A stretch of 64,000 nt of DNA from NCBI GenBank assembly GCA_036488875.1, contig DASXGW010000002.1, positions 124,001 to 188,000 of the forward strand, read 5' to 3'. Positions 1-64,000 of the stretch are shown in pieces. Position numbers and translations under genes: made by a program. Source of the stretch: Candidatus Baltobacteraceae bacterium (GTDB lineage: Bacteria > Vulcanimicrobiota > Vulcanimicrobiia > Vulcanimicrobiales > Vulcanimicrobiaceae). Every line of letters begins with the position of its first letter. Positions within the stretch are counted from its first letter, which is position 1. Below the pieces are notes generated by a model that ran no database searches, was not told the origin of the DNA, and worked only from the letters and a program-made list of their open reading frames with translations.

Positions 1-420
1 ATCGGCATGGGGGCCGGCGTCGCGTCGCGGCCGGGTTCGCAAGCGCACGACGTCTTCGCGCTCGCCGGCGACGGCGTGGTTCGCGGCAGCAATCGCGCCG
101 GCGGCATCGAGGGCGGCATGAGCAACGGTCAACCGATTATCGTGCGCGTTTCCGTCAAACCGATTCCGACGCTGATGAAGGCGTTGCCGTCGGTGAACTT
201 GCACGCGCGTACGGACGCGCCGGCGACGATCGTGCGCAGCGACGTGTGCGTCGTTCCCGCGGGAGCGATCGTCGGCGAAGCGATGGTGCGTCTCGCGCTG
301 ATGGCGCCGGTTCTCGAGAAGTACGGCGGCGACTCGATGGAGGAAACGCTCGACAATCTGCGCCGCAGCGCGGACGCCGCGGAATCCTTATTCGAAGGGG
401 CGGAAACGGAAAACGTATGA
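1..420 (+). CDS. aroC: Chorismate synthase, C-terminal part (cut by window start)
   Basis: Chorismate synthase converts 5-enolpyruvylshikimate-3-phosphate to chorismate, the last shikimate-pathway step, in the cytoplasm with reduced FMN. Only about 139 C-terminal residues are present and the frame is open to base 1, so the true start lies outside. Visible family features are the NRAGGIEGGMSNGQPI block followed by IVRVSVKPIPT, and a C-terminal stretch with DVCVVPAGAIVGEAM matching the usual D-x-CVVPR region. The stop overlaps the next start (ATGA at 417-420), so it is translationally coupled to aroK and heads a shikimate operon aroC-aroK-aroB. Function is secure from family knowledge. Confidence 0.93.
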   Translation: MGMGAGVASRPGSQAHDVFALAGDGVVRGSNRAGGIEGGMSNGQPIIVRVSVKPIPTLMKALPSVNLHARTDAPATIVRSDVCVVPAGAIVGEAMVRLALMAPVLEKYGGDSMEETLDNLRRSADAAESLFEGAETENV

Positions 421-941
421 AACGGCATTTGGCACTCGTCGGCTTCATGGCGGCGGGTAAATCCACTATCGGCAAGCGCCTGGCGCGCAAGCTCAAGAGC
501 GCCTTTTACGATATCGACGACGTCGTGGTGCGCGATCATGGCGCGATCTCGGACATTTTTTATAACGAAGGCGAGACGGCGTTCCGGCGCTACGAGAAAG
601 CCGCGCTCGCCGAAGTGCTCGAAAACGGCGAGGCGGGCATCGTCGCGCTCGGCGGCGGCGCCCTGACGATCGAAGAGAACCAAAAACTGCTCAAGAAGCG
701 CGCCTACCGCGTCTTCGTGAAAGTGTCGCCCGAACAAGCGCTGGAACGGATGCGGCGCAGTAAGGTCGTTCGACCGCTGCTCGGGCCCACGCCGGCGCTG
801 AATAAGATCCGCGAGCTGTATACCAAGCGCATGCCGCAATACGCGCATGCCGACTACGTGGTGGAAGTCGACGGGATGACCACCTCGCAGGCCGTCGACG
901 ATATCATCGCGTGGCTGCACAAGAAGAAGATTCACCTCTAA
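417..941 (+). CDS. aroK: Shikimate kinase
   Basis: Shikimate kinase phosphorylates shikimate at the 3-OH with ATP. The 174-residue product has the expected length. A Walker A loop GFMAAGKST lies at residues 9-17, the DIDD pair that binds shikimate follows around residue 37, and GGGA of the substrate pocket sits near residue 79. The ATG at 417 is chosen because it overlaps the aroC stop by four bases; an earlier in-frame start at 246 would run through aroC. The 3-prime end lies beside or inside the first codons of aroB, depending on which aroB start is used. The sequence is normal for the family. Confidence 0.95.
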   Translation: MKRHLALVGFMAAGKSTIGKRLARKLKSAFYDIDDVVVRDHGAISDIFYNEGETAFRRYEKAALAEVLENGEAGIVALGGGALTIEENQKLLKKRAYRVFVKVSPEQALERMRRSKVVRPLLGPTPALNKIRELYTKRMPQYAHADYVVEVDGMTTSQAVDDIIAWLHKKKIHL

Positions 942-2035
942 CGCGGTTGTCGCCGGTCGCCGTCAATCACGATCTCGAGTATCCGATCGCGATCGGCGAC
1001 CGGTTGCACCTCGAGGCGGCCGAGTTCGCCGCGGCACGGGGCTCGGGTGTCGTGGTCGTCCACGACGCCAACCCGGCCGTTACGGCGATCGCGCGGCGAT
1101 ACGCGCGCGCCATCGGAAAAGATCGCGTCCTGGGTGTCGCCGGATTTGAGCTCGGCGAAAGCCGCAAACGCTTGGCGACCGTGGAGCGCGTGCTCGAACG
1201 GCTGGTGCGCTCGGGTGCCGATCGCTCGACGACGATCGTCGGCGTCGGCGGGGGCGTCGCCAGCGACCTCTTCGGATTCGCGGCGGCAACGTACATGCGC
1301 GGCGTCGCCTACGCACACGTCGCGACATCGCTGGTCGCAATGGTCGACGCGGCGATTGGCGGAAAGACGGGCGTCGATCTTCCGGCTGGTAAAAATCTCG
1401 CCGGCGTCTTCTGCGATCCGGCGGCCGTCTTTTGCGAGGTCTCGGCGCTCTACACGCTGCCGATGCGTTCGGTGCGCGAAGGATTGGCGGAGATCGTCAA
1501 AGCCGCAATTATCGAAGGCGACGACCTGTTCGACGGATTGGAAACGCTGTCGGCGCATGGATTTGCGCTTTGGCCGTGGACCGATCTCATTTCGGCGGCC
1601 GTCAAGGTGAAGACGGCCATCGTTGCCGACGACCGGCTGGAAGCGGGGATGCGCGAGCTCCTCAACCTCGGGCACACGTTCGCGCATGGGATCGAGCGCG
1701 CGTCGGAGTACCGCGTCACCCACGGATCCGCGGTCGCACTGGGATTGCGGGCAGCGGGATTGATGGCTTTGCGTACGGGACGTTTTAGCGAGCGCGAACA
1801 CCTGCGCGTATTGACCTTACTGGCGCTCTTCGGCATGCCGCTGCGAACGTCGGTCGACGCCGGTGCGATCTACGACGCGATGCTCACCGATAAGAAACGC
1901 CGCAACGGCCGGCTGCGCTTCGTCCTGCCGCGCGCCATCGGTGACGTCGAATACGGGGTTGAATGTTCCGATCGCACGGTGCGTTCGGTGCTCGGACGAT
2001 TGCGGCACGTCCCCGGTTCTGTAAAGGAACGCTGA
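911..2035 (+). CDS. aroB: 3-dehydroquinate synthase
   Basis: AroB cyclises DAHP to 3-dehydroquinate using NAD and a divalent metal. The product carries the family's NAD loop (VGVGGGVASDLFGFAAATY), GGKTGVDLPAGKNL, and the metal-binding NLGHTFAHGIE stretch. The first listed start is GTG 911, inside aroK, but family similarity begins at about SPVAVNHDLEYPIAIGD, so TTG 947 is an attractive alternative start. In this frame a CTA at 938-940 also overlaps the aroK stop in four-base (NTAA) geometry. It is the third gene of the shikimate run and its stop overlaps the expected priA start region. The exact start is the only doubt. Confidence 0.93.
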   Translation: MAAQEEDSPLTRLSPVAVNHDLEYPIAIGDRLHLEAAEFAAARGSGVVVVHDANPAVTAIARRYARAIGKDRVLGVAGFELGESRKRLATVERVLERLVRSGADRSTTIVGVGGGVASDLFGFAAATYMRGVAYAHVATSLVAMVDAAIGGKTGVDLPAGKNLAGVFCDPAAVFCEVSALYTLPMRSVREGLAEIVKAAIIEGDDLFDGLETLSAHGFALWPWTDLISAAVKVKTAIVADDRLEAGMRELLNLGHTFAHGIERASEYRVTHGSAVALGLRAAGLMALRTGRFSEREHLRVLTLLALFGMPLRTSVDAGAIYDAMLTDKKRRNGRLRFVLPRAIGDVEYGVECSDRTVRSVLGRLRHVPGSVKER

Positions 2036-4422
2036 TCATCCGCGTCGTCGACGCGCTTGCGGCGATCCGCTCCTCGCGTTTCGACCTTCCGCTCACCTAC
2101 GACGCCGGCGATCTCGAGCTCGGCGTCGGCGACGTGGTGCGCGTGCCGCTGGGCAATCGCGACGTGCTCGCGTTCGTGGTGTCGGCCGTTCGCAACGTCG
2201 AGCGTACCGAGTCACCGCTCAAGGCAGTGGAGGAAAAACTCCACGTGCCGCGCGCGTTCGACGAGACGGGTCTGCACTTAGCCCGCTTCATCGCCAATCA
2301 CTACATCTGCACGCTGGGCGAAGCGCTGGGCGCCGCGGTTTTGGCCGGCGCCGTTCCCAGCATGCGCGAGTGGATCGTGCGCGGCGCAGCGCCGGCAGCC
2401 GGCCGCTTCGAAAAGGTACCGTCGCGGTTTCTGCGTCTGATTTGGGAAGAGCTGCCGGAGCGCTTTGCCTTCGACGCACTGTTACGCCATCCGGAGGCGC
2501 GTCGCAGCGGCGACCGCGGCGCACTGATGCGCCACGTGCAGACGCTCGTGCGCGGCGGAGCGTTGCGGCGCGAGCGCGCCGTCAGTGACGCGAGAACGCG
2601 CGAATATCGCATCCGCGTGCTCGAACCGGGCGACGCGGACATCAAAGGGAAGAAGGCGCGGGCGCTGGTCGAGTTCGTGCGCGATCGGGTAAGCGCCGTA
2701 CCGCGTGCCGACGCGCTCCTGGCGGGGTTCTCAAACGCCGTCATCGCGCGTGCCGTCGCCGCGGGCGCGCTGCGCGAACGGGAGATCGTTCCATCCCGCG
2801 AGCGCGCCGCCTCCGTGCCGCCGGACCCGCCGCCGGCCACCGCCGAGCAGCAACGGGCGCTCGATGCCATCGCATCGCTGCTCGAGGCTCCGACGTTCGG
2901 CGAAACACTGATGTACGGGGTCACGGGCAGCGGCAAGACCTACGTCTACATCGAGACGATCAAACGCGTCGTGCGCGAAGGCGGCCGCGCCATCGTGCTC
3001 GTGCCGGAGATCTCGCTGACGCCCCAAACCGCGCGACAGTTCGAAGCCGTCTTCGGCGAGCGCGTCGCCGTGCTGCACTCGGCCCTATCGGAACGCGAGC
3101 GGTTCGATGCGTGGCAAGCGTGCGTCGCGGGCGAGATCGACGTCGTGGTCGGTGCGCGCAGCGCAGTGTTCGCGCCGCTGCGTGACGTGCGGCTGCTCGT
3201 CGTCGACGAAGCGCACGAGTCGTCGTACAAACAAGACAGCGTCCCGCGCTATCACGCGGTCGCCGTTGCCCGCGAGCGGATGCGGCGTGAAGGCGGGGTG
3301 CTGGTGCTTGGAAGCGCTACGCCCTCGGTCGAAAGCTTCGCTGCGGCAAAAGCCGGTAAAATCGGTCTGATCGAGCTGCGCGAACGCGCGACCAAACTGC
3401 CGCTGCCCGCGGTTCGTGTGGTCGACTTGACTCAAGAGTTCGAGTCGGGGAACCGCGGCATCTTTGCCGCGCCGCTCGTACAGGCACTTGCCGAGCGTTT
3501 CGAGCGGAACGAACAATGCGTGCTGCTCGTCAACCGCCGTGGAAGCGCGGGTTTCGTGCTTTGCCGCAGCTGCGGCGGCGTCCCCGAGTGTCCGCGCTGC
3601 AGCGTCGCGCTGGCCTCGCATCGCAGCGAAGGGCTGCTGCGATGCCACTACTGCGATTATCAAATGCCGATTCCAAAGCGGTGTCCGCAATGTACGATGG
3701 AAACGATCAAGGAGTTCGGCGTCGGTACGGAGCGCGTCGCCGAAGAAGTCGCGCGGTTGTTTCCGCGGGCGCGCGTCGTGCGGATGGACTCCGACACGAC
3801 GACGCGCGTCGGCGATCACGCGCGACTCCTTCGTACGTTTGAAGAAGAAGGCGACGTGCTGGTCGGCACGCAGATGGTTGCTAAAGGGCTCGATTATCCC
3901 AACGTGACCTTGGCGGCGGTCGTTGCGGCGGATCTCGGTTTACATCTGCCCGATTTTCGCGCGGCGGAGCGGAGCTTCGCGTTGATCGCCCAGGTTTGCG
4001 GCCGCAGCGGCCGCGCGCGCGAAGGGGAGGCCATCGTGCAGACGTACTCGCCGTCCCATCCGGCGATCGTCCATGCCGCGACACACGATTACGACGGCTT
4101 CGCGGCGCGCGAACTCGAGGAACGCGCCGAGCTGGGTTTTCCGCCGTCGCGCCGGCTGATCTATCTCGGCGTTATCGGACGCAGCCGCACGCGCACGCAC
4201 GAGGTCGCCGCACGGTACGTCACGCTCCTGCACGACGCGGTCGAAGGAGAAGTGCTGGGACCTTCACCCTATCCCGTCGCGCGCGTCAACGCGGAGTGGC
4301 GCTTTCGCGTGGCGATCAAGTCGCGTAAACCGGCGGCGGCGCGTGCCGCGATTCGGGAGCGCGTGCTTCCGATCGCGCGCGCCGAACGAGAAACGCGGCT
4401 GGCGATCAACGTCGATCCGTAA
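1963..4422 (+). CDS. priA: Primosomal replication-restart helicase PriA
   Basis: PriA recognises stalled forks and reloads the replisome. Seen: an N-terminal DNA-binding domain, Walker A GVTGSGKT, a DEAH box (VVDEAHES), GSATPSVES motif III, a zinc-binding Cys cluster (CRSCGG, CPRC, CHYC, CPQC, two metal sites) and helicase motifs V/VI (GTQMVAKGLDYPNV, QVCGRSGR). The only ATG is at 1963, 70 bases inside aroB, and would add about 23 residues of reversed-context sequence. The expected N-terminus (IIRVVDALAA) starts right at the aroB stop, where CTG 2032-2034 overlaps TGA in the four-base pattern used elsewhere here, and AAAGGA lies at 2023-2028. The real start may therefore be CTG 2032 or ATC 2035. 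Confidence 0.92.
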   Translation: MFRSHGAFGARTIAARPRFCKGTLIIRVVDALAAIRSSRFDLPLTYDAGDLELGVGDVVRVPLGNRDVLAFVVSAVRNVERTESPLKAVEEKLHVPRAFDETGLHLARFIANHYICTLGEALGAAVLAGAVPSMREWIVRGAAPAAGRFEKVPSRFLRLIWEELPERFAFDALLRHPEARRSGDRGALMRHVQTLVRGGALRRERAVSDARTREYRIRVLEPGDADIKGKKARALVEFVRDRVSAVPRADALLAGFSNAVIARAVAAGALREREIVPSRERAASVPPDPPPATAEQQRALDAIASLLEAPTFGETLMYGVTGSGKTYVYIETIKRVVREGGRAIVLVPEISLTPQTARQFEAVFGERVAVLHSALSERERFDAWQACVAGEIDVVVGARSAVFAPLRDVRLLVVDEAHESSYKQDSVPRYHAVAVARERMRREGGVLVLGSATPSVESFAAAKAGKIGLIELRERATKLPLPAVRVVDLTQEFESGNRGIFAAPLVQALAERFERNEQCVLLVNRRGSAGFVLCRSCGGVPECPRCSVALASHRSEGLLRCHYCDYQMPIPKRCPQCTMETIKEFGVGTERVAEEVARLFPRARVVRMDSDTTTRVGDHARLLRTFEEEGDVLVGTQMVAKGLDYPNVTLAAVVAADLGLHLPDFRAAERSFALIAQVCGRSGRAREGEAIVQTYSPSHPAIVHAATHDYDGFAARELEERAELGFPPSRRLIYLGVIGRSRTRTHEVAARYVTLLHDAVEGEVLGPSPYPVARVNAEWRFRVAIKSRKPAAARAAIRERVLPIARAERETRLAINVDP

Positions 4423-4507
4423 CCGGTCGCTCTTCCGCTTGCTTTACGGCAAGCCCGATTCGGGATACGGTGAAGATACGCGCAATTTGCTTAGAAAGAG
4501 ACCACCT

Positions 4508-4801
4508 ATGATTAAATGGCGCTTGGCTAGCATGGCCTTCGTTATGTCGTCATCGCTGATATTTGGAGCGGCCCCGGGCTGGGCAGGCTCGATGGGCAAC
4601 GGCACAGCGGGAGGCGGTTTTCCTCAGTACAGGTTCCACGCAGACGCAGTGAAGGGCTGTAAAGGCGACACCGTCGTCTGGGGGAGTGCCGCGCACAGAG
4701 GAGTCTACTACGTCGATGGTGTCGGACCCGAGCGCATCGGCGGTTTCTATGCGTGCAAGTCCGATGTAAAAAAGGCCGGCTACACGCTCGTCGAGAGCTA
4801 G
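4508..4801 (+). CDS. Small secreted protein of unknown function
   Basis: I do not recognise this 97-residue protein. It starts with MIKWRLASMAFVMSSSLIF, a basic then hydrophobic stretch followed by GAAPGWAGS, a convincing Sec signal peptide with cleavage near AGS. The mature part is about 70 residues with two cysteines (GCKG and YACK), possibly a disulfide, plus glycine- and aromatic-rich segments. The ATG at 4508 is preceded by AGAAAGAGA at about 4490, a weak ribosome site. It follows priA by 85 bases, a gap holding a short CTTGC...GCAAG hairpin. Base composition is lower in GC than the core genes, fitting an accessory gene. Confidence 0.6.
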   Translation: MIKWRLASMAFVMSSSLIFGAAPGWAGSMGNGTAGGGFPQYRFHADAVKGCKGDTVVWGSAAHRGVYYVDGVGPERIGGFYACKSDVKKAGYTLVES

Positions 4802-4823
4802 GGCGGCTTTATTGCAACCAACG

Positions 4824-5039
4824 TCAGCCTCCACCGTCCATGCCGCCCCGCATTTGCGCTCCCATTGGCGTTGTTTTGACGCAAGGCTCGCAACGCAGCG
4901 GGCCCGATCGCTCGCCGCTATCCGAGTCGGACTCAGTGGCGACGTCGGCGTCATCGATCGTCGAGCTGCATTGTTTCCGGCCCTTGTGCGGCTTAGCTTC
5001 GCACTCTTTACTGGGACAGGCGCAAGGAATGTCTGCCAT
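4824..5039 (-). CDS. Small cysteine-containing protein (71 aa), unknown
   Basis: A 71-residue frame starting MADIPCACPSKECEAKPHKG. The start is picked because AAAGGAG stands five bases before the ATG on the minus strand (bases 5040-5050), a near-perfect Shine-Dalgarno; the longer frame upstream of it lacks one. The product has six cysteines (CAC, EC, QC, then C-x2-C near the end), an acidic serine-rich middle (DADVATESDSDSGE) and a Gly/Met-rich tail. Metal binding is possible but is only inference from the Cys pairs. It lies between two plus-strand genes in an AT-richer patch. It could still be a chance frame. Confidence 0.45.
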   Translation of the reverse strand: MADIPCACPSKECEAKPHKGRKQCSSTIDDADVATESDSDSGERSGPLRCEPCVKTTPMGAQMRGGMDGGG

Positions 5040-5151
5040 GGAGTCTCCTTTAGGCGCGGAGCCGCTGGCCTTAACTTTCCCGGCGCGAAAGTGGACTACG
5101 CGGTTCGATAACGCTCTATTATCGGTAGCGTTCGGGCGCCCTCGATCGCGG

Positions 5152-5188
5152 TTGACACTGGGTTGGTTGCCGGCCAGGCGGGTATAAT
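5152..5188 (+). promoter_or_regulatory. Possible promoter ahead of the STAS gene
   Basis: A perfect TATAAT is at 5183-5188. A perfect TTGACA is at 5152-5157 but 25 bases away, too far for a normal sigma-70 spacer, so the pair may not act together. The -10 box is 46 bases before the preferred ATG of the STAS gene. Confidence 0.35.
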
Positions 5189-5234
5189 GGCGACCAGGGG
5201 CCTGTTTTCTAAAAGTGGTGGAGGTTACGCAGTC

Positions 5235-5567
5235 ATGGCGCACTTCGTTGTGTTCGCCGGTGAGTATGACTTGGCGCGCAAGGCCCAACTTCGGAAAGAC
5301 CTGAGCCGCCTGGGCTCTGCACAAGAACTCGTGCTTGATGTGTCCGAAGTAACATTTATAGATTCCACGTTCATCTCCGAACTGATGTCGCTAGAGAAAG
5401 CGCGCCGGAGAAAAGGGTTCCCCAGAATCACGGTTGTAGCGCCGCCCAAGTCTCTGGTCAGAAAGCTTTTCCGAGTGACGGGAATCGTCGCCCAACTAAA
5501 TGTTGTGGACGCTTGCTCTAATCCGAATGACGGCTCGGTGGGCTCGACAATAGTTGAGTATCTCTAA
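5235..5567 (+). CDS. STAS-domain protein (anti-sigma factor antagonist-like)
   Basis: A 110-residue single STAS domain like SpoIIAA/RsbV: beta strands (HFVVFAGEYDLA, ELVLDVSEVTFID), then the loop DSTFISEL whose serine is the usual phosphorylation site, then a helix and ITVVAP. Such proteins bind and are phosphorylated by an HPK-like anti-sigma kinase, or act in stressosome-type assemblies. No kinase gene is adjacent. The ATG at 5235 is preferred over the in-frame start at 5163 because GGAGG lies at 5220-5224, ten bases upstream, and the STAS fold begins here. A second stand-alone STAS gene occurs at 16.7 kb; the two are diverged. Confidence 0.8.
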   Translation: MAHFVVFAGEYDLARKAQLRKDLSRLGSAQELVLDVSEVTFIDSTFISELMSLEKARRRKGFPRITVVAPPKSLVRKLFRVTGIVAQLNVVDACSNPNDGSVGSTIVEYL

Positions 5568-5647
5568 CGCGCGCGATATCCAGTCGGAACGCGGCCAAAA
5601 CTACGGGCAGCGGGTTTAACGGTGCCGGCTAGGGGAGAAAAGCAGAC

Positions 5648-5749
5648 GTGCGCGATCACCAATTTCGTAAATTCGTTAGGTTGGGCTTTGCGCTTGTCGG
5701 GGCCTATTTTGCATGTCGACAAGTCGTGCGAGCGTTTAAGGCGCTCTAA
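5648..5749 (+). CDS. Possible 33-residue membrane peptide
   Basis: A very short frame GTG 5648 to TAA 5747-5749 encoding 33 residues: a basic start (MRDHQFRKFVR), a hydrophobic segment LGFALVGAYFA, and a basic end (RQVVRAFKAL). GGGGAG at 5632-5637 is ten bases before the start. The basic-hydrophobic-basic layout is typical of small membrane peptides, but the frame is short enough to occur by chance. It lies in a 222-base stretch between the STAS gene and the convergent exporter gene in which I see nothing else. Confidence 0.25.
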   Translation: MRDHQFRKFVRLGFALVGAYFACRQVVRAFKAL

Positions 5750-5789
5750 GCGCACCTCAGAACGATTGCAAGCGGAAGAGTCATCTGCA

Positions 5790-6980
5790 CTATCGGTATC
5801 GACCCGCGCGTTTCACGCGCAAGGTAGAAGCCGGCAGCAACAACTGCGAGAGCAGCAATCCGGCGACGAGTTGAATTGCGGCGAACAGCGCGTTTGCTCC
5901 GAGAGTCAACGCGGTGTTGAGGTTGGCTTGAAAAGCGAAGAGTACGCTCTCATAGCTCAAGCTTCCGGGAACCAGGACCAGCAATGCCGGCACGAGCATG
6001 ATCGCCTGCGGTACGCGCAAATAGCGGGCGCCGAGATTGGCGACGATGCCGACGATGAATGCGGCCAGGAATGCGGACACGGCATGAGCGGACGTCGCGC
6101 CGAGCACGTGAGTGGCCAGCAGCGCCATGAAGCTCGCGCCGAAGACCCACGCAAAATCGCGAATGCGCGCGTCGAGCTCGATCGACAGGCCCACCGCCAG
6201 GCAGACCGATGCGACGAACCACCAGGTCGCGCTCACCGGATGCGGCTGCACGTTGCCCGTCGACAGCAGCCACGGCATGATTGCCAGCGCCAAAAACGCG
6301 CCGACGCCGAGCGCGAGTAAAACCGACAGCACCTTGCCCAGACGTGCCACACCCGCAACCAGGAAATCGTTGGCGAGTTCGTGGAGCGCAAGGGTCAACG
6401 AGTAGCCGGGCAGCAAGACGACGATGCCCGCGACGATCGACACGTAGACGTTGGTCGGGCCGACGAAACGCACGAATAGTCCGACGATAACGGTGCCGAG
6501 AAAGGCCGCGATGACGTCGAAGAGCCGCGCGACGAGCGGTAGATTCAGCGAAAGTGCGACGAGCAGGCCGGTGACCAGTCCGATGAGCGCCGAGACGACG
6601 ATCTCGTTAGTACCGCCGCCCAAAATGAGCGCCACGCCGAGCGCGATGAGTCCCAATGCCGGAACTTCAAACCACGGCGATAATCCGGGCCACCGGGTAT
6701 CGACTTCGGCAACCAGTTGCGCCGCGTGCGCGTAGTCGAAATCGTCGCGCCGCAGCGCGTCGTAGATTTCGTTGAGCAACGCGATCTTGCGCAAACTGAT
6801 GCGGCCCGGTTCGAGCCGCATGTTGACGGTGCGCTGATCCCAATCGGGACCGATGCTGATCGAAATGTTCGTGGGAAGCGCGAAAATCTGCGCCTGAAGG
6901 CCGATCGTGCGCGCGAGATCGCTGAGCGTCTGCTCGATCGCGTCGGTCGCAATGCCGGCGCGATGGAGCTCACGCGCCAT
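5790..6980 (-). CDS. Threonine/serine exporter family (ThrE-like) membrane protein
   Basis: A 396-residue inner-membrane protein resembling ThrE, which exports threonine and serine. The first 110 residues are a soluble ThrE-type domain (AIEQTLSDLARTIGL, then SISIGPDW), followed by about ten hydrophobic segments in two halves, the first with GGGTNEIVVSALIGLVTG and the second ending VPALLVLVPGSLSYES, which matches the family's glycine/proline signature. N- and C-terminal halves are fused here, whereas some relatives split them. The ATG at 6980 is 29 bases after the rpsT stop on the same strand, so it is probably cotranscribed with rpsT. Confidence 0.8.
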   Translation of the reverse strand: MARELHRAGIATDAIEQTLSDLARTIGLQAQIFALPTNISISIGPDWDQRTVNMRLEPGRISLRKIALLNEIYDALRRDDFDYAHAAQLVAEVDTRWPGLSPWFEVPALGLIALGVALILGGGTNEIVVSALIGLVTGLLVALSLNLPLVARLFDVIAAFLGTVIVGLFVRFVGPTNVYVSIVAGIVVLLPGYSLTLALHELANDFLVAGVARLGKVLSVLLALGVGAFLALAIMPWLLSTGNVQPHPVSATWWFVASVCLAVGLSIELDARIRDFAWVFGASFMALLATHVLGATSAHAVSAFLAAFIVGIVANLGARYLRVPQAIMLVPALLVLVPGSLSYESVLFAFQANLNTALTLGANALFAAIQLVAGLLLSQLLLPASTLRVKRAGRYR

Positions 6981-7009
6981 CGTGGTGAGGAAGAGTTCGC
7001 GCGGGTCGG

Positions 7010-7327
7010 TCAGGCTTTGCGCGCCGGCTTCTTCGCGGCAGATTTCGCGGGCTTCGCGGCTTTCTTCGCCGGTTTGCTCGGCGTAGAGGCGGCTTTGCGC
7101 ATCGCTTTGGCGAGACGAGATTTCTTGCGGGCAGCCTTGTTCGGGTGGATGATCCCCTTGCTCGCCGCTTTATCGTAGGCCGCCTCGACCGTCTTCGCGG
7201 CGTCCGCGTCGGCACCAGCGGCGGTTTTCTTGTACATGGTCTTCAACCGGCTCTTGGCGTCGCGATTGCGCGTTTCGCGTTTCTCGGACTGGCGGGACCA
7301 TTTTTCGGCGGCTTTGATATTGGGCAA
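7010..7327 (-). CDS. rpsT: 30S ribosomal protein S20
   Basis: S20 binds 16S rRNA early in 30S assembly. The 105-residue product begins PNIKAAEKW and has the all-helical S20 core with RNRDAKSRLKTMYKK and GIIHPNKAARKKSRLAKAM, plus a long Lys/Ala-rich tail (repeated KPAKKAAKPAKSA-like units) of about 20 residues beyond many homologues. The start is TTG at 7327, preceded by AGAGGAG seven bases upstream. A UUG start is also found in the Escherichia coli gene, where it is tied to autogenous control. A good sigma-70 promoter lies at 7365-7393. The exporter gene follows closely. Confidence 0.95.
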   Translation of the reverse strand: MPNIKAAEKWSRQSEKRETRNRDAKSRLKTMYKKTAAGADADAAKTVEAAYDKAASKGIIHPNKAARKKSRLAKAMRKAASTPSKPAKKAAKPAKSAAKKPARKA

Positions 7328-7364
7328 AACGGGCTCCTCTAACGGCTCGGTGACAACGGCCAGT

Positions 7365-7393
7365 AGTATATCAGCCGCCCTAGCGCGTGTCTA
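7365..7393 (-). promoter_or_regulatory. Promoter of rpsT
   Basis: Reading the minus strand, TAGACA (7393-7388), exactly 17 bases, then TATACT (7370-7365), with TGA just before the -10 giving an extended -10. This is the best sigma-70-like promoter in the window. The -35 overlaps the stop codon of the upstream membrane-protein gene. The rpsT start is 37 bases downstream. Confidence 0.7.
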
Positions 7394-8068
7394 GGACGGT
7401 GCCGGGCTTTCCTTAATACGGATCAATGCGACGCCGGTCCCGATCAGCCAGATCGTCGACGGAATGCCCCCGAGCAGGATGGTCGTCAGGCCGGTCGGCG
7501 CCAGGTTGCCGCCGTCGAAGAAGATGCTGAAGGCGGCGACGGCGGCGGTGAAGGCCGCAAAATAGCCCAGGAGGACGAGCGCGTCGGGGGCGGAGTGGTG
7601 CCGGCGCATGCTGTGCGCCGCCGCAAAGAGGAAGACCGCGACGGGCGCCCAGCCCAACCCCGAGCTCAGAAAGACGAAGGCTACGTAGACGGCGGAGAGG
7701 CCGTCGGCGATGTAGATACGCGCCGGCGGATACGCGAGCGCCGACTGCAGGAACGCCGTGACGAACGCGACGGTCACGACGACGATTCCGGCACCGAATG
7801 CAAATCCGGGCAGGCCTTCCTGACGGCCGGGAGCCTCCCGCAAATACGATCGCAATCCGACCAAAAACCACAAAAAGAACGCGGCCGCGGGAAAGAAGAG
7901 CCACGCGCTCCACAACAGCGGCAGACGATGGGCGGCGATGTAGGCCGCTTGCGCGGACGGCGACGTCGTGATGTCGGGAAGTTGTCCCAGCAGCCCCGTC
8001 GACACAACCACCAAAACGATAAAGCAGAGCACCGACCAGCCGGCGGAGCGTTCGGCGTGCACGTTCAT
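7391..8068 (-). CDS. Integral membrane protein, unknown family
   Basis: A 225-residue membrane protein with about six hydrophobic segments (for example SVLCFIVLVVVSTGLLG, LLWSAWLFFPAAAFFLWFLV, GIVVVTVAFVTAFL, LVLLGYFAAFTAAVAAF, GLTTILLGGIPSTIWLIGTG). I cannot assign a function; the layout resembles small uncharacterised polytopic proteins of about 220 residues. The ATG at 8068 is chosen because it overlaps the rsgA stop (ATGA), which implies translational coupling behind rsgA. A longer frame upstream would lie inside rsgA. Confidence 0.65.
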   Translation of the reverse strand: MNVHAERSAGWSVLCFIVLVVVSTGLLGQLPDITTSPSAQAAYIAAHRLPLLWSAWLFFPAAAFFLWFLVGLRSYLREAPGRQEGLPGFAFGAGIVVVTVAFVTAFLQSALAYPPARIYIADGLSAVYVAFVFLSSGLGWAPVAVFLFAAAHSMRRHHSAPDALVLLGYFAAFTAAVAAFSIFFDGGNLAPTGLTTILLGGIPSTIWLIGTGVALIRIKESPAPS

Positions 8069-8946
8069 GAAGGACCCCCCTGTGCGATTCTCGCGAAGCT
8101 GGCGTAGCGGCTCTGCGCGATCGTGCCGGATTCGACGGCGTCGCGTACCGCACACCCCGGCTCTTGCAGATGCGTGCAGTCGCTGAACCGGCAATGCAAT
8201 GCGGGCTCGCGCATCTCACGAAAGGTCTCGGCGAGGTCGCGCGGCGCGATCGCTCCGAGGCCGAACTCGTTGACGCCTGGACTGTCGATCAGAAAGCCGT
8301 CGCTGCGCCGATAGAGCCGTGCGGTAGTCGTCGTTTGCCGTCCCATTCCGTGGCGCGAGAGATCGCCGACGACGCTCTCGCCGCCCAACGCGCGAAAGAT
8401 CGTGCTCTTTCCAACGCCCGAAATACCGCACAATAGCGCGTGACGTCCGTGCAAGAACGCGCGAAGCGCTTCGACGTTCTCGCCACGCTTCGGATTGGCA
8501 ACGATCGTGGGATACTCGAGCGCGGCGTACGTGTCGACGAGCCGTTGTTGATCTTCGGGCGCGGCCAAATCGGGTTTGGTGAAAACGACGGCGGCCGCGA
8601 TACCTTCGAGCTCGGCGAAGGCGAGCAGCTGATCGAGCGTATTCGTTCGCGGCGCCGGATTCGCGAGCGCGGTCACGGTAATCAGCGTATCGACGTTAGC
8701 CGCCATCGTCTTGGAGCGCCCCTCGACCGTGCGGCGCTCGAGCGCGAACGTGCGCGGCTCGATCCGATCGACGACCGCTCGGTCGTCTTCCAAGATACGC
8801 ACGTGGACGACGTCGCCGGGCACCGGCATAAAGCGTTTTCCGGTCATCCGCCGCAGCTGGGCGATGCGCGTATCCGTTTCGCCGTCCACGGAGATCCACG
8901 CCGAATTTCTGCCGGTCGCAACGACCAGCGCTTTCTTCAAATCCAA
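8065..8946 (-). CDS. rsgA: Ribosome small-subunit GTPase RsgA
   Basis: RsgA (YjeQ) is a circularly permuted GTPase that checks late 30S maturation. Seen in order: an OB-fold (VVATGRNSAWISVDGE, PVPGDVVHV), G4 FTKPDL, G1 GISGVGKST, G3 DSPGVNEFGL, and a C-terminal zinc site HCRFSDCTHLQEPGCAV. The permuted G4-G1-G3 order is diagnostic. The frame is open further upstream, but family similarity begins at LDLKKALVVATGRN, so TTG 8946 is taken; this leaves 38 bases to the divergent gene at 8985. An rpsT-rsgA neighbourhood makes ribosome-assembly sense. The start codon is uncertain. Confidence 0.9.
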   Translation of the reverse strand: MDLKKALVVATGRNSAWISVDGETDTRIAQLRRMTGKRFMPVPGDVVHVRILEDDRAVVDRIEPRTFALERRTVEGRSKTMAANVDTLITVTALANPAPRTNTLDQLLAFAELEGIAAAVVFTKPDLAAPEDQQRLVDTYAALEYPTIVANPKRGENVEALRAFLHGRHALLCGISGVGKSTIFRALGGESVVGDLSRHGMGRQTTTTARLYRRSDGFLIDSPGVNEFGLGAIAPRDLAETFREMREPALHCRFSDCTHLQEPGCAVRDAVESGTIAQSRYASFARIAQGGPS

Positions 8947-8984
8947 GCGGATTGCGTTGCGGCGGCGCCTAACGATGAACGCAC

Positions 8985-9524
8985 GTGAACTTCCAAACGG
9001 TAAGCTTTGGCCGCGAAGCGACGGCGGCCGAGCGCGACGACGTCGAAACGGCCGTTCGCGCCCGCGGCGGTTCGGTAGCGTGGCGATCGAGCGCACGCGC
9101 CGGACGCACGTACGGGCTCGTCGGCCTGCCCGCCGGCGAACTGGCAACGGCAATCGGCACGGCGACCGTGCACGATACGGCGATCATCGCTCTTGCTGTT
9201 TACCCTGTGGCCGCCGAAGCCTTGCCGTTGGTTCGGGATGCGCTCGCCGGTGCCGGGCGGCCGTCGGGCGTCATCGGCGCGTGGAGTTGCGACGGCGGCG
9301 TCGTCGTCGAGTGGGATCCGCGGCGTACGGCAGCGGCGGCGATTTACGATCTCGTCGACGTCGAGCTGCGGCGTTTCGGCGGCGGACGCACGGCCGAGCT
9401 GCTCGCGCCGTTGCCCGACGACCTGGTCGCGCGCGTGGCGTCGGAGGGTCTTCAGGCTCCGGAGATCGCGCCGGACCGTCAGCTCGAGACGCTCGTGAAA
9501 CGAACCGGACTCGCCGATGGTTAA
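8985..9524 (+). CDS. Unknown protein encoded directly upstream of cdaA
   Basis: A 179-residue soluble protein I do not recognise. It has no signal peptide or membrane segment and reads like two similar alpha/beta halves: AAERDDVETAVRARGGSVAW with LVGLPAGELATAI, and EALPLVRDALAGAGRPSG with VVVEWDPRRTAAAAIYDLVDVELRRFGGG. It ends in a helical tail (LETLVKRTGLADG). GTG 8985 is the start offered; no clear ribosome site is seen. Its last eight bases overlap the cdaA start, which suggests coupled expression and a role with the c-di-AMP cluster, though that is inference. Confidence 0.6.
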   Translation: MNFQTVSFGREATAAERDDVETAVRARGGSVAWRSSARAGRTYGLVGLPAGELATAIGTATVHDTAIIALAVYPVAAEALPLVRDALAGAGRPSGVIGAWSCDGGVVVEWDPRRTAAAAIYDLVDVELRRFGGGRTAELLAPLPDDLVARVASEGLQAPEIAPDRQLETLVKRTGLADG

Positions 9525-10401
9525 CGAAATTCTTTCGTACGTCGGTATCACCGACGTCATCGACATCATCGCGACCAGCATCGTCATCTACTATTTCATT
9601 CTACTGATTCGCGGAACGCGTGCGGTCCAGATCTTGCTGGGCTTCTTCGTGCTGCTCGGGTTGCTCGGCTTGGCCAACGTGCTGCACTTCTTTTTGCTGC
9701 GCACGATTCTGCAGCTGATCGTCGTTGCCGTCGCCGTTGCGATTCCGATCGTCTTCCAACCGGAGCTGCGGCGGGCGCTCGAACAGATCGGGCGCGGCGG
9801 TCTCTTCCGCATGGACGCCGAGATCGGCGGAACGCGTCCCGAAGACCGCGCGATTGCGGCTCTCGCACACGCGGCCTTCCTGCTCTCGCGAAGCCGTCTC
9901 GGCGGCCTGATCGTCATCGAGCAGCAGAGCGGACTCAAAGAGTTCTGCGATACGGGAACCATGCTGGAAGCGCAGCTTTCGGCCGAGCTGCTGTTGGCGA
10001 TCTTCATGCCCCGTTCGCCGCTTCACGACGGTGCCGTAATCGTGCGCGAGAATCTCATCGAAGCAGCGGGCTGCTTCTTGCCCCTCGCGGAGCTGTCGCT
10101 GGGAAGAGATCGCATGGGCACGCGGCATCGCGCGGCGATCGGACTCTCCGAGCAAACCGACGCGGTGGTGGTCGTGGTGTCCGAAGAGACCGGCGCGATT
10201 ACGATCGCGCGCGACGGCAAGCTCTCGCGGCCGGTCGAAGAAGAGAACCGCCTCGCGAAGATGCTGCTTGCCGTCACGCGACCGCCGCGCACCGAACGGC
10301 GACTGCCCAACGACCTCGTGTCGCATCTCCGCTCGCGTTTGGTGTCGCCGCGCCGGCGTCAGGACTCACGTGCAGATCATCCGCAAGAACTTCGGACTTA
10401 A
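9517..10401 (+). CDS. cdaA: Diadenylate cyclase CdaA
   Basis: CdaA makes c-di-AMP from two ATP at the membrane. The 294-residue product has about three N-terminal membrane segments (ATSIVIYYFILLIRG, VQILLGFFVLLGLLGLANVL, TILQLIVVAVAVAIPIVF) and a DAC domain with the catalytic DGA in SPLHDGAVIV and the RHR motif in GTRHRAAIGLSE, both intact. An Arg-rich tail of about 35 residues follows the domain. The ATG at 9517 overlaps the upstream unknown gene. It is followed by cdaR and glmM, the same order as in Firmicutes, where CdaR modulates CdaA and GlmM binds and inhibits it. Confidence 0.95.
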   Translation: MVNEILSYVGITDVIDIIATSIVIYYFILLIRGTRAVQILLGFFVLLGLLGLANVLHFFLLRTILQLIVVAVAVAIPIVFQPELRRALEQIGRGGLFRMDAEIGGTRPEDRAIAALAHAAFLLSRSRLGGLIVIEQQSGLKEFCDTGTMLEAQLSAELLLAIFMPRSPLHDGAVIVRENLIEAAGCFLPLAELSLGRDRMGTRHRAAIGLSEQTDAVVVVVSEETGAITIARDGKLSRPVEEENRLAKMLLAVTRPPRTERRLPNDLVSHLRSRLVSPRRRQDSRADHPQELRT

Positions 10402-11044
10402 ACTTCTGTCGTTCGTGCTGGCGATCGTCGGGTGGGCGTATTTTCGCTTCGCTACCAATCCGATCGTCGCCGCAGCGCATTTCAATCAGCAGCTGTCGTT
10501 ACCGATCACGCAGATGAACCTGGCACCGGGACTCCTCGTGCACTACACGGATACCAACGCGGTGGTGACAGTCGATCGAAAACCCGGCGCGCCGGCGATA
10601 CGGCCGGACGAGATTCGCGCCGTACTGGACCTGTCGAATAAGGGGCCGGGCGTCTATAACATTCCGATTCAGCTGGTCGCGCCGGACGTCGCCGTGCAAA
10701 GCCTCAGCCCCGCATCGGTGACTTTGTCGATCGAGCGCAACGAGGAGCGGGCGTTCACGATCGTCGTGCACTACGTTGGGGCTCAGCCCGGCGTCGTCGT
10801 CGCCGATCAGCAGATTCGGCCGAACGCGGTGACGGTGCAAGGCCCCAGCTCGATCCTCTCGCAGGTAACGGCGGTTCGCGTCGACGTGGTGCTCCCGGCC
10901 GCGCCCCTCAACGCCGATGAGTCGCTGCGCCCGCAACCGGTCAACGCCATGGGAAGCGAAGTCTCCGGATTGCAAGTCGCTCCGGACCTCGTGCGCGTCG
11001 AAACGAAGTTTGCGGCCGCGCGCGGTGCTGGAGCGCATCGATGA
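10370..11044 (+). CDS. cdaR: CdaR-like YbbR-domain protein
   Basis: CdaR is the membrane-anchored extracytoplasmic regulator of CdaA. The 224-residue protein has one N-terminal membrane anchor (LKLLSFVLAIVGWAYFRFA) and then about two YbbR-type beta repeats (SLPITQMNLAPGLLVHYT..., IVVHYVGAQPGVVVADQQIRP), fewer than the four in Bacillus. The GTG at 10370, with AGGA just upstream, is preferred over the longer frame at 10268, since IIRKNFGLKLLSF is the expected N-terminus. It overlaps cdaA by 32 bases and glmM by four, so the three are one translational unit. Confidence 0.85.
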   Translation: MQIIRKNFGLKLLSFVLAIVGWAYFRFATNPIVAAAHFNQQLSLPITQMNLAPGLLVHYTDTNAVVTVDRKPGAPAIRPDEIRAVLDLSNKGPGVYNIPIQLVAPDVAVQSLSPASVTLSIERNEERAFTIVVHYVGAQPGVVVADQQIRPNAVTVQGPSSILSQVTAVRVDVVLPAAPLNADESLRPQPVNAMGSEVSGLQVAPDLVRVETKFAAARGAGAHR

Positions 11045-12393
11045 GCCGGCTGTTCGGAACCGACGGCGTACGCGGCGTCGCCAATCGCGATCTGACGCCC
11101 GAGCTCTGCTTTCAAATCGGACGCGCCGGCGCGAGCGTGGTCGCGCGCCATCCCGGTCCAATAATTATCGGGCGCGACACGCGACTGTCCGGATCGATGC
11201 TCGAAGCCGCGATTGTCGCGGGAATCACGTCGGTAGGGCGCGACGCCGTGAGCTTGGGCATCGTTCCGACGCCGGCCGTCGCCTGCGTCACGCGCCGCGA
11301 AAACGCCGCGGCCGGCGTAGTCATCAGCGCGTCGCACAACCCCATCGACGACAACGGCGTAAAGTTCTTCGGCCCCGACGGTTTCAAGCTGTCGGACGAA
11401 ATGGAGAGCGAGATCGAGTCGCTGGTGAACTCGCCGACGCTCGCGCGGCCGACCGGAACCGGCGTGGGCGCCGCGCAGCTGGCGCAGAATCTCGGGCGTC
11501 ACTACTACGACGAACTGTACTCGAGCGGCGCCGATCTGCGCGGGTTGCACGTCGTCGTCGACGGCGCCTACGGCGCGGCCTACGCGGTGGCGCCCTACGC
11601 CTTGCGCAAACTGGGCGCCGACGTCATCGAAATCAATTGCGAAAACGACGGTGCGCGTATCAACGTCGACTGTGGGGCGACCGATTTGCGCCCGCTGCAA
11701 GCTGCGGTTCGCGAGTGTTTGGATCGGGGCAACGAACGCGTCGTCGGCGTCGCGTTCGACGGCGATGCGGACCGGGTGCTGTTTGTGGACGAAACGGCGA
11801 AAGTCGTCAGCGGCGACCACGTGATGTTTGCGATCGCACGCGATATGCAAAGGCGCGGCGAGCTCAGCGGCAACGCGATCGTGGGCACGGTGATGAGCAA
11901 CATCGGTTTCGAACGCGCGCTGCGCGCGCACGGCATCGGTCTGGTGCGCGCCGCGGTCGGTGACCGCTACGTGCTCGAGCAGATGCGCGCCGGTGGTTAT
12001 GCGCTCGGTGGCGAGCAATCGGGGCACGTCATCGATTTTCGGCGGAATACGACCGGCGACGGTCCGATGACGGCCGTAACGGTGTTAGGCATCGTCGCGG
12101 CAACGGCAGCGCGGCTGCACGATCTGGTTTCCGAAGTGGTCGTGGCACCGCAAGTGCTCATCAACGTGCGGACGCCGCGAAAAGACGTGCTGGAGCGGCC
12201 GGAAATTCGCGACGCGATCGCCGCCTCCGAGCGGGCCCTGGCCGGGGTTGGAAGGCTCCTCATACGCCCGTCCGGAACCGAGCCGCTTATCCGAGTCATG
12301 GCGGAAGGGGACGACCGGAACCAGGTGGAGCAGGTGGCTGCTCGCCTTGCCTCCCGGATCGAGGAGGAGATCGGGCGCTTAACCCAAACCTAA
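11041..12393 (+). CDS. glmM: Phosphoglucosamine mutase
   Basis: GlmM interconverts glucosamine-6-phosphate and glucosamine-1-phosphate for UDP-GlcNAc and hence peptidoglycan synthesis. The 450-residue protein shows FGTDGVRG at the N-terminus, the phosphoserine loop SASHNP at residues 96-101, the metal loop DGDADR, the sugar-binding GGEQSGH and the phosphate-binding RPSGTEPLIRVMAE. The length is normal. The ATG overlaps the cdaR stop (ATGA). With glmS at 42-43.9 kb, two steps of UDP-GlcNAc supply are in the window. In Firmicutes GlmM also represses CdaA directly; that is known biology, not shown here. Confidence 0.96.
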   Translation: MSRLFGTDGVRGVANRDLTPELCFQIGRAGASVVARHPGPIIIGRDTRLSGSMLEAAIVAGITSVGRDAVSLGIVPTPAVACVTRRENAAAGVVISASHNPIDDNGVKFFGPDGFKLSDEMESEIESLVNSPTLARPTGTGVGAAQLAQNLGRHYYDELYSSGADLRGLHVVVDGAYGAAYAVAPYALRKLGADVIEINCENDGARINVDCGATDLRPLQAAVRECLDRGNERVVGVAFDGDADRVLFVDETAKVVSGDHVMFAIARDMQRRGELSGNAIVGTVMSNIGFERALRAHGIGLVRAAVGDRYVLEQMRAGGYALGGEQSGHVIDFRRNTTGDGPMTAVTVLGIVAATAARLHDLVSEVVVAPQVLINVRTPRKDVLERPEIRDAIAASERALAGVGRLLIRPSGTEPLIRVMAEGDDRNQVEQVAARLASRIEEEIGRLTQT

Positions 12394-12408
12394 TCCGCCG
12401 TAGCTCAG

Positions 12409-12426
12409 GGGACCCGGTCGGGTCCC
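12409..12426 (+). terminator. Hairpin after glmM
   Basis: GGGACCCG and CGGGTCCC form a perfect eight-base stem around a two-base loop (or seven around four), 15 bases after the glmM stop. No U-tract follows, so factor-independent termination is doubtful. It may partly insulate the operon from the riboswitch transcript that follows. Confidence 0.4.
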
Positions 12427-12449
12427 GATATATACACTACGCCTGCACA

Positions 12450-12572
12450 AGAACACTGAATCGGCCCCGGATAGGGCCGAGCGGGGGAGATCTCGGTAGG
12501 GGTGAGTGAGCCGGTCCGGCTCTAGGGCGCATCTTTCAGCCCGAACCCGTCAACTAACCTCGCAAGTGTTGT
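12450..12572 (+). promoter_or_regulatory. c-di-AMP riboswitch (ydaO-yuaA type)
   Basis: The segment matches the conserved ydaO-yuaA layout. A closing helix pairs AACACT (12452-12457) with AGTGTT (12565-12570). Inside are a 7-bp hairpin (TCGGCCC 12461-12467 with GGGCCGA 12474-12480), the purine run GCGGGGGAGA, the block GGGGTGAGTGAG (12499-12510, compare GGGGUGAAUC), a 7-bp hairpin (12508-12522), and GGGC/GCCC pairing (12525-12528 with 12539-12542). It ends with the hallmark CCCGAACCCGTCAACTAACC TCG. The ribosome site AGAGGAG at 12576-12582 follows at once, so control of translation is likely; I see no U-tract terminator. The downstream gene is an NlpC/P60 hydrolase, a known target class for this riboswitch. 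Confidence 0.88.
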
Positions 12573-12589
12573 GAAAGAGGAGCCGTTTC

Positions 12590-13213
12590 TTGCGTCATGC
12601 GTTAGCTGCTGGGGCTTTTGCCCTTTTGATCGCTGCATCAGGCGCGATCGCCAAGGCTGACTCACCTACCACTACGTCGCCCGATTATTCTGAATCGGCG
12701 ATGACTCAGTCCGTCGGAACTCAGGCCGCAAGTCCTGACGTCGCCGAGTGGACGTCGCATTTGGTCATTTCAGCGCCGCGCCGCGAACGCGGCGGCTTCG
12801 GCCGCTTTGCCGGCGGCATCCTGGCGCGCACCTCGAAGCTTGCGCAAACCCTGACGCGCAGCGCGCTGCGCTTCCTGGGCACGCCGTACGTCTTCGGCGG
12901 AGACAGCGCGTCGGGTTTTGACTGCTCGGCGTACGTGCAGCACGTTTTTGCCATGATCGGCATTTCGTTGCCGCGCACGGCCGATGCCCAGTACGACGTA
13001 GGCCGCCCCGCCGTGGGTGGACCGCGTCCGGGCGATCTGGTCTTCTTCCAGACGTACACCTACGGGCCGTCCCACGTCGGGATCTATTTGGGTAAGGGGA
13101 AGTTCGTCCACGCCAGTTCCAGCCACGGCGTGATGGTTAGTAACCTTTCGGAATCCTATTGGGCGGCGCGCTATCTCGGCGCAAAACGCCTCATCGCCTC
13201 CAACGGTAAATAA
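12590..13213 (+). CDS. Secreted NlpC/P60 cell-wall endopeptidase under riboswitch control
   Basis: A 207-residue exported protein with a signal peptide (ALAAGAFALLIAASGAIAKA) and, from about residue 88, an NlpC/P60 domain that cleaves peptidoglycan stem peptides. The catalytic cysteine is C112 in GFDCSAYVQ, the histidine H162 in SHVGIYLG, and the third polar residue is probably H174 (FVHASS). The linker of about 60 residues has no SH3 or LysM module. The start is TTG 12590 with AGAGGAG seven bases upstream. The leader is a c-di-AMP riboswitch, so expression should fall when c-di-AMP is high if it works as an off switch like known members. Confidence 0.9.
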   Translation: MRHALAAGAFALLIAASGAIAKADSPTTTSPDYSESAMTQSVGTQAASPDVAEWTSHLVISAPRRERGGFGRFAGGILARTSKLAQTLTRSALRFLGTPYVFGGDSASGFDCSAYVQHVFAMIGISLPRTADAQYDVGRPAVGGPRPGDLVFFQTYTYGPSHVGIYLGKGKFVHASSSHGVMVSNLSESYWAARYLGAKRLIASNGK

Positions 13214-13262
13214 TCAGCCTACACGCGCCGACGACGAGGCTCGCCTCGTCGCCGTCGCGTAC

Positions 13263-13595
13263 GTGGTTTGGCCGCTCGCTTTATACGAGGTGGTCGCGCC
13301 ACGTGCCGACTGCTCGTCGTGGTACCGGTTTCACATGCGTCAAGCCCTCTGGTTCGGCCTCGAGGCCGGCGTTATTGGGTTCGTCGCATTGGTATGGCCG
13401 CTGCTCGCGAGCTTTTTGATTTCCAACGTGACGGCCATGATTTGGGTCTACGTCTTCGCCATGATCGTCGATCTGGCGCTGTTCGTCTGGTGGATGCTCA
13501 TAGCCGCGCGGTACGGCCGGCGCGCCGGCAGCGGCCAGCTTTTCGACGTGCCGTGGGTGGTGCGCTTGACAGGGGCCTCGTCCCAAAAGCGATAA
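13263..13595 (+). CDS. Small membrane protein, Tic20/DUF4870-like
   Basis: About 110 residues with two to three hydrophobic segments (ALWFGLEAGVIGFVALVWPLL, FLISNVTAMIWVYVFAMIVDLALFVWWMLIA) after a YRFHMRQALWFG motif, which resembles the RFHA(W)Q motif of Tic20/DUF4870 membrane proteins. No specific role can be given. GTG 13263 is the first standard start, but the frame upstream (DDEARLVAVAYVVWPL, the family's usual opening) suggests the true N-terminus lies 10-15 residues earlier, just after the NlpC stop, where no ATG/GTG/TTG is present. Confidence 0.55.
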   Translation: MVWPLALYEVVAPRADCSSWYRFHMRQALWFGLEAGVIGFVALVWPLLASFLISNVTAMIWVYVFAMIVDLALFVWWMLIAARYGRRAGSGQLFDVPWVVRLTGASSQKR

Positions 13596-13596
13596 T
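13566..13596 (+). promoter_or_regulatory. Promoter of tRNA-Gln
   Basis: Perfect TTGACA at 13566-13571, a 19-base spacer, and GATAAT at 13591-13596 (five of six). The tRNA begins 32 bases later. The promoter lies over the last codons of the preceding membrane-protein gene. Confidence 0.5.
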
Positions 13597-13628
13597 CAGG
13601 GGCGTCGCGCCGGACGGGCGTAGCACAA

Positions 13629-13700
13629 TGGGGCGTAGCCAAGTGGTAAGGCAACGGACTTTGACTCCGTCATGCGATGGTTCGAATCCATCCGCCCCAG
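13629..13700 (+). tRNA. tRNA-Gln (anticodon TTG)
   Basis: A complete 72-base cloverleaf. The acceptor stem TGGGGCG pairs with CGCCCCA, discriminator G at 13700. The D arm contains AGTGGTAAGGC, the anticodon stem-loop is ACGGA-CTTTGAC-TCCGT with anticodon TTG, and the T arm is GATGG-TTCGAAT-CCATC. The CCA end is not encoded. The first pair T-A is unusual for most tRNAs but normal for tRNA-Gln. Confidence 0.95.
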
Positions 13701-14064
13701 CTTTCTTGTTAGGCGCCACGCCTTTGCCAGCACACTGAAAGAGTTCCCCAGCCGCGCAACGATTAACGCGGCTTCAGTTGCATCCCTTAACGCGCGCCAA
13801 GGCCTCGCTCCGCCTACAATCCGCCAGGAGTAGAATCCCGGACGGGTCGCGTCATGGAGTTATCCACAGGATATTCGCATGCAATCCCCACGAGGGGATC
13901 TCGCAATGCCTAATAGTTCACACGCGGCACTAACTCAAGTGGACGGGCAACATCATAGAGTTTTCCCAAGGTACGAGTGATGTGTTATAATAGGCACTCA
14001 GGCGGCCGCTGAATAAAGCCCATAGCGGCAGCGACGTCGGCGTACCAAAAGGGGGTGCCATGCG
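13701..14064 (+). other. Non-coding stretch between tRNA-Gln and the HEPN module
   Basis: 364 bases without a convincing gene and clearly richer in AT than the flanks. It holds a single perfect DnaA-box 9-mer (TTATCCACA, 13860-13868), which is expected by chance about once per window of this size, and a likely promoter at 13983-13991. No terminator with a U-tract follows the tRNA. I searched for a second copy of the tRNA 3-prime end downstream of the module and did not see one. Confidence 0.5.
13983..13991 (+). promoter_or_regulatory. Extended -10 promoter for the HEPN module
   Basis: TGT immediately followed by TATAAT (13986-13991) is a full extended -10. A weak TTTTCC at 13961-13966 is the only -35 candidate, 19 bases upstream. 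It is 74 bases ahead of the first gene of the module. Confidence 0.45.
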
Positions 14065-14607
14065 ATGGTCGAGGATGCAATCAAGGAACTAGATTCCATG
14101 AAAGGTGTCATGGAGAGTCTTGCACAGCTAAGTGATGATTCCGCCAGAAGGGTCTTAGTGTGGGTCTGCGAACGCTATGACTTGGCGCCGGCGGCGAAGC
14201 GTAAGATCGCTTTCCGAGGTGCTGACGCAGACGCCAGTATCGAGGAATTTCAAGACTTAGCCAGCTTATACGCCGCCGCGGCACCTAAGACCGAGACCCA
14301 AAAAGTACTCGTAGCGGGCTACTTCTTCCAAAAAATTAAAGGAAATTCTGATCTCGATTCGGGCTTGCTTAATCGTGAGCTTCGTCATCTCGGTCATTCC
14401 ATTAGCAACATCACATCGGCCTTTTCAAGCTTGATGAAGCAAAAGCCGCAGCTTGCGATCCAAACTCATAAAACGGGCGCTAGCCGCCAGGGGCGCAAGA
14501 AGTACCGTCTGACGGTCGCGGGCTTAAGCTCCGTAGAAAACCTGCTGGGGCGGGCAGGGGACGGGTTCAACGGCGGGGCTTTGGTCGATGAAGAAGCCGC
14601 AGAGTGA
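14065..14607 (+). CDS. Unknown protein with C-terminal winged-helix-like region (HEPN partner)
   Basis: A 180-residue protein. The first 80 residues are helical and acidic (DAIKELDSMKGVMESLAQLS, then VLVWVCERYDL). Residues of about 85-165 read as a winged helix: TETQKVLVAGYFFQKI, LLNRELRHLGHSISNITSAF, KPQLAIQTHKTGASRQGRKK with YRLTVAGL. This resembles a family of uncharacterised proteins with the pattern ISNIT...IQT.K.G...Q..KKY.LT. It overlaps the HEPN-like gene by 20 bases. GC is lower than the neighbours. It is probably the DNA-binding or neutralising partner of a two-gene module; that is inference. Confidence 0.65.
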   Translation: MVEDAIKELDSMKGVMESLAQLSDDSARRVLVWVCERYDLAPAAKRKIAFRGADADASIEEFQDLASLYAAAAPKTETQKVLVAGYFFQKIKGNSDLDSGLLNRELRHLGHSISNITSAFSSLMKQKPQLAIQTHKTGASRQGRKKYRLTVAGLSSVENLLGRAGDGFNGGALVDEEAAE

Positions 14608-15340
14608 AGTAGCCGTACGGGCGGCTTTGGTAAATTCGGTCGCGCCCGATCTGATAGACGAATTTCTCCGCCACTTTGCCCAGCTACGGTCCGACGTGGT
14701 GACGCAAACCCTCGAGCGCGCGTCGGCTGGCAAAGTGGTGGAGACGTTTGTGCAGATCTTGCAATGGGTGGAGCGAGGGTCGTACGAGGCAAACCCCGAC
14801 GTCAATTCGTATCTACGGTCCGTCGAGACCAGAGCAGGATTAGACGAAGGACTACGCATTTGTGGCTGTCGGCTAGCTCGGGCAATGTATTCCATTCGCA
14901 ACAAGCGCGATATTGCGCATACGTCCACCGTCAAAGCGAGCCTGGGGGACCTGCAGCTCCTGTACTCATGTGCCCGGTGGCTGCTAACGGAGCTCTTACG
15001 AACCTTAGGTAAGTGTTCAATTCGCGAAGCAGAAACTCTAACGGATTGCTACGTTGGTCGGATTTCCCCGCTGGTGGATCGCTCGGAGCAGAAGGTGCTT
15101 CTGCTCGCCGACGTGACGGCCACAGAGGAGATATTACTCCGCCTTCACCACAGCTATCCAGATGCTGTTTCCATCGAGGACATTTGCCAATCTTTGGATC
15201 GACGGAAGAGCGCTTCCGTAAGGCGTCTAGTTCAGAGGCTTTGGGCGCAGCGAGATATTGAGGGTAGTAAAGGAGACGGGTATCGTCTTACAGATAAGGG
15301 TCTATCTCGCGTGGGTGACATTCTAAGGCGCGTGGCATAG
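14588..15340 (+). CDS. HEPN-motif protein with C-terminal winged helix (Abi-like)
   Basis: A 250-residue protein. The central helical part contains RICGCRLARAMYSIRNKRDI followed by AH: R104-N105 and H111 fit the R-N-x(4-6)-H motif of HEPN ribonucleases, and the setting (helix, RNKR-x-AH, then a second helix LLYSCARWLLTELLR) resembles abortive-infection C-terminal domains. Residues 170-250 look like a winged helix (EEILLRLHHSYPDAVSIEDI ... GYRLTDKGLSRVGDILRR). The ATG at 14588 overlaps the partner gene. A role as an RNA-cutting toxin or antiphage effector is inferred. Catalysis cannot be shown from sequence alone, and a structural HEPN is the alternative. Confidence 0.65.
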   Translation: MKKPQSEVAVRAALVNSVAPDLIDEFLRHFAQLRSDVVTQTLERASAGKVVETFVQILQWVERGSYEANPDVNSYLRSVETRAGLDEGLRICGCRLARAMYSIRNKRDIAHTSTVKASLGDLQLLYSCARWLLTELLRTLGKCSIREAETLTDCYVGRISPLVDRSEQKVLLLADVTATEEILLRLHHSYPDAVSIEDICQSLDRRKSASVRRLVQRLWAQRDIEGSKGDGYRLTDKGLSRVGDILRRVA

Positions 15341-15426
15341 ACGCCTGACACCGAGTTACGGACATTTGGCGCCCTAACTATTTAACAAACCTCGGGTAAC
15401 GACATCGTACCTAGAAGGAGCCAACC

Positions 15427-15699
15427 ATGCCGAAATACGTCATCGAGCGGGAGATTCCGGGTGCCGGCAAACTGTCGGCCGACGAGCTGAAAGCGATTTC
15501 GCAGAAGTCGTGCGGTGTACTTCAGGATCTCGGGCCGCAAATTCAATGGGTGCAGAGCTTCGTGACCGGCGACAAAATCTATTGCGTCTACATCGCCCCG
15601 AACGAAGGGATGGTGCTCGAGCACGCAAAGCAGGGCGGATTTCCTGCAAATCGCGTCTCGGAAGTCAAAGCCGTCATCGATCCGACGACGTCGGAGTAA
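15427..15699 (+). CDS. DUF4242 domain protein
   Basis: A 90-residue protein matching the DUF4242 family (related to the nickel-binding SCO4226): PKYVIEREIPGAGKLSADEL at the start, then SQKSCGVLQDLGPQIQWV, VTGDKIYCVYIAPNEGMV and HAKQGGFPANRVSEV. It folds as a ferredoxin-like alpha/beta unit. The precise role is unknown; metal binding has been reported for a relative. AAGGAG stands seven bases before the ATG at 15427. The DUF1835 gene follows after 15 bases and the two may be cotranscribed. Confidence 0.85.
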   Translation: MPKYVIEREIPGAGKLSADELKAISQKSCGVLQDLGPQIQWVQSFVTGDKIYCVYIAPNEGMVLEHAKQGGFPANRVSEVKAVIDPTTSE

Positions 15700-15714
15700 C
15701 GGACGGACGCGCCG

Positions 15715-16659
15715 ATGACCTCACGAACCGCAGCGACGCTGCACGTGACCAACGGCGATTCGGTCCTCTATACGTTCAAGAAGGCGGGTATCACCGGCAC
15801 GCATCTCGCGTGGCGCGACTCGTTGCACGAGGGGCCGGTGCGCGACGGCTCGCTCGAGGGGACGAGCGCGTATCGCGCGCAGTACGCCGCGGTGCGCGGC
15901 TACGGAAATCCAATCAAAATCATCCGCGACTTCGAGCGCCGCGACGCGCAGATGCGCAAGGCGTCGGAGTTCGAAGAAGTCGTCCTGTGGTTCGAACACG
16001 ATCTCTACGATCAGCTGCAGGTGCTGCAAGTGCTCACGGCGCTCGAGGTACTCGATCTCGAGCCGGGGCGTGTTTCAATCGTCCAGAGCGATCACTATCT
16101 CGGGACGATGACCGCCGACGAGCTATCGCCCTTGCTGGCCAAGCGGCGCACCGTGACCACCGCTACGTTTCGCTCCGCACGCCGGGCGTGGGAACGTTTT
16201 ACGTCGGCATCTCCTCTCGATCTCTACGTCGCTTCGAAGGAAGATGCCATCGGGTTGCCGTTCTTGCGTGCGGCTTTGCAGCGACTGTGCGAGGAGTATC
16301 CGTGGACGCGCGACGGGCTGTCGCGGTCGCAACGGCAAGCCCTTCAGGCCGTCGCGCAGGGACCGGCTCCCGAGCTAGGACTGTTTCGCCGGGCGCAGGC
16401 ACGTGAAGAAGCGGCGTTCATGGGCGATGCCGTGTTTTCGAAAATCGTCGACGATCTTCGAAACTCGCCGGCGCCGTTGATCGAGACGCAAGACGATGCG
16501 TTCGCGGTGACGGCGCTCGGGCGCCGGGTTCTCGCGGGGGAAGCCGATTGGATCGAGGTCGCCGGCATCGATCGCTGGATCGGCGGCGTGCACCTGAGCG
16601 CCTCGAGCGTCACTCGCTGGGACGACGAGAAAGGACAGTTTATTGGAGCTAGTTCCTAA
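15715..16659 (+). CDS. DUF1835 domain protein
   Basis: A 314-residue cytoplasmic protein whose start (TLHVTNGDSVLYTFKKAGIT, then WRDSLHEGPVRDG) is the DUF1835 signature. The region VVLWFEHDLYDQLQVLQVL is the second conserved block. The second half (SRSQRQALQAVAQGPAPELG ... FSKIVDDLRNSPAPLIE ... FAVTALGRRVLAGEADW) reads as winged helix, matching the common DUF1835-DUF3658 type arrangement. The biochemical role is unknown. Length and ends look complete, with no sign of transfer. Confidence 0.75.
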   Translation: MTSRTAATLHVTNGDSVLYTFKKAGITGTHLAWRDSLHEGPVRDGSLEGTSAYRAQYAAVRGYGNPIKIIRDFERRDAQMRKASEFEEVVLWFEHDLYDQLQVLQVLTALEVLDLEPGRVSIVQSDHYLGTMTADELSPLLAKRRTVTTATFRSARRAWERFTSASPLDLYVASKEDAIGLPFLRAALQRLCEEYPWTRDGLSRSQRQALQAVAQGPAPELGLFRRAQAREEAAFMGDAVFSKIVDDLRNSPAPLIETQDDAFAVTALGRRVLAGEADWIEVAGIDRWIGGVHLSASSVTRWDDEKGQFIGASS

Positions 16660-16697
16660 CAGGCCGCGGTAGGGGGAGGGCGAATCTAGCAGACCCT

Positions 16698-17072
16698 ATG
16701 TCGCAAGACGAACTAACCATCGATCTACGGACCGAAGACGGCGGCGACCAGTTGATCTTCAGGCTGCGCGGCAGTCTCGACTTGGCGACGTCGCCGACGG
16801 TGCGCGCGGCGCTCATGGATGCGACGGAGAAGGGCAAACGCCACATCGTCGTCGACCTCACGCAACTGGAGTTCCTCGACTCGACCGGGCTCGGAGCGTT
16901 GATCGGCGCGCATCGTCGCGCGAGCGAACACGACGGTTCCCTGCGGCTGATCGTTAGCGATGGACCGATTGCTCGCTTGCTCAACATTACGGGACTGATC
17001 CGCGTGCTGTCGGTCTATCACACGCTCGAAGACGCCAAGAACGATCAATCCCGCGTCGTCGCGACGATCTAG
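16698..17072 (+). CDS. STAS-domain anti-sigma factor antagonist
   Basis: A 124-residue STAS protein of the SpoIIAA/RsbV type: FRLRGSLDLATSPTVRAALM, HIVVDLTQLEFLDSTGLGAL with the phosphorylatable serine in LDST, and a C-terminal helix after ITGLIRVLSVYHT. It would bind an anti-sigma kinase when unphosphorylated. No such kinase is adjacent. It is closer to classic SpoIIAA than the copy at 5.2 kb. Its TAG stop interlocks with the TAG stop of the convergent glcF (CTAG, 17069-17072). Confidence 0.9.
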   Translation: MSQDELTIDLRTEDGGDQLIFRLRGSLDLATSPTVRAALMDATEKGKRHIVVDLTQLEFLDSTGLGALIGAHRRASEHDGSLRLIVSDGPIARLLNITGLIRVLSVYHTLEDAKNDQSRVVATI

Positions 17073-18343
17073 TCGCCGTACGCTTCGTCGAGAAGCTCGA
17101 CCACGTGTGCGACGCGCACTTTAGCGCCGGCATCCCGTAACCCCGCCGATACCTGAAGCGCGCAGCCCGGATTTGCCGTGGCGACGACCGTTGCGCCGGT
17201 GCGCGTGACGTTCTCGATCTTACGATCGCGTAACCGCCGGGACATCGCCGGCTGCGTGAGATTATAGATTCCCGCGCTGCCGCAGCAGACCGCGCTTTCC
17301 GCCATTTCCACCAAACGCAGGCCGGGGATCTTCGCGAGCAGCCGTCGCGGCGCCGCGGTAACGCGCTGTGCGTGCGCCAGATGACACGGCTCTTGGTAGG
17401 TGACCTCGGCGAGGTTGCCTCGTAGCGGCGGCGTGAGGTCCATCGCATCGAGCACTTCGGTAACGTCGCGCACGCGCTGCGAGAAACGTCGAGCGCGTTG
17501 CGCCCACTCCGGATCGCCGGCGAAAAGCTCGCCGTACTCTTTGAGCGCGCTGCCGCAGCCCGCCGCGTTGACGACGTAGACGTCGGCGCCGCTGCGTTCG
17601 AACGCCGCGATGTTGCGCTTGGCGAGCTCGCGTCCGAGCGGCATCTCGCCGGCGTGAACGGCGATCGCGCCGCAACATCCCTGATCCGACGGAACGGTCA
17701 CGGACATTTTCGCACGCACCAGAAGTCGAACCGAGGCCTCGTGCACGCGGGCGAACGCGACTTGCGCGATGCATCCCGCGTGCAAAAACGCAACGCCTTC
17801 CGGAGTCTTGGCTTCGTAGCGTTGATTGCTCGGAACGAAGTAGCGGTCCTCGATGCGCGGCGCGAGTTTCGCGGCGTCGCCAAGTCCGAAGAGTCCCGCC
17901 AGCCCGGTCAAATGCGTGCGCTGCGCAAAGCGCAGCAGCGACGCAGCCCCGCGCAAGACGTCGAGCCGTCGAAAGAGCGTATTGAGCAGCAGCGCGCGCA
18001 TCCGGCGCGTGCGAGCCGGCAGCTGGGGTTCGCGCGCCTTTTGGATTTGCGTGCGCGCCGTTTCCACGAGCTGCCCGTAGCGTACGCCGGAGGGACAGAC
18101 CGCTTCGCAGGCGCGGCAATCCAAGCACTGCTCCATTTGCTCGACGAAGCCGGGGCTGAGCAGATCGATGCGGCCCTCGGCGACGCTTTTGATCAAACTA
18201 ATGCGGCCGCGCGGTCCCGACGTCTCGACGTAGGTTTCGAGATACGTCGGACAGGTCGGCAAACAGAAGCCGCAGCGAATGCATTGGTTGAAGATCGATG
18301 CGTCCGGCTGGTCTTCGCCGCTGAATCCGCGAGCCGCGATCAC
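17069..18343 (-). CDS. glcF: Glycolate oxidase iron-sulfur subunit (GlcF/LutA family)
   Basis: A 424-residue iron-sulfur protein that passes electrons from a flavin dehydrogenase oxidising glycolate or a related 2-hydroxyacid. Two 4Fe-4S motifs are seen near the N-terminus, CIRCGFCLPTCP and CLDCRACEAVCPSG, followed by two CCG domains (GCCGAIAVHAG, VCCGSAGIYN). GTG 18343 is selected because it overlaps the malic-enzyme stop (GTGA); the frame open further upstream lies inside that gene. No GlcD or GlcE partner is in the window, so the flavin subunit must be elsewhere or the partner is different. Coupling to malic enzymes suggests glycolate/glyoxylate to C4 flow. Confidence 0.88.
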   Translation of the reverse strand: MIAARGFSGEDQPDASIFNQCIRCGFCLPTCPTYLETYVETSGPRGRISLIKSVAEGRIDLLSPGFVEQMEQCLDCRACEAVCPSGVRYGQLVETARTQIQKAREPQLPARTRRMRALLLNTLFRRLDVLRGAASLLRFAQRTHLTGLAGLFGLGDAAKLAPRIEDRYFVPSNQRYEAKTPEGVAFLHAGCIAQVAFARVHEASVRLLVRAKMSVTVPSDQGCCGAIAVHAGEMPLGRELAKRNIAAFERSGADVYVVNAAGCGSALKEYGELFAGDPEWAQRARRFSQRVRDVTEVLDAMDLTPPLRGNLAEVTYQEPCHLAHAQRVTAAPRRLLAKIPGLRLVEMAESAVCCGSAGIYNLTQPAMSRRLRDRKIENVTRTGATVVATANPGCALQVSAGLRDAGAKVRVAHVVELLDEAYGD

Positions 18344-19752
18344 ACCGGTGCCGCTTTGCGCGCGACGCCTTCCTCGACGGCCGCGGCGGCGACCGCTTTG
18401 CCCACGGCGTCGCACACGCGCGGATCGAAGATGCTCGGAATGATGTACTCGGCGCACCGCTCTTCGTCGCCGACCGTACCCGCGATGGCAAACGCGGCGG
18501 CGCGCTTCATCCGCTCGGTAATGCGACGGGCGCGAACGTCGAGCGCGCCGCGGAAGATGCCGGGGAACGCGAGCAGATTGTTGACTTGATTGGGAAAGTC
18601 CGATCGTCCGGTGGCAACGACCGCAGCGTAGGGTGCGACCAAATCCGGCATGATCTCCGGAATGGGATTGGCCATGGCAAAGATGATTGGATCCCGCGCC
18701 ATGCGCGCGACGTCTTCGGGCTGCAGAATCCCCGGTGCGGAAACGCCGATGAACACGTCGACGCCGGGCAGCACGTCGCGCAGCGAACCGCGGCGATTTT
18801 CGCGATTGCAATGCTCGACGAGCCACTGCTTGTAGGGACTATCGTAGCGGCCTTCGCGCGTCAGCGCGCCGCTGCGATCGACCGGCACGACGTCGCGAAC
18901 GCCTGCGTCGAGCAGCATCTTGATCGTCGCCGTTCCGGCCGCACCGCTGCCCGAGATGACCACCTGCAGCTCTTCGAGCGGTTTTCCGACGACCTTGGCG
19001 GCGTTGATCAGCGCAGCGAGAATGACGACGGCCGTCCCGTGCTGGTCGTCGTGCATCACGGGAATGTCGAGCGCCTCGATCAGGCGCTCTTCGATTTCGA
19101 AGCAGCGTGGGGCGCTGATGTCTTCCAGATTGATGCCGCCGAAGACGGGGGCGATGCGCACGACGGTCTCGACGATTTCGTCGACGTCCTTGGTGTCTAG
19201 GCAGATCGGAAACGCATCGATGTCGCCGAACTGGCGAAAGAGCATCGCTTTGCCTTCCATGACCGGAAGCGCGCCGAGCGGGCCGATGTCGCCCAAGCCG
19301 AGCACGGCGCTGCCGTCGGTGACGACGGCGACCGTGTTGCGCTTGATGGTCAACTGGAAGGCTTTACCGGGATCCGCTGCGATCGCCATCGAGACGCGCG
19401 CGACGCCCGGCGTGTAGACGGTCGAGAGATCTTGCCGGTTCTTCACCGGAATCTTCGGTGCGACGCGAATCTTCCCGCCGAGGTGCGCGAGAAACGTTGC
19501 GTCCGACGCGCTGACGATGCGCGCGCCGTCGAGCGCCTCGATCGCCGCGCGAACGGCGTCGGCGACCACATCGGAGGGAACGCTGATCGTGACGTCGCGC
19601 ACGACGCGCTCTTTCGTCGCGGTGTGCATGTCGAGCGCGCTGATCGTTCCTCCGGCGTCGTGAATCGCGTTGGTGAGAACGCCGAAGCTGCCGGGATTGT
19701 TGGCCATCTCGATACGCATGATGAGCGAGAAACTGATCGGCGAGTGCGGCAC
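18340..19752 (-). CDS. ACT-domain malic enzyme (oxaloacetate-decarboxylating malate dehydrogenase)
   Basis: A 470-residue malic enzyme of the short bacterial type, converting malate to pyruvate and CO2. An N-terminal ACT domain (LIMRIEMANNPGSFGVL, then AGGTISALDMH) suggests allosteric control by a small metabolite. The catalytic part has DLSTVYTPGVARV, IKRNTVAVVTDGSAVLGLG, MEGKAMLFRQFG, NLEDISAPRCFEIE, DDQHGTAVVILAAL and the nucleotide loop SGSGAAGTATIKMLL. GTG 19752 is chosen, with GGGAG nine bases upstream; the longer frame from 19845 runs into the preceding gene. It follows a second, unrelated malic enzyme after 13 bases. Confidence 0.9.
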   Translation of the reverse strand: MPHSPISFSLIMRIEMANNPGSFGVLTNAIHDAGGTISALDMHTATKERVVRDVTISVPSDVVADAVRAAIEALDGARIVSASDATFLAHLGGKIRVAPKIPVKNRQDLSTVYTPGVARVSMAIAADPGKAFQLTIKRNTVAVVTDGSAVLGLGDIGPLGALPVMEGKAMLFRQFGDIDAFPICLDTKDVDEIVETVVRIAPVFGGINLEDISAPRCFEIEERLIEALDIPVMHDDQHGTAVVILAALINAAKVVGKPLEELQVVISGSGAAGTATIKMLLDAGVRDVVPVDRSGALTREGRYDSPYKQWLVEHCNRENRRGSLRDVLPGVDVFIGVSAPGILQPEDVARMARDPIIFAMANPIPEIMPDLVAPYAAVVATGRSDFPNQVNNLLAFPGIFRGALDVRARRITERMKRAAAFAIAGTVGDEERCAEYIIPSIFDPRVCDAVGKAVAAAAVEEGVARKAAPV

Positions 19753-19765
19753 TGAGGTGTACTCC

Positions 19766-21484
19766 CTATACTGCCCGGATTGGCCGGTAATGCGGTTCCC
19801 ACATGGCGTTGCGAACAGCCGCTTCAACGTCCTGCGGATTGGCACGAGCGAGCCCCTCGCGCAGCGCTTGCTCCGCTACGGCAATCGCGACGCGAACGGA
19901 AACCTCGCGAACGTCGGAGATCGGCGGCAGAATCGACGCGCCGAGGTCCCACGGATTGACCATATCCGCGATGGCCTGCGCGGCGGCCATGAACATGCCG
20001 TCGCTGATGAGGCGGGCGCGTACGGCGATCGTCCCCAGACCCAGCCCGGGGAAGAGCATTGCGTTGTTGGATTGCGCGATCGCGTAGGTCACGCCGTTGT
20101 AAATGACGGGCGCGAACGGGCTGCCGGTGGCGATGAGCGCCTTGCCCTCGGTCCACGCGATAACGTCGGCCGGCTGCGCTTCGGCCAGCGCCGTCGGATT
20201 CGACAGCGGAAGAATCACGGGACGCGGCGCGTGTTTGGCCATCTCGCGAATCACGGATTCGGTAAACGCGCCCGTCACGCCGGACGATCCGATGAGAATC
20301 GTCGGCTTGACTTGGCGGACGACCTCGTCCAGCGCGATGCCGCGATCGCCGTCGCGCTGCCAGTGACCGCAGTCGCTTGCCGGGCGAGCATAGGGCCGCT
20401 GGAAATCGTGCACGCCGTTCATCGATTCGACGAGCAAACCGTTGCGATCGACGCACCAGAAGCGGCGCGCGGCTTCGTGCGGCGAGAGTCCGTCGCTCGT
20501 CATCGCGTTGACCAGCAAGTCGGCGATGCCGCATCCGGCCGTGCCCGCGCCGAAGACGACGAACGTCTGGTCGCGCAACCGTCCGCGCGTGACTTTCAAC
20601 GCGCTCGTCACCGCGGCGAGCACCGTGCCCGCCGTGCCTTGAATGTCGTCGTTGAACGTGCAGATCGACGACCGGTAGCGGTCGAGAATCCACCGAGCGT
20701 TGGCGGCGCCGAGATCTTCCCAATGCAGCAGCGCGTTGGGATATAAACGCAGAACCGTCGAGATGTACTTGTCGATGAACGCGCGGTAGGCGTCGCCCCG
20801 CACGCGAGGATGACGGTAACCGAGATAGAGCGGATCGTCGAGCAGCGATTGACGATCGGTACCGACGTCGAGTACCACCGGGATCGCGCTCTGCGGATCG
20901 ATTCCGCCCGCGGCGGTGTAGACGGACAGCTTGCCGACGCAGATGTCGATGCCGCCGACTCCCCAATCGCCGATCCCTAAAATCGCTTCCGCATCGGTTG
21001 CCACGACGAGATCGATCGTCGCCTCGCCGCCTGGGTCGGCGTTGTGAAACGCCTGCTCGATCTCTTCCTGACGGTCGATCGAGAGAAAAATGCCGTGCGG
21101 CCGGCGGAACTGGCGGCTGTACTGCTGGATCGCCAGTCCAACCGTCGGCGTATAAATGACCGGCAGCATTTCCGTCATGTGCGACGCGACGATATGAAAG
21201 AAGAGCGTCTCGTTGCGATCGCGGACGCCGGTAAGGAAACGGTACCGCCCGAGGTCGTCGAGTTTTTCGAGAATTTCGTACGCCCGCGCCGCCTGTTGCT
21301 CGATGGAGAGAATTGCCGGCGGCAGAAGACCCACCAAGCCGAGCGCCTGGCGCTCGTCCTCGGGGAAGGCCGTTCCCTTGTTGATCTCCGGCGTGCGCAA
21401 CACGTCGAATCCGCGAGCGGAGACTTCGAACGAGCCGTCGTCCGCGACGTGGAAAAACTTGGTGTGGCGACGAGCCAGATCCAT
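19766..21484 (-). CDS. maeA: NAD-type malic enzyme, long form
   Basis: A 572-residue malic enzyme of the long SfcA/MaeA (eukaryote-like) type, distinct from the ACT-type enzyme downstream. Family signatures are RTPEINKGTAFPEDER, MLPVIYTPTVGLAIQQYS, VVATDAEAILGIGDWGVGG, WEDLGAANARW, CTFNDDIQGTAGTVLA, the Rossmann loop FGAGTAGCGIADLL and LPLSNPTALAEA. It oxidatively decarboxylates malate to pyruvate, generally with NAD. The ATG at 21484 faces the divergent Ldh-family gene across 113 bases. It probably forms the operon maeA-ACT malic enzyme-glcF. Confidence 0.92.
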   Translation of the reverse strand: MDLARRHTKFFHVADDGSFEVSARGFDVLRTPEINKGTAFPEDERQALGLVGLLPPAILSIEQQAARAYEILEKLDDLGRYRFLTGVRDRNETLFFHIVASHMTEMLPVIYTPTVGLAIQQYSRQFRRPHGIFLSIDRQEEIEQAFHNADPGGEATIDLVVATDAEAILGIGDWGVGGIDICVGKLSVYTAAGGIDPQSAIPVVLDVGTDRQSLLDDPLYLGYRHPRVRGDAYRAFIDKYISTVLRLYPNALLHWEDLGAANARWILDRYRSSICTFNDDIQGTAGTVLAAVTSALKVTRGRLRDQTFVVFGAGTAGCGIADLLVNAMTSDGLSPHEAARRFWCVDRNGLLVESMNGVHDFQRPYARPASDCGHWQRDGDRGIALDEVVRQVKPTILIGSSGVTGAFTESVIREMAKHAPRPVILPLSNPTALAEAQPADVIAWTEGKALIATGSPFAPVIYNGVTYAIAQSNNAMLFPGLGLGTIAVRARLISDGMFMAAAQAIADMVNPWDLGASILPPISDVREVSVRVAIAVAEQALREGLARANPQDVEAAVRNAMWEPHYRPIRAV

Positions 21485-21597
21485 AGCTATCGCAGCTTTC
21501 GGCGACGCTCAGACGTTTCCGGTAGACTAGCAGGCGGGCATGGACGTACGTTCTCAGGCGCGAACATGCACCCTTTGCACTTCCAGGAGGTCCCTCC

Positions 21598-22686
21598 TTG
21601 GCTCCCGTAGCGACCGCGTACCAACTGACGACCGAAGAGAAACTCAAGCATTTCATCGTCGAAGTGCTCGAGCGCTCCGGCGTCGCCCGAGCCCACGCCG
21701 AAGTGGTGGCCGACGTTTTATCCGCTGCCGACTTGCGCGGAATCGAATCGCACGGCGTTGCGCGCTTGGAATCGTATTACGTGGGGCGCATCCGCAGCGG
21801 CAATCTCAAGCCGCGCCCGAACTACACGATCGTTCGGGAATCGCCGACGTCGATCGTCTACGATGCCGACAACGGCCTGGGACATCCGGTTGCGAAGATG
21901 GCGATGGAAGCCGTGATCGCCAAAGCTCGCGAGTTCGGCGCGGCGTTCGGTGCGGTCCGCAACTCCAATCATTACGGCATCGCCGGCTACTACGCGATGA
22001 TGGCGCTCGAACACGACATGATCGGCATGTCGTCGACGAACTCCGTGAAGTACGCGGCTGCAACGTTCGGTCGCGAGGTTGTTTTGGGAACCAATCCGTT
22101 TGCGTTCGCGATCCCGGCCGGCAATGAGCCGGCTTTCGTTTTGGATTTCGCGACGACGACGGTACCCAAAGGCAAGCTCGAAGTCATGAAGCGCAAGCAG
22201 AAGAAGCTCGAGCCCGGCTGGGCGATCGATGCCGACGGCAACATGACCTACGATCCCGACGAAGCGCTGCGCGGCGCGCTGCTGCCATTGGGCGGTTTCG
22301 GCACCGAGGGTGGCGGTCACAAGGGTTTTGGCATGGGACTGCTCGCCGACATTCTCTGCGGTGTGCTCTCGGGCGGATGCTTCGGGCCGACCTTGCCGTT
22401 TGCCCACGAAACGCAGGAAGGCGCGATCTCGCACTGGTTCGGCGCGTTTCGCGTCGACGGGTTCCGCGACGTCGACGAGTTCAAGGCCGATATGGACGCC
22501 GAGCTGCGCTATTTTAAGGAAAGCTCGGCCGCACGCGGCGCCCAACGCATCATGGTTGCCGGCGAACCGGAGATCCTCAAGGCCGCCTATCACCGCCAGT
22601 ACGGCGTCCCGGTGCACGCCAAAGTCTGGGACGGCCTGCAGCGCCTTGCGAGCGAGCTGGACATCCCGTTCGATATTGGGCGCTAG
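21598..22686 (+). CDS. Ldh-family (malate/L-lactate/sulfolactate type) dehydrogenase
   Basis: A 362-residue NAD(P)-dependent 2-hydroxyacid dehydrogenase of the Ldh_2 family (YlbC/ComC/MDH-III type). It is unrelated in fold to classic MDH. Features are DLRGIESHGVARLESYYVGR, the active-site region VRNSNHYGIAGYYAMMALE, GTNPFAFAIPAG, LDFATTTVPKGKLE, and LLPLGGFGTEGGGHKGFGMG. Family members oxidise malate, lactate, sulfolactate or ureidoglycolate, so the substrate is not fixed by sequence, though the surrounding malate genes favour malate. The start is TTG 21598 with AGGAGG seven bases upstream. It is divergent from maeA and convergent with mdh. Confidence 0.88.
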   Translation: MAPVATAYQLTTEEKLKHFIVEVLERSGVARAHAEVVADVLSAADLRGIESHGVARLESYYVGRIRSGNLKPRPNYTIVRESPTSIVYDADNGLGHPVAKMAMEAVIAKAREFGAAFGAVRNSNHYGIAGYYAMMALEHDMIGMSSTNSVKYAAATFGREVVLGTNPFAFAIPAGNEPAFVLDFATTTVPKGKLEVMKRKQKKLEPGWAIDADGNMTYDPDEALRGALLPLGGFGTEGGGHKGFGMGLLADILCGVLSGGCFGPTLPFAHETQEGAISHWFGAFRVDGFRDVDEFKADMDAELRYFKESSAARGAQRIMVAGEPEILKAAYHRQYGVPVHAKVWDGLQRLASELDIPFDIGR

Positions 22687-22689
22687 CGT

Positions 22690-23703
22690 CTAAACGGCTT
22701 TTATCGCGGCTTCCGCGGGGATGAGCCCCAGCTCGATGCACGCCTCGCGCTCTTTGCGCAGCTCGTCGAGCGTGCCCGCAATCATCTTGCGGGCGTGCTC
22801 GTTAATCTCGAGACCTTCGACGATCTTCGATACGCCGTTTTCGGTCCGCGACGGAAACGAGAAGATCAGTCCCGGATCGATGCCGTACTCGCCGGTCGAG
22901 CAGCGGCCGACCGAGTAGTACTCGTTGGGCGGCGTGTCGTGCGTCAGCCGGTAAACGCCGGTGACGGTCGCGTGAGCGGCCGATGCCGCCGACGATGCGA
23001 GCCGCGCTTGGATCACTTGCGTGCCGCGATTTTGCACCGTCGAAATGAACTTGCCGTGCAGCCACTCGTCGTCGTTGATGACTTCGCGCGCCGGCCGGCC
23101 GCCGATCTTTGCGTGGTGAAAATCGGGGAACTGCGTCGCGGAATGATTGCCCCAGACGACCACCTGCGAGACTTCGCTGACGTCGACGCCGGCTTTCTTC
23201 GCCAGTTGCGTACGCGCGCGCAGCTCGTCGAGCGTGGTCATCGCAAAGAAACGATCTTTGGGAACGCTCGGCGCGTTGTTCATCGCGATCAAACAGTTGG
23301 TGTTCGCCGGATTGCCGACCACGAACACGCGCACGTCGTCGGCGGCGTTGGCTTCGATCGCACGCCCTTGCTCGGTGAAGATCTTGCCGTTGATGCGCAG
23401 CAGATCGGAGCGCTGCATGTCGCCTTTACGGGGAACCGCGCCGACGAGAATCGCCCAATCGACGTCGCGCATCATCGCCTCGGGGTTGGAGCCGTATTGG
23501 ACGTTCTTGAGCAGCGGAAACGCACCGTCTTCGAGCTCCATGAGCGTACCGCGCAGCGTTCCGAGCGCCTGTTCGATCTCGAGCAGGTGCAGCTCGAGCT
23601 CCGTTTGCGGACCGAACATTTCGCCGTTGGCAACCCGGAATATCAGTTGATATCCGATCTGCCCGGCGGCTCCGGTGACCGCCACCTTGATGCGTTTTTT
23701 CAC
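22690..23703 (-). CDS. mdh: Malate dehydrogenase
   Basis: A 337-residue NAD-dependent malate dehydrogenase of the cytosolic (type 2) form, interconverting malate and oxaloacetate. It shows [20 protein letters not shown], the substrate-loop arginine in [29 protein letters not shown], and the catalytic histidine in [15 protein letters not shown] 23703 is used, with GGAGG four to five bases upstream; GTG 23727 is an alternative eight residues longer. A CCCCAC-TTG-GTGGGG hairpin lies just upstream at 23722-23736. It is a single gene, convergent with the Ldh-family gene across three bases. Confidence 0.94.
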
Positions 23704-23806
23704 ACGACCTCCCACGAAGCGCCCCACTTGGTGGGGTTGTGTTAATCCTCACCGGGGGTTCACCCGAGGCCCAGGAATTCCGTCCGGGCCACCCGATAAC
23801 CCCTGT

Positions 23807-24268
23807 ATGAGCGGTCATCAGGGCGGGCCGGAACTCGACCTCGTCCATGTCAGCGTCGCGTCGGCCGTGGGTGCGTACACGGTGGGAAACTCGTCGTTTT
23901 TCCGCTACATCGTGCGCGTGGCCGAGCTGGGGCTGCCGCTTTCGCGGGCGGATCAGGAAGCGGCCGACATCTTGGCCGCTATTCCTCACGCGTTCGACGC
24001 CGAAGAAGAAGTGGCGATGCAGTCGGGCCGCGGCTGGCGCGTCGTTCCGGCGCGCGGCGACCTCGATTGGCCGGTCTTGGAGGCGACGCCCGAACGCCTG
24101 CACAGCGCTTTCGAGCGCGCACGACACCTTCTGTGGACGCACGCCGCACAGTTTCGCGTGAGCGCCGGCGAGATAACCGCCATCGAAGACGAACTCGATG
24201 CGGTCTACGGCGTGCTGATGCGAGCGCAGGCCGCGGGCCTCGCAGTCAACGTCTCCTACGTCGCCTAG
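23807..24268 (+). CDS. Unknown cytoplasmic protein
   Basis: A 153-residue protein I do not recognise. It is predicted alpha-helical, with SSFFRYIVRVAELGLPLSRA, AADILAAIPHAFDAEEEVAM and ATPERLHSAFERARHLLWTH as likely helices, no signal peptide and no cysteine. The ATG at 23807 is taken; the open frame begins earlier at 23675 but lies over the mdh leader. The stop TAG is immediately followed by TTG, the start of the glycosylase gene, so the two are one unit. A DNA-repair link is possible only by that context. Confidence 0.5.
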   Translation: MSGHQGGPELDLVHVSVASAVGAYTVGNSSFFRYIVRVAELGLPLSRADQEAADILAAIPHAFDAEEEVAMQSGRGWRVVPARGDLDWPVLEATPERLHSAFERARHLLWTHAAQFRVSAGEITAIEDELDAVYGVLMRAQAAGLAVNVSYVA

Positions 24269-25144
24269 TTGATCGTCGCTACGCTGCCGCTGCGCGGCGC
24301 CGGCGGCGAACCGATTTCCTTCGCGCGCACCATTTACTCGCACGGCTGCGCCGAACTGCCTCCGGCCTCGATCCAAACCGAACCGCTGCGCTATCGCCGC
24401 ACCTTGCGCGTGGACGGGCGTATTCTCGAGATCGTTCTTCGGGAACGTGAAGGCGACGTCGTCGTGGAGAGCGACGCGCGTTTAGGGCGCCGCGCCGCCG
24501 CAGAAGTCGAACGAGTCGTCGCGCGCATGTTTCGGCTGGACGACGATCTCTCGGCATTTTACGCACTGGTGGCCGGCGACGAACGATTACAGTGGGCCGC
24601 AAGCGGTGCCGGACGAATGTTGGCCAGCCCGACCGTCTTCGAAGACGTCGTGAAAACGATCTGCACGACCAACTGCACGTGGTCGGCAACGATCCGCATG
24701 ACGCGCGCCCTTGCCGAGTTGGGGGAAGGCGCGTTTCCGGAGCCGGCGCTGCTCGCGCGCACGCAGAGCCGCTGGTACACGAACGTTGCGAAGATGGGAT
24801 ATCGCGGACCCTACGTCAAGCAGATCGCGGCCGACGTCGCGGGCGGACGTCTCGATCTCGAAGGCCTGGTCGCTCGCGGTGCCCATTCCGACGACGACGT
24901 CGAAGCGGCGCTCCTGGAGCTGCCGGGGATTGGGCCGTACGCCGCCGCGCACGTCATGCAGATCGTGGGACGGCACCGAAATCTGGTCCTCGATTCGTGG
25001 ACGCGTCCGACCTATGTGCGGCTGGCACAACGGCGCAGTGCGTCGGACACAACGATTCGTCGCGCGTTCGCGCGGTACGGCGATTACGCCGGTCTGGCGT
25101 TCTGGCTCTTCCTCACGCGCGGTTGGGTCGAAGGGCCTCAATAG
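24269..25144 (+). CDS. HhH-GPD DNA glycosylase (AlkA/OGG-like)
   Basis: A 291-residue base-excision glycosylase. The N-terminal half is beta-rich (LRYRRTLRVDGRILEIVLRE), as in AlkA/OGG1. The helix-hairpin-helix LLELPGIGPYAAAHVMQIVG is followed by the catalytic aspartate in LVLDSWTRPTY. The segment SPTVFEDVVKTICTTNCTWS is the usual DNA-contact helix. It removes damaged bases such as alkylated purines or 8-oxoguanine; which one cannot be told. It starts with TTG 24269, directly abutting the preceding stop, so it depends on coupling. The end is 74 bases before the TonB receptor. Confidence 0.82.
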   Translation: MIVATLPLRGAGGEPISFARTIYSHGCAELPPASIQTEPLRYRRTLRVDGRILEIVLREREGDVVVESDARLGRRAAAEVERVVARMFRLDDDLSAFYALVAGDERLQWAASGAGRMLASPTVFEDVVKTICTTNCTWSATIRMTRALAELGEGAFPEPALLARTQSRWYTNVAKMGYRGPYVKQIAADVAGGRLDLEGLVARGAHSDDDVEAALLELPGIGPYAAAHVMQIVGRHRNLVLDSWTRPTYVRLAQRRSASDTTIRRAFARYGDYAGLAFWLFLTRGWVEGPQ

Positions 25145-25160
25145 TCTTAAGTTGTCTTAA
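25144..25160 (+). repeat. Direct repeat GTCTTAA with 10-base period
   Basis: GTCTTAA occurs at 25144-25150 and 25154-25160, one helical turn apart, in the leader of the TonB-dependent receptor and 59 bases before its ATG. Two in-phase copies of a 7-mer in a GC-rich genome look like a transcription-factor site. No clear -35/-10 pair is seen around it. Confidence 0.4.
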
Positions 25161-25218
25161 AGGGCGGGGCAGCCTGTCTGGCGATAACTCCTCTGGAAGA
25201 GAAGGAGAACCCGGAAAG

Positions 25219-28200
25219 ATGCGATTTTTGAAATCGATCCCCGCGTTGCTTTTGGCCGTCTCGCTATTGCCTTTGCAGACGAACGCCGGTACGACCGGCG
25301 GCATCGTCGGTCGCGTCGTCGATTCGGCGACGCAGGCACCCCTGGCAGGCGTCACCGTGATCGCCAACGCGCCGACGCAAACGGCGACGTCGGTAACGGA
25401 CGCGAGCGGCACGTACCGGTTTCTCTCGCTCGGACCCGACGCGTACACGCTGACGTTTAGTAAGGACGGGTACGATCCGGTGTCGCAGCCGGGTCTGTCG
25501 GTGTTTGCCGACCAGGTCCAAACCGTCAATATCACGTTGGTGAAAACCCTCAAAACGATCGCGCGCGTCACGTCGCAAGCCGCCGCGAATCTCGTGAAGT
25601 CGGGTCAAGTCAGCGACGTGTACTCGGTCAACGCCGCCGGTCAAGCCGCGGCGCAGGGCCTCACCGGCTCGGGCAGTTTAAACAACGCTTACGGTGCGAT
25701 CGCATCGGTACCCGGCGTGTACTTGAGCCAAGGCGAGTCGGGCTGGTGGCAAGAGCTGCACATTCGCGGCGGCGACATCGATCAAGTCGGATTCGAACTC
25801 GACGGTATTCCGGTCAACCGCGTGTACGACAACGCACCCGAAACGATGCTATCGAGCCTGGGCAGCCAAGAAGTGCAAGTCTACACCGGCGGCGTTCCCG
25901 CCGGCTCCGACGCGCAGGGCATTTCGGGTTACGTCAATCAAGTCCTTAAGACCGGAACGTATCCGGGATATGCGACCGCTATGCTCAGTGCGGGCTATCC
26001 GGCGTTCTACCATCAAGCGTCGGTTGAGGTCGGCGGCTCGACGCCCGATCGCAATTTCAGCTATTACGCCGGTTTCGGCGGAAGCAACCAAAGCTTCAAC
26101 TACATCGACGACAACAACGGCGCGAGCATCCCAAATACGTTTTTCTATCCCGTCAGCTTCGTGCCGGGGTGGAACTGTCATCAGACAGCGTGCAACATTC
26201 AGAAGTATACGAACGGCCTCGTGTACACGGGCGCTCCGTCGCCGCTGCTGGCCACGAGCGGGCTGGGGTACAGCCTCGTCAACCAACAGCTCCGCGATAA
26301 CATCATCAACCTGCATTTCCACATCCAGAAGAAGAACGGCGGGCCGCCCGACGACGTTCAGTTGTTCTGGATGACCAGTGAAAACCACAACGACTACTTC
26401 AGCTCGACGGACGACTTCGGCGCCAACGTCGTCGACGCGATCTACGGTCCGATGTACTGGGACGATACCTACGGCTACAACGGCGCGCCGATGCAGCCGT
26501 ATAACTCCGCCAACCGGTTCGAGTATTTCTTCCCGCAGAGCCAGCAGCACGCGTTCCAGTCGCTGCTGCCGACGTCGCTGCGCGACCCCAACGAGAACGG
26601 GGTGTCGGTTTCAAAGCTGCAATACCAGCACGTCTTTTCGCCTAGTGAGTTCCTGCGAGTCTACGGATACTCGCTCTATTCGACGTGGAACATCAACGGG
26701 TACAACGCGACGGCCCAACCGTACTACGGCTGGGAGCTGCCGTACTTCTTGCCCGACCACGTCTACGGCTTCAATCTCAGCTACGAAAACCAGATCAGCT
26801 CGCAGCACCTGCTTACCGCCAGCGGATCGTATACGTACTCGAATCCGTCGCGCTACGACGTCACGTACTACCCGTCGGGTTGGCCGGTGACGAATTTAGT
26901 CGGAAAGAACAACGACTGCTACGATCCGTCGTCGGGTGCTCAGATCGGGTGTTACGCCGGATTATCGATCCACTCCGGGAGCAATCCCTACACCGATTCC
27001 AGCGGTACGACGACGAATCCAACCCCGACGTTGGGCTACAACTGTCAAACGAATCCAGGGACGCCGGCCTGCGCCGCGGGCGCGCAATGGCTGGTGACGG
27101 ACACGTCGTTTCACGGCGCGCTCAACCAGGTGCGTACGGCGTTCTCCGGCTATTCCATCGGCGATCAGTGGCGTCCGGGAGACAAGTGGAACGTCAACCT
27201 CGGTTTGCGTTTGGAAGACTTCCAGTTCATGTTCGGCGACACGCAGCTCAACGATCCAGCGCGTCAGTTCTGGTTCACGAAATATAACCAAGAGTTCTGC
27301 TTCGCGCCGAACGTCAATAACAACAAACCGATTCTGCGCAACAATAACGGTTTGGGACTCTGCCCGACCGGTACGAATCCGCTCGCCGTTCAGCCTCAAG
27401 ATCCGGCAAATACGAGCACCTCGATTTATGGTCCGCTCGTTAACGCAGACGGCGGGCAGTATACCGCGGCGCGGTTCGAGCCGCGTATGGGCCTGACGTA
27501 CACCGTCGATCCGCTCAGCGTGCTTCGCGCGTCGTTCGGCATCTACGCGCGGCCGCCGAACTCGTCGTGGGTGCAATACAATACGCTCGAGCAGAATCTG
27601 CCGGCGTATCTCGGCAGCCATTTCTACGGCTTCGGCTTCAACTCGCCCAACCACATCATCAGGCCCGACACGTCGTACAACTACGACATGTCGTGGGAGC
27701 ACCGGTTCAAGAACTCGCAGTGGAGCTTTAAGATCAGCCCGTTCTATCGCAGCACGCGCGATCAGCTCCAGAACTTCTTTATCGATCCGCAAGGCGGCCT
27801 GGAGTCGGGTCTCAACGTCGGTCAGCAAGTGACCGACGGCGTCGAAGCGGCGGTACAAGTCGGCGACTTCTCCCGCGACGGTTTGAGCGGACAGCTGGCG
27901 TTCACGTTCACGCACAGTCAAATTCGCTATGAGAACTTCAGCAACAGCACGCAGAACGTCATCAATCAGCTCAACAACTACATTCAGCAATATAACGCGT
28001 ACACAGGCGCGTGCGCTCCGGGCGGCAAGTTTTACGGAAAATCGCAGTATGGACAGGCGTTGTGCGGGGCCACCGTTAGCGGGGCGGCTTCATCGCCGTG
28101 CTACTCCACCTCGCTGACTTCGGGCTACGGGCCCGGAGCGGCGTGCACGGCTGCCGGCGTCGTGAAGAACCCGTACTACGGTCAAGCGGGACAAAATCTG

Positions 28201-28848
28201 TTCAACCCGACGGCGTGGTACACGACCTACGACATCATCCCCGGTCCGGTTTCAGCGGAGAACGGTTACGCGGTACCCTACGTCACGTCGATGATCCTCA
28301 ACTACAAGCACCAGAAGTTCACGATTACGAACTCCTATAGCTTCTCGTCCGGCTCGACGTACGGCGGCCCCGCAGCGTGGCCTGGATACGCGCCCGACTC
28401 CTGCAACCAGCCGCACAGCAAGTGGATTGCCGCACACGGTCAGGCTGCCGATCCGGCGGCGTGCACCGGACTGCTGTTCATTCCGGACTCCTTCAGCGGC
28501 GTCTTCGACAACCTCGGATCGTTTAGCGAGCCGTGGCGGTTGCAGATGGGCATCGCGCTGCAGTACGACGTGAGCCCGAAGGTCACGGCGCGACTGAACT
28601 TCACGAACATCCTGGACGTCTGCGGCCAACGCGGCTATAAGTGGGACAACCCCAACGTCTGCGTGTACTCGGCACCGCCGACCGGTTTCTTCTATCCGGC
28701 CGGCAACTGGTATCCGAACCACGCGTCGGCCGTGCCGCCGCCGCAGATGCAATACCCGTACGACTTTTTTTTCAACGGAGCGAATACGGGCTTCTTGGGC
28801 GTAACGCAACCGCTCCAGATCACGGGATCGCTTCAGATCAAACTCTGA
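25219..28848 (+). CDS. TonB-dependent receptor with carboxypeptidase-regulatory-like domain
   Basis: A 1209-residue outer-membrane protein. Order: signal peptide (FLKSIPALLLAVSLLPLQTNA), a CarboxypepD_reg-like beta domain at about residues 28-110 (GIVGRVVDSATQAPLAGVTV), a plug with the region NAYGAIASVPGVYLSQGESG and LHIRGGDIDQVGFELDGIPV, then a long beta barrel rich in Tyr/Asn/Gly ending in LQITGSLQIKL. It imports an unknown substrate using the TonB system. No tonB, exbB or exbD is nearby. Several Cys pairs occur in barrel loops. The ATG at 25219 has AAGGAG 13 bases upstream; the longer open frame covers the glycosylase gene. Confidence 0.88.
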   Translation: MRFLKSIPALLLAVSLLPLQTNAGTTGGIVGRVVDSATQAPLAGVTVIANAPTQTATSVTDASGTYRFLSLGPDAYTLTFSKDGYDPVSQPGLSVFADQVQTVNITLVKTLKTIARVTSQAAANLVKSGQVSDVYSVNAAGQAAAQGLTGSGSLNNAYGAIASVPGVYLSQGESGWWQELHIRGGDIDQVGFELDGIPVNRVYDNAPETMLSSLGSQEVQVYTGGVPAGSDAQGISGYVNQVLKTGTYPGYATAMLSAGYPAFYHQASVEVGGSTPDRNFSYYAGFGGSNQSFNYIDDNNGASIPNTFFYPVSFVPGWNCHQTACNIQKYTNGLVYTGAPSPLLATSGLGYSLVNQQLRDNIINLHFHIQKKNGGPPDDVQLFWMTSENHNDYFSSTDDFGANVVDAIYGPMYWDDTYGYNGAPMQPYNSANRFEYFFPQSQQHAFQSLLPTSLRDPNENGVSVSKLQYQHVFSPSEFLRVYGYSLYSTWNINGYNATAQPYYGWELPYFLPDHVYGFNLSYENQISSQHLLTASGSYTYSNPSRYDVTYYPSGWPVTNLVGKNNDCYDPSSGAQIGCYAGLSIHSGSNPYTDSSGTTTNPTPTLGYNCQTNPGTPACAAGAQWLVTDTSFHGALNQVRTAFSGYSIGDQWRPGDKWNVNLGLRLEDFQFMFGDTQLNDPARQFWFTKYNQEFCFAPNVNNNKPILRNNNGLGLCPTGTNPLAVQPQDPANTSTSIYGPLVNADGGQYTAARFEPRMGLTYTVDPLSVLRASFGIYARPPNSSWVQYNTLEQNLPAYLGSHFYGFGFNSPNHIIRPDTSYNYDMSWEHRFKNSQWSFKISPFYRSTRDQLQNFFIDPQGGLESGLNVGQQVTDGVEAAVQVGDFSRDGLSGQLAFTFTHSQIRYENFSNSTQNVINQLNNYIQQYNAYTGACAPGGKFYGKSQYGQALCGATVSGAASSPCYSTSLTSGYGPGAACTAAGVVKNPYYGQAGQNLFNPTAWYTTYDIIPGPVSAENGYAVPYVTSMILNYKHQKFTITNSYSFSSGSTYGGPAAWPGYAPDSCNQPHSKWIAAHGQAADPAACTGLLFIPDSFSGVFDNLGSFSEPWRLQMGIALQYDVSPKVTARLNFTNILDVCGQRGYKWDNPNVCVYSAPPTGFFYPAGNWYPNHASAVPPPQMQYPYDFFFNGANTGFLGVTQPLQITGSLQIKL

Positions 28849-29037
28849 TGCGAGTTTTAGCACCAACTACTTACTAATAGGTAGCCGAGGCTAGACAATC
28901 CTTATCTCCCATTAAGGGAGGACCCGCCGGTCCAGGGCGGATCGGGCGCGGCTGTGTTGCGCGATTCCGTGGCGGCCCATTGGGACGCGTGGGTGTCGGG
29001 CGCGCCTGGCATGTGGCTATAAAGGGGGCTGGAGAAG
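28849..29037 (+). other. Intergenic stretch with two hairpins
   Basis: 189 bases after the TonB receptor. CTCCC-ATTAA-GGGAG (28906-28920) and CCCGCC-GGTCCA-GGGCGG (28923-28940) are adjacent hairpins without a U-tract, perhaps a transcription end. The rest shows nothing clear apart from TATAAA at about 29019-29024, a possible -10 for the gene at 29038. Confidence 0.35.
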
Positions 29038-29475
29038 GTGCATGTTCGGGCTTTAGTTTTAGTTTTAGTTTTTGTTTTCATGCTAAGCGTCGCAAATACT
29101 GAGGCCTGCGGCTCGCCTAAGATCGCCGCCGGAACAATACCGGCCGTAAAATGTATCTATAAGTTAATGAAGTCAGCCCCAAGTTTCCAATCCATTGGCG
29201 TGTACGCAATTGATGGTTATGAGTCTGCAATCGAATACACGTTCCGAGGTAGGAATGGTACAGCGACTTCCGACCTCGTCCTTTTTGATCATGGAGGAGG
29301 CAGATCGATTTGGTACATTCCAGTCTTCCATGAGAGTACCGAATCGTCAAACCTCGATGATAAACTCATAGAAAAACTGAATCTGAATTCACATTGCCCC
29401 GTTTCCCCGGGGTTCGTGGATGCATCGCGCACGCCGAAACCGCGCGAGGCTTGGCACCGAGTAAACTGGCCATAG
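29038..29475 (+). CDS. Secreted orphan protein with repeat in its signal peptide
   Basis: A 145-residue protein I do not recognise. It begins with a long signal peptide (MHVRALVLVLVFVFMLSVAN) cleaved near NTEAC; an alternative is a lipoprotein-like Cys, although no clean lipobox is present. The mature part has four cysteines (EACG, VKCIY, SHCPV and the tail), charged surface residues and one GRNGTATSDLVLFDHGGGR stretch. The signal peptide is encoded by three tandem TTTAGT units (29052-29069), which could change length by two residues each. The AT-rich codon use differs from the neighbours, a sign of transfer. Confidence 0.55.
   Translation: MHVRALVLVLVFVFMLSVANTEACGSPKIAAGTIPAVKCIYKLMKSAPSFQSIGVYAIDGYESAIEYTFRGRNGTATSDLVLFDHGGGRSIWYIPVFHESTESSNLDDKLIEKLNLNSHCPVSPGFVDASRTPKPREAWHRVNWP
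29052..29069 (+). repeat. Tandem hexamer (TTTAGT)x3 inside a signal-peptide coding region
   Basis: Three exact TTTAGT units followed by a near copy TTTTGT. The unit is six bases, so gain or loss keeps the reading frame and changes the hydrophobic core of the signal peptide by Leu-Val/Val-Leu pairs. Confidence 0.6.
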
Positions 29476-29510
29476 GCATGCTGCGCACCGATGATGGCTC
29501 AGCTGGGCTG

Positions 29511-30113
29511 CTACTGACGGCCAGTCCCCGGAGCGGTCGCATCGGAATTGACGAGTGACGTGAGGACGTGGTCGCGCCACCCGCCTGCGATATAGAGATA
29601 GTCGCGAGCGACACCCTCGACCGTAAATCCCAAGCGTCGCAGTAGCGCGGCGCTGCGCTGATTGTGCGGCATATACGCGGCCATGATGCGGTGCAGGTTC
29701 AACACGTCGAAAGCGAACTCGATGCCGGCGGTCGCGGCTTCGGTCATGTAACCTTGACCTTGCATCCGGCGATCGAGCTTATAACCCATAGTGCACGCTT
29801 CGAAGACGCCGTGAATGACGTTGGTGAGATTGAGCCATCCGAGTATTGGGCTGTCGGCATCCGGCGACGCGGGGAAGATGGCGAAGGAGAAGCCGGTGCC
29901 CGAACGCGCGTGGCTAACAGCACGTTCGCGATACGCGCGTAAGCCCTGGACGTCGCTGGACGTCGAAACGAGGATGGGCTCCCAGGGAGCCAAAAACTCG
30001 GCGTTCTCGGCGTTAAATCGCGCGCAGCGCTTCGCGTCGTCGGGTCCGGCGATTTGCAGCGTCAGCCGGCTGGTTTTAAGAACCGGCAGTTCACCGACGA
30101 CGTCGTACTGCAT
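29511..30113 (-). CDS. GNAT N-acetyltransferase (RimJ/RimL-like)
   Basis: A 200-residue acetyltransferase of the ribosomal-protein-alanine N-acetyltransferase type. Seen: LKTSRLTLQIAGPDDAKRCA at the start, FSFAIF with SPILGWLNLTNV, the acetyl-CoA loop YKLDRRMQGQGYMTEA (RxxGxG form), then FDVLNLHRIMAAYMPHNQRS and LLRRLGFTVEGVARDYLYI, the classic RimJ C-terminal pattern. It acetylates an N-terminal amine or small-molecule amine; the substrate is unknown. The ATG at 30113 is 11 bases after the STAND/BTAD gene stop on the same strand, so it may be cotranscribed with that gene. Confidence 0.85.
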   Translation of the reverse strand: MQYDVVGELPVLKTSRLTLQIAGPDDAKRCARFNAENAEFLAPWEPILVSTSSDVQGLRAYRERAVSHARSGTGFSFAIFPASPDADSPILGWLNLTNVIHGVFEACTMGYKLDRRMQGQGYMTEAATAGIEFAFDVLNLHRIMAAYMPHNQRSAALLRRLGFTVEGVARDYLYIAGGWRDHVLTSLVNSDATAPGTGRQ

Positions 30114-30124
30114 GGAGAAGGTGT

Positions 30125-31681
30125 TTACGCCGGACGCTGAGGTTCCTTGAGCTGCGTGAGCAGGCGCGCGAGCTGCGGTTGATCGGGATTGATGACTTTC
30201 GCGCGATACGCGTACTCGGCCGCGTGCTTAATGTCTCCCGCCTCGTAGGCGGATTCAGCCAGCCGCTCCAGCACGACGGCGAAGCGATTTTCGAGCGCAG
30301 TCGTCTGCGAGGCAAACCACGGTTCGGGCGGATCGTCCTCGAGCAGGCGCCCGGCGTAGATCTTTTCGGCCGCTTCGTAGTGGTTCGCGGCATCGGCGAG
30401 ATCGCCACGTTCGTACGACGAGTCGCCGGCCATCGAGTACGCGGTAAAGCGGCCGACGTCGGTAACGACGTTGGAGAGATCGACGACGACGGCATTATCG
30501 GCAGCACGGAAATAGCGCTCGACGCGCGCGTAGCCGACCGCGCCCGCGAGCGCCTTACGGATGTTGCTGCACGCGGTGCGCACGCTTTGCATCGCGAGCT
30601 GGCGATTCGTTCCGGGCCAAAAGAGCGTTGCGAGCTCCTGACGCGTCGCCGTCGCGCCGGGCCGCAGCAGAAGATACTTGACGATTTGCTGGTCGCGGCG
30701 GCGCACCCACTCGACGTTGCGGCCCGCGATGGCGACGCTGAAGCGTCCCAGCATCCGCACGACCATCGGCACCGACGTATCGACGCCCTTCGTCGGGACG
30801 GCCCGCGCCTGTTGCACGGCTCGCAGCGGACGTACGCCGCTCCCGTCGTTAATCACGAACAGCCCTTGGGCTTCGAGGCGGCGTAGGGCGTCGGGATCGT
30901 TGATCCCGATGCCGTTGATGAGGCTCATGACGAGTGCGCGGTCGCGATCGTCGGCCCGCTGCGCGTCGGCGGTCACGAAGTCGAGAAAGACCTCGCCGTA
31001 GGCATTGCGCCAGTGGTCGTAGGCGTCGTGCAATGAGCGCTCGTCCTCGACCGCGGCGCGGATGGCACCGCTGACGACGATCGCCCAACCGTCGCTCTCT
31101 TCGAGTAGGCGCGCGACGTCGGCATGGCTCGACGAGACGCCGCAGGCGTCGGCAAAGAAGCCGACCTCGTTACGATCGAAGGCGAGGCGGCGGGCGTCGC
31201 ACAGCGCGCCCGTCCCCTGGGCCACCCACTTGCTGGCCTGGACGACGTCGCGCGAACGGGAGCCATAGATCAGCGACACGCCTTCGGGGACGTTCTCAAC
31301 CAGCTTGAGGAGCATTTCGATGGTCTCGGGGGCGCCGCTACCGACGTCGTCGATTACGAAATCGAACGGCTTGGCCGCGGCGATCTGGCGGAGCGCCACC
31401 AGCAGCTCGATGTACGTCGTGGGCGGCTTGCGTAAACCGAGGCCGGCGCCGGCGGCGGCAAAGAATGTCTCCGGCGTCGCGTTGGGATCGAGCGCGCAGT
31501 ACGCGCCCGGCTTTTCGCTGTTTTCGAGATATTGCAACAGCAAGGTGGTTTTGCCCATGCCCGCGGGCGCGACGATCATGCGCAGCGGCAATCCGTCCTG
31601 CGTCGAGATCCAGCGCTCTAAACGGGCGCGGCGCAGCGTCTTCGGAGCCAGCCGAGCTGAAGCGGGGGCGAGTAGCATCAT
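30125..31681 (-). CDS. STAND ATPase with BTAD (SARP-type) transcriptional regulator
   Basis: A 518-residue regulator. The N-terminal ATPase has Walker A VAPAGMGKTTLLLQYLE, Walker B PFDFVIDDVG, and an arginine sensor near YGSRSRDVVQASKW, like the MalT/LuxR signalling ATPases. From about residue 310 a winged-helix DNA-binding domain (VRMLGRFSVAIAGRNVEW, RRRDQQIVKYLLLRPGATAT) and a bacterial transcriptional activator domain with helical repeats (RFTAYSMAGDSSYERGDLAD ... PWFASQTTALENRFAVVLER) follow. The ATPase-first, DNA-binding-middle order is uncommon outside such lineages. It starts at ATG 31681 (an ATG repeated at 31678) with AAAGGA upstream. It is divergent from the recombinase gene. Confidence 0.82.
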   Translation of the reverse strand: MMLLAPASARLAPKTLRRARLERWISTQDGLPLRMIVAPAGMGKTTLLLQYLENSEKPGAYCALDPNATPETFFAAAGAGLGLRKPPTTYIELLVALRQIAAAKPFDFVIDDVGSGAPETIEMLLKLVENVPEGVSLIYGSRSRDVVQASKWVAQGTGALCDARRLAFDRNEVGFFADACGVSSSHADVARLLEESDGWAIVVSGAIRAAVEDERSLHDAYDHWRNAYGEVFLDFVTADAQRADDRDRALVMSLINGIGINDPDALRRLEAQGLFVINDGSGVRPLRAVQQARAVPTKGVDTSVPMVVRMLGRFSVAIAGRNVEWVRRRDQQIVKYLLLRPGATATRQELATLFWPGTNRQLAMQSVRTACSNIRKALAGAVGYARVERYFRAADNAVVVDLSNVVTDVGRFTAYSMAGDSSYERGDLADAANHYEAAEKIYAGRLLEDDPPEPWFASQTTALENRFAVVLERLAESAYEAGDIKHAAEYAYRAKVINPDQPQLARLLTQLKEPQRPA

Positions 31682-31802
31682 CGCGTCCTTTCATGGCCGC
31701 GCGGTCCGGCGCCCTGCGGGGGCAAGTAAAGGAATCATTCGCTCTTCTGGCTAATTAGCACAAACAAACATTTGCGCTACTATAACCCGGATTGGAGAAG
31801 GC

Positions 31803-32822
31803 GTGAAAAAGCGTGGAAATTCGAGTAAACGCAGTGCCGAAACGGGCAAAACCGATGGCCGCTTCCGCGACTCCACGCCCATCGATCCAACCGTCGCGGA
31901 CTTCGCGGTGCACGTCGCCATGGAACTGCGGCGCGCCCCGCGGACGGTTCACGAGTACTCGCGCGACGTCGAGATTTTCGGCGCATTCCTGAGCGGACGC
32001 GACGCCGCCGACGAGGACGGCGAGCCGTTTCGCGGACCGTTCGGCAGCGTCTTTGCGAAGGCCGACGCATCCTCGCTGCGGCGGTTTATCATCGAGCTGA
32101 CCCGCCAGCGGTACAGCGCCGCCGGCATCCGCCGCAAGTTGGCCGTCCTGCGGGGCTTTTTCGGGTTCCTCAAACGCGAGGGCAAACGCGGCGACAACCC
32201 GGCCTTGGAGATCGCGAACATCAAGCTACCGCAGCGCCTTCCTAAGGCGCTCGACGTCTCGGAAGTCCTGCGGCTGATCGCGACGCGCCCGCCAGCCGGC
32301 GAGCCCGAGGAGCGCTGGCGTCGCGACGTGGCGATTCTCGAGCTGCTCTACGCCAGCGGCATCCGGCGCGCCGAGCTCGTGAGCATCAACGTCGCGGACG
32401 TGAGCTTCGAGGATCGGACGATCCGCGTCATCGGCAAGGGCAACAAAGAGCGGATCGTCTTTTTCAACGAGGCGACGGAACGGGCGCTCCAGGCGTACCT
32501 TGCGGTGCGTCCCCGATGTGCCGACGGCGCGCTCTTCGTCAGCCGCCAGAACCGGCGTCTGAGCTACCAGCAAGCCGGCAAGGTCTTCGCGACCTACGTG
32601 AAGCTGAGCGGCCTGGAAGGCAAGATCACGCCGCACACGATGCGCCATTCGGTGGCGACGCATCTGCATAAGGACGGCGTCGATCTGATGACGATCAAGG
32701 ACTTTCTGGGGCACGAAAGCATCCAGACCACGCAGATCTACGCCAAAATGACGCTCGAACACGTCCGTAAGGCGTACCGGGAGCACCATCCGCGCGACCG
32801 CGCCGGGAAAGACCGTTCGTAG
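31803..32822 (+). CDS. Tyrosine recombinase, XerC/XerD-like
   Basis: A 339-residue tyrosine recombinase. The N-terminal SAM-like domain (VHVAMELRRAPRTVHEYSRD, SLRRFIIELTRQRYSAAGIR) precedes the catalytic domain with all residues present: Arg in YASGIRRAELV, Lys in GKGNKERIVFF, HxxR in HTMRHSVATHL, His in LGHESIQTTQ and the nucleophile Tyr in QIYAKM. Length and organisation fit XerC/XerD, which resolve chromosome dimers at dif, though an integrase of a lost element is possible. Relative to Xer it has a longer, basic N-terminus of about 25 residues. GTG 31803 follows GAGAAGG. TATAAC at 31783-31788 may be its -10. Confidence 0.85.
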   Translation: MKKRGNSSKRSAETGKTDGRFRDSTPIDPTVADFAVHVAMELRRAPRTVHEYSRDVEIFGAFLSGRDAADEDGEPFRGPFGSVFAKADASSLRRFIIELTRQRYSAAGIRRKLAVLRGFFGFLKREGKRGDNPALEIANIKLPQRLPKALDVSEVLRLIATRPPAGEPEERWRRDVAILELLYASGIRRAELVSINVADVSFEDRTIRVIGKGNKERIVFFNEATERALQAYLAVRPRCADGALFVSRQNRRLSYQQAGKVFATYVKLSGLEGKITPHTMRHSVATHLHKDGVDLMTIKDFLGHESIQTTQIYAKMTLEHVRKAYREHHPRDRAGKDRS

Positions 32823-32842
32823 TCCTTCACGAAGGGGCACTC

Positions 32843-35122
32843 GTGGGCTCCGAAGTGCAATCTGCGCACCCGAATCGGCCGCCCTGGTTTTGGCTGCCGG
32901 TCCTCGGTCTCGTAGCGTTGTTGGTGTCGTTTATGATTGCCAACAATGCGCGTTCGCGCGTCTCGCAAAACGATCGAGAGTTTCGCTCGGCTCAGGAAGT
33001 GCGTTTGCACGAAATCGAAACGCACATCGACGACTACTTCGGCAAAGCCATCCAACTCGTCGAAACGGGCGCCCAGACCCTAGGGCCCGTCGTCGACGAT
33101 TCGGCGCGAGTGCGACAACTCGTCCAGGAGCTCTTCCGCTCGCGCAGCACTCACCAGATTTACGGCGTCGGTGCCTATTACGCGCCCGGCGCTTTTTCAA
33201 CGGCGAATCCCGACGGTCTGTTTTCGATCTACTATTCGGCGGCGCGCAACGGCAACACCGTCGAGCATCTGCACGACCCCAACGTCGTTCCGCCCTATAC
33301 GTCGTACGACTGGTACCGTCGCGCGGTGAGAACGCCCAGCGGGCCGCGTTTTTCGGGGCCCTATTGGGAGGGCGGGCGCGACTACATCAGCACCGTACAA
33401 GCGCTGCGGCGCGACGGGAAGGTCGTCGGCGTGATGGCGGTCGATGCGCTAACGCAGACCTTCCGCCAAGAGAACATGGCCAGTCTGCTCGGTCCGGGCG
33501 ACATCGCGTGGATCGAGAGCAGCGAAGGCCACGACAAGGTACTGGTGACGACGGCACCCCTTCCGACCGATGGCGATTGGATCGGGAACACCATCCTGCT
33601 GCACTACACGCACGCCCACATTCACATTTGGAGCAATGCCGCAACCCTGCGGGCCGCCAACGAACGAATCATTACCGGAAGCTTCATCCTCGCCTTGGCG
33701 ATCTGGTTTTTCGCCGGCATCCTGGGCGCGTCGCTGATGCAAATCTGGCGCTCGCGCCAGCGCGCCTTCGCACTCGAACAAGAACGCACGCGCTTGGAAA
33801 ACGAAATCGCCGTCGGCAAGCGAGTCGAGTCGGAGTTGCGCAAGGCGGCCTTTACCGACGAGCTCAGCGGTCTCCCGAATCGCGCGGCGTTCATGGAAAG
33901 TACGTCGGAGGCGATCGCACGGGCGAAGAGCGGCGTGCGTTACGCCGTTTTCTTCATCGACCTCGACCGTTTCAACATGATCAACGAGACGCTCGGGCAC
34001 CCGTTCGGCGACGAGCTGCTCAAGAGCATCGCCGCACGTCTGCACGACCAGCTCGCTCCACGCGGATCGGTTTCGCGCCTCGGCGGCGATGAGTTCCTCG
34101 TCCTCGCGCCGGTCGACGATTCCGAACTCGGCGCGTACGCACAGCGCATGCTGGAGATCGTGCACGAACCGATGCTGCTCGGAGGACGGCTGCTCTACAG
34201 CGGCGCCTCGATCGGCGTCGTGGCGGTCGACCCGCAGTATCAGCGTCCCGAGGAGCTCCTGCGCGACGCCGACATTGCCATGTACGAAGCCAAGAGCCGA
34301 GGTCGCGGCTGTTACGCCGTCTTCGATACCGCGATGCGGACGCGCGTTGCGGCGGAGTCGGATCTCGAGAACGATTTGCGCCGGGCGATCGAGCGCCACG
34401 AGTTCGTTCCCTACTACCAGCCGATCTTTAACGTGCGCACCGATGCCGTCAGCGGATTCGAGGCGTTGGCTCGCTGGCGACGGCCCGGAAGCGGCGTGGT
34501 GGGGGCGGCCGAGTTCATCGGCTACGCCGAGCGCCGCGGCTTAGTCGACGCGATCGACACGGCGCTGATGGAAGACGTCTGTCGCGACGGCGCGGCGATC
34601 TTCGAAGCATTCCCCGACGCAACCGTCTCCGTCAACGTTTCGGCCGTACACCTCACGGTGCCCGACTTCGCCGCGAGTATCGATTCGGCGCTGCACGCAT
34701 ATTCGATGCGGCCCGAACAGCTCAAGCTCGAAATCACCGAAACCGCCATCATGCGCAATCCCGATCAAGCGCGCGCGACGTTACGGTTATTGCAAGGCAA
34801 CGGCGTGAAAATCGTGCTCGACGATTTCGGCGCCGGTCACTCGTCGCTGGCGTATTTGCACCGCTTGCCGATCGAAGGCGTCAAAATTGACCAATCCTTT
34901 ATCATGCCGCTGGCGACGGATCAAAACGCCGTGGCGATCGTGCGCAGCATCGTCGCACTTGCTAAAACGCTCGATCTTTATACCGTCGCCGAAGGCGTCG
35001 AAACGGCCGAGCATCTCGAGATCGTGCGCCAGATCGGCGTCGATCACGCGCAGGGCTTCTTCTTCTCAGCGGCGGTGCCGCTAGGTTCTGTGGTATCGAG
35101 CGCGGCCCGCACGACGGCCTAG
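32843..35122 (+). CDS. Cache-GGDEF-EAL membrane protein (c-di-GMP turnover)
   Basis: A 759-residue signalling protein. Membrane segment 1 (FWLPVLGLVALLVSFMIA) and 2 (GSFILALAIWFFAGILGASL) bracket a periplasmic Cache/PDC sensor of about 240 residues (IYGVGAYYAPGAF, YDWYRRAVRT, GPYWEGGRDYISTV). Then a GGDEF domain with intact GGDEF (LGGDEFLVLA) and an EAL domain with FEALARW, NVSAVHL, LEITETA, DDFGAGHSSLAYL, VKIDQSF and AEGVET. Both active sites look complete, so it may make and break c-di-GMP, or one domain may regulate the other. The ligand is unknown. It starts at GTG 32843, 20 bases after the recombinase. The stop interlocks with the convergent gene (CTAG). Confidence 0.9.
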   Translation: MGSEVQSAHPNRPPWFWLPVLGLVALLVSFMIANNARSRVSQNDREFRSAQEVRLHEIETHIDDYFGKAIQLVETGAQTLGPVVDDSARVRQLVQELFRSRSTHQIYGVGAYYAPGAFSTANPDGLFSIYYSAARNGNTVEHLHDPNVVPPYTSYDWYRRAVRTPSGPRFSGPYWEGGRDYISTVQALRRDGKVVGVMAVDALTQTFRQENMASLLGPGDIAWIESSEGHDKVLVTTAPLPTDGDWIGNTILLHYTHAHIHIWSNAATLRAANERIITGSFILALAIWFFAGILGASLMQIWRSRQRAFALEQERTRLENEIAVGKRVESELRKAAFTDELSGLPNRAAFMESTSEAIARAKSGVRYAVFFIDLDRFNMINETLGHPFGDELLKSIAARLHDQLAPRGSVSRLGGDEFLVLAPVDDSELGAYAQRMLEIVHEPMLLGGRLLYSGASIGVVAVDPQYQRPEELLRDADIAMYEAKSRGRGCYAVFDTAMRTRVAAESDLENDLRRAIERHEFVPYYQPIFNVRTDAVSGFEALARWRRPGSGVVGAAEFIGYAERRGLVDAIDTALMEDVCRDGAAIFEAFPDATVSVNVSAVHLTVPDFAASIDSALHAYSMRPEQLKLEITETAIMRNPDQARATLRLLQGNGVKIVLDDFGAGHSSLAYLHRLPIEGVKIDQSFIMPLATDQNAVAIVRSIVALAKTLDLYTVAEGVETAEHLEIVRQIGVDHAQGFFFSAAVPLGSVVSSAARTTA

Positions 35123-35943
35123 CGCGCGCAGGTCACGATCCAGGCGTTTAAGTTGAGGTGCTTGAGGATGGCCGTCTCGCGATAGCGCGCGTCGGATGGG
35201 CACGTCTTGCTCGAGAACCGGCGTCGCGTGAGATTATACTCAACGTCAACGACGAGCGCATTGCGATCGGTGTACCGCGCGAACTGCCGGCACCATCCTT
35301 GGGCGAAGCACTGCTCGACGACGGCGAAGTCGAAGACTTTGGACAGGTCGGCCACTTGGTTGTTGTCGCCCTTTTCGTCGACCGTCAGGCCAAGCGCGTG
35401 CGCTTGGTTTGCGACCCACGTGTCGTACGCAAGCTGCTGGGCGTAGGTGAGATGGAATCCCGTCTTGTTGACGTAGCCGTCCAGATTGTCGGGATCCATG
35501 CCGTCGAACCCTTTGCGCTTGCAGAGTTGGAAGCGTTTGGTCATGATCGGCTCGAGCGCCGTCGTATCGGCGATATTCAGCCAGCGCTCGCCCGGCCATC
35601 CGCCGTCAGGCTTTCCGAGATCAGCTCTCGGAAACTGCGACGCGTCGGGGCGCCATCGCTCCCAGGTGCCCACGTCGACGTAACAGACGGCGCGGCGACC
35701 TCGCGCGTGAATCGTCGCGACGTCGTGCGCCGTCGTGTCTTGGTAGTCAACGTCGTAGATCTCGGCCGGTACGGTGAGATCGAGCTTTCCGCCGTACTGT
35801 ATTTGATACGTCGAGTCGGCGGCTGGAATCCACCGCGTGCTTCGCGCTGCGTCGGGGGCCGGCAAGGGCGTTGGAGCGGCCGGCGCCGAGCACCCGGCGA
35901 GCAGGCCGGCGAGCAGAAACGCGGCGGGGATGCGAGCGGTCAT
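35119..35943 (-). CDS. GH114-like glycosidase lipoprotein (endo alpha-1,4 polygalactosaminidase type)
   Basis: A 274-residue lipoprotein. The signal AAFLLAGLLAGCSA carries a clear LAGC lipobox. The mature part has TYQIQYGGKLDL, YDVDYQDT, the motif VCYVDVGTWERWRPD, FDGMDPDNLDGY and DEKGDNNQ, all typical of the GH114/TM1410 hydrolase family, with acidic residues (D in VDVG, DPDN) as probable catalytic groups. Family members cut alpha-1,4-galactosaminogalactan-like polymers, possibly in biofilm matrix. The position opposite a c-di-GMP protein makes an exopolysaccharide role reasonable but unproven. The start ATG is 35943. Confidence 0.75.
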   Translation of the reverse strand: MTARIPAAFLLAGLLAGCSAPAAPTPLPAPDAARSTRWIPAADSTYQIQYGGKLDLTVPAEIYDVDYQDTTAHDVATIHARGRRAVCYVDVGTWERWRPDASQFPRADLGKPDGGWPGERWLNIADTTALEPIMTKRFQLCKRKGFDGMDPDNLDGYVNKTGFHLTYAQQLAYDTWVANQAHALGLTVDEKGDNNQVADLSKVFDFAVVEQCFAQGWCRQFARYTDRNALVVDVEYNLTRRRFSSKTCPSDARYRETAILKHLNLNAWIVTCAR

Positions 35944-35960
35944 CGTGAACCATTCGCGCC

Positions 35961-36674
35961 GTGAGACGTTTGGCTCTCCTCCTTCTTCTTCTGGCGCCGG
36001 CGTGTTCGAATGCGACGCCGTACTCCACGACGGTGGGCGTTCTGCGTCCGGGTGCGACGATGACGATTCGGGTGGCAGACGCGACGTTGGCGGCCTATCA
36101 GCCGGCCACGGGCCAACCTCGCGACCGGTTCACGGTCTCAGCCACCGCGCGGGGGAACTCGCCGCCGGCTGCACCCAAGATACGGCCCGCGGGTAAAGGG
36201 ATCGTCATCGACGCTCCGCAGCCGCTGCAATCGCTGCTCGTGCGCGTTCCGGACAGCGTCGCCTTGATCGTGGACAGCCGCCACGGCGACGTTAGCGTCA
36301 CCGACGTCAAGGGCAGCGCGCGCATCGTTGCGGCGGAAGGCAGCGTGCGCGTCTTCATGCGCGACGGTTACGCGCAGGCCGCGACGCAACACGGAAACGT
36401 GTCGGTTGCAATGGGCGCGACGACGTGGCCCGGTACGCTCGCGTTCTCGGCGGTCAATGGCGACGTCGAAGTCTCCGTCGAGGAAACGTCCGCGTTTCAC
36501 GTACACTTGCACACCGATAGCGGAACGCTATTTACGGACTTTAACCTGCGCGGAACGTCGAACGGCTCGTCGGAGACGATCGACGGTGCCGTCAACGGCG
36601 GCGGAGCTCAGCGTATCGACGTCGAGGTGACGCGCGGCTCGATTCGACTGTTACGCCTGCACGCCCAAGCGTGA
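35961..36674 (+). CDS. Lipoprotein with DUF4097-like repeat-rich beta domain
   Basis: A 237-residue lipoprotein (MRRLALLLLLLAPACSNAT with lipobox APAC). The mature region is built of repeated short strands of the DUF4097 (beta-helix adhesin-like) type: VRVPDSVALIVDSRHGDVSV, VRVFMRDGYAQAATQHGNVS, FSAVNGDVEVSVEETSAF and TDSGTLFTDFNL. DUF4097 proteins often sit with envelope stress or signalling modules; the function is unknown. It starts at GTG 35961, 17 bases from the divergent GH114-like gene, so promoters must overlap. The last 24 bases overlap panE in a convergent arrangement. Confidence 0.65.
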   Translation: MRRLALLLLLLAPACSNATPYSTTVGVLRPGATMTIRVADATLAAYQPATGQPRDRFTVSATARGNSPPAAPKIRPAGKGIVIDAPQPLQSLLVRVPDSVALIVDSRHGDVSVTDVKGSARIVAAEGSVRVFMRDGYAQAATQHGNVSVAMGATTWPGTLAFSAVNGDVEVSVEETSAFHVHLHTDSGTLFTDFNLRGTSNGSSETIDGAVNGGGAQRIDVEVTRGSIRLLRLHAQA

Positions 36675-37598
36675 CTGCGCGAGCAACGCTTCCCGGGCTT
36701 TGATTAGGCGCACCATCGCGTCGTTGTAGGGCGTCGGCGTTCCGGTGCGCCGGCCGAACGCGACCACGGCGCCGTTGATGTGATCGATCTCGCTGGGATG
36801 TCCCGATTCGAGATCGTAAGCCATCGAGCTTTTGGCGTCGGCTCCGAGCGCGATGACCTCAGTAACGTATTGCCACGGGCTGACGAACGGCAAGTGAATC
36901 TTCAGCGCGGCGGCGACGTTGGCCACTTCTTCGGCTAGGGCTTCGGCGAGCTGCGCGGCGTTGGGGTCGCGCGGAATCGCGCCGGCGTCGCAATCGAGCA
37001 GCGCCGAGAGTGCGTTGATCGCGGCGTTGGCAACGAGCTTACCCCACAAATGCGGACGGATGTCGTACACGACCGACGCCCGCAATCCGCTGCGGGTGAG
37101 CAAATCGGAGACCGATCGCGCGGTCGTGCGAGCCGCCGACGTCGAACCGATGATGGTGTTGCCGTCGCCGGAACTGCGCACGCGACCCGGCGCGGTCGTG
37201 AGCGACGATTCGGTGGTGATTCCGAGGATGACCGGCACGGCGCCGCCGAGCGCGGTTTTGATCGCGTCTTCATTGCCGACGCCGTTTTGGAGAGAAACGA
37301 TCGGCGTGACTGGGTTGAGCTCGCCTGCGAACGGGCGCAGCGCCCGCAGGGTATCGACGGCTTTGACGAAGAGAAAGAGCACGTGCGAGTTGTAGAGCTC
37401 GCGCGGGTGAGCGGCCACCGAGACCCGTCGCGGCAGCCCGTCGTTGACCGCGAGGCCGTCGCGGCCGATCGCTTCGCCCAGCGTGCGATTGCTGTCGAGA
37501 ATCGTGACGTCGCAGCTGCCGGCGAGATGGTAGCCGAAGAGCGTTCCCATCGCACCCGCTCCGATGATTCCGATGCGCGGCCGGGCCTCTTCAATCAC
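36651..37598 (-). CDS. panE: 2-dehydropantoate 2-reductase
   Basis: A 315-residue ketopantoate reductase family protein, which reduces 2-dehydropantoate to pantoate for CoA with NADPH. Seen: the Rossmann start RIGIIGAGAMGTLFGYHLAG, KAVDTLRALRPF, SLQNGVGNEDAI, GITTESSLTTAPGRV, the catalytic Lys in PHLWGKLVANAAINALSALL and DLESGHPSEIDHINGAVV. All are family hallmarks. GTG 37598 starts one base after the mlaD stop, so it is the last gene of the long operon. No other pantothenate genes are nearby. Confidence 0.88.
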   Translation of the reverse strand: MIEEARPRIGIIGAGAMGTLFGYHLAGSCDVTILDSNRTLGEAIGRDGLAVNDGLPRRVSVAAHPRELYNSHVLFLFVKAVDTLRALRPFAGELNPVTPIVSLQNGVGNEDAIKTALGGAVPVILGITTESSLTTAPGRVRSSGDGNTIIGSTSAARTTARSVSDLLTRSGLRASVVYDIRPHLWGKLVANAAINALSALLDCDAGAIPRDPNAAQLAEALAEEVANVAAALKIHLPFVSPWQYVTEVIALGADAKSSMAYDLESGHPSEIDHINGAVVAFGRRTGTPTPYNDAMVRLIKAREALLAQSRLGVQA

Positions 37599-37599
37599 G

Positions 37600-39132
37600 T
37601 CAGAACTGGTATTGCAGGCCGGCCGTGTTACGGCGTGAGGCGTGCGTCATATCGCGCTGCCCGAAAAAGATCTCCGTACCCGGCGCGATCCGGAAGTTAC
37701 CGTAGAGGTCGATCATCGGGTAGGTAAGATCGTACACGCGCGTTTCGAGCCCGAACCCGCGACTGGACGTGTAGCGCAGCAGCGCTCCCATTTGCGAATA
37801 GAGAACGCCTCCGCCGATCTGGAAGTTCCCTTTGGACTGCTGCAGGACCGCATTCCACGTCGTGTTGTTGCCGATCGAGTTGGCCCCGAACATCAAACTC
37901 GTCGGTGCGTGCGGCAGCACGACGACGTTGAGATCGCCGAGCGGGCCTTGGCTGTGCGTCATCACGGGATTGAGTCCGGGGTTTTGCTGCGGCGCCAGGC
38001 CGCTCAAACGCAGCTGGAGACTGAAGATGTTGTGCACGAGACCGCCGAGCTTGCCCGAAAGCTTGGCGCGCAGGGCGGGCGACATTCCCGGGTGCGCCGG
38101 CTGCGGCGGCGTGCCGTTCCCGCTCGGCAACGGATATGGCGTTGCGCCGGGGATCAACTGCGGCGCCGGCGTCGCACCTTCGTCGACGCCGTAGACGTTG
38201 CTGGTTCCGCCGAGCTCGCCCAGGAGCGAGTTGGCCTTCTGCAGCGTTGCGTCGAGGTTCGCAACCGTGTTGCGCATCTGCGCTTGCGTCTGCGGATCGC
38301 CCGTTACCGAGCGCAAGTCGTGCGTGAGCAGCGCGAGGTTCTGCGTCGTATCGGCAACGCTCCGCGTCGTCGCCAAGAGATTACTTTTCAGGCGAGGATC
38401 CGTCGCAAGACCCTGCAGCGCCGTCATCGACTTGTTGAGCGATGCCGCGGTCGCATCGAGGCGGTCGAGCATTTCGGTCAACTTCGGCGTGCTGTCGGTG
38501 GCGGCGCCGTTGAGCGTGCTCGAGAGTTCTTCGATGTTCGTGCTGGCGGCGACGAACTTGGCCATGAGCATCTGCACCGACGCGTTCGCGGTCGTCGTCA
38601 AATCGTTGGCGTGGTCCAAGGTCGACTGCAGGGTATTGAGCAGGCGCGGCGTGCGTTGTTCCAGCTCGCTCATCACCTGATCGAACTTCCGCATCTCGCC
38701 CTGACCGGCTTGCAAGAGATCCTGGACGCTCGCCGCGTTGCTTCCTACCGGCTGCTGATCGACCGGAAGCACTTGTCGCGCCAGCAGTTCCGTCGTCCGG
38801 CCCTTCGGCGGAACGATGATGAGGGCCGGCGAGCCGGCCAGCGGCGACTGAATCAAGAAGCGCGACTTGGCCGGGATGTCGATATCGTTGCGCACCGCCA
38901 GAATGACGTCGACGGTGTTATCGGGCAACAGCGAGATCGAGTCGACCGACCCGACGGTGACGCCGCTGAAGTAGACCAGCGCACCGGGCGTCAGCCCGGA
39001 TGCCGACTCGAAGTGCACGCCGACGCGGTAGCCGGTGTGCCTCGTTCCGAAATCGGTGATCACGTAGAAGATTCCAAATAGCAGCAACAGTGCTACGATC
39101 GCGAAAGCGCCTACTTGTGCCTGGCGGGTCAT
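37600..39132 (-). CDS. mlaD: MCE/MlaD-family protein with extended C-terminal domain
   Basis: A 510-residue MCE protein, more than twice the size of Escherichia coli MlaD. Order: N-terminal membrane anchor (GAFAIVALLLLFGIFYVI), one MCE domain at about residues 33-115 (GYRVGVHFESASGLTPGALV, GSVDSISLLPDNTVDVILAV), long amphipathic helices at about 135-305 resembling the tunnel helices of longer MCE proteins, a Pro/Gly linker, then a beta-rich end (VLYSQMGALLRYTSSRGFGL, YDLTYPMIDLYGNF, EIFFGQRDMTH) finishing in LQYQF. The terminal phenylalanine and alternating strands suggest outer-membrane insertion. It would shuttle lipid between membranes with MlaE/MlaF. It is probably cotranscribed with mlaF across a 100-base gap. 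Confidence 0.85.
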   Translation of the reverse strand: MTRQAQVGAFAIVALLLLFGIFYVITDFGTRHTGYRVGVHFESASGLTPGALVYFSGVTVGSVDSISLLPDNTVDVILAVRNDIDIPAKSRFLIQSPLAGSPALIIVPPKGRTTELLARQVLPVDQQPVGSNAASVQDLLQAGQGEMRKFDQVMSELEQRTPRLLNTLQSTLDHANDLTTTANASVQMLMAKFVAASTNIEELSSTLNGAATDSTPKLTEMLDRLDATAASLNKSMTALQGLATDPRLKSNLLATTRSVADTTQNLALLTHDLRSVTGDPQTQAQMRNTVANLDATLQKANSLLGELGGTSNVYGVDEGATPAPQLIPGATPYPLPSGNGTPPQPAHPGMSPALRAKLSGKLGGLVHNIFSLQLRLSGLAPQQNPGLNPVMTHSQGPLGDLNVVVLPHAPTSLMFGANSIGNNTTWNAVLQQSKGNFQIGGGVLYSQMGALLRYTSSRGFGLETRVYDLTYPMIDLYGNFRIAPGTEIFFGQRDMTHASRRNTAGLQYQF

Positions 39133-39148
39133 CTTGTTCGCTATTACT

Positions 39149-39175
39149 CCTCGGTCTGTGGGGACCCTCGGTCTG
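39149..39175 (-). repeat. Direct repeat in the mlaF-mlaD gap
   Basis: On the minus strand CAGACCGAGG occurs twice (39175-39166 and 39158-39149), 17 bases apart, just upstream of the mlaD start at 39132. It could be an operator or processing site, or chance. Confidence 0.3.
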
Positions 39176-39232
39176 CGTGCCCCTCGTGTCCTGGGAACCG
39201 CTCCGAATCGCGCCTCCGGCCGGAGCGCCTTT

Positions 39233-40003
39233 TCAAATCGGGATCGGCCCCTTTTCAGAGCCGGTTAGGAACTGCTGGACGATCGGATTGTTGCTGTTTT
39301 TGATGTTTTCGGCGGTGTCGTAGGCGATGATGGCCCCCTCGAAGAGCATCGCGACGTAGTCCGCCATCATAAAAATCGAATGTAGGTCGTGCGAAATGAC
39401 CACCGCGGTGCCGTTGAGTTTCTTGCGCAGCTGAATGATCGTGTCGGTGATGAGGTGCGTCACGATCGGATCGAGACCGGTCGTCGGCTCGTCGTACAGG
39501 ATGAGTTCGGGATGGGTGACGATGGCGCGAGCGAAGCCTGCCCGCTTGAGCATGCCGCCCGAAAGCTCGCTGGGAAAGAGATCGTACGTATTCTCGAGTC
39601 CGACGCTTTCGAGCGCGTCCATGACTTGTTTGCGAATCTCGGCCTCGCTGTCGCGGGTGTGCTCGCGCAGCGGCAGTGCGACGTTGTCACCGACCGTCAA
39701 GCTGTCCAGCAGTGCCGCGAACTGGAAGCTGAGGCTGATGCGCTGCCGAATTTCGATCAGTTGATCTTCACCCAACGCGACGATGTCGCGGTCGCCGACG
39801 TACACGTGCCCTTCGTTGGGCTTGAGCAATCCGTCGATAAGGCGAAGGATCGTCGATTTGCCGGCGCCGGAAAGTCCGACGATGCACGTGATCGCGCCTT
39901 CGACGACGTCGAGGCTGCAGTTACGCAGCACCACCTTGTCGCCGAACGAGAGCGAGGTGTCGTGGAGCCGTGCGATCAGCTTCTTGCCGTTGCGCTCGTT
40001 CAC
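39233..40003 (-). CDS. mlaF: ABC transporter ATPase MlaF
   Basis: A 256-residue ABC ATPase powering the MCE lipid transporter. Walker A is VGLSGAGKSTILRL, the signature LSGGMLKRAGFARAIVT (the GGM-x-KR variant is typical of MlaF/Ttg2A), Walker B ELILYDEPTTGLDP and H-loop VVISHDLHSIF. The C-terminal end (NNPIVQQFLTGSEKGPIPI) matches the extended MlaF tail. The start overlaps the mlaE stop by four bases. No MlaB (STAS) or MlaC gene follows, so the transporter seems to be of the reduced MlaEFD form. It acts at the cytoplasmic face. Confidence 0.93.
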   Translation of the reverse strand: MNERNGKKLIARLHDTSLSFGDKVVLRNCSLDVVEGAITCIVGLSGAGKSTILRLIDGLLKPNEGHVYVGDRDIVALGEDQLIEIRQRISLSFQFAALLDSLTVGDNVALPLREHTRDSEAEIRKQVMDALESVGLENTYDLFPSELSGGMLKRAGFARAIVTHPELILYDEPTTGLDPIVTHLITDTIIQLRKKLNGTAVVISHDLHSIFMMADYVAMLFEGAIIAYDTAENIKNSNNPIVQQFLTGSEKGPIPI

Positions 40004-40776
40004 TGGCCGCCGAAGAGCAGAAACGAGAGGACGAAGTTGGAGACGAAGATCAAGATGATGGAGACGACGACCGCCGACGTCGTGGAGATGCCCACACCGG
40101 CAGCGCCGCCGCGCGTCGATAAACCTTGATACGCGCCGACCATGGCGATGATGATCGCAAAAGCCACGGATTTAATGAGGCCCCTCACGACGTCGCCGAA
40201 CTCAATGGCCTGCCGGGCCGACGAGATAAACGAATCGTAGGAGATATGCGCGTACGTTGCCGCGATCCACATGCCGCCGAGGATCGATACCACGTCGGCG
40301 AAGACCGTCAGCAGCGGCAACATCACCAAGAGCGCCACGAGGCGCGGCACCACGAGAAACCGCGAGGGTTCGAGCGCCATCGAGCGCAAGGCTTCGATCT
40401 GCTCGGTAACCACCATGGAACCGAGTTCGGCCGCGATGGCGGCTCCGGCGCGGCCTGCAACGACCACCGCGGTGAGCATTGGGCCGAGCTCGCGAACGGT
40501 GCCGTACGCCACGGCGCCGCCGACGAGGTTGGCAAATCCGAAGGACACCGCTTGTTGCGCCGACTCCAGCGAGATCACCATGCCGGTGAAGAGCGACGTG
40601 AGCACGACGATGATCCACGACTGAACGCCGAGGAGGTAACATTGCGCCAGCGTTTCGGCCGCCCGAACGCGCAAGCGCGCGACGAAGCCGGCCGATTCGA
40701 ACGTCAGCAGCGTCAGGCCGCCGGCGTATTCGAAGAAGTCCGTCGTCGCCCGGCCGACCTTGTCGAGCATCCTCAT
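40000..40776 (-). CDS. mlaE: ABC transporter permease MlaE
   Basis: A 258-residue membrane permease of the MlaE/YrbE family. About five to six hydrophobic segments are seen, with the hallmark MVISLESAQQAVSFGFANLV, VRELGPMLTAVVVAGRAGAA and AIAAELGSMVVTEQIEALRS stretch, then ALLVMLPLLTVFADVVSILG and IIIAMVGAYQGLSTRGGAAG. It forms the inner-membrane channel of the lipid transporter with MlaF and MlaD. Both ends overlap the neighbouring genes (ATGA type). It is normal in length. Confidence 0.93.
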   Translation of the reverse strand: MRMLDKVGRATTDFFEYAGGLTLLTFESAGFVARLRVRAAETLAQCYLLGVQSWIIVVLTSLFTGMVISLESAQQAVSFGFANLVGGAVAYGTVRELGPMLTAVVVAGRAGAAIAAELGSMVVTEQIEALRSMALEPSRFLVVPRLVALLVMLPLLTVFADVVSILGGMWIAATYAHISYDSFISSARQAIEFGDVVRGLIKSVAFAIIIAMVGAYQGLSTRGGAAGVGISTTSAVVVSIILIFVSNFVLSFLLFGGQ

Positions 40777-41120
40777 GAGGAGGGCGTATTCTCCTCGATG
40801 GCCGCAAGGTCGTGCAAGATCGCTTCCGTCGCCTCGATGCGCTTCACGGCAACGCCGCGCTCGGCGGTGAGATTGAAGTGCACCTGGTTGATCTCTTCGA
40901 GGCGCCGATCGACGTCTCGCAAGCCCCGGCGCGCCTCTTTGGAGAAGCCTTCGAAATAGCGGCGAACCGCATCGAGATAGGCGCGACGCGCGGCGTCGTC
41001 GTCCGTTCCCGCCTCGAGCTGACGCTCGATCTCGGTCTGCGCCCGTTTCATCGCGCGGTCGGTGATGTGGAACGCACCGACTCGCATCGCGAGGCCGGCG
41101 AAGTTCCCCTTATCCGGCAT
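40773..41120 (-). CDS. Small helical protein between rph and mlaE
   Basis: A 115-residue soluble protein, strongly alpha-helical and charged ([60 protein letters not shown]), probably a coiled coil or small bundle. I do not recognise a family. The ATG at 41120 overlaps the rph end by 11 bases, and its stop overlaps mlaE by four, so it is firmly embedded in the operon. Placement ahead of mlaE hints at an Mla accessory role, but there is no MlaB-like STAS fold. Confidence 0.6.
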
Positions 41121-41850
41121 GCAGCGGAGCGGCCGTGCCAAGCGCGGCGGCCTGCGCGTCGAACAGACGGCGGATCCCGCTTTCGGCCAGGGCCAGCATC
41201 GCGTCGAGCTCGGCGCGATCGAACGGCGTCGCTTCGGCGGTGCCTTGCAGTTCGACGAACCGGCCCGCATCGGTCATGAAAACGTTCATGTCGACGTGCG
41301 CCTGGCTATCCTCGTCGTAGGCGAGGTCGAGCAGCACGCGGCCGTTGACGATGCCGGCGCTGGTTGCCGCAATCATGCCGGTCAGGGGCCAGCGCCCACG
41401 GTCGGCGGGATCGTACATCTTGCGCAGCGCCATGGCCAGCGCGACGTAGGCACCGGTAACCGCGGCGGTGCGCGTCCCGCCGTCGGCCTGGAGAACGTCG
41501 CAGTCGATCCAAAGCGTACGCTCGCCCAACTTTGCCATATCCGTAACCGCGCGCAGCGCGCGTCCGATGATGCGTTGGATTTCATGCGTCCGTCCGCCGA
41601 CGCGGCCTTTGGTGGCCTCCCGCTGCGTGCGCTCTTGGGTCGCGCGCGGAAGCATAGCGTACTCGGCCGTCACCCAACCGACTCCGCGGCCCTTCATCCA
41701 CTGCGGTACGCGGTCTTCCAGCGTGGCGGCGCAGAGGACGCGCGTGTTGCCCACGCTGATGAGCGCGCTGCCTTCGGCGTACTTCAAAAACCCCGGCTCG
41801 ATGGACACCGGGCGCAACTCGTCGAGTTGCCGGCCGTCGCTGCGCGTCAT
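41110..41850 (-). CDS. rph: Ribonuclease PH
   Basis: RNase PH is a phosphorolytic 3-to-5 exonuclease trimming tRNA precursors. The 246-residue protein has [60 protein letters not shown], the conserved SDP-like region [20 protein letters not shown] and [20 protein letters not shown]. Length is normal and the PH fold complete. The ATG at 41850 overlaps the upstream small gene (ATGA). An earlier in-frame start lies inside that gene. Confidence 0.94.
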
Positions 41851-42026
41851 TCCGAGCGCGACGATTCGTCTTCGGTCAAACGATCGATGATGTGCCGCGC
41901 GAACCACGCCGGGCGGTCGGGGGCGGCATGCCCGACTCGATGTTGATAGACGGCGTGCGCCTGTTCGGCTTCGCGCAGCATATCGGCAAGGCGCTCGACG
42001 GGGTGTTCTCCCAGTTCGACCTGCAT
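41847..42026 (-). CDS. Small conserved-looking protein (59 aa) between glmS and rph
   Basis: A 59-residue frame: ATG 42026, TGA 41849-41847, overlapping the rph ATG by four bases. GAGGA stands seven bases before the start, and the glmS stop is 15 bases upstream. The sequence opens [20 protein letters not shown], continues with [13 protein letters not shown], and has a Trp/Pro motif ([14 protein letters not shown]). It resembles short helical proteins with a HxxYE...DWPxWYAxxI-like pattern seen in other high-GC bacteria. Function unknown. The ribosome site, both junctions and codon use make it very probably real. Confidence 0.75.
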
Positions 42027-42041
42027 GGCGATGTCCTCGAT

Positions 42042-43883
42042 TTATTCTACGGTAACGGTCTTGGCGAGGTTTCGCGGTTGGTCGACGTCTTTGCCTTCGA
42101 TGTCGGCGATGTGATAGGCGAGGAGCTGCAAGGGGATGACGTTGACGATCGGCGAGAGCAGTTCGTCGACTTTGGGCACCCAGAACACGTGATCGGCCAC
42201 TGCCCGGGCGTCCTTGTCGCCGTGATTGGCCACGACGATCACCGGCGCCTCACGAGCCTTCGACTCCATGAGGTTGGAAAGCATCTTCTCGCGCACGCGG
42301 TCTTCGGTCATGATGCCAATAACCGGCACGGTAGAATCGAGCAGCGCGATCGGGCCGTGCTTCATCTCGCCGGCCGGATAGCCTTCAGCGTGGATGTACG
42401 AAATTTCCTTGAGTTTGAGCGCGCCCTCGAGCGCGGTCGGGAAGTTCACGTAGCGGCCTAGGAAGAGCACGCTGCGCGCTTTGCGCACTTCGCGCGCGAC
42501 CTTGCGGATCTCGTCGGAGGTGTTGAGCACGACGTCGACCGCAGCGGGCAGCAGCTTCGTTCCGTCGGCGATTTCGTTGAGCCGCCGCGCGTCGCACGTC
42601 CCGCGCAGCTGCGCGAGGTAGATGGCGAGCAAGGTCATGGCGGTGACTTGAGAGACGTAGGTTTTGGTGGCGGCCACCCCGATCTCCGGACCGCCGCGCG
42701 TAAAGAGCGTGCCGTCGGCTAGGCGCGATAAGTGCGAACCGAGCACGTTGCAAACGCCGAGCACTAAGCTGCCGGACTGTTTTGCGATGCGGACGGCCTC
42801 AATAGTGTCGGCGGTTTCGCCCGATTGCGACATGGCGACGACTAGCGCGCTCGGATCGATGACGGGATCGCTGTAGCGAAACTCGCTGGCCAGCTCCATC
42901 TCGACCGGCAGGCGCACGAGCGAGCGCAGCAAGTACATGCCGACCAGCCCTGCGTGGTACGCGGTGCCGCACCCCGTGATCGCGATCTTGTTGATGACGC
43001 GCAGCTGTTTGGCGGTGATTGCGCCGATCTCGCGACCCAGGTGCACGACGCCTTCGTCGTCGATGCGCCCGGCGAGGGTCTCTTTGATGACGTTGGGCTG
43101 CTCGAAGATCTCCTTGAGCATGAAGTGCTTGAAACCGCTCTTTTCGGCGGATCCCGCATCCCACATGATCTGCACGGCGTCGCGCTCGATCTTTTTTCCC
43201 TGGTAATCGGTTAGCGAATACCCGTCACGCCCGACGACTGCGATCTCACCCTCCTGAAGGATGATCTCTTTGCGTGTGTACGGCAGAATCGCCGGCGTAT
43301 CGGAGGCGACGTACATCTCGCCGTCACCGATGCCGATCACGAGCGGGCTAGCACCGTTGCGCGCAAAGACGAGATGATCGGGGTCGTCGCTCGAGATCAC
43401 GCCTAGCGCATAGGCGCCGCGCACTTCGTGCAGCGTCTTGCGCACGGCTTCCTCGAGATTGCCGTCGTAGTGCACCTCGATGAGGTGCGCGAGCACTTCG
43501 GTGTCGGTTTCACTGCGGAACGTGTGGCCGAGCTCGATGAGCCGCGCCCGCAAGGATGAGTAATTTTCGATGATACCGTTGTGAACGACCGCGATCTTTT
43601 CGCCGCAGTCCATGTGCGGATGCGCGTTCGCGTCGGAAGGGCGGCCGTGCGTCGCCCAGCGCGTGTGGCCCACGCCCACGATGCCCGATATGCGCTCGCC
43701 GTTGTTCAGCCGCTCGGCCAAACGCGAAAGCTTGCCTTCGGCCTTAGAACCGGTGAGCGCGCCGGCCGAGTCGATCACGGCGATGCCGGCGCTGTCGTAG
43801 CCGCGATACTCCAGCCGCCCGAGGGCGTCGAGGATGATCGGAACGCTGTCCTTCTGTCCGATGTAACCGACTATGCCGCACAT
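42042..43883 (-). CDS. glmS: Glutamine--fructose-6-phosphate aminotransferase
   Basis: GlmS makes glucosamine-6-phosphate from fructose-6-phosphate and glutamine, the entry step to UDP-GlcNAc. The 613-residue protein starts MCGIVGYIG with the N-terminal nucleophile Cys2, has the glutaminase motifs [15 protein letters not shown] and [12 protein letters not shown], then two SIS domains ([49 protein letters not shown]) and ends [13 protein letters not shown]. Everything is standard. No glmS ribozyme is visible: the leader is only the 19 bases to rpoZ. The product connects with GlmM at 11 kb. Confidence 0.96.
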
Positions 43884-43902
43884 ACGCTAAGGTAGGGACC
43901 TC

Positions 43903-44175
43903 CTACTTAATACCTTCCCTCGTCCGGTGGTAGGCAATCTTGCCTTCGGCGATCTCGTCGAGCGCGATCGATACCGGCTTGTTCGGATTGATGGCTTCCT
44001 TATCGACCAGCGGCTCGCTTGCGAAATACTCGCGGCGGTCCGTTGGGGGAAGCTGCTGCACCCGAATCCAGTTGTTCAACTGCCGGGCACGCTTGGTGAC
44101 GATGTTGACGAGGCTAAACTTGGAGTCGGCATGTTTGAGAAGCGCGTCCAGGTCGCCGAAAACGGATTTACTCAT
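43903..44175 (-). CDS. rpoZ: RNA polymerase omega subunit
   Basis: A 90-residue omega subunit, aiding assembly of RNA polymerase. It shows the core DSKFSLVNIVTKRARQLNNW and the second conserved stretch NKPVSIALDEIAEGKIAYHR. The start overlaps the gmk stop by four bases, and gmk-rpoZ adjacency is common in many phyla. The region between (IRVQQLPPTDRREYFASEPL) is longer than in Escherichia coli, as in several deep-branching lineages. Confidence 0.9.
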   Translation of the reverse strand: MSKSVFGDLDALLKHADSKFSLVNIVTKRARQLNNWIRVQQLPPTDRREYFASEPLVDKEAINPNKPVSIALDEIAEGKIAYHRTREGIK

Positions 44176-44792
44176 GGTTTCCTTATACTCTCAATCGATT
44201 CTTCGCTATACCTGTGTATTCGGAAGCGTTCCGCCTGCAAGATCGCTTGCAGATCGGCTACCGCTTCTTCTCGCTTATCCTCGGCGTTGACCACGATGTA
44301 GTCGAAGCTGGGGATGGCGTTGAACTCCTCTTGCGCGGTTTCGAGCCGCTCCAAGATTTGTTCGTTGGTTTCGGTTCTGCGCGCCAGCAGGCGTTCGCGC
44401 AGCCGAGAAAAGTGATCCGGCACCAGAAAGATCAGCACCGCGTCGGGATACGCCGATTTGACTGCCAGCGCGCCGTTGACTTCCGGCTTGAGGATCAGGT
44501 CGTAGCCTTCACCGACGGTACGCTCGATGTAATCACGCGGCGTCCCGTAAAGGTTGCCGTTGTACTCGCGCCACTCCAGCAGTTGGCCGGCCGCTAAGCG
44601 GCGTTCGAACTCTTCGCGCGAAAGAAAGAAGTAGTGTTTGCCGTCCTCTTCCCCTTGACGCGGAGGCCGCGTGGTGGCGGAGATCGAGTACCGTAGTCTC
44701 GGCAGGCGCGCTAGCAGCGCGTCCACCAGCGTGTCCTTGCCGGCCCCCGAGGGCCCCGACACGACGAAAACCAGACCGGGCCCGGTGATCAC
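44172..44792 (-). CDS. gmk: Guanylate kinase
   Basis: Gmk phosphorylates GMP to GDP. The 206-residue product has the P-loop VSGPSGAGKDTLVDALLA (Asp in place of the more usual Ser/Gly after Lys), the GMP-binding YSISATTRPPRQGEEDGKHY and the lid region LIFLVPDHFSRLRERLLARR. Length is normal. It starts with GTG 44792, 40 bases from the divergent acyl-CoA synthetase gene, so it is the first gene of the long minus-strand run. c-di-GMP and GTP supply depend on it. Confidence 0.94.
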   Translation of the reverse strand: MITGPGLVFVVSGPSGAGKDTLVDALLARLPRLRYSISATTRPPRQGEEDGKHYFFLSREEFERRLAAGQLLEWREYNGNLYGTPRDYIERTVGEGYDLILKPEVNGALAVKSAYPDAVLIFLVPDHFSRLRERLLARRTETNEQILERLETAQEEFNAIPSFDYIVVNAEDKREEAVADLQAILQAERFRIHRYSEESIESIRKP

Positions 44793-44832
44793 CGGGGCCC
44801 CTCTTTCCGAAGGAAGGGCCGGTTAACCTGGT

Positions 44833-46335
44833 ATGTCGCTCTCACTAGCTGCCATTTTGGCCGAAGCCGCCCGGCGCCATGCCGCCCGCACGGCCATCGT
44901 CTTCGAGGACGAGCGCATCCCTTACCGCGACCTCTGGGAGCAGGCTCGGCGCTACGCGGCCGCGTTGGCGGCGCAAGGGGTGGGCCCGGACGACCGGGTC
45001 GCCATCTTGATGCCGAACGTGCCGGACTTTCCCCGCGCGTACTTTGCGATTCTCGCGCTCGGCGCGGTCGTCGTGCCGGTCCACGGCCTGTTGACGGCCG
45101 ATGAGGTGGCCTACGTGCTGCGCGATTCGCAGGCCAAGGCGCTCATCTGCGCCGGTCCGCTGCTGACGGTCGGGGCGACTGCCTGCGCAGCGACCGGGAC
45201 CCCGTGCTTGACCCCAGACCGGTTGGCCGCCCAGATCGAGCCGTTGGCGGCGTACGTTTCGCGCGCTGCCGACGACGCGGCCGTCGTTCTCTATACGAGC
45301 GGAACGACGGGTGCTCCCAAAGGCGCGATTCTCACGCACGGCAACATCATGTGGAACGTGCACGTCACCGCGCACGATCTCATGCACGCCGTTTACGACG
45401 ACGTGTTTCTGGGCGCGCTTCCACTGTTTCACTGCTTCGGTCAAGTCGTCGTCATGAACGTTGGGTTGCTCGTCGGCGCCTGCGTCGTGCTCGTCGCTCG
45501 TTTCGACGGCGACCGCGCGCTCGAGCTGATGGAAAGCGAGCGCGTCACGATTTGGGCCGGCGTTCCCACGATGCACATCGCGTTGATTGCCGCCGCCGAA
45601 CGGCATCCGCGCAAACTCGCGCTTCGTTTGGTGAAGTCGGGCGGCGCACCGCTTCCGGTTGCGGTGCTCGAGCGATTCGAGTCGATCTTTGGGGTTCCGA
45701 TCTTCGAGGGGTACGGACTTACCGAAACGTCGCCGGTCGCATCGTTCAACCAATCCTGCTTCGGCCGCAAAGCCGGTTCGGTGGGATGCGCCGTCTGGGG
45801 CGTCGACATCGCGGTTGCGGCCGCCGAGATCGACGACCGCATCGAGCTGCTGGGCGACGGCGAGCTTGGCGAAATCGTCATACGCGGGCACAACGTCTTC
45901 AAAGGCTACTTGAACAACCCCGAGGCTACCGCGGCGGCCATCGTCGACGGATGGTTTCGCACCGGCGATCTCGGCACGCGCGACGCAGACGGCTTCATCA
46001 CCATCGTCGATCGCAAGAAAGACTTGATCATTCGCGGGGGGTTCAACGTGTATCCGCGCGAGATCGAGGAGGTGCTCATGCGCCATCCCGCTATCGCGCA
46101 AGTCGCGGTGATCGGAGTCCCGCACGAAACGCACGGCGAGGAAGTCGTCGCGGTGGTCGTGGCGCGCGGCGAGGATTTTGACGGCGAGGCCATCGTCGCG
46201 TGGTCGCAGCAGCACCTCGGTAAACACAAATATCCGCGCCGGGTCGAACGCATCGAAGCGCTGCCGCTAGGCCCGAGCGGAAAGGTGCTCAAGCGCGAGT
46301 TGCGGCTGCAGTTTTCGGCGGCGGGAGTTCGCTAA
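44833..46335 (+). CDS. AMP-forming acyl-CoA synthetase
   Basis: A 500-residue adenylate-forming enzyme, most like long/medium-chain fatty acid-CoA ligases. Motifs: the P-loop-like LYTSGTTGAPKGAILTHGN, YGLTETSPVASFN, GWFRTGDLGTRDADGFI, the hinge DRKKDLIIRGGFNVYPREIE and the catalytic Lys in PLGPSGKVLKRELR. It activates a carboxylic acid with ATP and CoA; chain length cannot be read. The ATG at 44833 is divergent from gmk. Its TAA stop interlocks with the minus-strand lipoprotein stop (46332-46335). Confidence 0.9.
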   Translation: MSLSLAAILAEAARRHAARTAIVFEDERIPYRDLWEQARRYAAALAAQGVGPDDRVAILMPNVPDFPRAYFAILALGAVVVPVHGLLTADEVAYVLRDSQAKALICAGPLLTVGATACAATGTPCLTPDRLAAQIEPLAAYVSRAADDAAVVLYTSGTTGAPKGAILTHGNIMWNVHVTAHDLMHAVYDDVFLGALPLFHCFGQVVVMNVGLLVGACVVLVARFDGDRALELMESERVTIWAGVPTMHIALIAAAERHPRKLALRLVKSGGAPLPVAVLERFESIFGVPIFEGYGLTETSPVASFNQSCFGRKAGSVGCAVWGVDIAVAAAEIDDRIELLGDGELGEIVIRGHNVFKGYLNNPEATAAAIVDGWFRTGDLGTRDADGFITIVDRKKDLIIRGGFNVYPREIEEVLMRHPAIAQVAVIGVPHETHGEEVVAVVVARGEDFDGEAIVAWSQQHLGKHKYPRRVERIEALPLGPSGKVLKRELRLQFSAAGVR

Positions 46336-46763
46336 GCCGGCGCGACGCAGAGCGCGCGCTGCATCGCCGCGACGGCGGCGGGCGCGTCGAGCGCCGTTGC
46401 GGGCCGATCGTATCGAACGGTAATTGCGTAGCCGTTGACGACGGCAAACGCGTCTTGCACGGTTCTACCGCCGCCCGCGAACGTCGCGATGGCCGCTATG
46501 CCCGGGCATGGCGCGAACACATCGCTTTTGACGAACTTCGTTTTATGCAGGGCGTTGTTGACGATCTCACGCTGAGCTAACTCTTGCAAGGTGCCCGCGA
46601 AGCGCTCCTTACCGTATGCGTACGTTTGCCGCCCTGCCGCCGTGCCGTTTACCCACTTGCCCGTCGTGCCCGCAAGCGGCTGCCACCCGGCCGGGGAGGG
46701 CGTCGCGCCGCTGCAAGCCGCGAGCGCGGCGACCACGCAAACTATCGTAAGCCGTCTCACCAA
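46332..46763 (-). CDS. Small lipoprotein, unknown
   Basis: A 143-residue lipoprotein (signal RRLTIVCVVAALAACSGATP, lipobox LAAC). The mature part begins PAGWQPLAGTTGKWVNGTAA, with GRQTYAYGKERFAGTLQELA, KFVKSDVFAPCPGIAAIATF and a tail VAAMQRALCVAPA; two cysteines may pair. It reads as a secreted domain of the type W-x-PL...W...TY.Y, similar to small lipoproteins in this kind of genome. I cannot name a family. It starts at GTG 46763 and is divergent from the NFACT gene by 51 bases. Confidence 0.6.
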   Translation of the reverse strand: MVRRLTIVCVVAALAACSGATPSPAGWQPLAGTTGKWVNGTAAGRQTYAYGKERFAGTLQELAQREIVNNALHKTKFVKSDVFAPCPGIAAIATFAGGGRTVQDAFAVVNGYAITVRYDRPATALDAPAAVAAMQRALCVAPA

Positions 46764-46814
46764 GGCGGTTTTTTCCAGGAACGACGCAATTCCCGGTCAT
46801 AGTGCTGCTCGAGC

Positions 46815-48218
46815 ATGACGACCGACTGGGTAATGATCCGGCGAGCGGCCCAGGAACTCGACGAGCGGCTGCGCGGTGCGCGCCTGCTCGATGCCGGGCT
46901 ATTGCCCGACGGCCGCATCGCGTTGTCGCTCCGCGCGCGCGGCGGCGCCATTACGCTCGTCGCGGATCTGTTCGGGACGCCTCCGCTGGTCACGCTCGAG
47001 GATGCCGATTTGCCGATCGCAGTCGAGCCCGGTTTTGTCCGCAAGCTCGCGACCACGCTGCGCGGGATGACCGTGACGGCCGTCCGGTCCCGCCAAGGGG
47101 ATCGCGTCATGCGCCTGGAGTTCGGGACGCGCTCGCGCTTCGGCGTGGGCGATGCGGCGGAGCTCGTTCTCGAGCTCGTGCCGCGTTTCGGAAACGCCGT
47201 GCTGACCAAACGCGGCGTGATCGTCGCGGCCGCCAAGGAGTTCACCCTCGCGGAGAACCCGGTGCGGGCGATTCTCGCAGGGCAACCATACGTTGCGCCG
47301 CCGCCACGCGCGAGTGCGCCGCCGGCACCCGAGACCGGTGCCGGCGACGAATCCGTGCTCGAGACGTTTGCGCGGATGCGCGCGCAGCGGTCGGAAGAGC
47401 GAGACCACCGCGGTGCGCAACGGCGGCGTCAATCGCTGACGCGTCGCTTGGAGGCACGCGAGCATAAGTTACGTTCGGAACTGGCAGCGCTCGCGGCAAA
47501 GCGCCGCGAGGCCGAATCGCGCGGCGAACTTCGCGACGAAGGCGAACGCATCTTCGCTTCGCTGCACGAGCTCGACGAGAGCGAGCGCGCCGACGCGAAG
47601 GAACGCGCCGCCAAACTGTTCGCGCGGTACAAGAAGCTGCACGCATCGCTCGCGCACGTGGAGGTGCGCGAAGCCGCGTTGGCGCGGTCGCTCGAGGCCA
47701 TCGACGTGCTGCGCTGGGAAGCCGAACGGGCCGCCGACGAAGATCTCGACGACGTCGAGCGCGCCGCCGGGGAACTGGAGCCGCGCCGAGCGCAAACGCG
47801 CGAGCCTCAGACCGTCAAACGGCGCAAACGAAAACCGCTGGAGTTTCGTACCGCGGCGGGATCGCGTATCGTGGTCGGGCGCTCGCCGGTCGAAAACGCC
47901 GACGTGACGTTTCGGATGGCGCGGCCTGAGGATCTGTGGTTTCACGCGCAGGGCATCCCCGGCGCGCACGTCGTGTTGGCGCGCGACGATCGCTCGACGC
48001 CGCCCGGCGAAGATATCGACGTCGCGGCGGCGCTCGCTGCGTTTCATTCAAAGGCGCGTGCGAGCGCGAAAGTCCCGGTCGATTACACGCAGCGCAAATA
48101 CGTGCGCAAACAGCAGAACGCACCGCCCGGATTGGTCTGGTACACCCATCCCAAGACCATCCTGGCGGAGCCGATTACGGAAGACGCCCTTCGCAGCCTT
48201 TCCAGTCGACGTTCGTAA
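46815..48218 (+). CDS. NFACT-family protein (RqcH/fibronectin-binding-like)
   Basis: A 467-residue NFACT protein. RqcH members add C-terminal alanine tails to stalled nascent chains on the 50S. Order: NFACT-N (WVMIRRAAQELDERLRGARL), a helix-hairpin/coiled-coil region with very charged helices at about 195-300, then NFACT-R (RIVVGRSPVENADVTFRMAR followed by PEDLWFHAQGIPGAHVVL), ending HPKTILAEPI. It is about 100 residues shorter than classic RqcH, mainly in the N-terminal half, so activity is not certain. The ATG at 46815 is used. Its end overlaps the sod gene by 44 bases on opposite strands. Confidence 0.85.
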   Translation: MTTDWVMIRRAAQELDERLRGARLLDAGLLPDGRIALSLRARGGAITLVADLFGTPPLVTLEDADLPIAVEPGFVRKLATTLRGMTVTAVRSRQGDRVMRLEFGTRSRFGVGDAAELVLELVPRFGNAVLTKRGVIVAAAKEFTLAENPVRAILAGQPYVAPPPRASAPPAPETGAGDESVLETFARMRAQRSEERDHRGAQRRRQSLTRRLEAREHKLRSELAALAAKRREAESRGELRDEGERIFASLHELDESERADAKERAAKLFARYKKLHASLAHVEVREAALARSLEAIDVLRWEAERAADEDLDDVERAAGELEPRRAQTREPQTVKRRKRKPLEFRTAAGSRIVVGRSPVENADVTFRMARPEDLWFHAQGIPGAHVVLARDDRSTPPGEDIDVAAALAAFHSKARASAKVPVDYTQRKYVRKQQNAPPGLVWYTHPKTILAEPITEDALRSLSSRRS

Positions 48219-48783
48219 GGAACGCCTCGATATATTTCGCCTTCTCGGCCGGTTTGTAGTCTTTGATGAAGGCGTGTTCCCAAATATCCATCACGACGAT
48301 CGGTACGAAGCCGGCGATGTGGCCGTTCTGGTGGTCGTCGATCCAGTAGTTGCGAATCGTGCGGTTATCGACGTCGTAGTAGGCGATAGCCCACCCGATG
48401 CCGCGCATGCCGCCGACGGCAGCAAAGTCGTTCTTCCACTGTTCGAAACTTCCGAATGCCTCACCGAGGGTGTCGTACAAGCGGCCGGATTTCATTTCGC
48501 CCGGCTTCGCCGTCATGTTGTCGAAGTAGAGTTCGTGAAGGCGGACGCCGTTCTGTTCGAATCCCAGCCGTCGTACGAGCTCCGCGTATTGGGGATTCGG
48601 GCCTTTGGCTTCGCCCTTTTCGCGCAGTTCGGCAAGGCGCTCGAAGAGCAGATTCGTGTTCTTGACGTAGCCTTCGTACAGGCCGAAGTGCATCTCCAAG
48701 GTCGCGTCGGAGATGCCTTGCAGCCCTCGGAGTGCGTCCCACTTCTTCGCAGCAATCGGTTTCTGGGCAAGAGAGACTTGCAT
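48175..48783 (-). CDS. sod: Superoxide dismutase, Fe/Mn type
   Basis: A 202-residue Fe/Mn superoxide dismutase. Four metal ligands are seen: H32 (LEMHFGLYEGYVKN), H83 (VRLHELYFDN), D166 and H170 (VVMDIWEHAF). GGMRGIGWAIAYYDV is the typical dimer-interface core, though the usual Gln/His second-shell signature is altered, so the metal cannot be told. No signal peptide, so it is cytoplasmic. The ATG at 48783 has GGAGG 13 bases upstream, rather far. The 3-prime end overlaps the convergent NFACT gene by 44 bases. A palindrome lies in its leader. Confidence 0.92.
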   Translation of the reverse strand: MQVSLAQKPIAAKKWDALRGLQGISDATLEMHFGLYEGYVKNTNLLFERLAELREKGEAKGPNPQYAELVRRLGFEQNGVRLHELYFDNMTAKPGEMKSGRLYDTLGEAFGSFEQWKNDFAAVGGMRGIGWAIAYYDVDNRTIRNYWIDDHQNGHIAGFVPIVVMDIWEHAFIKDYKPAEKAKYIEAFLTNVDWKGCEGRLP

Positions 48784-48809
48784 GAGTTTTTGAGTTCCTC
48801 CATCTTTCG

Positions 48810-48826
48810 GCTACCCCCGGGGTAGC
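48810..48826. promoter_or_regulatory. Perfect palindrome between sod and the PuuD-like operon
   Basis: GCTACCCC-C-GGGGTAGC, eight-base perfect arms around one base, lies 27 bases upstream of the sod ATG and 90 bases before the divergent 38-residue gene. A transcription-factor operator or an RNA hairpin are both possible. The plus-strand leader also has GGGTCCTGC...GCAGG...AGGACTCCC-TTTTT (about 48860-48904), which could form a terminator-like structure. Confidence 0.4.
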
Positions 48827-48915
48827 GGCCTCAAACGCTACGCAACACGGCTGAAGGGTCCTGCATCCGCTTGGCACAACAGCAGGCAAGGACTCCCTTT
48901 TTCGTGGAGGTGTTT

Positions 48916-49032
48916 GTGAAGAACCCACTGGATTCGCGCTGGGGCACGGTCGTTTGCGGTTTTATATTGACCGGCATCCTTTATTTCGTCGCGCGCTGGA
49001 TCGTCGCAACGCATACCGGAGCGGCTTCATAA
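48916..49032 (+). CDS. 38-residue single-pass membrane peptide
   Basis: A short frame starting GTG 48916 and ending TAA 49030-49032. The product is MKNPLDSRWGTVVCGFILTG, followed by ILYFVARWIVATHTGAAS, a positively flanked single membrane helix. GGAGG at 48906-48910 is five bases upstream. The stop shares a base with the ATG of the next membrane gene (TAATG), so translation is coupled. These traits make it a likely real gene and a probable small subunit of the PuuD-like protein. Confidence 0.65.
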   Translation: MKNPLDSRWGTVVCGFILTGILYFVARWIVATHTGAAS

Positions 49033-49565
49033 TGTGGGGCGATCCTATTATGCGCTGGTTCCACGTCCTGGCCGGAGTGATGTGGATCGGGCTGCTCTAT
49101 TTCTTCAACTTCGTCAACGCTGAATCGGTCAAAGAGGCGACTGCGTCCGGCGAGGCCGGACCGATCTCGAAATACATCATGCCGCGCGCCCTCGCGTTCT
49201 TCCGGTATGCGGCGGTCGTTACGTGGATTTTTGGCGCCGGGCTGCTGTCGCAACCCGCGTTAACCCACAACGGCGTCAACGGTTTCGTAGCAGCGTTTAC
49301 CTTGGGACTGCTTCCCGATCAAGGCGCGATGGCGCCAATCGGCATCGGTGCGTGGCTGGGCACGATCATGCTCGTCAACGTGTGGGGCCCCATCTGGCGC
49401 AATCAAAAGAAGCTTCTCGGAATGGTTGCGGCAACCGACGAAGAGAAAGCCAAGGCTCGCCGCGTCGCATTCTTAGCGTCACGCGTGAACACGATGCTGT
49501 CGATCCCAATGCTCTTCTTCATGGTGACCGGCCCGACAACGCTCGGTCAGGGAATTTATCACTGA
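49032..49565 (+). CDS. PuuD-like integral membrane protein
   Basis: A 177-residue membrane protein resembling the membrane part of PuuD (urate oxidase membrane subunit). Four hydrophobic segments: RWFHVLAGVMWIGLLYFFNF, ALAFFRYAAVVTWIFGAGLL, GAMAPIGIGAWLGTIMLVNV, MLSIPMLFFMVTGPTTLGQG. The first contains the W-x-H-V-x-A-G-x-x-W-I-G heme-binding-like motif. There is no C-terminal cytochrome c domain, unlike full PuuD. The substrate is unknown; a small heme or quinone redox role is inference. The ATG at 49032 shares a base with the stop of the 38-residue gene. Confidence 0.65.
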   Translation: MWGDPIMRWFHVLAGVMWIGLLYFFNFVNAESVKEATASGEAGPISKYIMPRALAFFRYAAVVTWIFGAGLLSQPALTHNGVNGFVAAFTLGLLPDQGAMAPIGIGAWLGTIMLVNVWGPIWRNQKKLLGMVAATDEEKAKARRVAFLASRVNTMLSIPMLFFMVTGPTTLGQGIYH

Positions 49566-49718
49566 TAAGGCGCTTCGCCTCCGGCTCCGCGCCCCCCACG
49601 CTTCGCGCGGGGCCCCCGGGCATGGGGCGCTTAAGCGGTTTGGCTGGCTGGAGAGTCCCGTGGGGCGCCCCAAACTACCGTATCGCCGTGGGCCAATGTT
49701 TTCCGGGACTACGTCAGC

Positions 49719-50699
49719 TCATGGCACTAAGACGATTTTGCCGGCGTGGGCGCTTGATTCGAGACGAGCGTGCGCGCCGGCCGCGTTTTCAAACGTAAAC
49801 ACGGAATCGACGAGGGGAGCGATTGGATCGCGGTTGGGTAAGAGCGGCCACACGTTTTTGCGCAGCTCGTCGGCGATCGCGGCCTTCTGTTCGGCCGTGC
49901 GGGGTCGCAGGCTGGATCCTAGGATCGTCGCGCGTTTCATGAGGAGCAGTCCGAGATCGATCGTCGCTTCGCGCCCGCGCTGCGTCGCGATGCAGACGAC
50001 TCGGCCGTCGAGCGCGAGTGCATTGAGGTCGCGGTTGACGCAGTCGCCGCCGACGATGTCGAGCACGACGTGGACGCCGCGGCCCTGCGTGAGTCTGCGC
50101 ACCTCTTCGACGAAATCCGACGTCTTATAGTCGATGGCGTGCTCGGCGCCAATGCGCACGCAGACCGCGCATTTCTCGGCGTTTCCGACGGTCGTGATAA
50201 CCCGCGCGCCGAACGCGCGGGCGAACATGATGGCGGTGGTCCCAATACCGCTCGATCCGCCGTGCACGAGCACCGTTTCACCTTCGTGCAAACGTCCGCG
50301 CGTGAAGAGATTGTCGTACACGGTAAATGCGTTTTCGGGAAGCGTCGCGGCTTCAACGGTAGTCCACTTGTCGGGAATCGGCAGCACCTGGCCCGCCGAG
50401 ACGGCCACGACCTCCGCGTATCCGCCGCCGTTGACCAGCGCGCATACGCGATCGCCGCGGAGCCACTGCGTGACGCCTTCGCCGGTACGCGCGATCGTGC
50501 CGGCCACTTCGAGACCCAGAATCGGCGACGCGCCGGGCGGCGGCGGATAGAGCCCGCGACGCTGCAGAGCGTCCGCACGCGAAACGCCTGCAGCTTCGAC
50601 CGCGATCGTTACTTCGCCGGCTTTAGGCTCGGGCGCGGGGCCTTGCGCGACGTGCAGCACTCCGGGTTCGCCGGGCGAGTCGTAGGCTACGTACTTCAC
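49719..50699 (-). CDS. Zinc-independent quinone oxidoreductase (MDR superfamily)
   Basis: A 326-residue NAD(P)H:quinone oxidoreductase of the zeta-crystallin/QOR type. GroES-like fold with VTIAVEAAGVSRADALQRRG and GLEVAGTIARTGEGVTQW, then the Rossmann motif ETVLVHGGSSGIGTTAIMFA, RIGAEHAIDYKTSDFVEEV and DIVGGDCVNRDLNALA. It lacks the catalytic-zinc Cys/His set. GTG 50699 overlaps the cyclase stop (GTGA); the frame extends upstream inside the cyclase gene. It is the last gene of the minus-strand run. The substrate is unknown. Confidence 0.88.
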   Translation of the reverse strand: MKYVAYDSPGEPGVLHVAQGPAPEPKAGEVTIAVEAAGVSRADALQRRGLYPPPPGASPILGLEVAGTIARTGEGVTQWLRGDRVCALVNGGGYAEVVAVSAGQVLPIPDKWTTVEAATLPENAFTVYDNLFTRGRLHEGETVLVHGGSSGIGTTAIMFARAFGARVITTVGNAEKCAVCVRIGAEHAIDYKTSDFVEEVRRLTQGRGVHVVLDIVGGDCVNRDLNALALDGRVVCIATQRGREATIDLGLLLMKRATILGSSLRPRTAEQKAAIADELRKNVWPLLPNRDPIAPLVDSVFTFENAAGAHARLESSAHAGKIVLVP

Positions 50700-52474
50700 G
50701 ATGACACGTTCGCAACGCGCACGATCTCGGCCGGCTGCGCGAAGCCCTTGACGGAGACCGACTCGCGTGTGACGGCGGCGCTCAACTCGGCGAGCCGTTG
50801 CGCGATTTTTGGTATGGCGGCGTCCGACGCCGCCATCGTTACCTCGCCCGCTCGAGCCAGCGATTCCAAACGCGCCGCGAGGTTCACGTTGGTTCCGAAG
50901 TAGTCGATACGATCGTTCGCGCGCATCGCGATGCACGGCCCGCTATGAAATCCGACGCGCAGCCGCAGCGGCGTGCCCTCGCACTGGATCCCCATGACGA
51001 CGTTGTCGAGCTCGATCGCCGCGGCGAAGCAGTTCGCCGGATCGGTAAACGCGGCCATGACCGCGTCGCCGATGGTCTTGACGATCGTCCCGTCGTGGCG
51101 CGCGATAATCTCGCGCAGTGCGTCGAAATGATCGGTGACGATGCGGAACGCCGGCGCGTCGCCCGTACGCGAGTACATCGCGGTCGAACCAACCAGATCG
51201 GTGAAGAGGACGGCGAGCGTTTCGATGCCCAGCTCCAAGCCCGGCGCCAGTACTTCCGAGGAAAAGAGATCCCGAAACTCCTGCAGCGCGGTCACGTGCG
51301 CCGCCGTTACCAGGGTGTCGGGCCAGCGGCCGTCCTCCACGCGCACGACGACGTCGCGTCCCGCTTCGTTGTCCATCGAGAACCGGATCGAGCCGTTCCC
51401 TAAGGCGTGCGGCACGGTCACCTCCGATGGGCCGATTCGCACGCGCGCCGCGCGGTCCGGCGCGCCCACTTCGGCGACGAACGGCGCTTGCCCGATCCCG
51501 ACGGCGTTGAAATCGTAGGCGCCCGCGGGCAGCGTTACGTCAATCGTCTCCGACGAACCGTTGCCGATCGCCGCTTGCGCGTAGACGTGCGCACTGCGCT
51601 GCGGACTGGCCAGACAGAACAAGCCTTCTTCGCCGCCGCGTCCAAGCGGACGCGCGTTGAACGTCACTTCGACCGTGCGATCGAAGACGGCGTCGAAGGG
51701 AACGTTGCAGCTAGGGCAATGATAACCGTCTTTGAGCGAGCCGAGCGAATCGATGCCCGGCTGCGGGCCGCGGCAGCCTGGGCAAATGACGTTCCAACGC
51801 AGGTTGAAGCTTCCGGCGCGCGTTGCCGCGAGGAACGCGCGCAGCACTTCCCGGCGCGCAAGGCTCCATCGATCCGCGAGCTCGTACGGGCGCATTCGTA
51901 ACAGATCGCGGTCTTCGGCCGCTGCGACGAACGTTTCGAGCGCCGCGACGACGGCGGGGGCGATACCGGCGTCGAGCAGGGGTGCGAAGACGCCGCCCGT
52001 CGCCGGCGTTTGGGCGACCGCTTCGTCGTGGTGCGCCGCCAAGCGCGCGCCTAAGCGAAACGCGCGATCGGCGCCGCGTCTGCCTTGCGCGGCGATCAGC
52101 GGCAGCAGTGGTTCGATAATCGGCGACGCCGCTTCGAGCTCGAGGTCGACGACGACCCGGGTGCGCGAAGGAGACAATGCTTCGAACGACGCCGCGTTCA
52201 AAAAGCGGCGCAGCGGGCCGTGCGTGTAGCGACGTTCGACACTGTAATACTCGGGCACGCGCCAGATCGTCGGCATCTCCTCCCACTCGACGTAGATCGG
52301 ACCGCGCCGGAACGCGCCGAACTTGCGCGTTCCGCCTTCGGGGAGCGGCTCGAAGCGCGGCACGATACGCGGCAGCCCTGCGTGCTCGTTTACCCAGTCC
52401 GTGTCGGCGAGATACTCCCAGAGTCGCTCGCGCGGGGCATCGAACTCCCACGTCCAGCGCGCTGCGTAACTCAT
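50696..52474 (-). CDS. START/SRPBCC-fused class III adenylate/guanylate cyclase
   Basis: A 592-residue protein. The N-terminal ~140 residues are a START-like domain (AARWTWEFDAPRERLWEYLA). Next is a DUF5939-like region with a zinc ribbon (CPGCRGPQPG ... YHCPSCNVPFD) and beta segments. The C-terminal catalytic domain has the metal Asp in LFTDLVGSTAMY, the substrate Lys and second Asp in VKTIGDAVMAAF and the transition-state Asn/Arg in FGTNVNLAARLESL. The class III site is complete, so it should make cAMP (or cGMP). No membrane segment. The START domain could bind a lipid or hydrophobic ligand. It overlaps both neighbours by four bases. Confidence 0.82.
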   Translation of the reverse strand: MSYAARWTWEFDAPRERLWEYLADTDWVNEHAGLPRIVPRFEPLPEGGTRKFGAFRRGPIYVEWEEMPTIWRVPEYYSVERRYTHGPLRRFLNAASFEALSPSRTRVVVDLELEAASPIIEPLLPLIAAQGRRGADRAFRLGARLAAHHDEAVAQTPATGGVFAPLLDAGIAPAVVAALETFVAAAEDRDLLRMRPYELADRWSLARREVLRAFLAATRAGSFNLRWNVICPGCRGPQPGIDSLGSLKDGYHCPSCNVPFDAVFDRTVEVTFNARPLGRGGEEGLFCLASPQRSAHVYAQAAIGNGSSETIDVTLPAGAYDFNAVGIGQAPFVAEVGAPDRAARVRIGPSEVTVPHALGNGSIRFSMDNEAGRDVVVRVEDGRWPDTLVTAAHVTALQEFRDLFSSEVLAPGLELGIETLAVLFTDLVGSTAMYSRTGDAPAFRIVTDHFDALREIIARHDGTIVKTIGDAVMAAFTDPANCFAAAIELDNVVMGIQCEGTPLRLRVGFHSGPCIAMRANDRIDYFGTNVNLAARLESLARAGEVTMAASDAAIPKIAQRLAELSAAVTRESVSVKGFAQPAEIVRVANVSS

Positions 52475-53439
52475 CTCGCGCGTTCCACCAGCATAGCGTC
52501 GCCGAACGAAAAAAACCGGTAACGGCGCTCGACCGCTCCGCGATATGCCGACAGAACGCGTTCGCGGCCCGCGAAGGCGCTGACCAGCACCAGCAGGCTC
52601 GACCGCGGCAAATGAAAGTTGGTAATCATGACGTCGACGGCGGCAAATGCGAAGCCGGGACTGATGAAGAGTTCCGTAACACCATCTCCTGGAACGATTC
52701 GGCCGTGCGTTTGGATGTTGCCTTCCAGCGCGCGGACCACCGTCGTGCCCGCCGCGACGATCCGCCGGCCCTCCGCGCGAGCCCGTTCGATCGCCGTGGC
52801 GGCCTGTGCGGGGATCGTGTAGGCCTCGGCGTGCATCGCGTGCTCGTCGATGCGATCGGTGGCGATCGGTCTGAACGTACCCAAGCCGACGTCGAGCACG
52901 ATCCGCACGATCTCAACGCCGGCCGACGCGATACGTTCGAGCAGTTCGCGGGTGAAGTGGAGCGACGCCGTCGGGGCGGCGACGCTGCCGGGCACAAGCG
53001 CGAAGACGGTTTGATAGCGCTGCTGCGCTTCGGCACTTTCGTTATGGATGTAGGGCGGCAGCGGCAACGTGCCGGCCCGCTCGAGGAACCGTTCGAACGG
53101 GACGTCGAGCTCGAAGGCGACCTCGCGCGCTCCGTCCGGGAGCTCGCCGACGATCTCGGCCGAACCGAACGGGTCGAAGACGATCCGTTCGCCACGACGC
53201 AGCCGTCGCGCCGGGCGCGCCAGCGCGACCCAGCGTAGCGCGTGCGGATCGTAGCGCATCGACTCCGCGGGATGCAGCAGCAACAGCTCGACGCTTCCGC
53301 CGGTGAGGGCGCGCCGCCCGTGCAATCGGGCGGCGATAACGCGCGTCTCGTTGAGCACGAGCACGTCGCCCTCGCGCAGATACGCGGGCAAGTCGGAAAA
53401 ATGGCGGTGTTCGATGGCGCCGCTGCGAGGGAGCACCAT
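52471..53439 (-). CDS. queA: S-adenosylmethionine:tRNA ribosyltransferase-isomerase
   Basis: QueA adds the epoxycyclopentane ring to preQ1 in tRNA (queuosine). Motifs: GDVLVLNETRVIAARLHGRR, VPGSVAAPTASLHFTRELL, DVGLGTFRPIATDRIDEHAM, AGTTVVRALEG and TNFHLPRSSLLVLVSAFAG. ATG 53439 is the first standard start, but it cuts off about 30 conserved residues. The same frame continues upstream as TSAYDFELDPELVAQSPPQR RD, the true QueA N-terminus, without any ATG/GTG/TTG. It reaches the pilZ stop, where ATA at 53529-53527 overlaps TAG in the same four-base geometry as ATGA overlaps here. With that start it would be 352 residues, the usual length. Confidence 0.92.
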   Translation of the reverse strand: MVLPRSGAIEHRHFSDLPAYLREGDVLVLNETRVIAARLHGRRALTGGSVELLLLHPAESMRYDPHALRWVALARPARRLRRGERIVFDPFGSAEIVGELPDGAREVAFELDVPFERFLERAGTLPLPPYIHNESAEAQQRYQTVFALVPGSVAAPTASLHFTRELLERIASAGVEIVRIVLDVGLGTFRPIATDRIDEHAMHAEAYTIPAQAATAIERARAEGRRIVAAGTTVVRALEGNIQTHGRIVPGDGVTELFISPGFAFAAVDVMITNFHLPRSSLLVLVSAFAGRERVLSAYRGAVERRYRFFSFGDAMLVERAR

Positions 53440-53525
53440 CAGGCGGCTCGCGTCGCGGCGTTGCGGCGGACTCTGTGCGACGAGTTCGGGATCGAGCTCG
53501 AAGTCGTACGCGCTGGTGAGTGAGT

Positions 53526-53909
53526 CTATCCGCTCGACAGTCGCTGGCGCTCGAGTTCGAGAAAGTTCGTCAATCGCTTGCGGTCGTCTTCGGTGGCTTC
53601 GACGATGAGCACGCCGACTTGATACGTCTCACCGGTAAACGCGCGTATCCAGCGCACTTGCCCGCGCAACCGTAAGAACGGATTGCGCTTCATCGTGAAG
53701 GTGTACTTCGAGCCGACCGGGAGATACTGGTCGGCGATCACGCGCATGCCGGTCGGCGAGATGTCCGCGACGGCTCCGCGGAAGAGCATTGCCGAAAGCG
53801 GATCCTCGACGACGACGTCGATGTACTTGCGCAAGCGAAGGTTGTAACGCTTATCGTCGCCTTCGTCTTTTTTGGAGCTCGGGGCGGATTTTCCGGATCG
53901 GTCAGTCAT
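53526..53909 (-). CDS. PilZ-domain c-di-GMP-binding-like protein
   Basis: A 127-residue protein with one PilZ domain. N-terminal MTDRSGKSAPSSKKDEGDDK is a disordered acidic lead-in, then KRYNLRLRKYIDVVVED with an R-x3-R-like basic site (LRLRK) and FRGAVADISPTGMRV, close to the D-x-S-x-x-G motif, so c-di-GMP binding is plausible. The GKYTFTMKRNPF-like end and VRWIRAFTGETYQVGVLIVE complete the barrel. ATG 53909 overlaps the spoIID stop by one base; the frame upstream of it lies in spoIID. It links the envelope operon with the GGDEF-EAL protein at 33-35 kb. Confidence 0.78.
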   Translation of the reverse strand: MTDRSGKSAPSSKKDEGDDKRYNLRLRKYIDVVVEDPLSAMLFRGAVADISPTGMRVIADQYLPVGSKYTFTMKRNPFLRLRGQVRWIRAFTGETYQVGVLIVEATEDDRKRLTNFLELERQRLSSG

Positions 53910-54892
53910 CAGCTCACTTGCGTTCCTGGGAAATATAACGCAAGAATTTCGCGCGCCGAACGACCGGCGAGCGCCATTCCGCGGGCGCCCCATTGACACA
54001 AGCCTACCCCGTGTCCGAGACCGGCACCTTCCACGGCCAACGTTTCGGACGGTCCGTCGAGGCGGAACGTGCCGATCAGGAGGCTGCGCAGGACGCGCGG
54101 ACCCACCGCGATGCGGAACGTGCTGCCTTTGACGTTAATGCTTCCTCGTTCGGCGAGCAACTCGAAGGCGCGCGCGCGGCCGCTCGGATCCGTCGCGGCG
54201 ATACGAACGTCGCGCAGCGCGCCGAACGGCGCGAGCTGATTGCCGAAGCGATCGCCGACGTCGTTCAAGAACAGTTGCGACGTCCAGCGGTAGTTCGGCG
54301 ACGCGCTGCAGTACGTGCAGGGCACGCCGCCGAGATACGGCACGGGGACGCTTCCCCACGCGTCGGACGACGCTTCGGTGTGGCCGCCGCAGCACGACGA
54401 ATACGCAACCGATGCGTAGACGTTGTCGTAATGCAATACTTGACCGGCGGTGGCGTCGACGGCATCTCTACCGCCGGGCGACTCACCCGCCATTCCCCGA
54501 TACACCTGATCGAGCTCGGAAGGGACGAGATCGTACGCACGCCGCGGATTGCTGCGCTGCAAGACGTACGTGCGCGCGCAAACGGCCTGCGCTTGCAGCG
54601 CGGCCGCCGGCCAGCCCGGCGACATTTCTCGCGGCACGACCGAATAAAGGTACTGCTCGATGTCGACGAGGTTGACGATACCGCCGGGCGTGTGTTGAAA
54701 ATCGCCCCGATAGAGGTTGCCGTTGAAGGTAAAGCTGCCTTGCGGGCCGGGTTGGACGTCACCGGGTCCCAACAACACGCGTAACGCGGGCGACGTCGAG
54801 GTGATCGCGGGATCCGCGTCACTTTGCGCCAGCGCCGTCACAGGCGCAAACGCCGCACCGGTCGTCAAAGCAAGAAACGCCTTGCGCTGCAC
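53909..54892 (-). CDS. SpoIID/LytB-domain protein
   Basis: A 327-residue exported SpoIID/LytB protein. Signal peptide AFLALTTGAAFAPVTALAQ, a beta-rich first part (SFTFNGNLYRGDFQHTPGGI), then the SpoIID core with the typical IEQYLYSVVPREMSPGWPAA, LQAQAVCARTYVL, VDATAGQVLHYDNVYASVAY and SSCCGGHTEASSDAW, ending GHGVGLCQWGARGMALAGRS. SpoIID enzymes trim peptidoglycan glycan strands (lytic transglycosylase on stem-free glycans) in spores; LytB-type relatives help an amidase in others. Spores are not implied here. GTG 54892 follows ruvB by two bases. Confidence 0.85.
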   Translation of the reverse strand: MQRKAFLALTTGAAFAPVTALAQSDADPAITSTSPALRVLLGPGDVQPGPQGSFTFNGNLYRGDFQHTPGGIVNLVDIEQYLYSVVPREMSPGWPAAALQAQAVCARTYVLQRSNPRRAYDLVPSELDQVYRGMAGESPGGRDAVDATAGQVLHYDNVYASVAYSSCCGGHTEASSDAWGSVPVPYLGGVPCTYCSASPNYRWTSQLFLNDVGDRFGNQLAPFGALRDVRIAATDPSGRARAFELLAERGSINVKGSTFRIAVGPRVLRSLLIGTFRLDGPSETLAVEGAGLGHGVGLCQWGARGMALAGRSAREILALYFPGTQVS

Positions 54893-54894
54893 GG

Positions 54895-55965
54895 CTACAA
54901 AAACCGCTCTTGTACCGGCGTGCCGCCGGAAACCCCGAGATGACGGTACGCCAGGGGGGTCGCCTTTCTTCCGCTTGCCGTGCGAACGACGAAGCCTTCT
55001 TTGAGCAGATACGGCTCGACGACGTCTTCGAGTGTTTCGGCGTCTTCGGTGAGCGACGCGGCGATCGCGCCGATGCCGGCCGGGCCGCCTCCGTACGTTT
55101 CGACCAAGGTGCGCAAGAAGGCGCGATCGAGGCGATCGAGACCGAGCGTATCGACGCCTTCGCGCTCGAGCGCCTCGTCGGCGACGGCTTGCGTGATATG
55201 GCCTTCGGCGCGAACTTCGGCATAGTCGCGCACGCGGCGCAGCAAACGATTGGCGATCCGCGGCGTTCCGCGACTGCGCGCGGCGATCGTCTGACAGCCC
55301 TCGTTGTCGATCGGGACGCCGAGGACGCCGGCCGAGCGGTGCACGATCCGCTCGAGCTCTTCGACTGAGTAAAAGTCGAGGTGATGGATGATGCCGAAGC
55401 GCTCGCGCAGCGGTGCGGTCAACATACCGGCGCGCGTGGTTGCGCCGACGAGCGTGAATCGTTTGAGCGGCAGCTTCAGCGTCTTAGCGTAGGCCCCCCG
55501 ATCGACGACGAAATCGATTTGAAAATCCTCCATCGCCGGATAGAGAAATTCTTCGACCACACGTCCGAGGCGATGGATCTCATCGACGAAAAACACGTCG
55601 CCTTCTTCGAGCGCGGTGAGAACGCCGACGAGATCTTTGGGCTTTTCCAGCGTCGGGCCGCTCGTGGGTCGAAAGTTCGCACCAACCGCGCGCGCGATCA
55701 ATCCCGCGAGCGTCGTTTTGCCCAGTCCCGGCGGCCCGTAAAACAGCACGTGCTCGAGCGGCTCGCCGCGCCGCTTGGCGGCGTCGATAGCGATGCGCAG
55801 GTTTTCGACGACGCGCTCTTGTCCGACGTAATCTTCGAACGAGTGTGGGCGCAAACTCGCACCGTAGACCTCGTCTTCGAGGGAGTCGGTCGGATCGACG
55901 ACGCGCTCGGGCACCGCGACGTCGTCGGGCCCCAAGAGCTTCTTGCGCGCGTTGCTGTCGTTCAC
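54895..55965 (-). CDS. ruvB: Holliday junction branch migration ATPase RuvB
   Basis: A 356-residue AAA+ motor that moves Holliday junctions with RuvA. Seen: LRPHSFEDYVGQERVVENLR, Walker A FYGPPGLGKTTLAGLIA, Walker B VFFVDEIHRLGRVVEEFLYP, the beta-hairpin IDFVVDRGAYAKTLKLPLKR, sensor GATTRAGMLTAPLRERFG and a winged-helix tail GIGAIAASLTEDAETLEDV. Normal in length and sequence. The GTG at 55965 overlaps the ruvA stop by four bases. All three ruv genes are contiguous in the order C-A-B. Confidence 0.97.
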   Translation of the reverse strand: MNDSNARKKLLGPDDVAVPERVVDPTDSLEDEVYGASLRPHSFEDYVGQERVVENLRIAIDAAKRRGEPLEHVLFYGPPGLGKTTLAGLIARAVGANFRPTSGPTLEKPKDLVGVLTALEEGDVFFVDEIHRLGRVVEEFLYPAMEDFQIDFVVDRGAYAKTLKLPLKRFTLVGATTRAGMLTAPLRERFGIIHHLDFYSVEELERIVHRSAGVLGVPIDNEGCQTIAARSRGTPRIANRLLRRVRDYAEVRAEGHITQAVADEALEREGVDTLGLDRLDRAFLRTLVETYGGGPAGIGAIAASLTEDAETLEDVVEPYLLKEGFVVRTASGRKATPLAYRHLGVSGGTPVQERFL

Positions 55966-56591
55966 GTGCCGCTCTTCTTCGCCGCGCGGCGGCGGTATAT
56001 CTGCGCGAGCAGCGTTTCGGCGTCGCCGATCTTGCCGTCTGACTCAAGGGTTTCGCGCACCATCGCTTCGGCTTCCCCGCGTTTATATTCCAGCTGCAGA
56101 AGCACGGCTAGGGCTTCGCCGGCAAAGTCCGGCATTGGTGCGGGCGCAATCGGCGGCGCGTCTTGAATCAAGAGAAACTTCGTCACCTTCCCCTGCAGCT
56201 TGGCGACGATGTCGCGCGCTTTCTGCTGGCCGACGCCCGGAAGGCTCTTCAGGAACGCGTGATCGCCGCGATCGATCGCGCCCGCAATCGCGGACATCGG
56301 CTGCGAAAATGCTCGCGCCGCCGAACGTGGACCGATCGATGCGACGGTGAGCAGCGCTTCAAAGAAATCGCGTTCGATCGCGTTGGTGAAACCGTAAAAA
56401 GTGAAACGCCCGCTGTTGCCGTCCATGTTCAGCACCGCGTAGATCTCGAGCGCTACCGGCTCGCCCGCAACGGTCGTCACTTTTTCGGCAACGCACGGTG
56501 GTAACGTGACCTCGTAGGCTAAACCGCCGGCTTCGACGACGGCGCCGTCGAACGTACGCTCGACGAGCGCGCCGTTTATGCGTGAGAACAT
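55962..56591 (-). CDS. ruvA: Holliday junction DNA-binding protein RuvA
   Basis: A 209-residue RuvA. The N-terminal OB domain (FSRINGALVERTFDGAVVEA, EVTLPPCVAEKV), then two HhH motifs (FFEALLTVASIGPRSAARAF and FLKSLPGVGQQKARDIVAKL), and a C-terminal three-helix domain contacting RuvB (EALAVLLQLEYKRGEAEAMV). Sizes are usual. ATG 56591 lies 16 bases inside the end of ruvC. The mild difference from consensus in the OB tip has no clear meaning. Confidence 0.95.
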   Translation of the reverse strand: MFSRINGALVERTFDGAVVEAGGLAYEVTLPPCVAEKVTTVAGEPVALEIYAVLNMDGNSGRFTFYGFTNAIERDFFEALLTVASIGPRSAARAFSQPMSAIAGAIDRGDHAFLKSLPGVGQQKARDIVAKLQGKVTKFLLIQDAPPIAPAPMPDFAGEALAVLLQLEYKRGEAEAMVRETLESDGKIGDAETLLAQIYRRRAAKKSGT

Positions 56592-57055
56592 ATGTTATCG
56601 AACGCCAGCGCGAGCGCGAGTGCATCGGACACGTCGTGCGGTTTGGGAAGCGCGCGAAGTCCGAGCAGCTGCGCAACCATGGCGCCGACCTGCTCTTTAC
56701 GCGCAGCACCCGATCCGACGAGGGCGCGTTTGACGTGCGCGTGTCCGAGCGTGTGCACCGCGATGCCGGCTTGTGCGCTGGCAAGACAGAGCACGCCGCG
56801 CGCATGACCCATGAGAATGGCGGTGCGGGGATTTTTGTAGGTCGTGTAGAGTTCTTCGATGACGACGACCGAGGGATGCGTCTGTTCGATCACTTCGACG
56901 ATCGCAGCGTGCAGCTCCCGAAGCCGCTCCTCGAGCGTCCCCCCGTTGCGCGGCGTGACGACGCCGGCTTCGACCAAACGCACGCGCCGGGAGGAGCGCT
57001 CGATCACGCCGTAGCCGGTCGTTCGCAAAGCGGGATCGACACCGAGTATTCGCAA
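56576..57055 (-). CDS. ruvC: Holliday junction resolvase RuvC
   Basis: A 159-residue RuvC endonuclease. The catalytic acidic residues appear in LGVDPALRTTGYGVIE (first Asp), VVVIEELYTTYKNPRTAILM (Glu) and PHDVSDALALALAF (the C-terminal Asp pair). Binds and cuts Holliday junctions symmetrically. TTG 57055 is the start, one base from the pknB stop, so coupling is likely. Length normal. Confidence 0.95.
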   Translation of the reverse strand: MRILGVDPALRTTGYGVIERSSRRVRLVEAGVVTPRNGGTLEERLRELHAAIVEVIEQTHPSVVVIEELYTTYKNPRTAILMGHARGVLCLASAQAGIAVHTLGHAHVKRALVGSGAARKEQVGAMVAQLLGLRALPKPHDVSDALALALAFDNICSHA

Positions 57056-57056
57056 G

Positions 57057-59147
57057 CTACGGCGGTGTGCCGTTGACGACGAGCGTCACGGGCTGCCCCG
57101 GCGGCAGGTTCGTTCCGACTTGCGGATCGGTGCCGACGACCCGCCCGCCGGCGCCCGCGGTAACCGTGTACACGGTGCGCGCGATGGCGTAACCGTCGGA
57201 TGCTAACGTCGCCGTCGCATCGGGGACGCTCATCCCGTTGGTGTCGGGGACTTCTCCGGAGACCGAAAGGGTCACGTTCACGGTCGATCCCGACGGTGCT
57301 TGCGAGCCGGCTCCCGGCTCCTGGGAGACGATGTCCCCGTTGAGCGTCGTTTGTATTTGGTAGTGCACGGCGGCCGTGAAGCCCGCACCTACCAGTGCGT
57401 TAATGGCCGCCTGATACTGTTGGCTGGTGACCCCAGGCACAGCGACCGTTGTCGTGCCGTTGTTGGTGCCGCTGGCGGGCTGCACGCCCGTGCTTACCGT
57501 CGCATGCACGATCGTGTTCTTGTCGATCTTCGCACCGGGGGTGAGATCTTGCAGCGCGATCGTGTCCGCGGGAACGCCGTTGACGGCGGCTGACTGCGAC
57601 GTATCGAGCGCGATGCCCAGGCGCGTTGCCTGCGCGCGCGCGTTGTCGACCGACATCCCGACGAAGTTCGGTACCTCAACGGGTTCGGGGCCGTTGGAAA
57701 CGACCAGCGTGATGTGACTGTTCGGCCGTACCTGCGTTCCGGGTTTCGGCTGCATATCGACGACGTTATCCTTGGCGGAGTTGTCGAACTTGCGATCGAT
57801 CTTCACCGCGAAGCCTTGCACCTGCAGCAGACGCTGTGCGTCGGTGGCCGTGAACCCTCGAACGTCTTGTAGTCCGACCATCGGCTTCCCATTGCTGATG
57901 ACGAGCTCGACGAGCGCGTTGCGATCGACCCTGACACCCGGCTCGGGATTCTGGCGGATGACGTGATTGGTCGCGACCGTATCGCTCGAGCTCTTGACCG
58001 TTCGAACGCGCAGTCCGGCGTTGACGATGGCGGCCTGCGCTTGCGCGTCGGTCATATTGGAATAATCCGCGACCGCGATGTTCGCGCCGAGATCGGGCAT
58101 TGGCCGGCCGAAGAGCGCGTAGCCGACGCCGGTGGCCAGGAGCAGCAGCGCGATCAAGGTCAGCACCATCCAGGGCGAGCGGCGCGAGCGTTCCTCCTCA
58201 TCGTCGCGCATCGACGTGTACGAGCGGTCCGGCAACGGCGACCGCCGCATCGGCAGCGAACCAGCCGACGGCATCACCATCGTCGCGGCGTCGTCGTTGA
58301 TCCGGTACGCGGGAACGCTGGGGCGCTCGCGCGCTTCGCGCAGCGCCGTCGCCAGCTCGCTCGCCGATTGAAAGCGATTCTCGGGCTTCTTCTGCAGCAG
58401 ACGGTTAACGATCGCCGCAAGCGCGGGGCTCACGCCGGACGTCTTGGGGTCGATATTGGGAACGGGATCGTGCACGTGTTTGAGTGCGACGCTCACCGGT
58501 GACTCGCCCGAGAACGGCAGCTTTCCGGTCAGCATCTGATAGAGCACGATGCCGAGACTGTACAGATCGGACGCCTCGTGCAGCTCGGTCCCGAGCGCTT
58601 GTTCGGGCGGCATGTAATAGACGCTGCCCATCACCAGACCCGGCTTGGTGAGCGTCATCGTCTGCTGCGAGACGGCGCGCGCGATGCCGAAATCGGAGAG
58701 TTTGACCACATCGTCCTTGGTGACCAGAACGTTGGCCGGCTTGATGTCGCGGTGCAGCAAGCCGACGCGGTGCGCGTACGCGAGCCCGCTGGCGATTTGC
58801 GTCGCGTAGTCGATCGCCACCGGTTCGGGCAGCTTGCCGTCGGCCGAAATGATCTCGGCGAGCGACGGGCCGTCGACGAGTTCCATGACGATGAAGTACG
58901 TGTCGTTCTCGCGGCCGACGTCGTAGGTGTTGACGATGTTGGGATGCGACAACCGCGCCGCGGATTCGGCTTCTTGGTAGAACCGCCGGACGAACTCTTC
59001 ATCTGCCGCGTATTGCGCGCGCAGCACTTTCACAGCGACGCGGCGGCGCAGGACGATGTCGGTTCCGCAGTAGACGATCGCCATACCGCCTTCGCCCAGC
59101 TTGCGATCGAGCTTGTAGCGATTGTTGAAGACTTTCTCGTCGATCAC
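57057..59147 (-). CDS. pknB: PASTA-domain serine/threonine protein kinase
   Basis: A 696-residue membrane kinase of the PknB/PrkC/StkP type. Kinase domain at about residues 11-270: GEGGMAIVY P-loop, VAVKVLRA with the ATP Lys, HRDIKPANVL catalytic loop, DFGIAR and activation-loop Thr residues (QQTMTLTKPGLVMGSVYYMP). After a Pro/Ser linker one membrane helix (WMVLTLIALLLLATGVGYAL) leads to five extracellular PASTA repeats (begin NIAVADYSNM, MVGLQDVRG, VEVPNFVG, VAVPGVTS, VPDTNGMS). PASTA binds peptidoglycan fragments or lipid II. GTG 59147 overlaps the PBP stop by four bases; the frame upstream of it is in the PBP gene. Confidence 0.95.
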   Translation of the reverse strand: MIDEKVFNNRYKLDRKLGEGGMAIVYCGTDIVLRRRVAVKVLRAQYAADEEFVRRFYQEAESAARLSHPNIVNTYDVGRENDTYFIVMELVDGPSLAEIISADGKLPEPVAIDYATQIASGLAYAHRVGLLHRDIKPANVLVTKDDVVKLSDFGIARAVSQQTMTLTKPGLVMGSVYYMPPEQALGTELHEASDLYSLGIVLYQMLTGKLPFSGESPVSVALKHVHDPVPNIDPKTSGVSPALAAIVNRLLQKKPENRFQSASELATALREARERPSVPAYRINDDAATMVMPSAGSLPMRRSPLPDRSYTSMRDDEEERSRRSPWMVLTLIALLLLATGVGYALFGRPMPDLGANIAVADYSNMTDAQAQAAIVNAGLRVRTVKSSSDTVATNHVIRQNPEPGVRVDRNALVELVISNGKPMVGLQDVRGFTATDAQRLLQVQGFAVKIDRKFDNSAKDNVVDMQPKPGTQVRPNSHITLVVSNGPEPVEVPNFVGMSVDNARAQATRLGIALDTSQSAAVNGVPADTIALQDLTPGAKIDKNTIVHATVSTGVQPASGTNNGTTTVAVPGVTSQQYQAAINALVGAGFTAAVHYQIQTTLNGDIVSQEPGAGSQAPSGSTVNVTLSVSGEVPDTNGMSVPDATATLASDGYAIARTVYTVTAGAGGRVVGTDPQVGTNLPPGQPVTLVVNGTPP

Positions 59148-60556
59148 GGGCTCGGCGTAACCTCGGCGAGCGCAGTTGCCATGACGTCGCGTGCTATTGG
59201 GGCCGCATAGGTGGCGCCGTAGCCGACGTTCTCGACGACGACCGCCACGGCGACGCGCGGATGCTCGGCGGGAGCGAAAGCGACGAACCACGCGTGCGAA
59301 CGGCCCGCCGGATTGGTCGCGGTCCCGGTCTTGCCGGCCACCGTCACGTGGGGTATCTGTGCCGGGGTGCCGGTTCCGCGCTGCACGACGGCGATCATCA
59401 TCTTGGTAACGTTCGCGGCGGAGTCGGGCGATACCGGGTTTCCAAGCGTGCTCGAGGAGTAGACGCTCGCTACCGCGCCGTCGCGTACGATCTGCCGGAC
59501 GATGTAGGGGCGCGGCTCCGCGCCGGCGTTGGCAATGGTGGCATCGATGAGCGCCATCTGCAGCGGCGACATCAAGAGGGCGCCCTGACCGAAGCCCATC
59601 TGGGCGAGCTCGCCGGGAACGATCGTATCCTTCGGAGGCACCCCGGCGTGGGCGGCCGGAAGCTGAAAGTCCAGCGAGGCGCCGATACCCCAACGCGACA
59701 GATAGTCGTAAAACGTATTGACACCCATCTTGAGCGCGATCTGCGCGAAGTCGACGTTGCTCGACAGCGCGAACGCGCGCGTGACGTCGCCGTAACCGGT
59801 CGCTTCGCTTTCGTTGTCGTGCAGCGTGAAGTTCCCGATGACGAGGTATCCCGGATCGTCGAAGCGGGAATCCATCGCGATGGTTCCGCTGTCGAGCGCC
59901 GCCGCCGCGGTGAAAACTTTGAACGTCGAGCCGGGCGGATAGAGTCCGTCGAGCGCGCGATCCAGCAGCGGGCTGCTCGGGTCGCGCTCGAGCGAGGGAA
60001 ATAATGTGTCGAAGTCGTTGGGATCGTAGCTGGGAACGCTGGCCATCGCCAGCACCGCTCCCGTGCGCGGGTCCAGCGCGACGCCGGCCGCTTTCGGATA
60101 CTGTGCGAGCAGTTCGTACAAACGCTGCTGCACGGAGGGGACGATTGTCGTCACGACGTCGGCGCCGCGCGAGATGACGGACTCTCCGCGTATGGCGGCG
60201 CGGATCTCGTCGAGCTGCGCCGTCGGATCGCCGGTGGTGTCGGGCGGCGTCAAGGCGCGATCGAAGGCGTCTTCGAGACCCGCCGTGCCGTAACGCGCCG
60301 AGAGATAGCCGAGCGGCTGCGCAAACGCAGCACCCAACGGATACACGCGTTTACCGTTCTGCGTCTCGGCGAGCACGGTACCGTCGGTCGCCAGGATGCG
60401 GCCGCGGTGGATATCGAGCAGCGCGTGACGCGGGTTATTGGGACGCGACGCGATGGACGGGCCTTCGACGACGGCGATGACGATTTGCCGAATCGCCAAC
60501 GCCGCAAAGAGCAGCACGAAGAGAAACGAGAGCCGGCCGATCGCGCGATTGGTCAC
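59144..60556 (-). CDS. Penicillin-binding protein, transpeptidase (PbpA-like)
   Basis: A 470-residue class B-like PBP. N-terminal membrane helix (RLSFLFVLLFAALAIRQIVI), a short pedestal (HRGRILATDGTVLAETQNGK), then the transpeptidase domain with SxxK in YPPGSTFKVF, SxN in ALSSNVDFAQ, and KTGT in VAGKTGTATNPAG. It cross-links stem peptides, the target of beta-lactams. PBP-pknB adjacency is as in mycobacterial pbpA-pknB, suggesting kinase-controlled wall synthesis; a rodA is not next to it. The start ATG (60556) overlaps the preceding gene by four bases. Confidence 0.93.
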   Translation of the reverse strand: MTNRAIGRLSFLFVLLFAALAIRQIVIAVVEGPSIASRPNNPRHALLDIHRGRILATDGTVLAETQNGKRVYPLGAAFAQPLGYLSARYGTAGLEDAFDRALTPPDTTGDPTAQLDEIRAAIRGESVISRGADVVTTIVPSVQQRLYELLAQYPKAAGVALDPRTGAVLAMASVPSYDPNDFDTLFPSLERDPSSPLLDRALDGLYPPGSTFKVFTAAAALDSGTIAMDSRFDDPGYLVIGNFTLHDNESEATGYGDVTRAFALSSNVDFAQIALKMGVNTFYDYLSRWGIGASLDFQLPAAHAGVPPKDTIVPGELAQMGFGQGALLMSPLQMALIDATIANAGAEPRPYIVRQIVRDGAVASVYSSSTLGNPVSPDSAANVTKMMIAVVQRGTGTPAQIPHVTVAGKTGTATNPAGRSHAWFVAFAPAEHPRVAVAVVVENVGYGATYAAPIARDVMATALAEVTPSP

Positions 60557-61236
60557 GGGCTCGCGGGCGTCTCCGGCGCGCTTTCGCGCAAGACCGTGAA
60601 GCCGCTTTCGGTGCGAACGGCGAGATGCGGGCGTTCGCGATCGGCGTCGAGCAGCACATTGACCATTGCCCGCGCGATTGCTTCGTCAACCGCGCCGATC
60701 GTAAGGATCGCTTCGACCTGGAGCTCGCCTAACAGCGGCGGCGCCACGTACGCGCACGCCGGGAGCGTTTCGAAGTGCCGTTCTTCGTACGGACCGTTTC
60801 GCCACGGCCCGCGGCGCCCGAACACCTGGCCGTGATAGTCCCACGCGCACAGCTGCTTCTCTTTCCAGACGAACTCGTCGCGGACGCATAAGCGCCGACA
60901 CGCAGCACATTGAACGATTGCCGCGGCCGGATGCGCCAATCCGTCGGCAATGTCTTCGGGAACGTCTTCGATGTTGAGCACCGTTTCGTCGTCGAGCTTT
61001 TCGGGCAACGGCGCGTGCCAGCCGATGCGCGCGAGCAGGTCGACGTCGCGCAGCGGGGCGATGAACGCGCGGTCGTCTTCCGGCGGAAACGTGCGATCCG
61101 TCCAGTCGTAGAGCCCGCTGAGGGCGATGCCGACGTTCTGCCACGCGTCCCCGGTCACGACGCCGATCGGCGTCCATGCCAGCGGCACGAGGCGCGCGGT
61201 AATCGCGCCGCCCTCGGGAAGGAAGCTGTTGACCAC
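60553..61236 (-). CDS. Unknown zinc-ribbon-like protein between carB and the PBP
   Basis: A protein of about 227 residues from GTG 61236, longer if the frame upstream is used ([20 protein letters not shown] continues to the carB stop). It has a C-x2-C...C motif (QCAACRRLCVRDEFVWKEKQ with LC following), a probable zinc ribbon, after an acidic middle (EDVPEDIADGLAHPAA), and an alpha/beta end (AILTIGAVDEAIARAMVNVL LDAD). No family recognised. Upstream, CTA at 61296-61294 overlaps the carB TAG in the four-base geometry. It sits tight between carB and the PBP gene. Confidence 0.6.
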   Translation of the reverse strand: MVNSFLPEGGAITARLVPLAWTPIGVVTGDAWQNVGIALSGLYDWTDRTFPPEDDRAFIAPLRDVDLLARIGWHAPLPEKLDDETVLNIEDVPEDIADGLAHPAAAIVQCAACRRLCVRDEFVWKEKQLCAWDYHGQVFGRRGPWRNGPYEERHFETLPACAYVAPPLLGELQVEAILTIGAVDEAIARAMVNVLLDADRERPHLAVRTESGFTVLRESAPETPASP

Positions 61237-61292
61237 CGCGAGCGTGCTCAGATTGCCGCCCAGGATGAAGACGCGGGGCTCTTCGTGGATTT

Positions 61293-64000
61293 CTAGGATT
61301 CGATCGTCAGCGCTGCGTTGCGATACTCTTGCAAGCTCCGCGGCGGACCCGCCGTGCTTGCGAGGGCCTCCGCGAGCGCCCGAGCCGTATCCAGACTTGT
61401 CAAACACGCAATACTCGCTTCCACCGCAGCGCGACGGATTTTGTAGTTGTCGGAAATTTCGCGCGGCCCCTTGGCGTCGTTGATCACGAGGTCGACGCCG
61501 CGCGACGTGATGAGATCGAGTACGTGCGGCGAACCCTGCGCGATCTTGTTGATGCTTTCGCATCGAATGCCGGCCGCCTCGAGCACTGCACGCGTGCCGG
61601 GCGTCGCAACCAGCGTGTGCCCGAGCTCGGCGTACCGCCGCAGCACGGGAACGGCCTCCGCCTTCTCCTCGTCGGCGATCGACACGAGAATGCGTCCGCC
61701 GTCTCCGGGCAGACGCACGCCGGCGGCCAGAAATCCCTTGGCTAACGCCCCCGCGAACGTTTCGTCGATCCCGAGAACCTCGCCGGTGGATTTCATCTCC
61801 GGACCCAAGATCGTCTCGACGCCGCGCATCTTCGAGAACGAGAACACCGGGACTTTGACGACGACGTACGGCACGCGCGGATGTAAGCCGACGCCGTATT
61901 CCATGTCGCGCAGTTTTTCGCCGAGCGCGATCCGGGTCGCCGCGGCGACCATATTGATCCCCGTCGCCTTTTGAATGATCGGTACGGTGCGGCTGGCGCG
62001 CGGATTGGCCTCGATGATGTAGAGCGCGCTCTCGTGGATCACGAACTGGATATTGATGAGCCCCCGAATGCGCAGCTCGCGTGCGATGGCTAAAGTGACG
62101 TCGGCGATGTGGCGCTCCATGGCTTCGTCGATCGTCTGCGTCGGGTAGACGCTGATCGAGTCGCCGGAATGAATGCCCGCGCGCTCGATGTGCTCGAAGA
62201 TTCCCGGGATCATGATGTCGTCGCCGTCGCAGACTGCGTCGACTTCGATCTCTAAACCGCGCAGGTACTTGTCGACCAGCAGCGGCGCGTCGGGAAGAAT
62301 CGGGGGAGCCGACTCCGCGTACGACGCGAGCTGACCTTCGTTGTAGACGATTTCCATCGCTCGGCCGCCCAGAACGAACGACGGGCGCACGAGCACCGGA
62401 AAGCCGAGCTCGCGGGCGATGGCACGCGCCTCGCGGAAACTGCGCGCCGCTTTTCCTTCAGGCCGGGCGACGCCGAGCCGCGAAAGCGCCGCGTCGAACT
62501 GCTCGCGGTCCTCCGCCATGTCGAGCGAAGCGCGGTCGCTCCCGACGAGCGGAACGCCGCGCCGCTGCAGCTCGCCGGCTAAGTTGATGGCGGTTTGACC
62601 CCCGAAAGCCAGCATGACGCCGCGCGCGTTGGTCGCGCGATATGCGGCCTCCACTTCGTCGGCACCCGGCGGCTCGAAGACGAGGACGTCGGAAACGTCG
62701 AAATCGGTCGAGACGGTCTCGGGATTATTATTGACGATCACCGCGGAACGTCCGGCGTTGCGCAAGGCCCACGCGGCATGCACGCAGCTGTAATCGAACT
62801 CGATGCCTTGTCCGATGCGGATCGGTCCGCTTCCGACGACGACCACCGCCTCGTGCGGAGTCGGGCGCATCTCGTCCAGCTCGCCGCGCGAGAGGTAGTA
62901 GTACGGCGACTTTGCGGGAAACTCGCCCGCTGCCGTATCGACCATGCGAAACGCCGCCGGTACCGCTCCGTTGGATCGCGTCGTTTGCGTCGCGTAGCCG
63001 TACTCCAAAGCCTCGACGATATCGTCGTGACTCGGACTCTTTTGCAACCGAACTTCCAGCTCGACGAGGTCTGCAAATTCGTTGAGCCAAAATCGATCTA
63101 TCGTCGAGAGTTCGTGGATTCTTTCGATGGTCGATTCTCGAGCGGAAGGGGTTCTTCGAAGCAACTCAGCGACGGCGAAGAGCCTCTCGTGCGTGGGGCG
63201 CGCAACGATGCCTTCGAGTTCGGCATCACTCCACTCTTCGAAGCCGCCGGTGAGCGTCTCGCGTTTGAGATCGAGTCCGCGCACCGCCTTGAGCAGCGCG
63301 GCGCGAAACGTACGGCCGATTCCCATCGCTTCGCCGGTCGATTTCATCTGCGTGCCGAGGTGCGTGTCGGCGATGGGGAACTTGTCGAACGGCCAGCGCG
63401 GAATCTTGACCACCGTGTAGTCGAGGGTCGGCTCGTAGGCGGCCTTCGTGACGCCCGTGACCGGGTTGGGAATTTCGTCGAGCGTTTGTCCCAACGCGAT
63501 GCGCGTGGCGATCTTGGCAATCGGATAGCCGGTGGCTTTCGACGCGAGCGCCGAGCTGCGCGAGACGCGCGGATTGACTTCGATGATCGCGTATTCGCTG
63601 CGGTCGGGATGAAGCGCGAACTGAATGTTACAGCCGCCTTGCACCTCCAGCGCGCGAATGACGTTGACGCTGGCGCTGCGCAGCATCTGATATTCGCGGT
63701 CGGAGAGTGTCTGCGACGGCGCGACGACGATCGAATCGCCGGTATGCACGCCGACGGGATCGATATTCTCCATGTTGCAGACGATGATGCAGTTGCCGGC
63801 GCGATCCCGCAGGACTTCGTACTCGATCTCTTTCCAGCCCAACAGCGACGTTTCGACGAGCGCCTGGTGGATCAAGCTGGCATTGAGGCCGGCGTCGAGC
63901 GTCTGACGCAGCTGCTCCTCGTCGTACACGATGCCGCCGCCGGTTCCGCCGAGGGTGTACGCCGGGCGCACGACGAGCGGATAGCCGCTGCGCGCGGCAA
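61293..64000 (-). CDS. carB: Carbamoyl-phosphate synthase large subunit (cut by window end)
   Basis: CarB makes carbamoyl phosphate from bicarbonate, ATP and ammonia from CarA, feeding pyrimidines and arginine. About 902 C-terminal residues are present; roughly 170 N-terminal ones lie past the window, the frame being open to base 64000. Both ATP-grasp halves are seen ([40 protein letters not shown]), DEALGxx-type [17 protein letters not shown] and [17 protein letters not shown], the oligomerisation domain with [17 protein letters not shown], and a C-terminal MGS-like domain ([40 protein letters not shown]). Standard enzyme. Confidence 0.96.

Follow-up and report, generated by a model that had tools for sequence, protein, structure and literature searches.

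Linkage of a c-di-AMP riboswitch and an NlpC/P60 hydrolase gene to cdaA-cdaR-glmM in the class Eremiobacteria, a probable feed-forward module

The stretch of DNA analysed here (the window) covers 64,000 nucleotides of a 3.7 Mb genome of a Candidatus Baltobacteraceae bacterium, a member of a group of soil bacteria that have two membranes and have received little study. Within the window, cdaA, cdaR, glmM, a c-di-AMP riboswitch and an NlpC/P60 gene lie in that order, all on the + strand. The original prediction had described these parts as adjoining on one strand, and the profile and covariance matches agree with it. The gene for the membrane-anchored diadenylate cyclase, cdaA (9517..10401), encodes a product that matched the equivalog model TIGR00159 (‘diadenylate cyclase CdaA’) with 221.3 bits (cut-off 188.8), and the Pfam DAC domain (PF02457) with 140 bits. 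DGA and RHR motifs can be read in its sequence, and its alignments with solved CdaA chains reach E values of 1e-37 and better. At the N-terminus the CdaA_N transmembrane domain (PF19293) scored 23.7 bits against a cut-off of 23.8, and the alignment with a solved full-length CdaA begins at residue 13. In the comparison aimed at B. subtilis Arg126, a residue of the GlmM interface, the CdaA alignment sets AKRR opposite SRSR. The YbbR-domain regulator gene cdaR (10370..11044) has a GTG start, shares 32 nt with cdaA and sits between it and glmM; its product matched PF07949 with 37.1 bits (gathering threshold 22.3). The phosphoglucosamine mutase gene glmM (11041..12393), which overlaps cdaR by 4 nt (ATGA), was identified by the equivalog TIGR01455 with 527.5 bits against a cut-off of 447.6. 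An open reading frame of 179 amino acids (8985..9524, + strand) overlaps the start of cdaA by 8 nt; it had zero Pfam or NCBIfam matches and is the probable first gene of the cdaA operon. A DhhP/NrnA-like protein, the probable c-di-AMP/pApA phosphodiesterase, is encoded on a different contig.

The last gene of the series (12590..13213, TTG start) encodes an NlpC/P60 cysteine endopeptidase (PF00877, 115.2 bits against a gathering threshold of 23), in which the segments DCSAYV, SHVGIY and FVHASS hold the expected catalytic Cys-His-His. No named NlpC/P60 subfamily model scored above its cut-off for this protein, and it is the one NlpC/P60 gene found in this genome. Given its N-terminal signal-like segment, the product is probably a secreted peptidoglycan hydrolase. 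The host had been judged a probable diderm from the sequence, and this judgement is supported by an encoded Omp85/BamA-family protein and by Vulcanimicrobium alpinus, a cultured member of the phylum whose wall is of the Gram-negative type and whose outer membrane is covered with LPS (PMC9758169).

The c-di-AMP (ydaO) riboswitch aptamer (12444..12584, + strand) matched the full covariance model RF00379 (positions 1-134) with 77.8 bits, compared with a gathering threshold of 38 (E 2.3e-16), and is the only copy in the genome. A gap of 50 nt separates it from the glmM stop; the distance of 200 bases originally given for riboswitch and hydrolase alike is correct for the hydrolase (∼200 nt from glmM) but not for the riboswitch. 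Between glmM and the aptamer we read a hairpin, GGGACCC-GGTC-GGGTCCC (12409..12426, + strand), which has no T run after it and is absent from the terminator-like sites reported. Apart from the riboswitch and a downstream tRNA, nothing scored well when ten loci were scanned at permissive Rfam thresholds for a further known RNA in the interval from glmM to the aptamer. The aptamer ends 5 nt short of the hydrolase start codon, and the Shine-Dalgarno sequence AGAGGAG (12576..12582, + strand, 7 nt ahead of the TTG) therefore falls inside the 3' tail of the aptamer, a placement seen alike in nearly all of 45 related sequences. The tight spacing, which is common to the whole family, leaves no room for a terminator, and a search for terminator-like sites near the riboswitch found none.

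A loop strand of the aptamer, UCUUUCA (12532..12538, + strand), is complementary to a tail strand, UGAAAGA (12572..12578, + strand), that overlaps the 5' part of the Shine-Dalgarno sequence. The complementarity is conserved and covaries in relatives, with both sides changed: the window has UUUCA/UGAAA, family f2 UUUCC/GGAAA, genus g35 UUUCUC/GAGAAA and G086 UUCUUCC/GGAAGAA, and in G010 the pairing extends to ten pairs. Loops paired with their own tails gave a mean of -10.9 kcal/mol, compared with -9.9 kcal/mol for swapped tails, and 0.025% of 20,000 loop-tail permutations were as good, a figure uncorrected for relatedness among the sequences. The crystallised ydaO RNA contains complementary loop and tail segments, CUCCUUCG and CGAAGGAG, and a pseudoknot (PMC5393176), and the complementarity in the window occupies the same position. 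A plain fold of the riboswitch segment was as stable as shuffled sequences (z 0.19); since pseudoknots and ligand are outside that model, this value is uninformative either way.

The genome belongs to Ca. Eremiobacterota, the label carried by nearly all of the nearest named cdaA loci (89-63% identity). In f1, the family of the window, riboswitch and cyclase share a contig in 71 cases. In 70 of these the riboswitch follows the cyclase at a distance of 1.7-4.3 kb on the same strand, and NlpC comes next. The linkage recurs in two more families of the class, f2 (2/2) and f3 (7/7; 9/9 together), so that 79 of the 80 same-contig cases in the three families are linked. Conserved synteny in related genomes, the test by which the original prediction could have failed, is what we observed, and the arrangement is old in the class. 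Nearly all class members have one riboswitch per genome, and a single riboswitch would by chance fall into the 5 kb behind the sole cdaA, in the correct orientation, with a probability of ∼0.001 per genome. In a few cases an intact riboswitch-hydrolase pair is separated from glmM, by an M61 peptidase gene in L135 and L136, by a PMT_2-type gene in L144, and by ∼13 kb (G048, L133); in G046 the pair is on a contig without cyclase despite the presence of 4.6 kb of upstream sequence.

We did not find the arrangement of riboswitch and cdaA outside the class. Twenty-two Bacillota-type cdaA loci contained no c-di-AMP riboswitch when scanned, and 11 of these 22 had a glmS ribozyme. In ten of the 11 the ribozyme follows cdaA by 2.4-3.0 kb, a position comparable to that of the riboswitch here. 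We considered whether the slot behind glmM was an ancestral glmS ribozyme slot and rejected this, because four cdaA loci from other classes of the phylum had neither riboswitch nor ribozyme; the riboswitch thus looks like a class-level gain and not a remnant. By eye, the proteins encoded behind glmM were glmS-like in G105, polA-like in G110 and peptidase-like in G099.

Exact searches and a position-weight scan also revealed a conserved bipartite motif, GGAGGAGA-N15-AAACC, which in the window (12363..12390, + strand) falls within the last glmM codons. There were 9 exact matches in 99 whole genomes, all of them on the riboswitch strand and 12-72 nt upstream of the riboswitch, making the motif a candidate promoter or regulator site. 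An RNA element at this position is unsupported, since the search gave no consensus RNA structure.

Our preferred reading, to which we assign a probability of roughly 0.7, is a c-di-AMP feed-forward module that represses translation of the NlpC/P60 hydrolase. CdaA, restrained by CdaR and GlmM, would produce c-di-AMP, which would bind the ydaO-type aptamer in the hydrolase mRNA leader. The bound aptamer would be locked by the pseudoknot between 12532-12538 and 12572-12578, hiding the 5' half of the Shine-Dalgarno sequence and abutting its GGAG core, so that docking of the 30S subunit is blocked. High c-di-AMP would then lower synthesis of the endopeptidase, and low c-di-AMP, which is expected during hyperosmotic stress or while GlmM occupies CdaA, would allow it to be made. 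Within AGAGGAG the pseudoknot takes up only AGA and does not reach GGAG, and repression would therefore depend partly on a steric block. A measured precedent is the nlpC riboswitch of Corynebacterium glutamicum, a repressing switch without a terminator that seems to act on translation (PMC9960051); the counter-case is a similar terminator-less leader of Streptomyces coelicolor, for which terminated transcripts were reported, as cited in that paper.

The same leader could in principle act at transcription, with c-di-AMP binding causing premature termination. The B. subtilis ydaO/kimA prototype works in this way, and a terminator-less Streptomyces leader was reported to yield terminated transcripts in vitro (both as cited in PMC9960051). 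Attenuation is also proposed for Streptomyces rpfA, and we saw terminator-like hairpins after out-of-class riboswitches before kdpA (L129) and alanine racemase (L128). Against these precedents, the 5 nt between aptamer and start codon, the equally tight spacing throughout the family and the lack of any terminator found in the window make attenuation improbable here. A switch of the opposite sign, in which c-di-AMP raises hydrolase expression, seems still harder to credit. The 3' strand CCUC of P2 (∼12558-12561) would pair with GAGG of the Shine-Dalgarno sequence when unliganded and be drawn into the aptamer on binding, freeing the ribosome site, and the two strands are indeed complementary in the window and ∼15 nt apart. 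However, CCCCG replaces CCUCG in 21 of 45 related riboswitches while the form of the Shine-Dalgarno sequence is kept, each strand is conserved for other reasons, and the measured precedents are OFF switches (PMC9960051). We set this hairpin aside because about half of the relatives break the pairing.

Another reading concerns only the meaning of the adjacency and is compatible with the translational mechanism. An independent riboswitch-hydrolase unit may by chance have come to lie behind glmM in the ancestor of the class and been retained at that place, the diffusible signal being the sole link between hydrolase expression and the cdaA operon. We regard this as quite conceivable, if short of an even chance. 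The pair stays intact despite the insertions described above, which suggests that it can be expressed on its own, without read-through from the cdaA operon. It also occurs on the cyclase-free contig, and the upstream motif, 12-72 nt away, may serve as a promoter for the pair. Conversely, the 79/80 linkage over three families suggests selection. The stronger original claim of a self-contained loop, taken to mean mutual control among maker, regulators and sensor, drew on the adjoining of the parts on one strand and now appears very improbable. The riboswitch follows cdaA, cdaR and glmM and precedes nlpC alone; since it controls nothing upstream of itself, cdaA receives no feedback from it. A feedback route is not visible in the sequence, and the likely phosphodiesterase gene is on a different contig. 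Control of the hydrolase would instead be a feed-forward arm whose parts are known and whose genomic arrangement is apparently new.

Although each part is known from other bacteria, their arrangement as neighbours throughout a class seems to be undescribed. In its fullest form our proposal, offered tentatively, is that GlmM-gated CdaA sets the c-di-AMP level while the adjacent leader doses the main (here the only) NlpC/P60 enzyme by Shine-Dalgarno occlusion, as an old envelope module of the Eremiobacteria with fixed gene order and a conserved upstream control element of its own. If this is true, peptidoglycan precursor supply would be wired to peptidoglycan cleavage within one neighbourhood in a diderm. 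Most of what is known of c-di-AMP signalling comes from monoderm Firmicutes and from Actinobacteria. In the Eremiobacteria, which are LPS diderms, synthase, regulators, RNA sensor and wall-cutting enzyme stay together throughout the class, and one direct RNA target adjoins the gene for GlmM, the enzyme that feeds wall synthesis. Because the parts are kept together, with a single riboswitch in nearly every genome, they offer a simple, testable case of a c-di-AMP effect on the wall. The dozens of leaders also form a natural set for studying translational c-di-AMP switching, of which we found one measured example in the literature searched.

In mechanism only, the proposed switch resembles SAM-II and preQ1 riboswitches, in which a pseudoknot hides or blocks the Shine-Dalgarno sequence; the aptamers and ligands are unrelated. 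The closest system in its parts is that of C. glutamicum, a mycolate-layered actinobacterium, in contrast to the LPS diderm here. Its nlpC (cg2402) likewise has a ydaO/kimA-type aptamer, without a terminator, before an NlpC/P60 wall peptidase, and a pseudoknot between a riboswitch segment and the ribosome site was proposed by the authors; however, its synthase is DisA, encoded in an operon with radA and away from the target (PMC9960051). Bacillota (B. subtilis, S. aureus and L. monocytogenes) share cdaA-cdaR-glmM in the same order, and GlmM and CdaR are known there as regulators of CdaA (PMC8573169, PMC6368335), but 0 of the 22 Bacillota-type loci carried the riboswitch. B. subtilis ydaO/kimA and B. 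thuringiensis kdpFABC (the latter PMC6488665) share RF00379 with its loop-tail pseudoknot; they control transcription of potassium transport genes, whereas the leader in the window has no terminator and precedes a wall hydrolase.

By CdaA comparison, the nearest named relatives of the window genome (3.7 Mb, 97.6% complete) are Candidatus Eremiobacterota metagenome assemblies. Four of its genes lie on the forward strand, each overlapping the next: an ORF of 179 amino acids with no Pfam or NCBIfam match (8985-9524), which overlaps the cdaA start by 8 nt, followed by cdaA (9517-10401), cdaR (10370-11044) and glmM (11041-12393). In several relatives, too, an ORF runs up to the cdaA start. A full-length ydaO-type c-di-AMP riboswitch (RF00379, 12444-12584, + strand; 77.8 bits against a gathering score of 38) comes next, and the TTG start of an NlpC/P60 hydrolase gene (12590-13213, + strand) is 5 nt past the final aptamer base. 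The original prediction had correctly placed riboswitch and hydrolase behind cdaA-cdaR-glmM on the same strand; its distance of 200 nt from glmM to the riboswitch is in fact 50 nt. Whole-genome searches gave a single match in the window genome for RF00379 and likewise for NlpC/P60. Downstream of the hydrolase there is a tRNA-Gln gene (TTG anticodon, 13629-13701), and since a tRNA gene lies at a similar distance past the hydrolase in 10/10 relatives scanned, synteny reaches beyond the module.

The survey of cdaA-glmM-riboswitch-NlpC synteny that the original prediction proposed found the arrangement widely kept. Among 99 genomes of the same family the riboswitch is present in 84, the cyclase domain in 92 and the NlpC/P60 protein in 86, and we mapped every match to its contig position. 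In 70 of the 71 cases where cyclase and riboswitch share a contig, the two are on one strand and the riboswitch comes 1.7-4.3 kb after the cyclase domain (2.0-2.5 kb in 64 of these 70); the exception is genome G048, with a gap of about 15 kb. The NlpC/P60 domain follows the riboswitch by ∼250-500 nt on the same strand in these shared-contig cases. Two genomes depart from this: their contigs have no NlpC/P60 match and break off 22 and 211 bases from the riboswitch. For 15 riboswitch matches, the contig was not that of the cyclase; three of these matches are second copies with other targets, one is a half aptamer split over two contigs, and several more are at contig ends. The riboswitch of G046 seems to be truly unlinked from the cyclase. 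Two genomes with a cyclase and no riboswitch were inspected (G067 and G071), and their contigs stop 0.7 and 1.2 kb past the cyclase domain, so that the absence there is an assembly gap. The cyclase-riboswitch distance is ∼500 nt shorter in G003 and G044 (loci L131 and L132), with no cdaR-sized ORF seen between cdaA and glmM; cdaR may have been lost in these lineages, with riboswitch and hydrolase retained.

The same arrangement occurs in 2/2 genomes of a second family of the order (f2) and 7/7 of a third family of the class (f3); the hydrolases checked in these families carry an added LysM. Four genomes from other classes of the phylum have the riboswitch on a contig other than the cyclase's, and two of these riboswitches stand before kdpA (L129, G110) and alanine racemase (L128, G108). 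A terminator-like hairpin was seen after each of the latter two. Across 22 Bacillota-type cdaA loci we detected no c-di-AMP riboswitch; a glmS ribozyme is present in 11, and in ten of these it lies 2.4-3.0 kb downstream from cdaA. Kept in family and class and not seen in the four genomes from other classes or in these Bacillota-type loci, the arrangement is a conserved feature of this class and was probably gained a single time.

Read-through from glmM is putative. An M61 peptidase gene (G057, G097), a PMT_2-type gene (G123) or about 13 kb (G048) lies between glmM and riboswitch, and in all four genomes the riboswitch is still joined to its hydrolase. Just upstream of the window riboswitch is a bipartite motif, GGAGGAGA-N15-AAACC (12363-12390, + strand), with equivalents at loci L004, L006, L013, L015, L032 and L038. 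An exact whole-genome scan of the 99 genomes returned nine matches in seven genera versus two hits for a reversed control pattern; all nine are 12-72 nt before a riboswitch and on its strand, with none elsewhere by exact search. Genera differ in whether the motif is coding or non-coding; the window copy falls inside the last glmM codons. The full form is found in part of the family only, and no RNA structure was supported at the motif. The motif is a candidate for the riboswitch-hydrolase unit's own promoter or for a regulator site.

The Shine-Dalgarno sequence AGAGGAG (12576-12582, + strand) is in the aptamer tail, 7 nt before the start codon, and the tail strand UGAAAGA (12572-12578, +) is complementary to the loop strand UCUUUCA (12532-12538, +). 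Loop and tail co-change to UUUCC/GGAAA in family f2, UUUCUC/GAGAAA in genus g35 and UUCUUCC/GGAAGAA in G086, and form ten pairs in G010. Across 45 sequences, pairing of own loop with own tail beats swapped pairing, with 0.025% of 20,000 permutations as good (uncorrected for relatedness). No terminator was found near the riboswitch. By a simple rule the hydrolase start is TTG, a weak start codon, in 41/44, two of the 41 being doubtful because of an ATG directly before. Ribosome site in the tail, co-change, lack of a terminator and weak start together indicate, at the sequence level, that the hydrolase is most likely controlled by translational repression. The c-di-AMP-bound aptamer would close the pseudoknot, blocking the ribosome site and lowering hydrolase output; we infer both c-di-AMP binding by this riboswitch and the repressing direction. 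A stable pseudoknot is reported for the crystallised ydaO RNA, whose printed sequence contains CUCCUUCG and CGAAGGAG, the same two complementary segments as the window loop and tail (PMC5393176).

The module is not the “self-contained loop” originally envisaged. The riboswitch governs what comes after it, namely the hydrolase, which excludes feedback onto cdaA by the riboswitch itself, and what is probably the genome's c-di-AMP/pApA phosphodiesterase is encoded on another contig (C14). This DHH-DHHA1 protein of the NrnA/DhhP type (L158:1444-2424, minus strand) adjoins a truB-like gene; NrnA is the family model it fits best, with a score under the threshold of that model. In Firmicutes, CdaA is known to be inhibited or regulated by GlmM and CdaR (PMC8573169), and such control is putative here; the alignment position of the critical Arg of CdaA is ambiguous.

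One riboswitch per genome is the rule in the class. A second copy lies upstream of a GT4 glycosyltransferase gene in G034, G064 and G066 (L117, L118, L119), with a sucrose-6-phosphate phosphatase family gene next in L119 and apparently in the other two, which suggests c-di-AMP control over compatible-solute synthesis. Additional riboswitches in f3 (L120, L121, L122, L124, L126) precede exported or lipoprotein-like proteins: two PF04185 phosphoesterases, one with a laminin-G-like domain, and the rest without a family match.

We found no publication tying Eremiobacterota to riboswitches or c-di-AMP; the founding c-di-AMP riboswitch paper was outside this search and may hold an earlier mention. 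All parts of the module are members of known families, and what appears to be new is that a whole class of LPS diderms has a riboswitch target right behind its cdaA-cdaR-glmM operon, as a rule with a single riboswitch in each genome. A c-di-AMP riboswitch preceding an NlpC/P60 gene is already known from Actinobacteria. The nlpC riboswitch of C. glutamicum gave repression in reporters, apparently at translation, the same mode as that proposed for the window riboswitch (PMC9960051).
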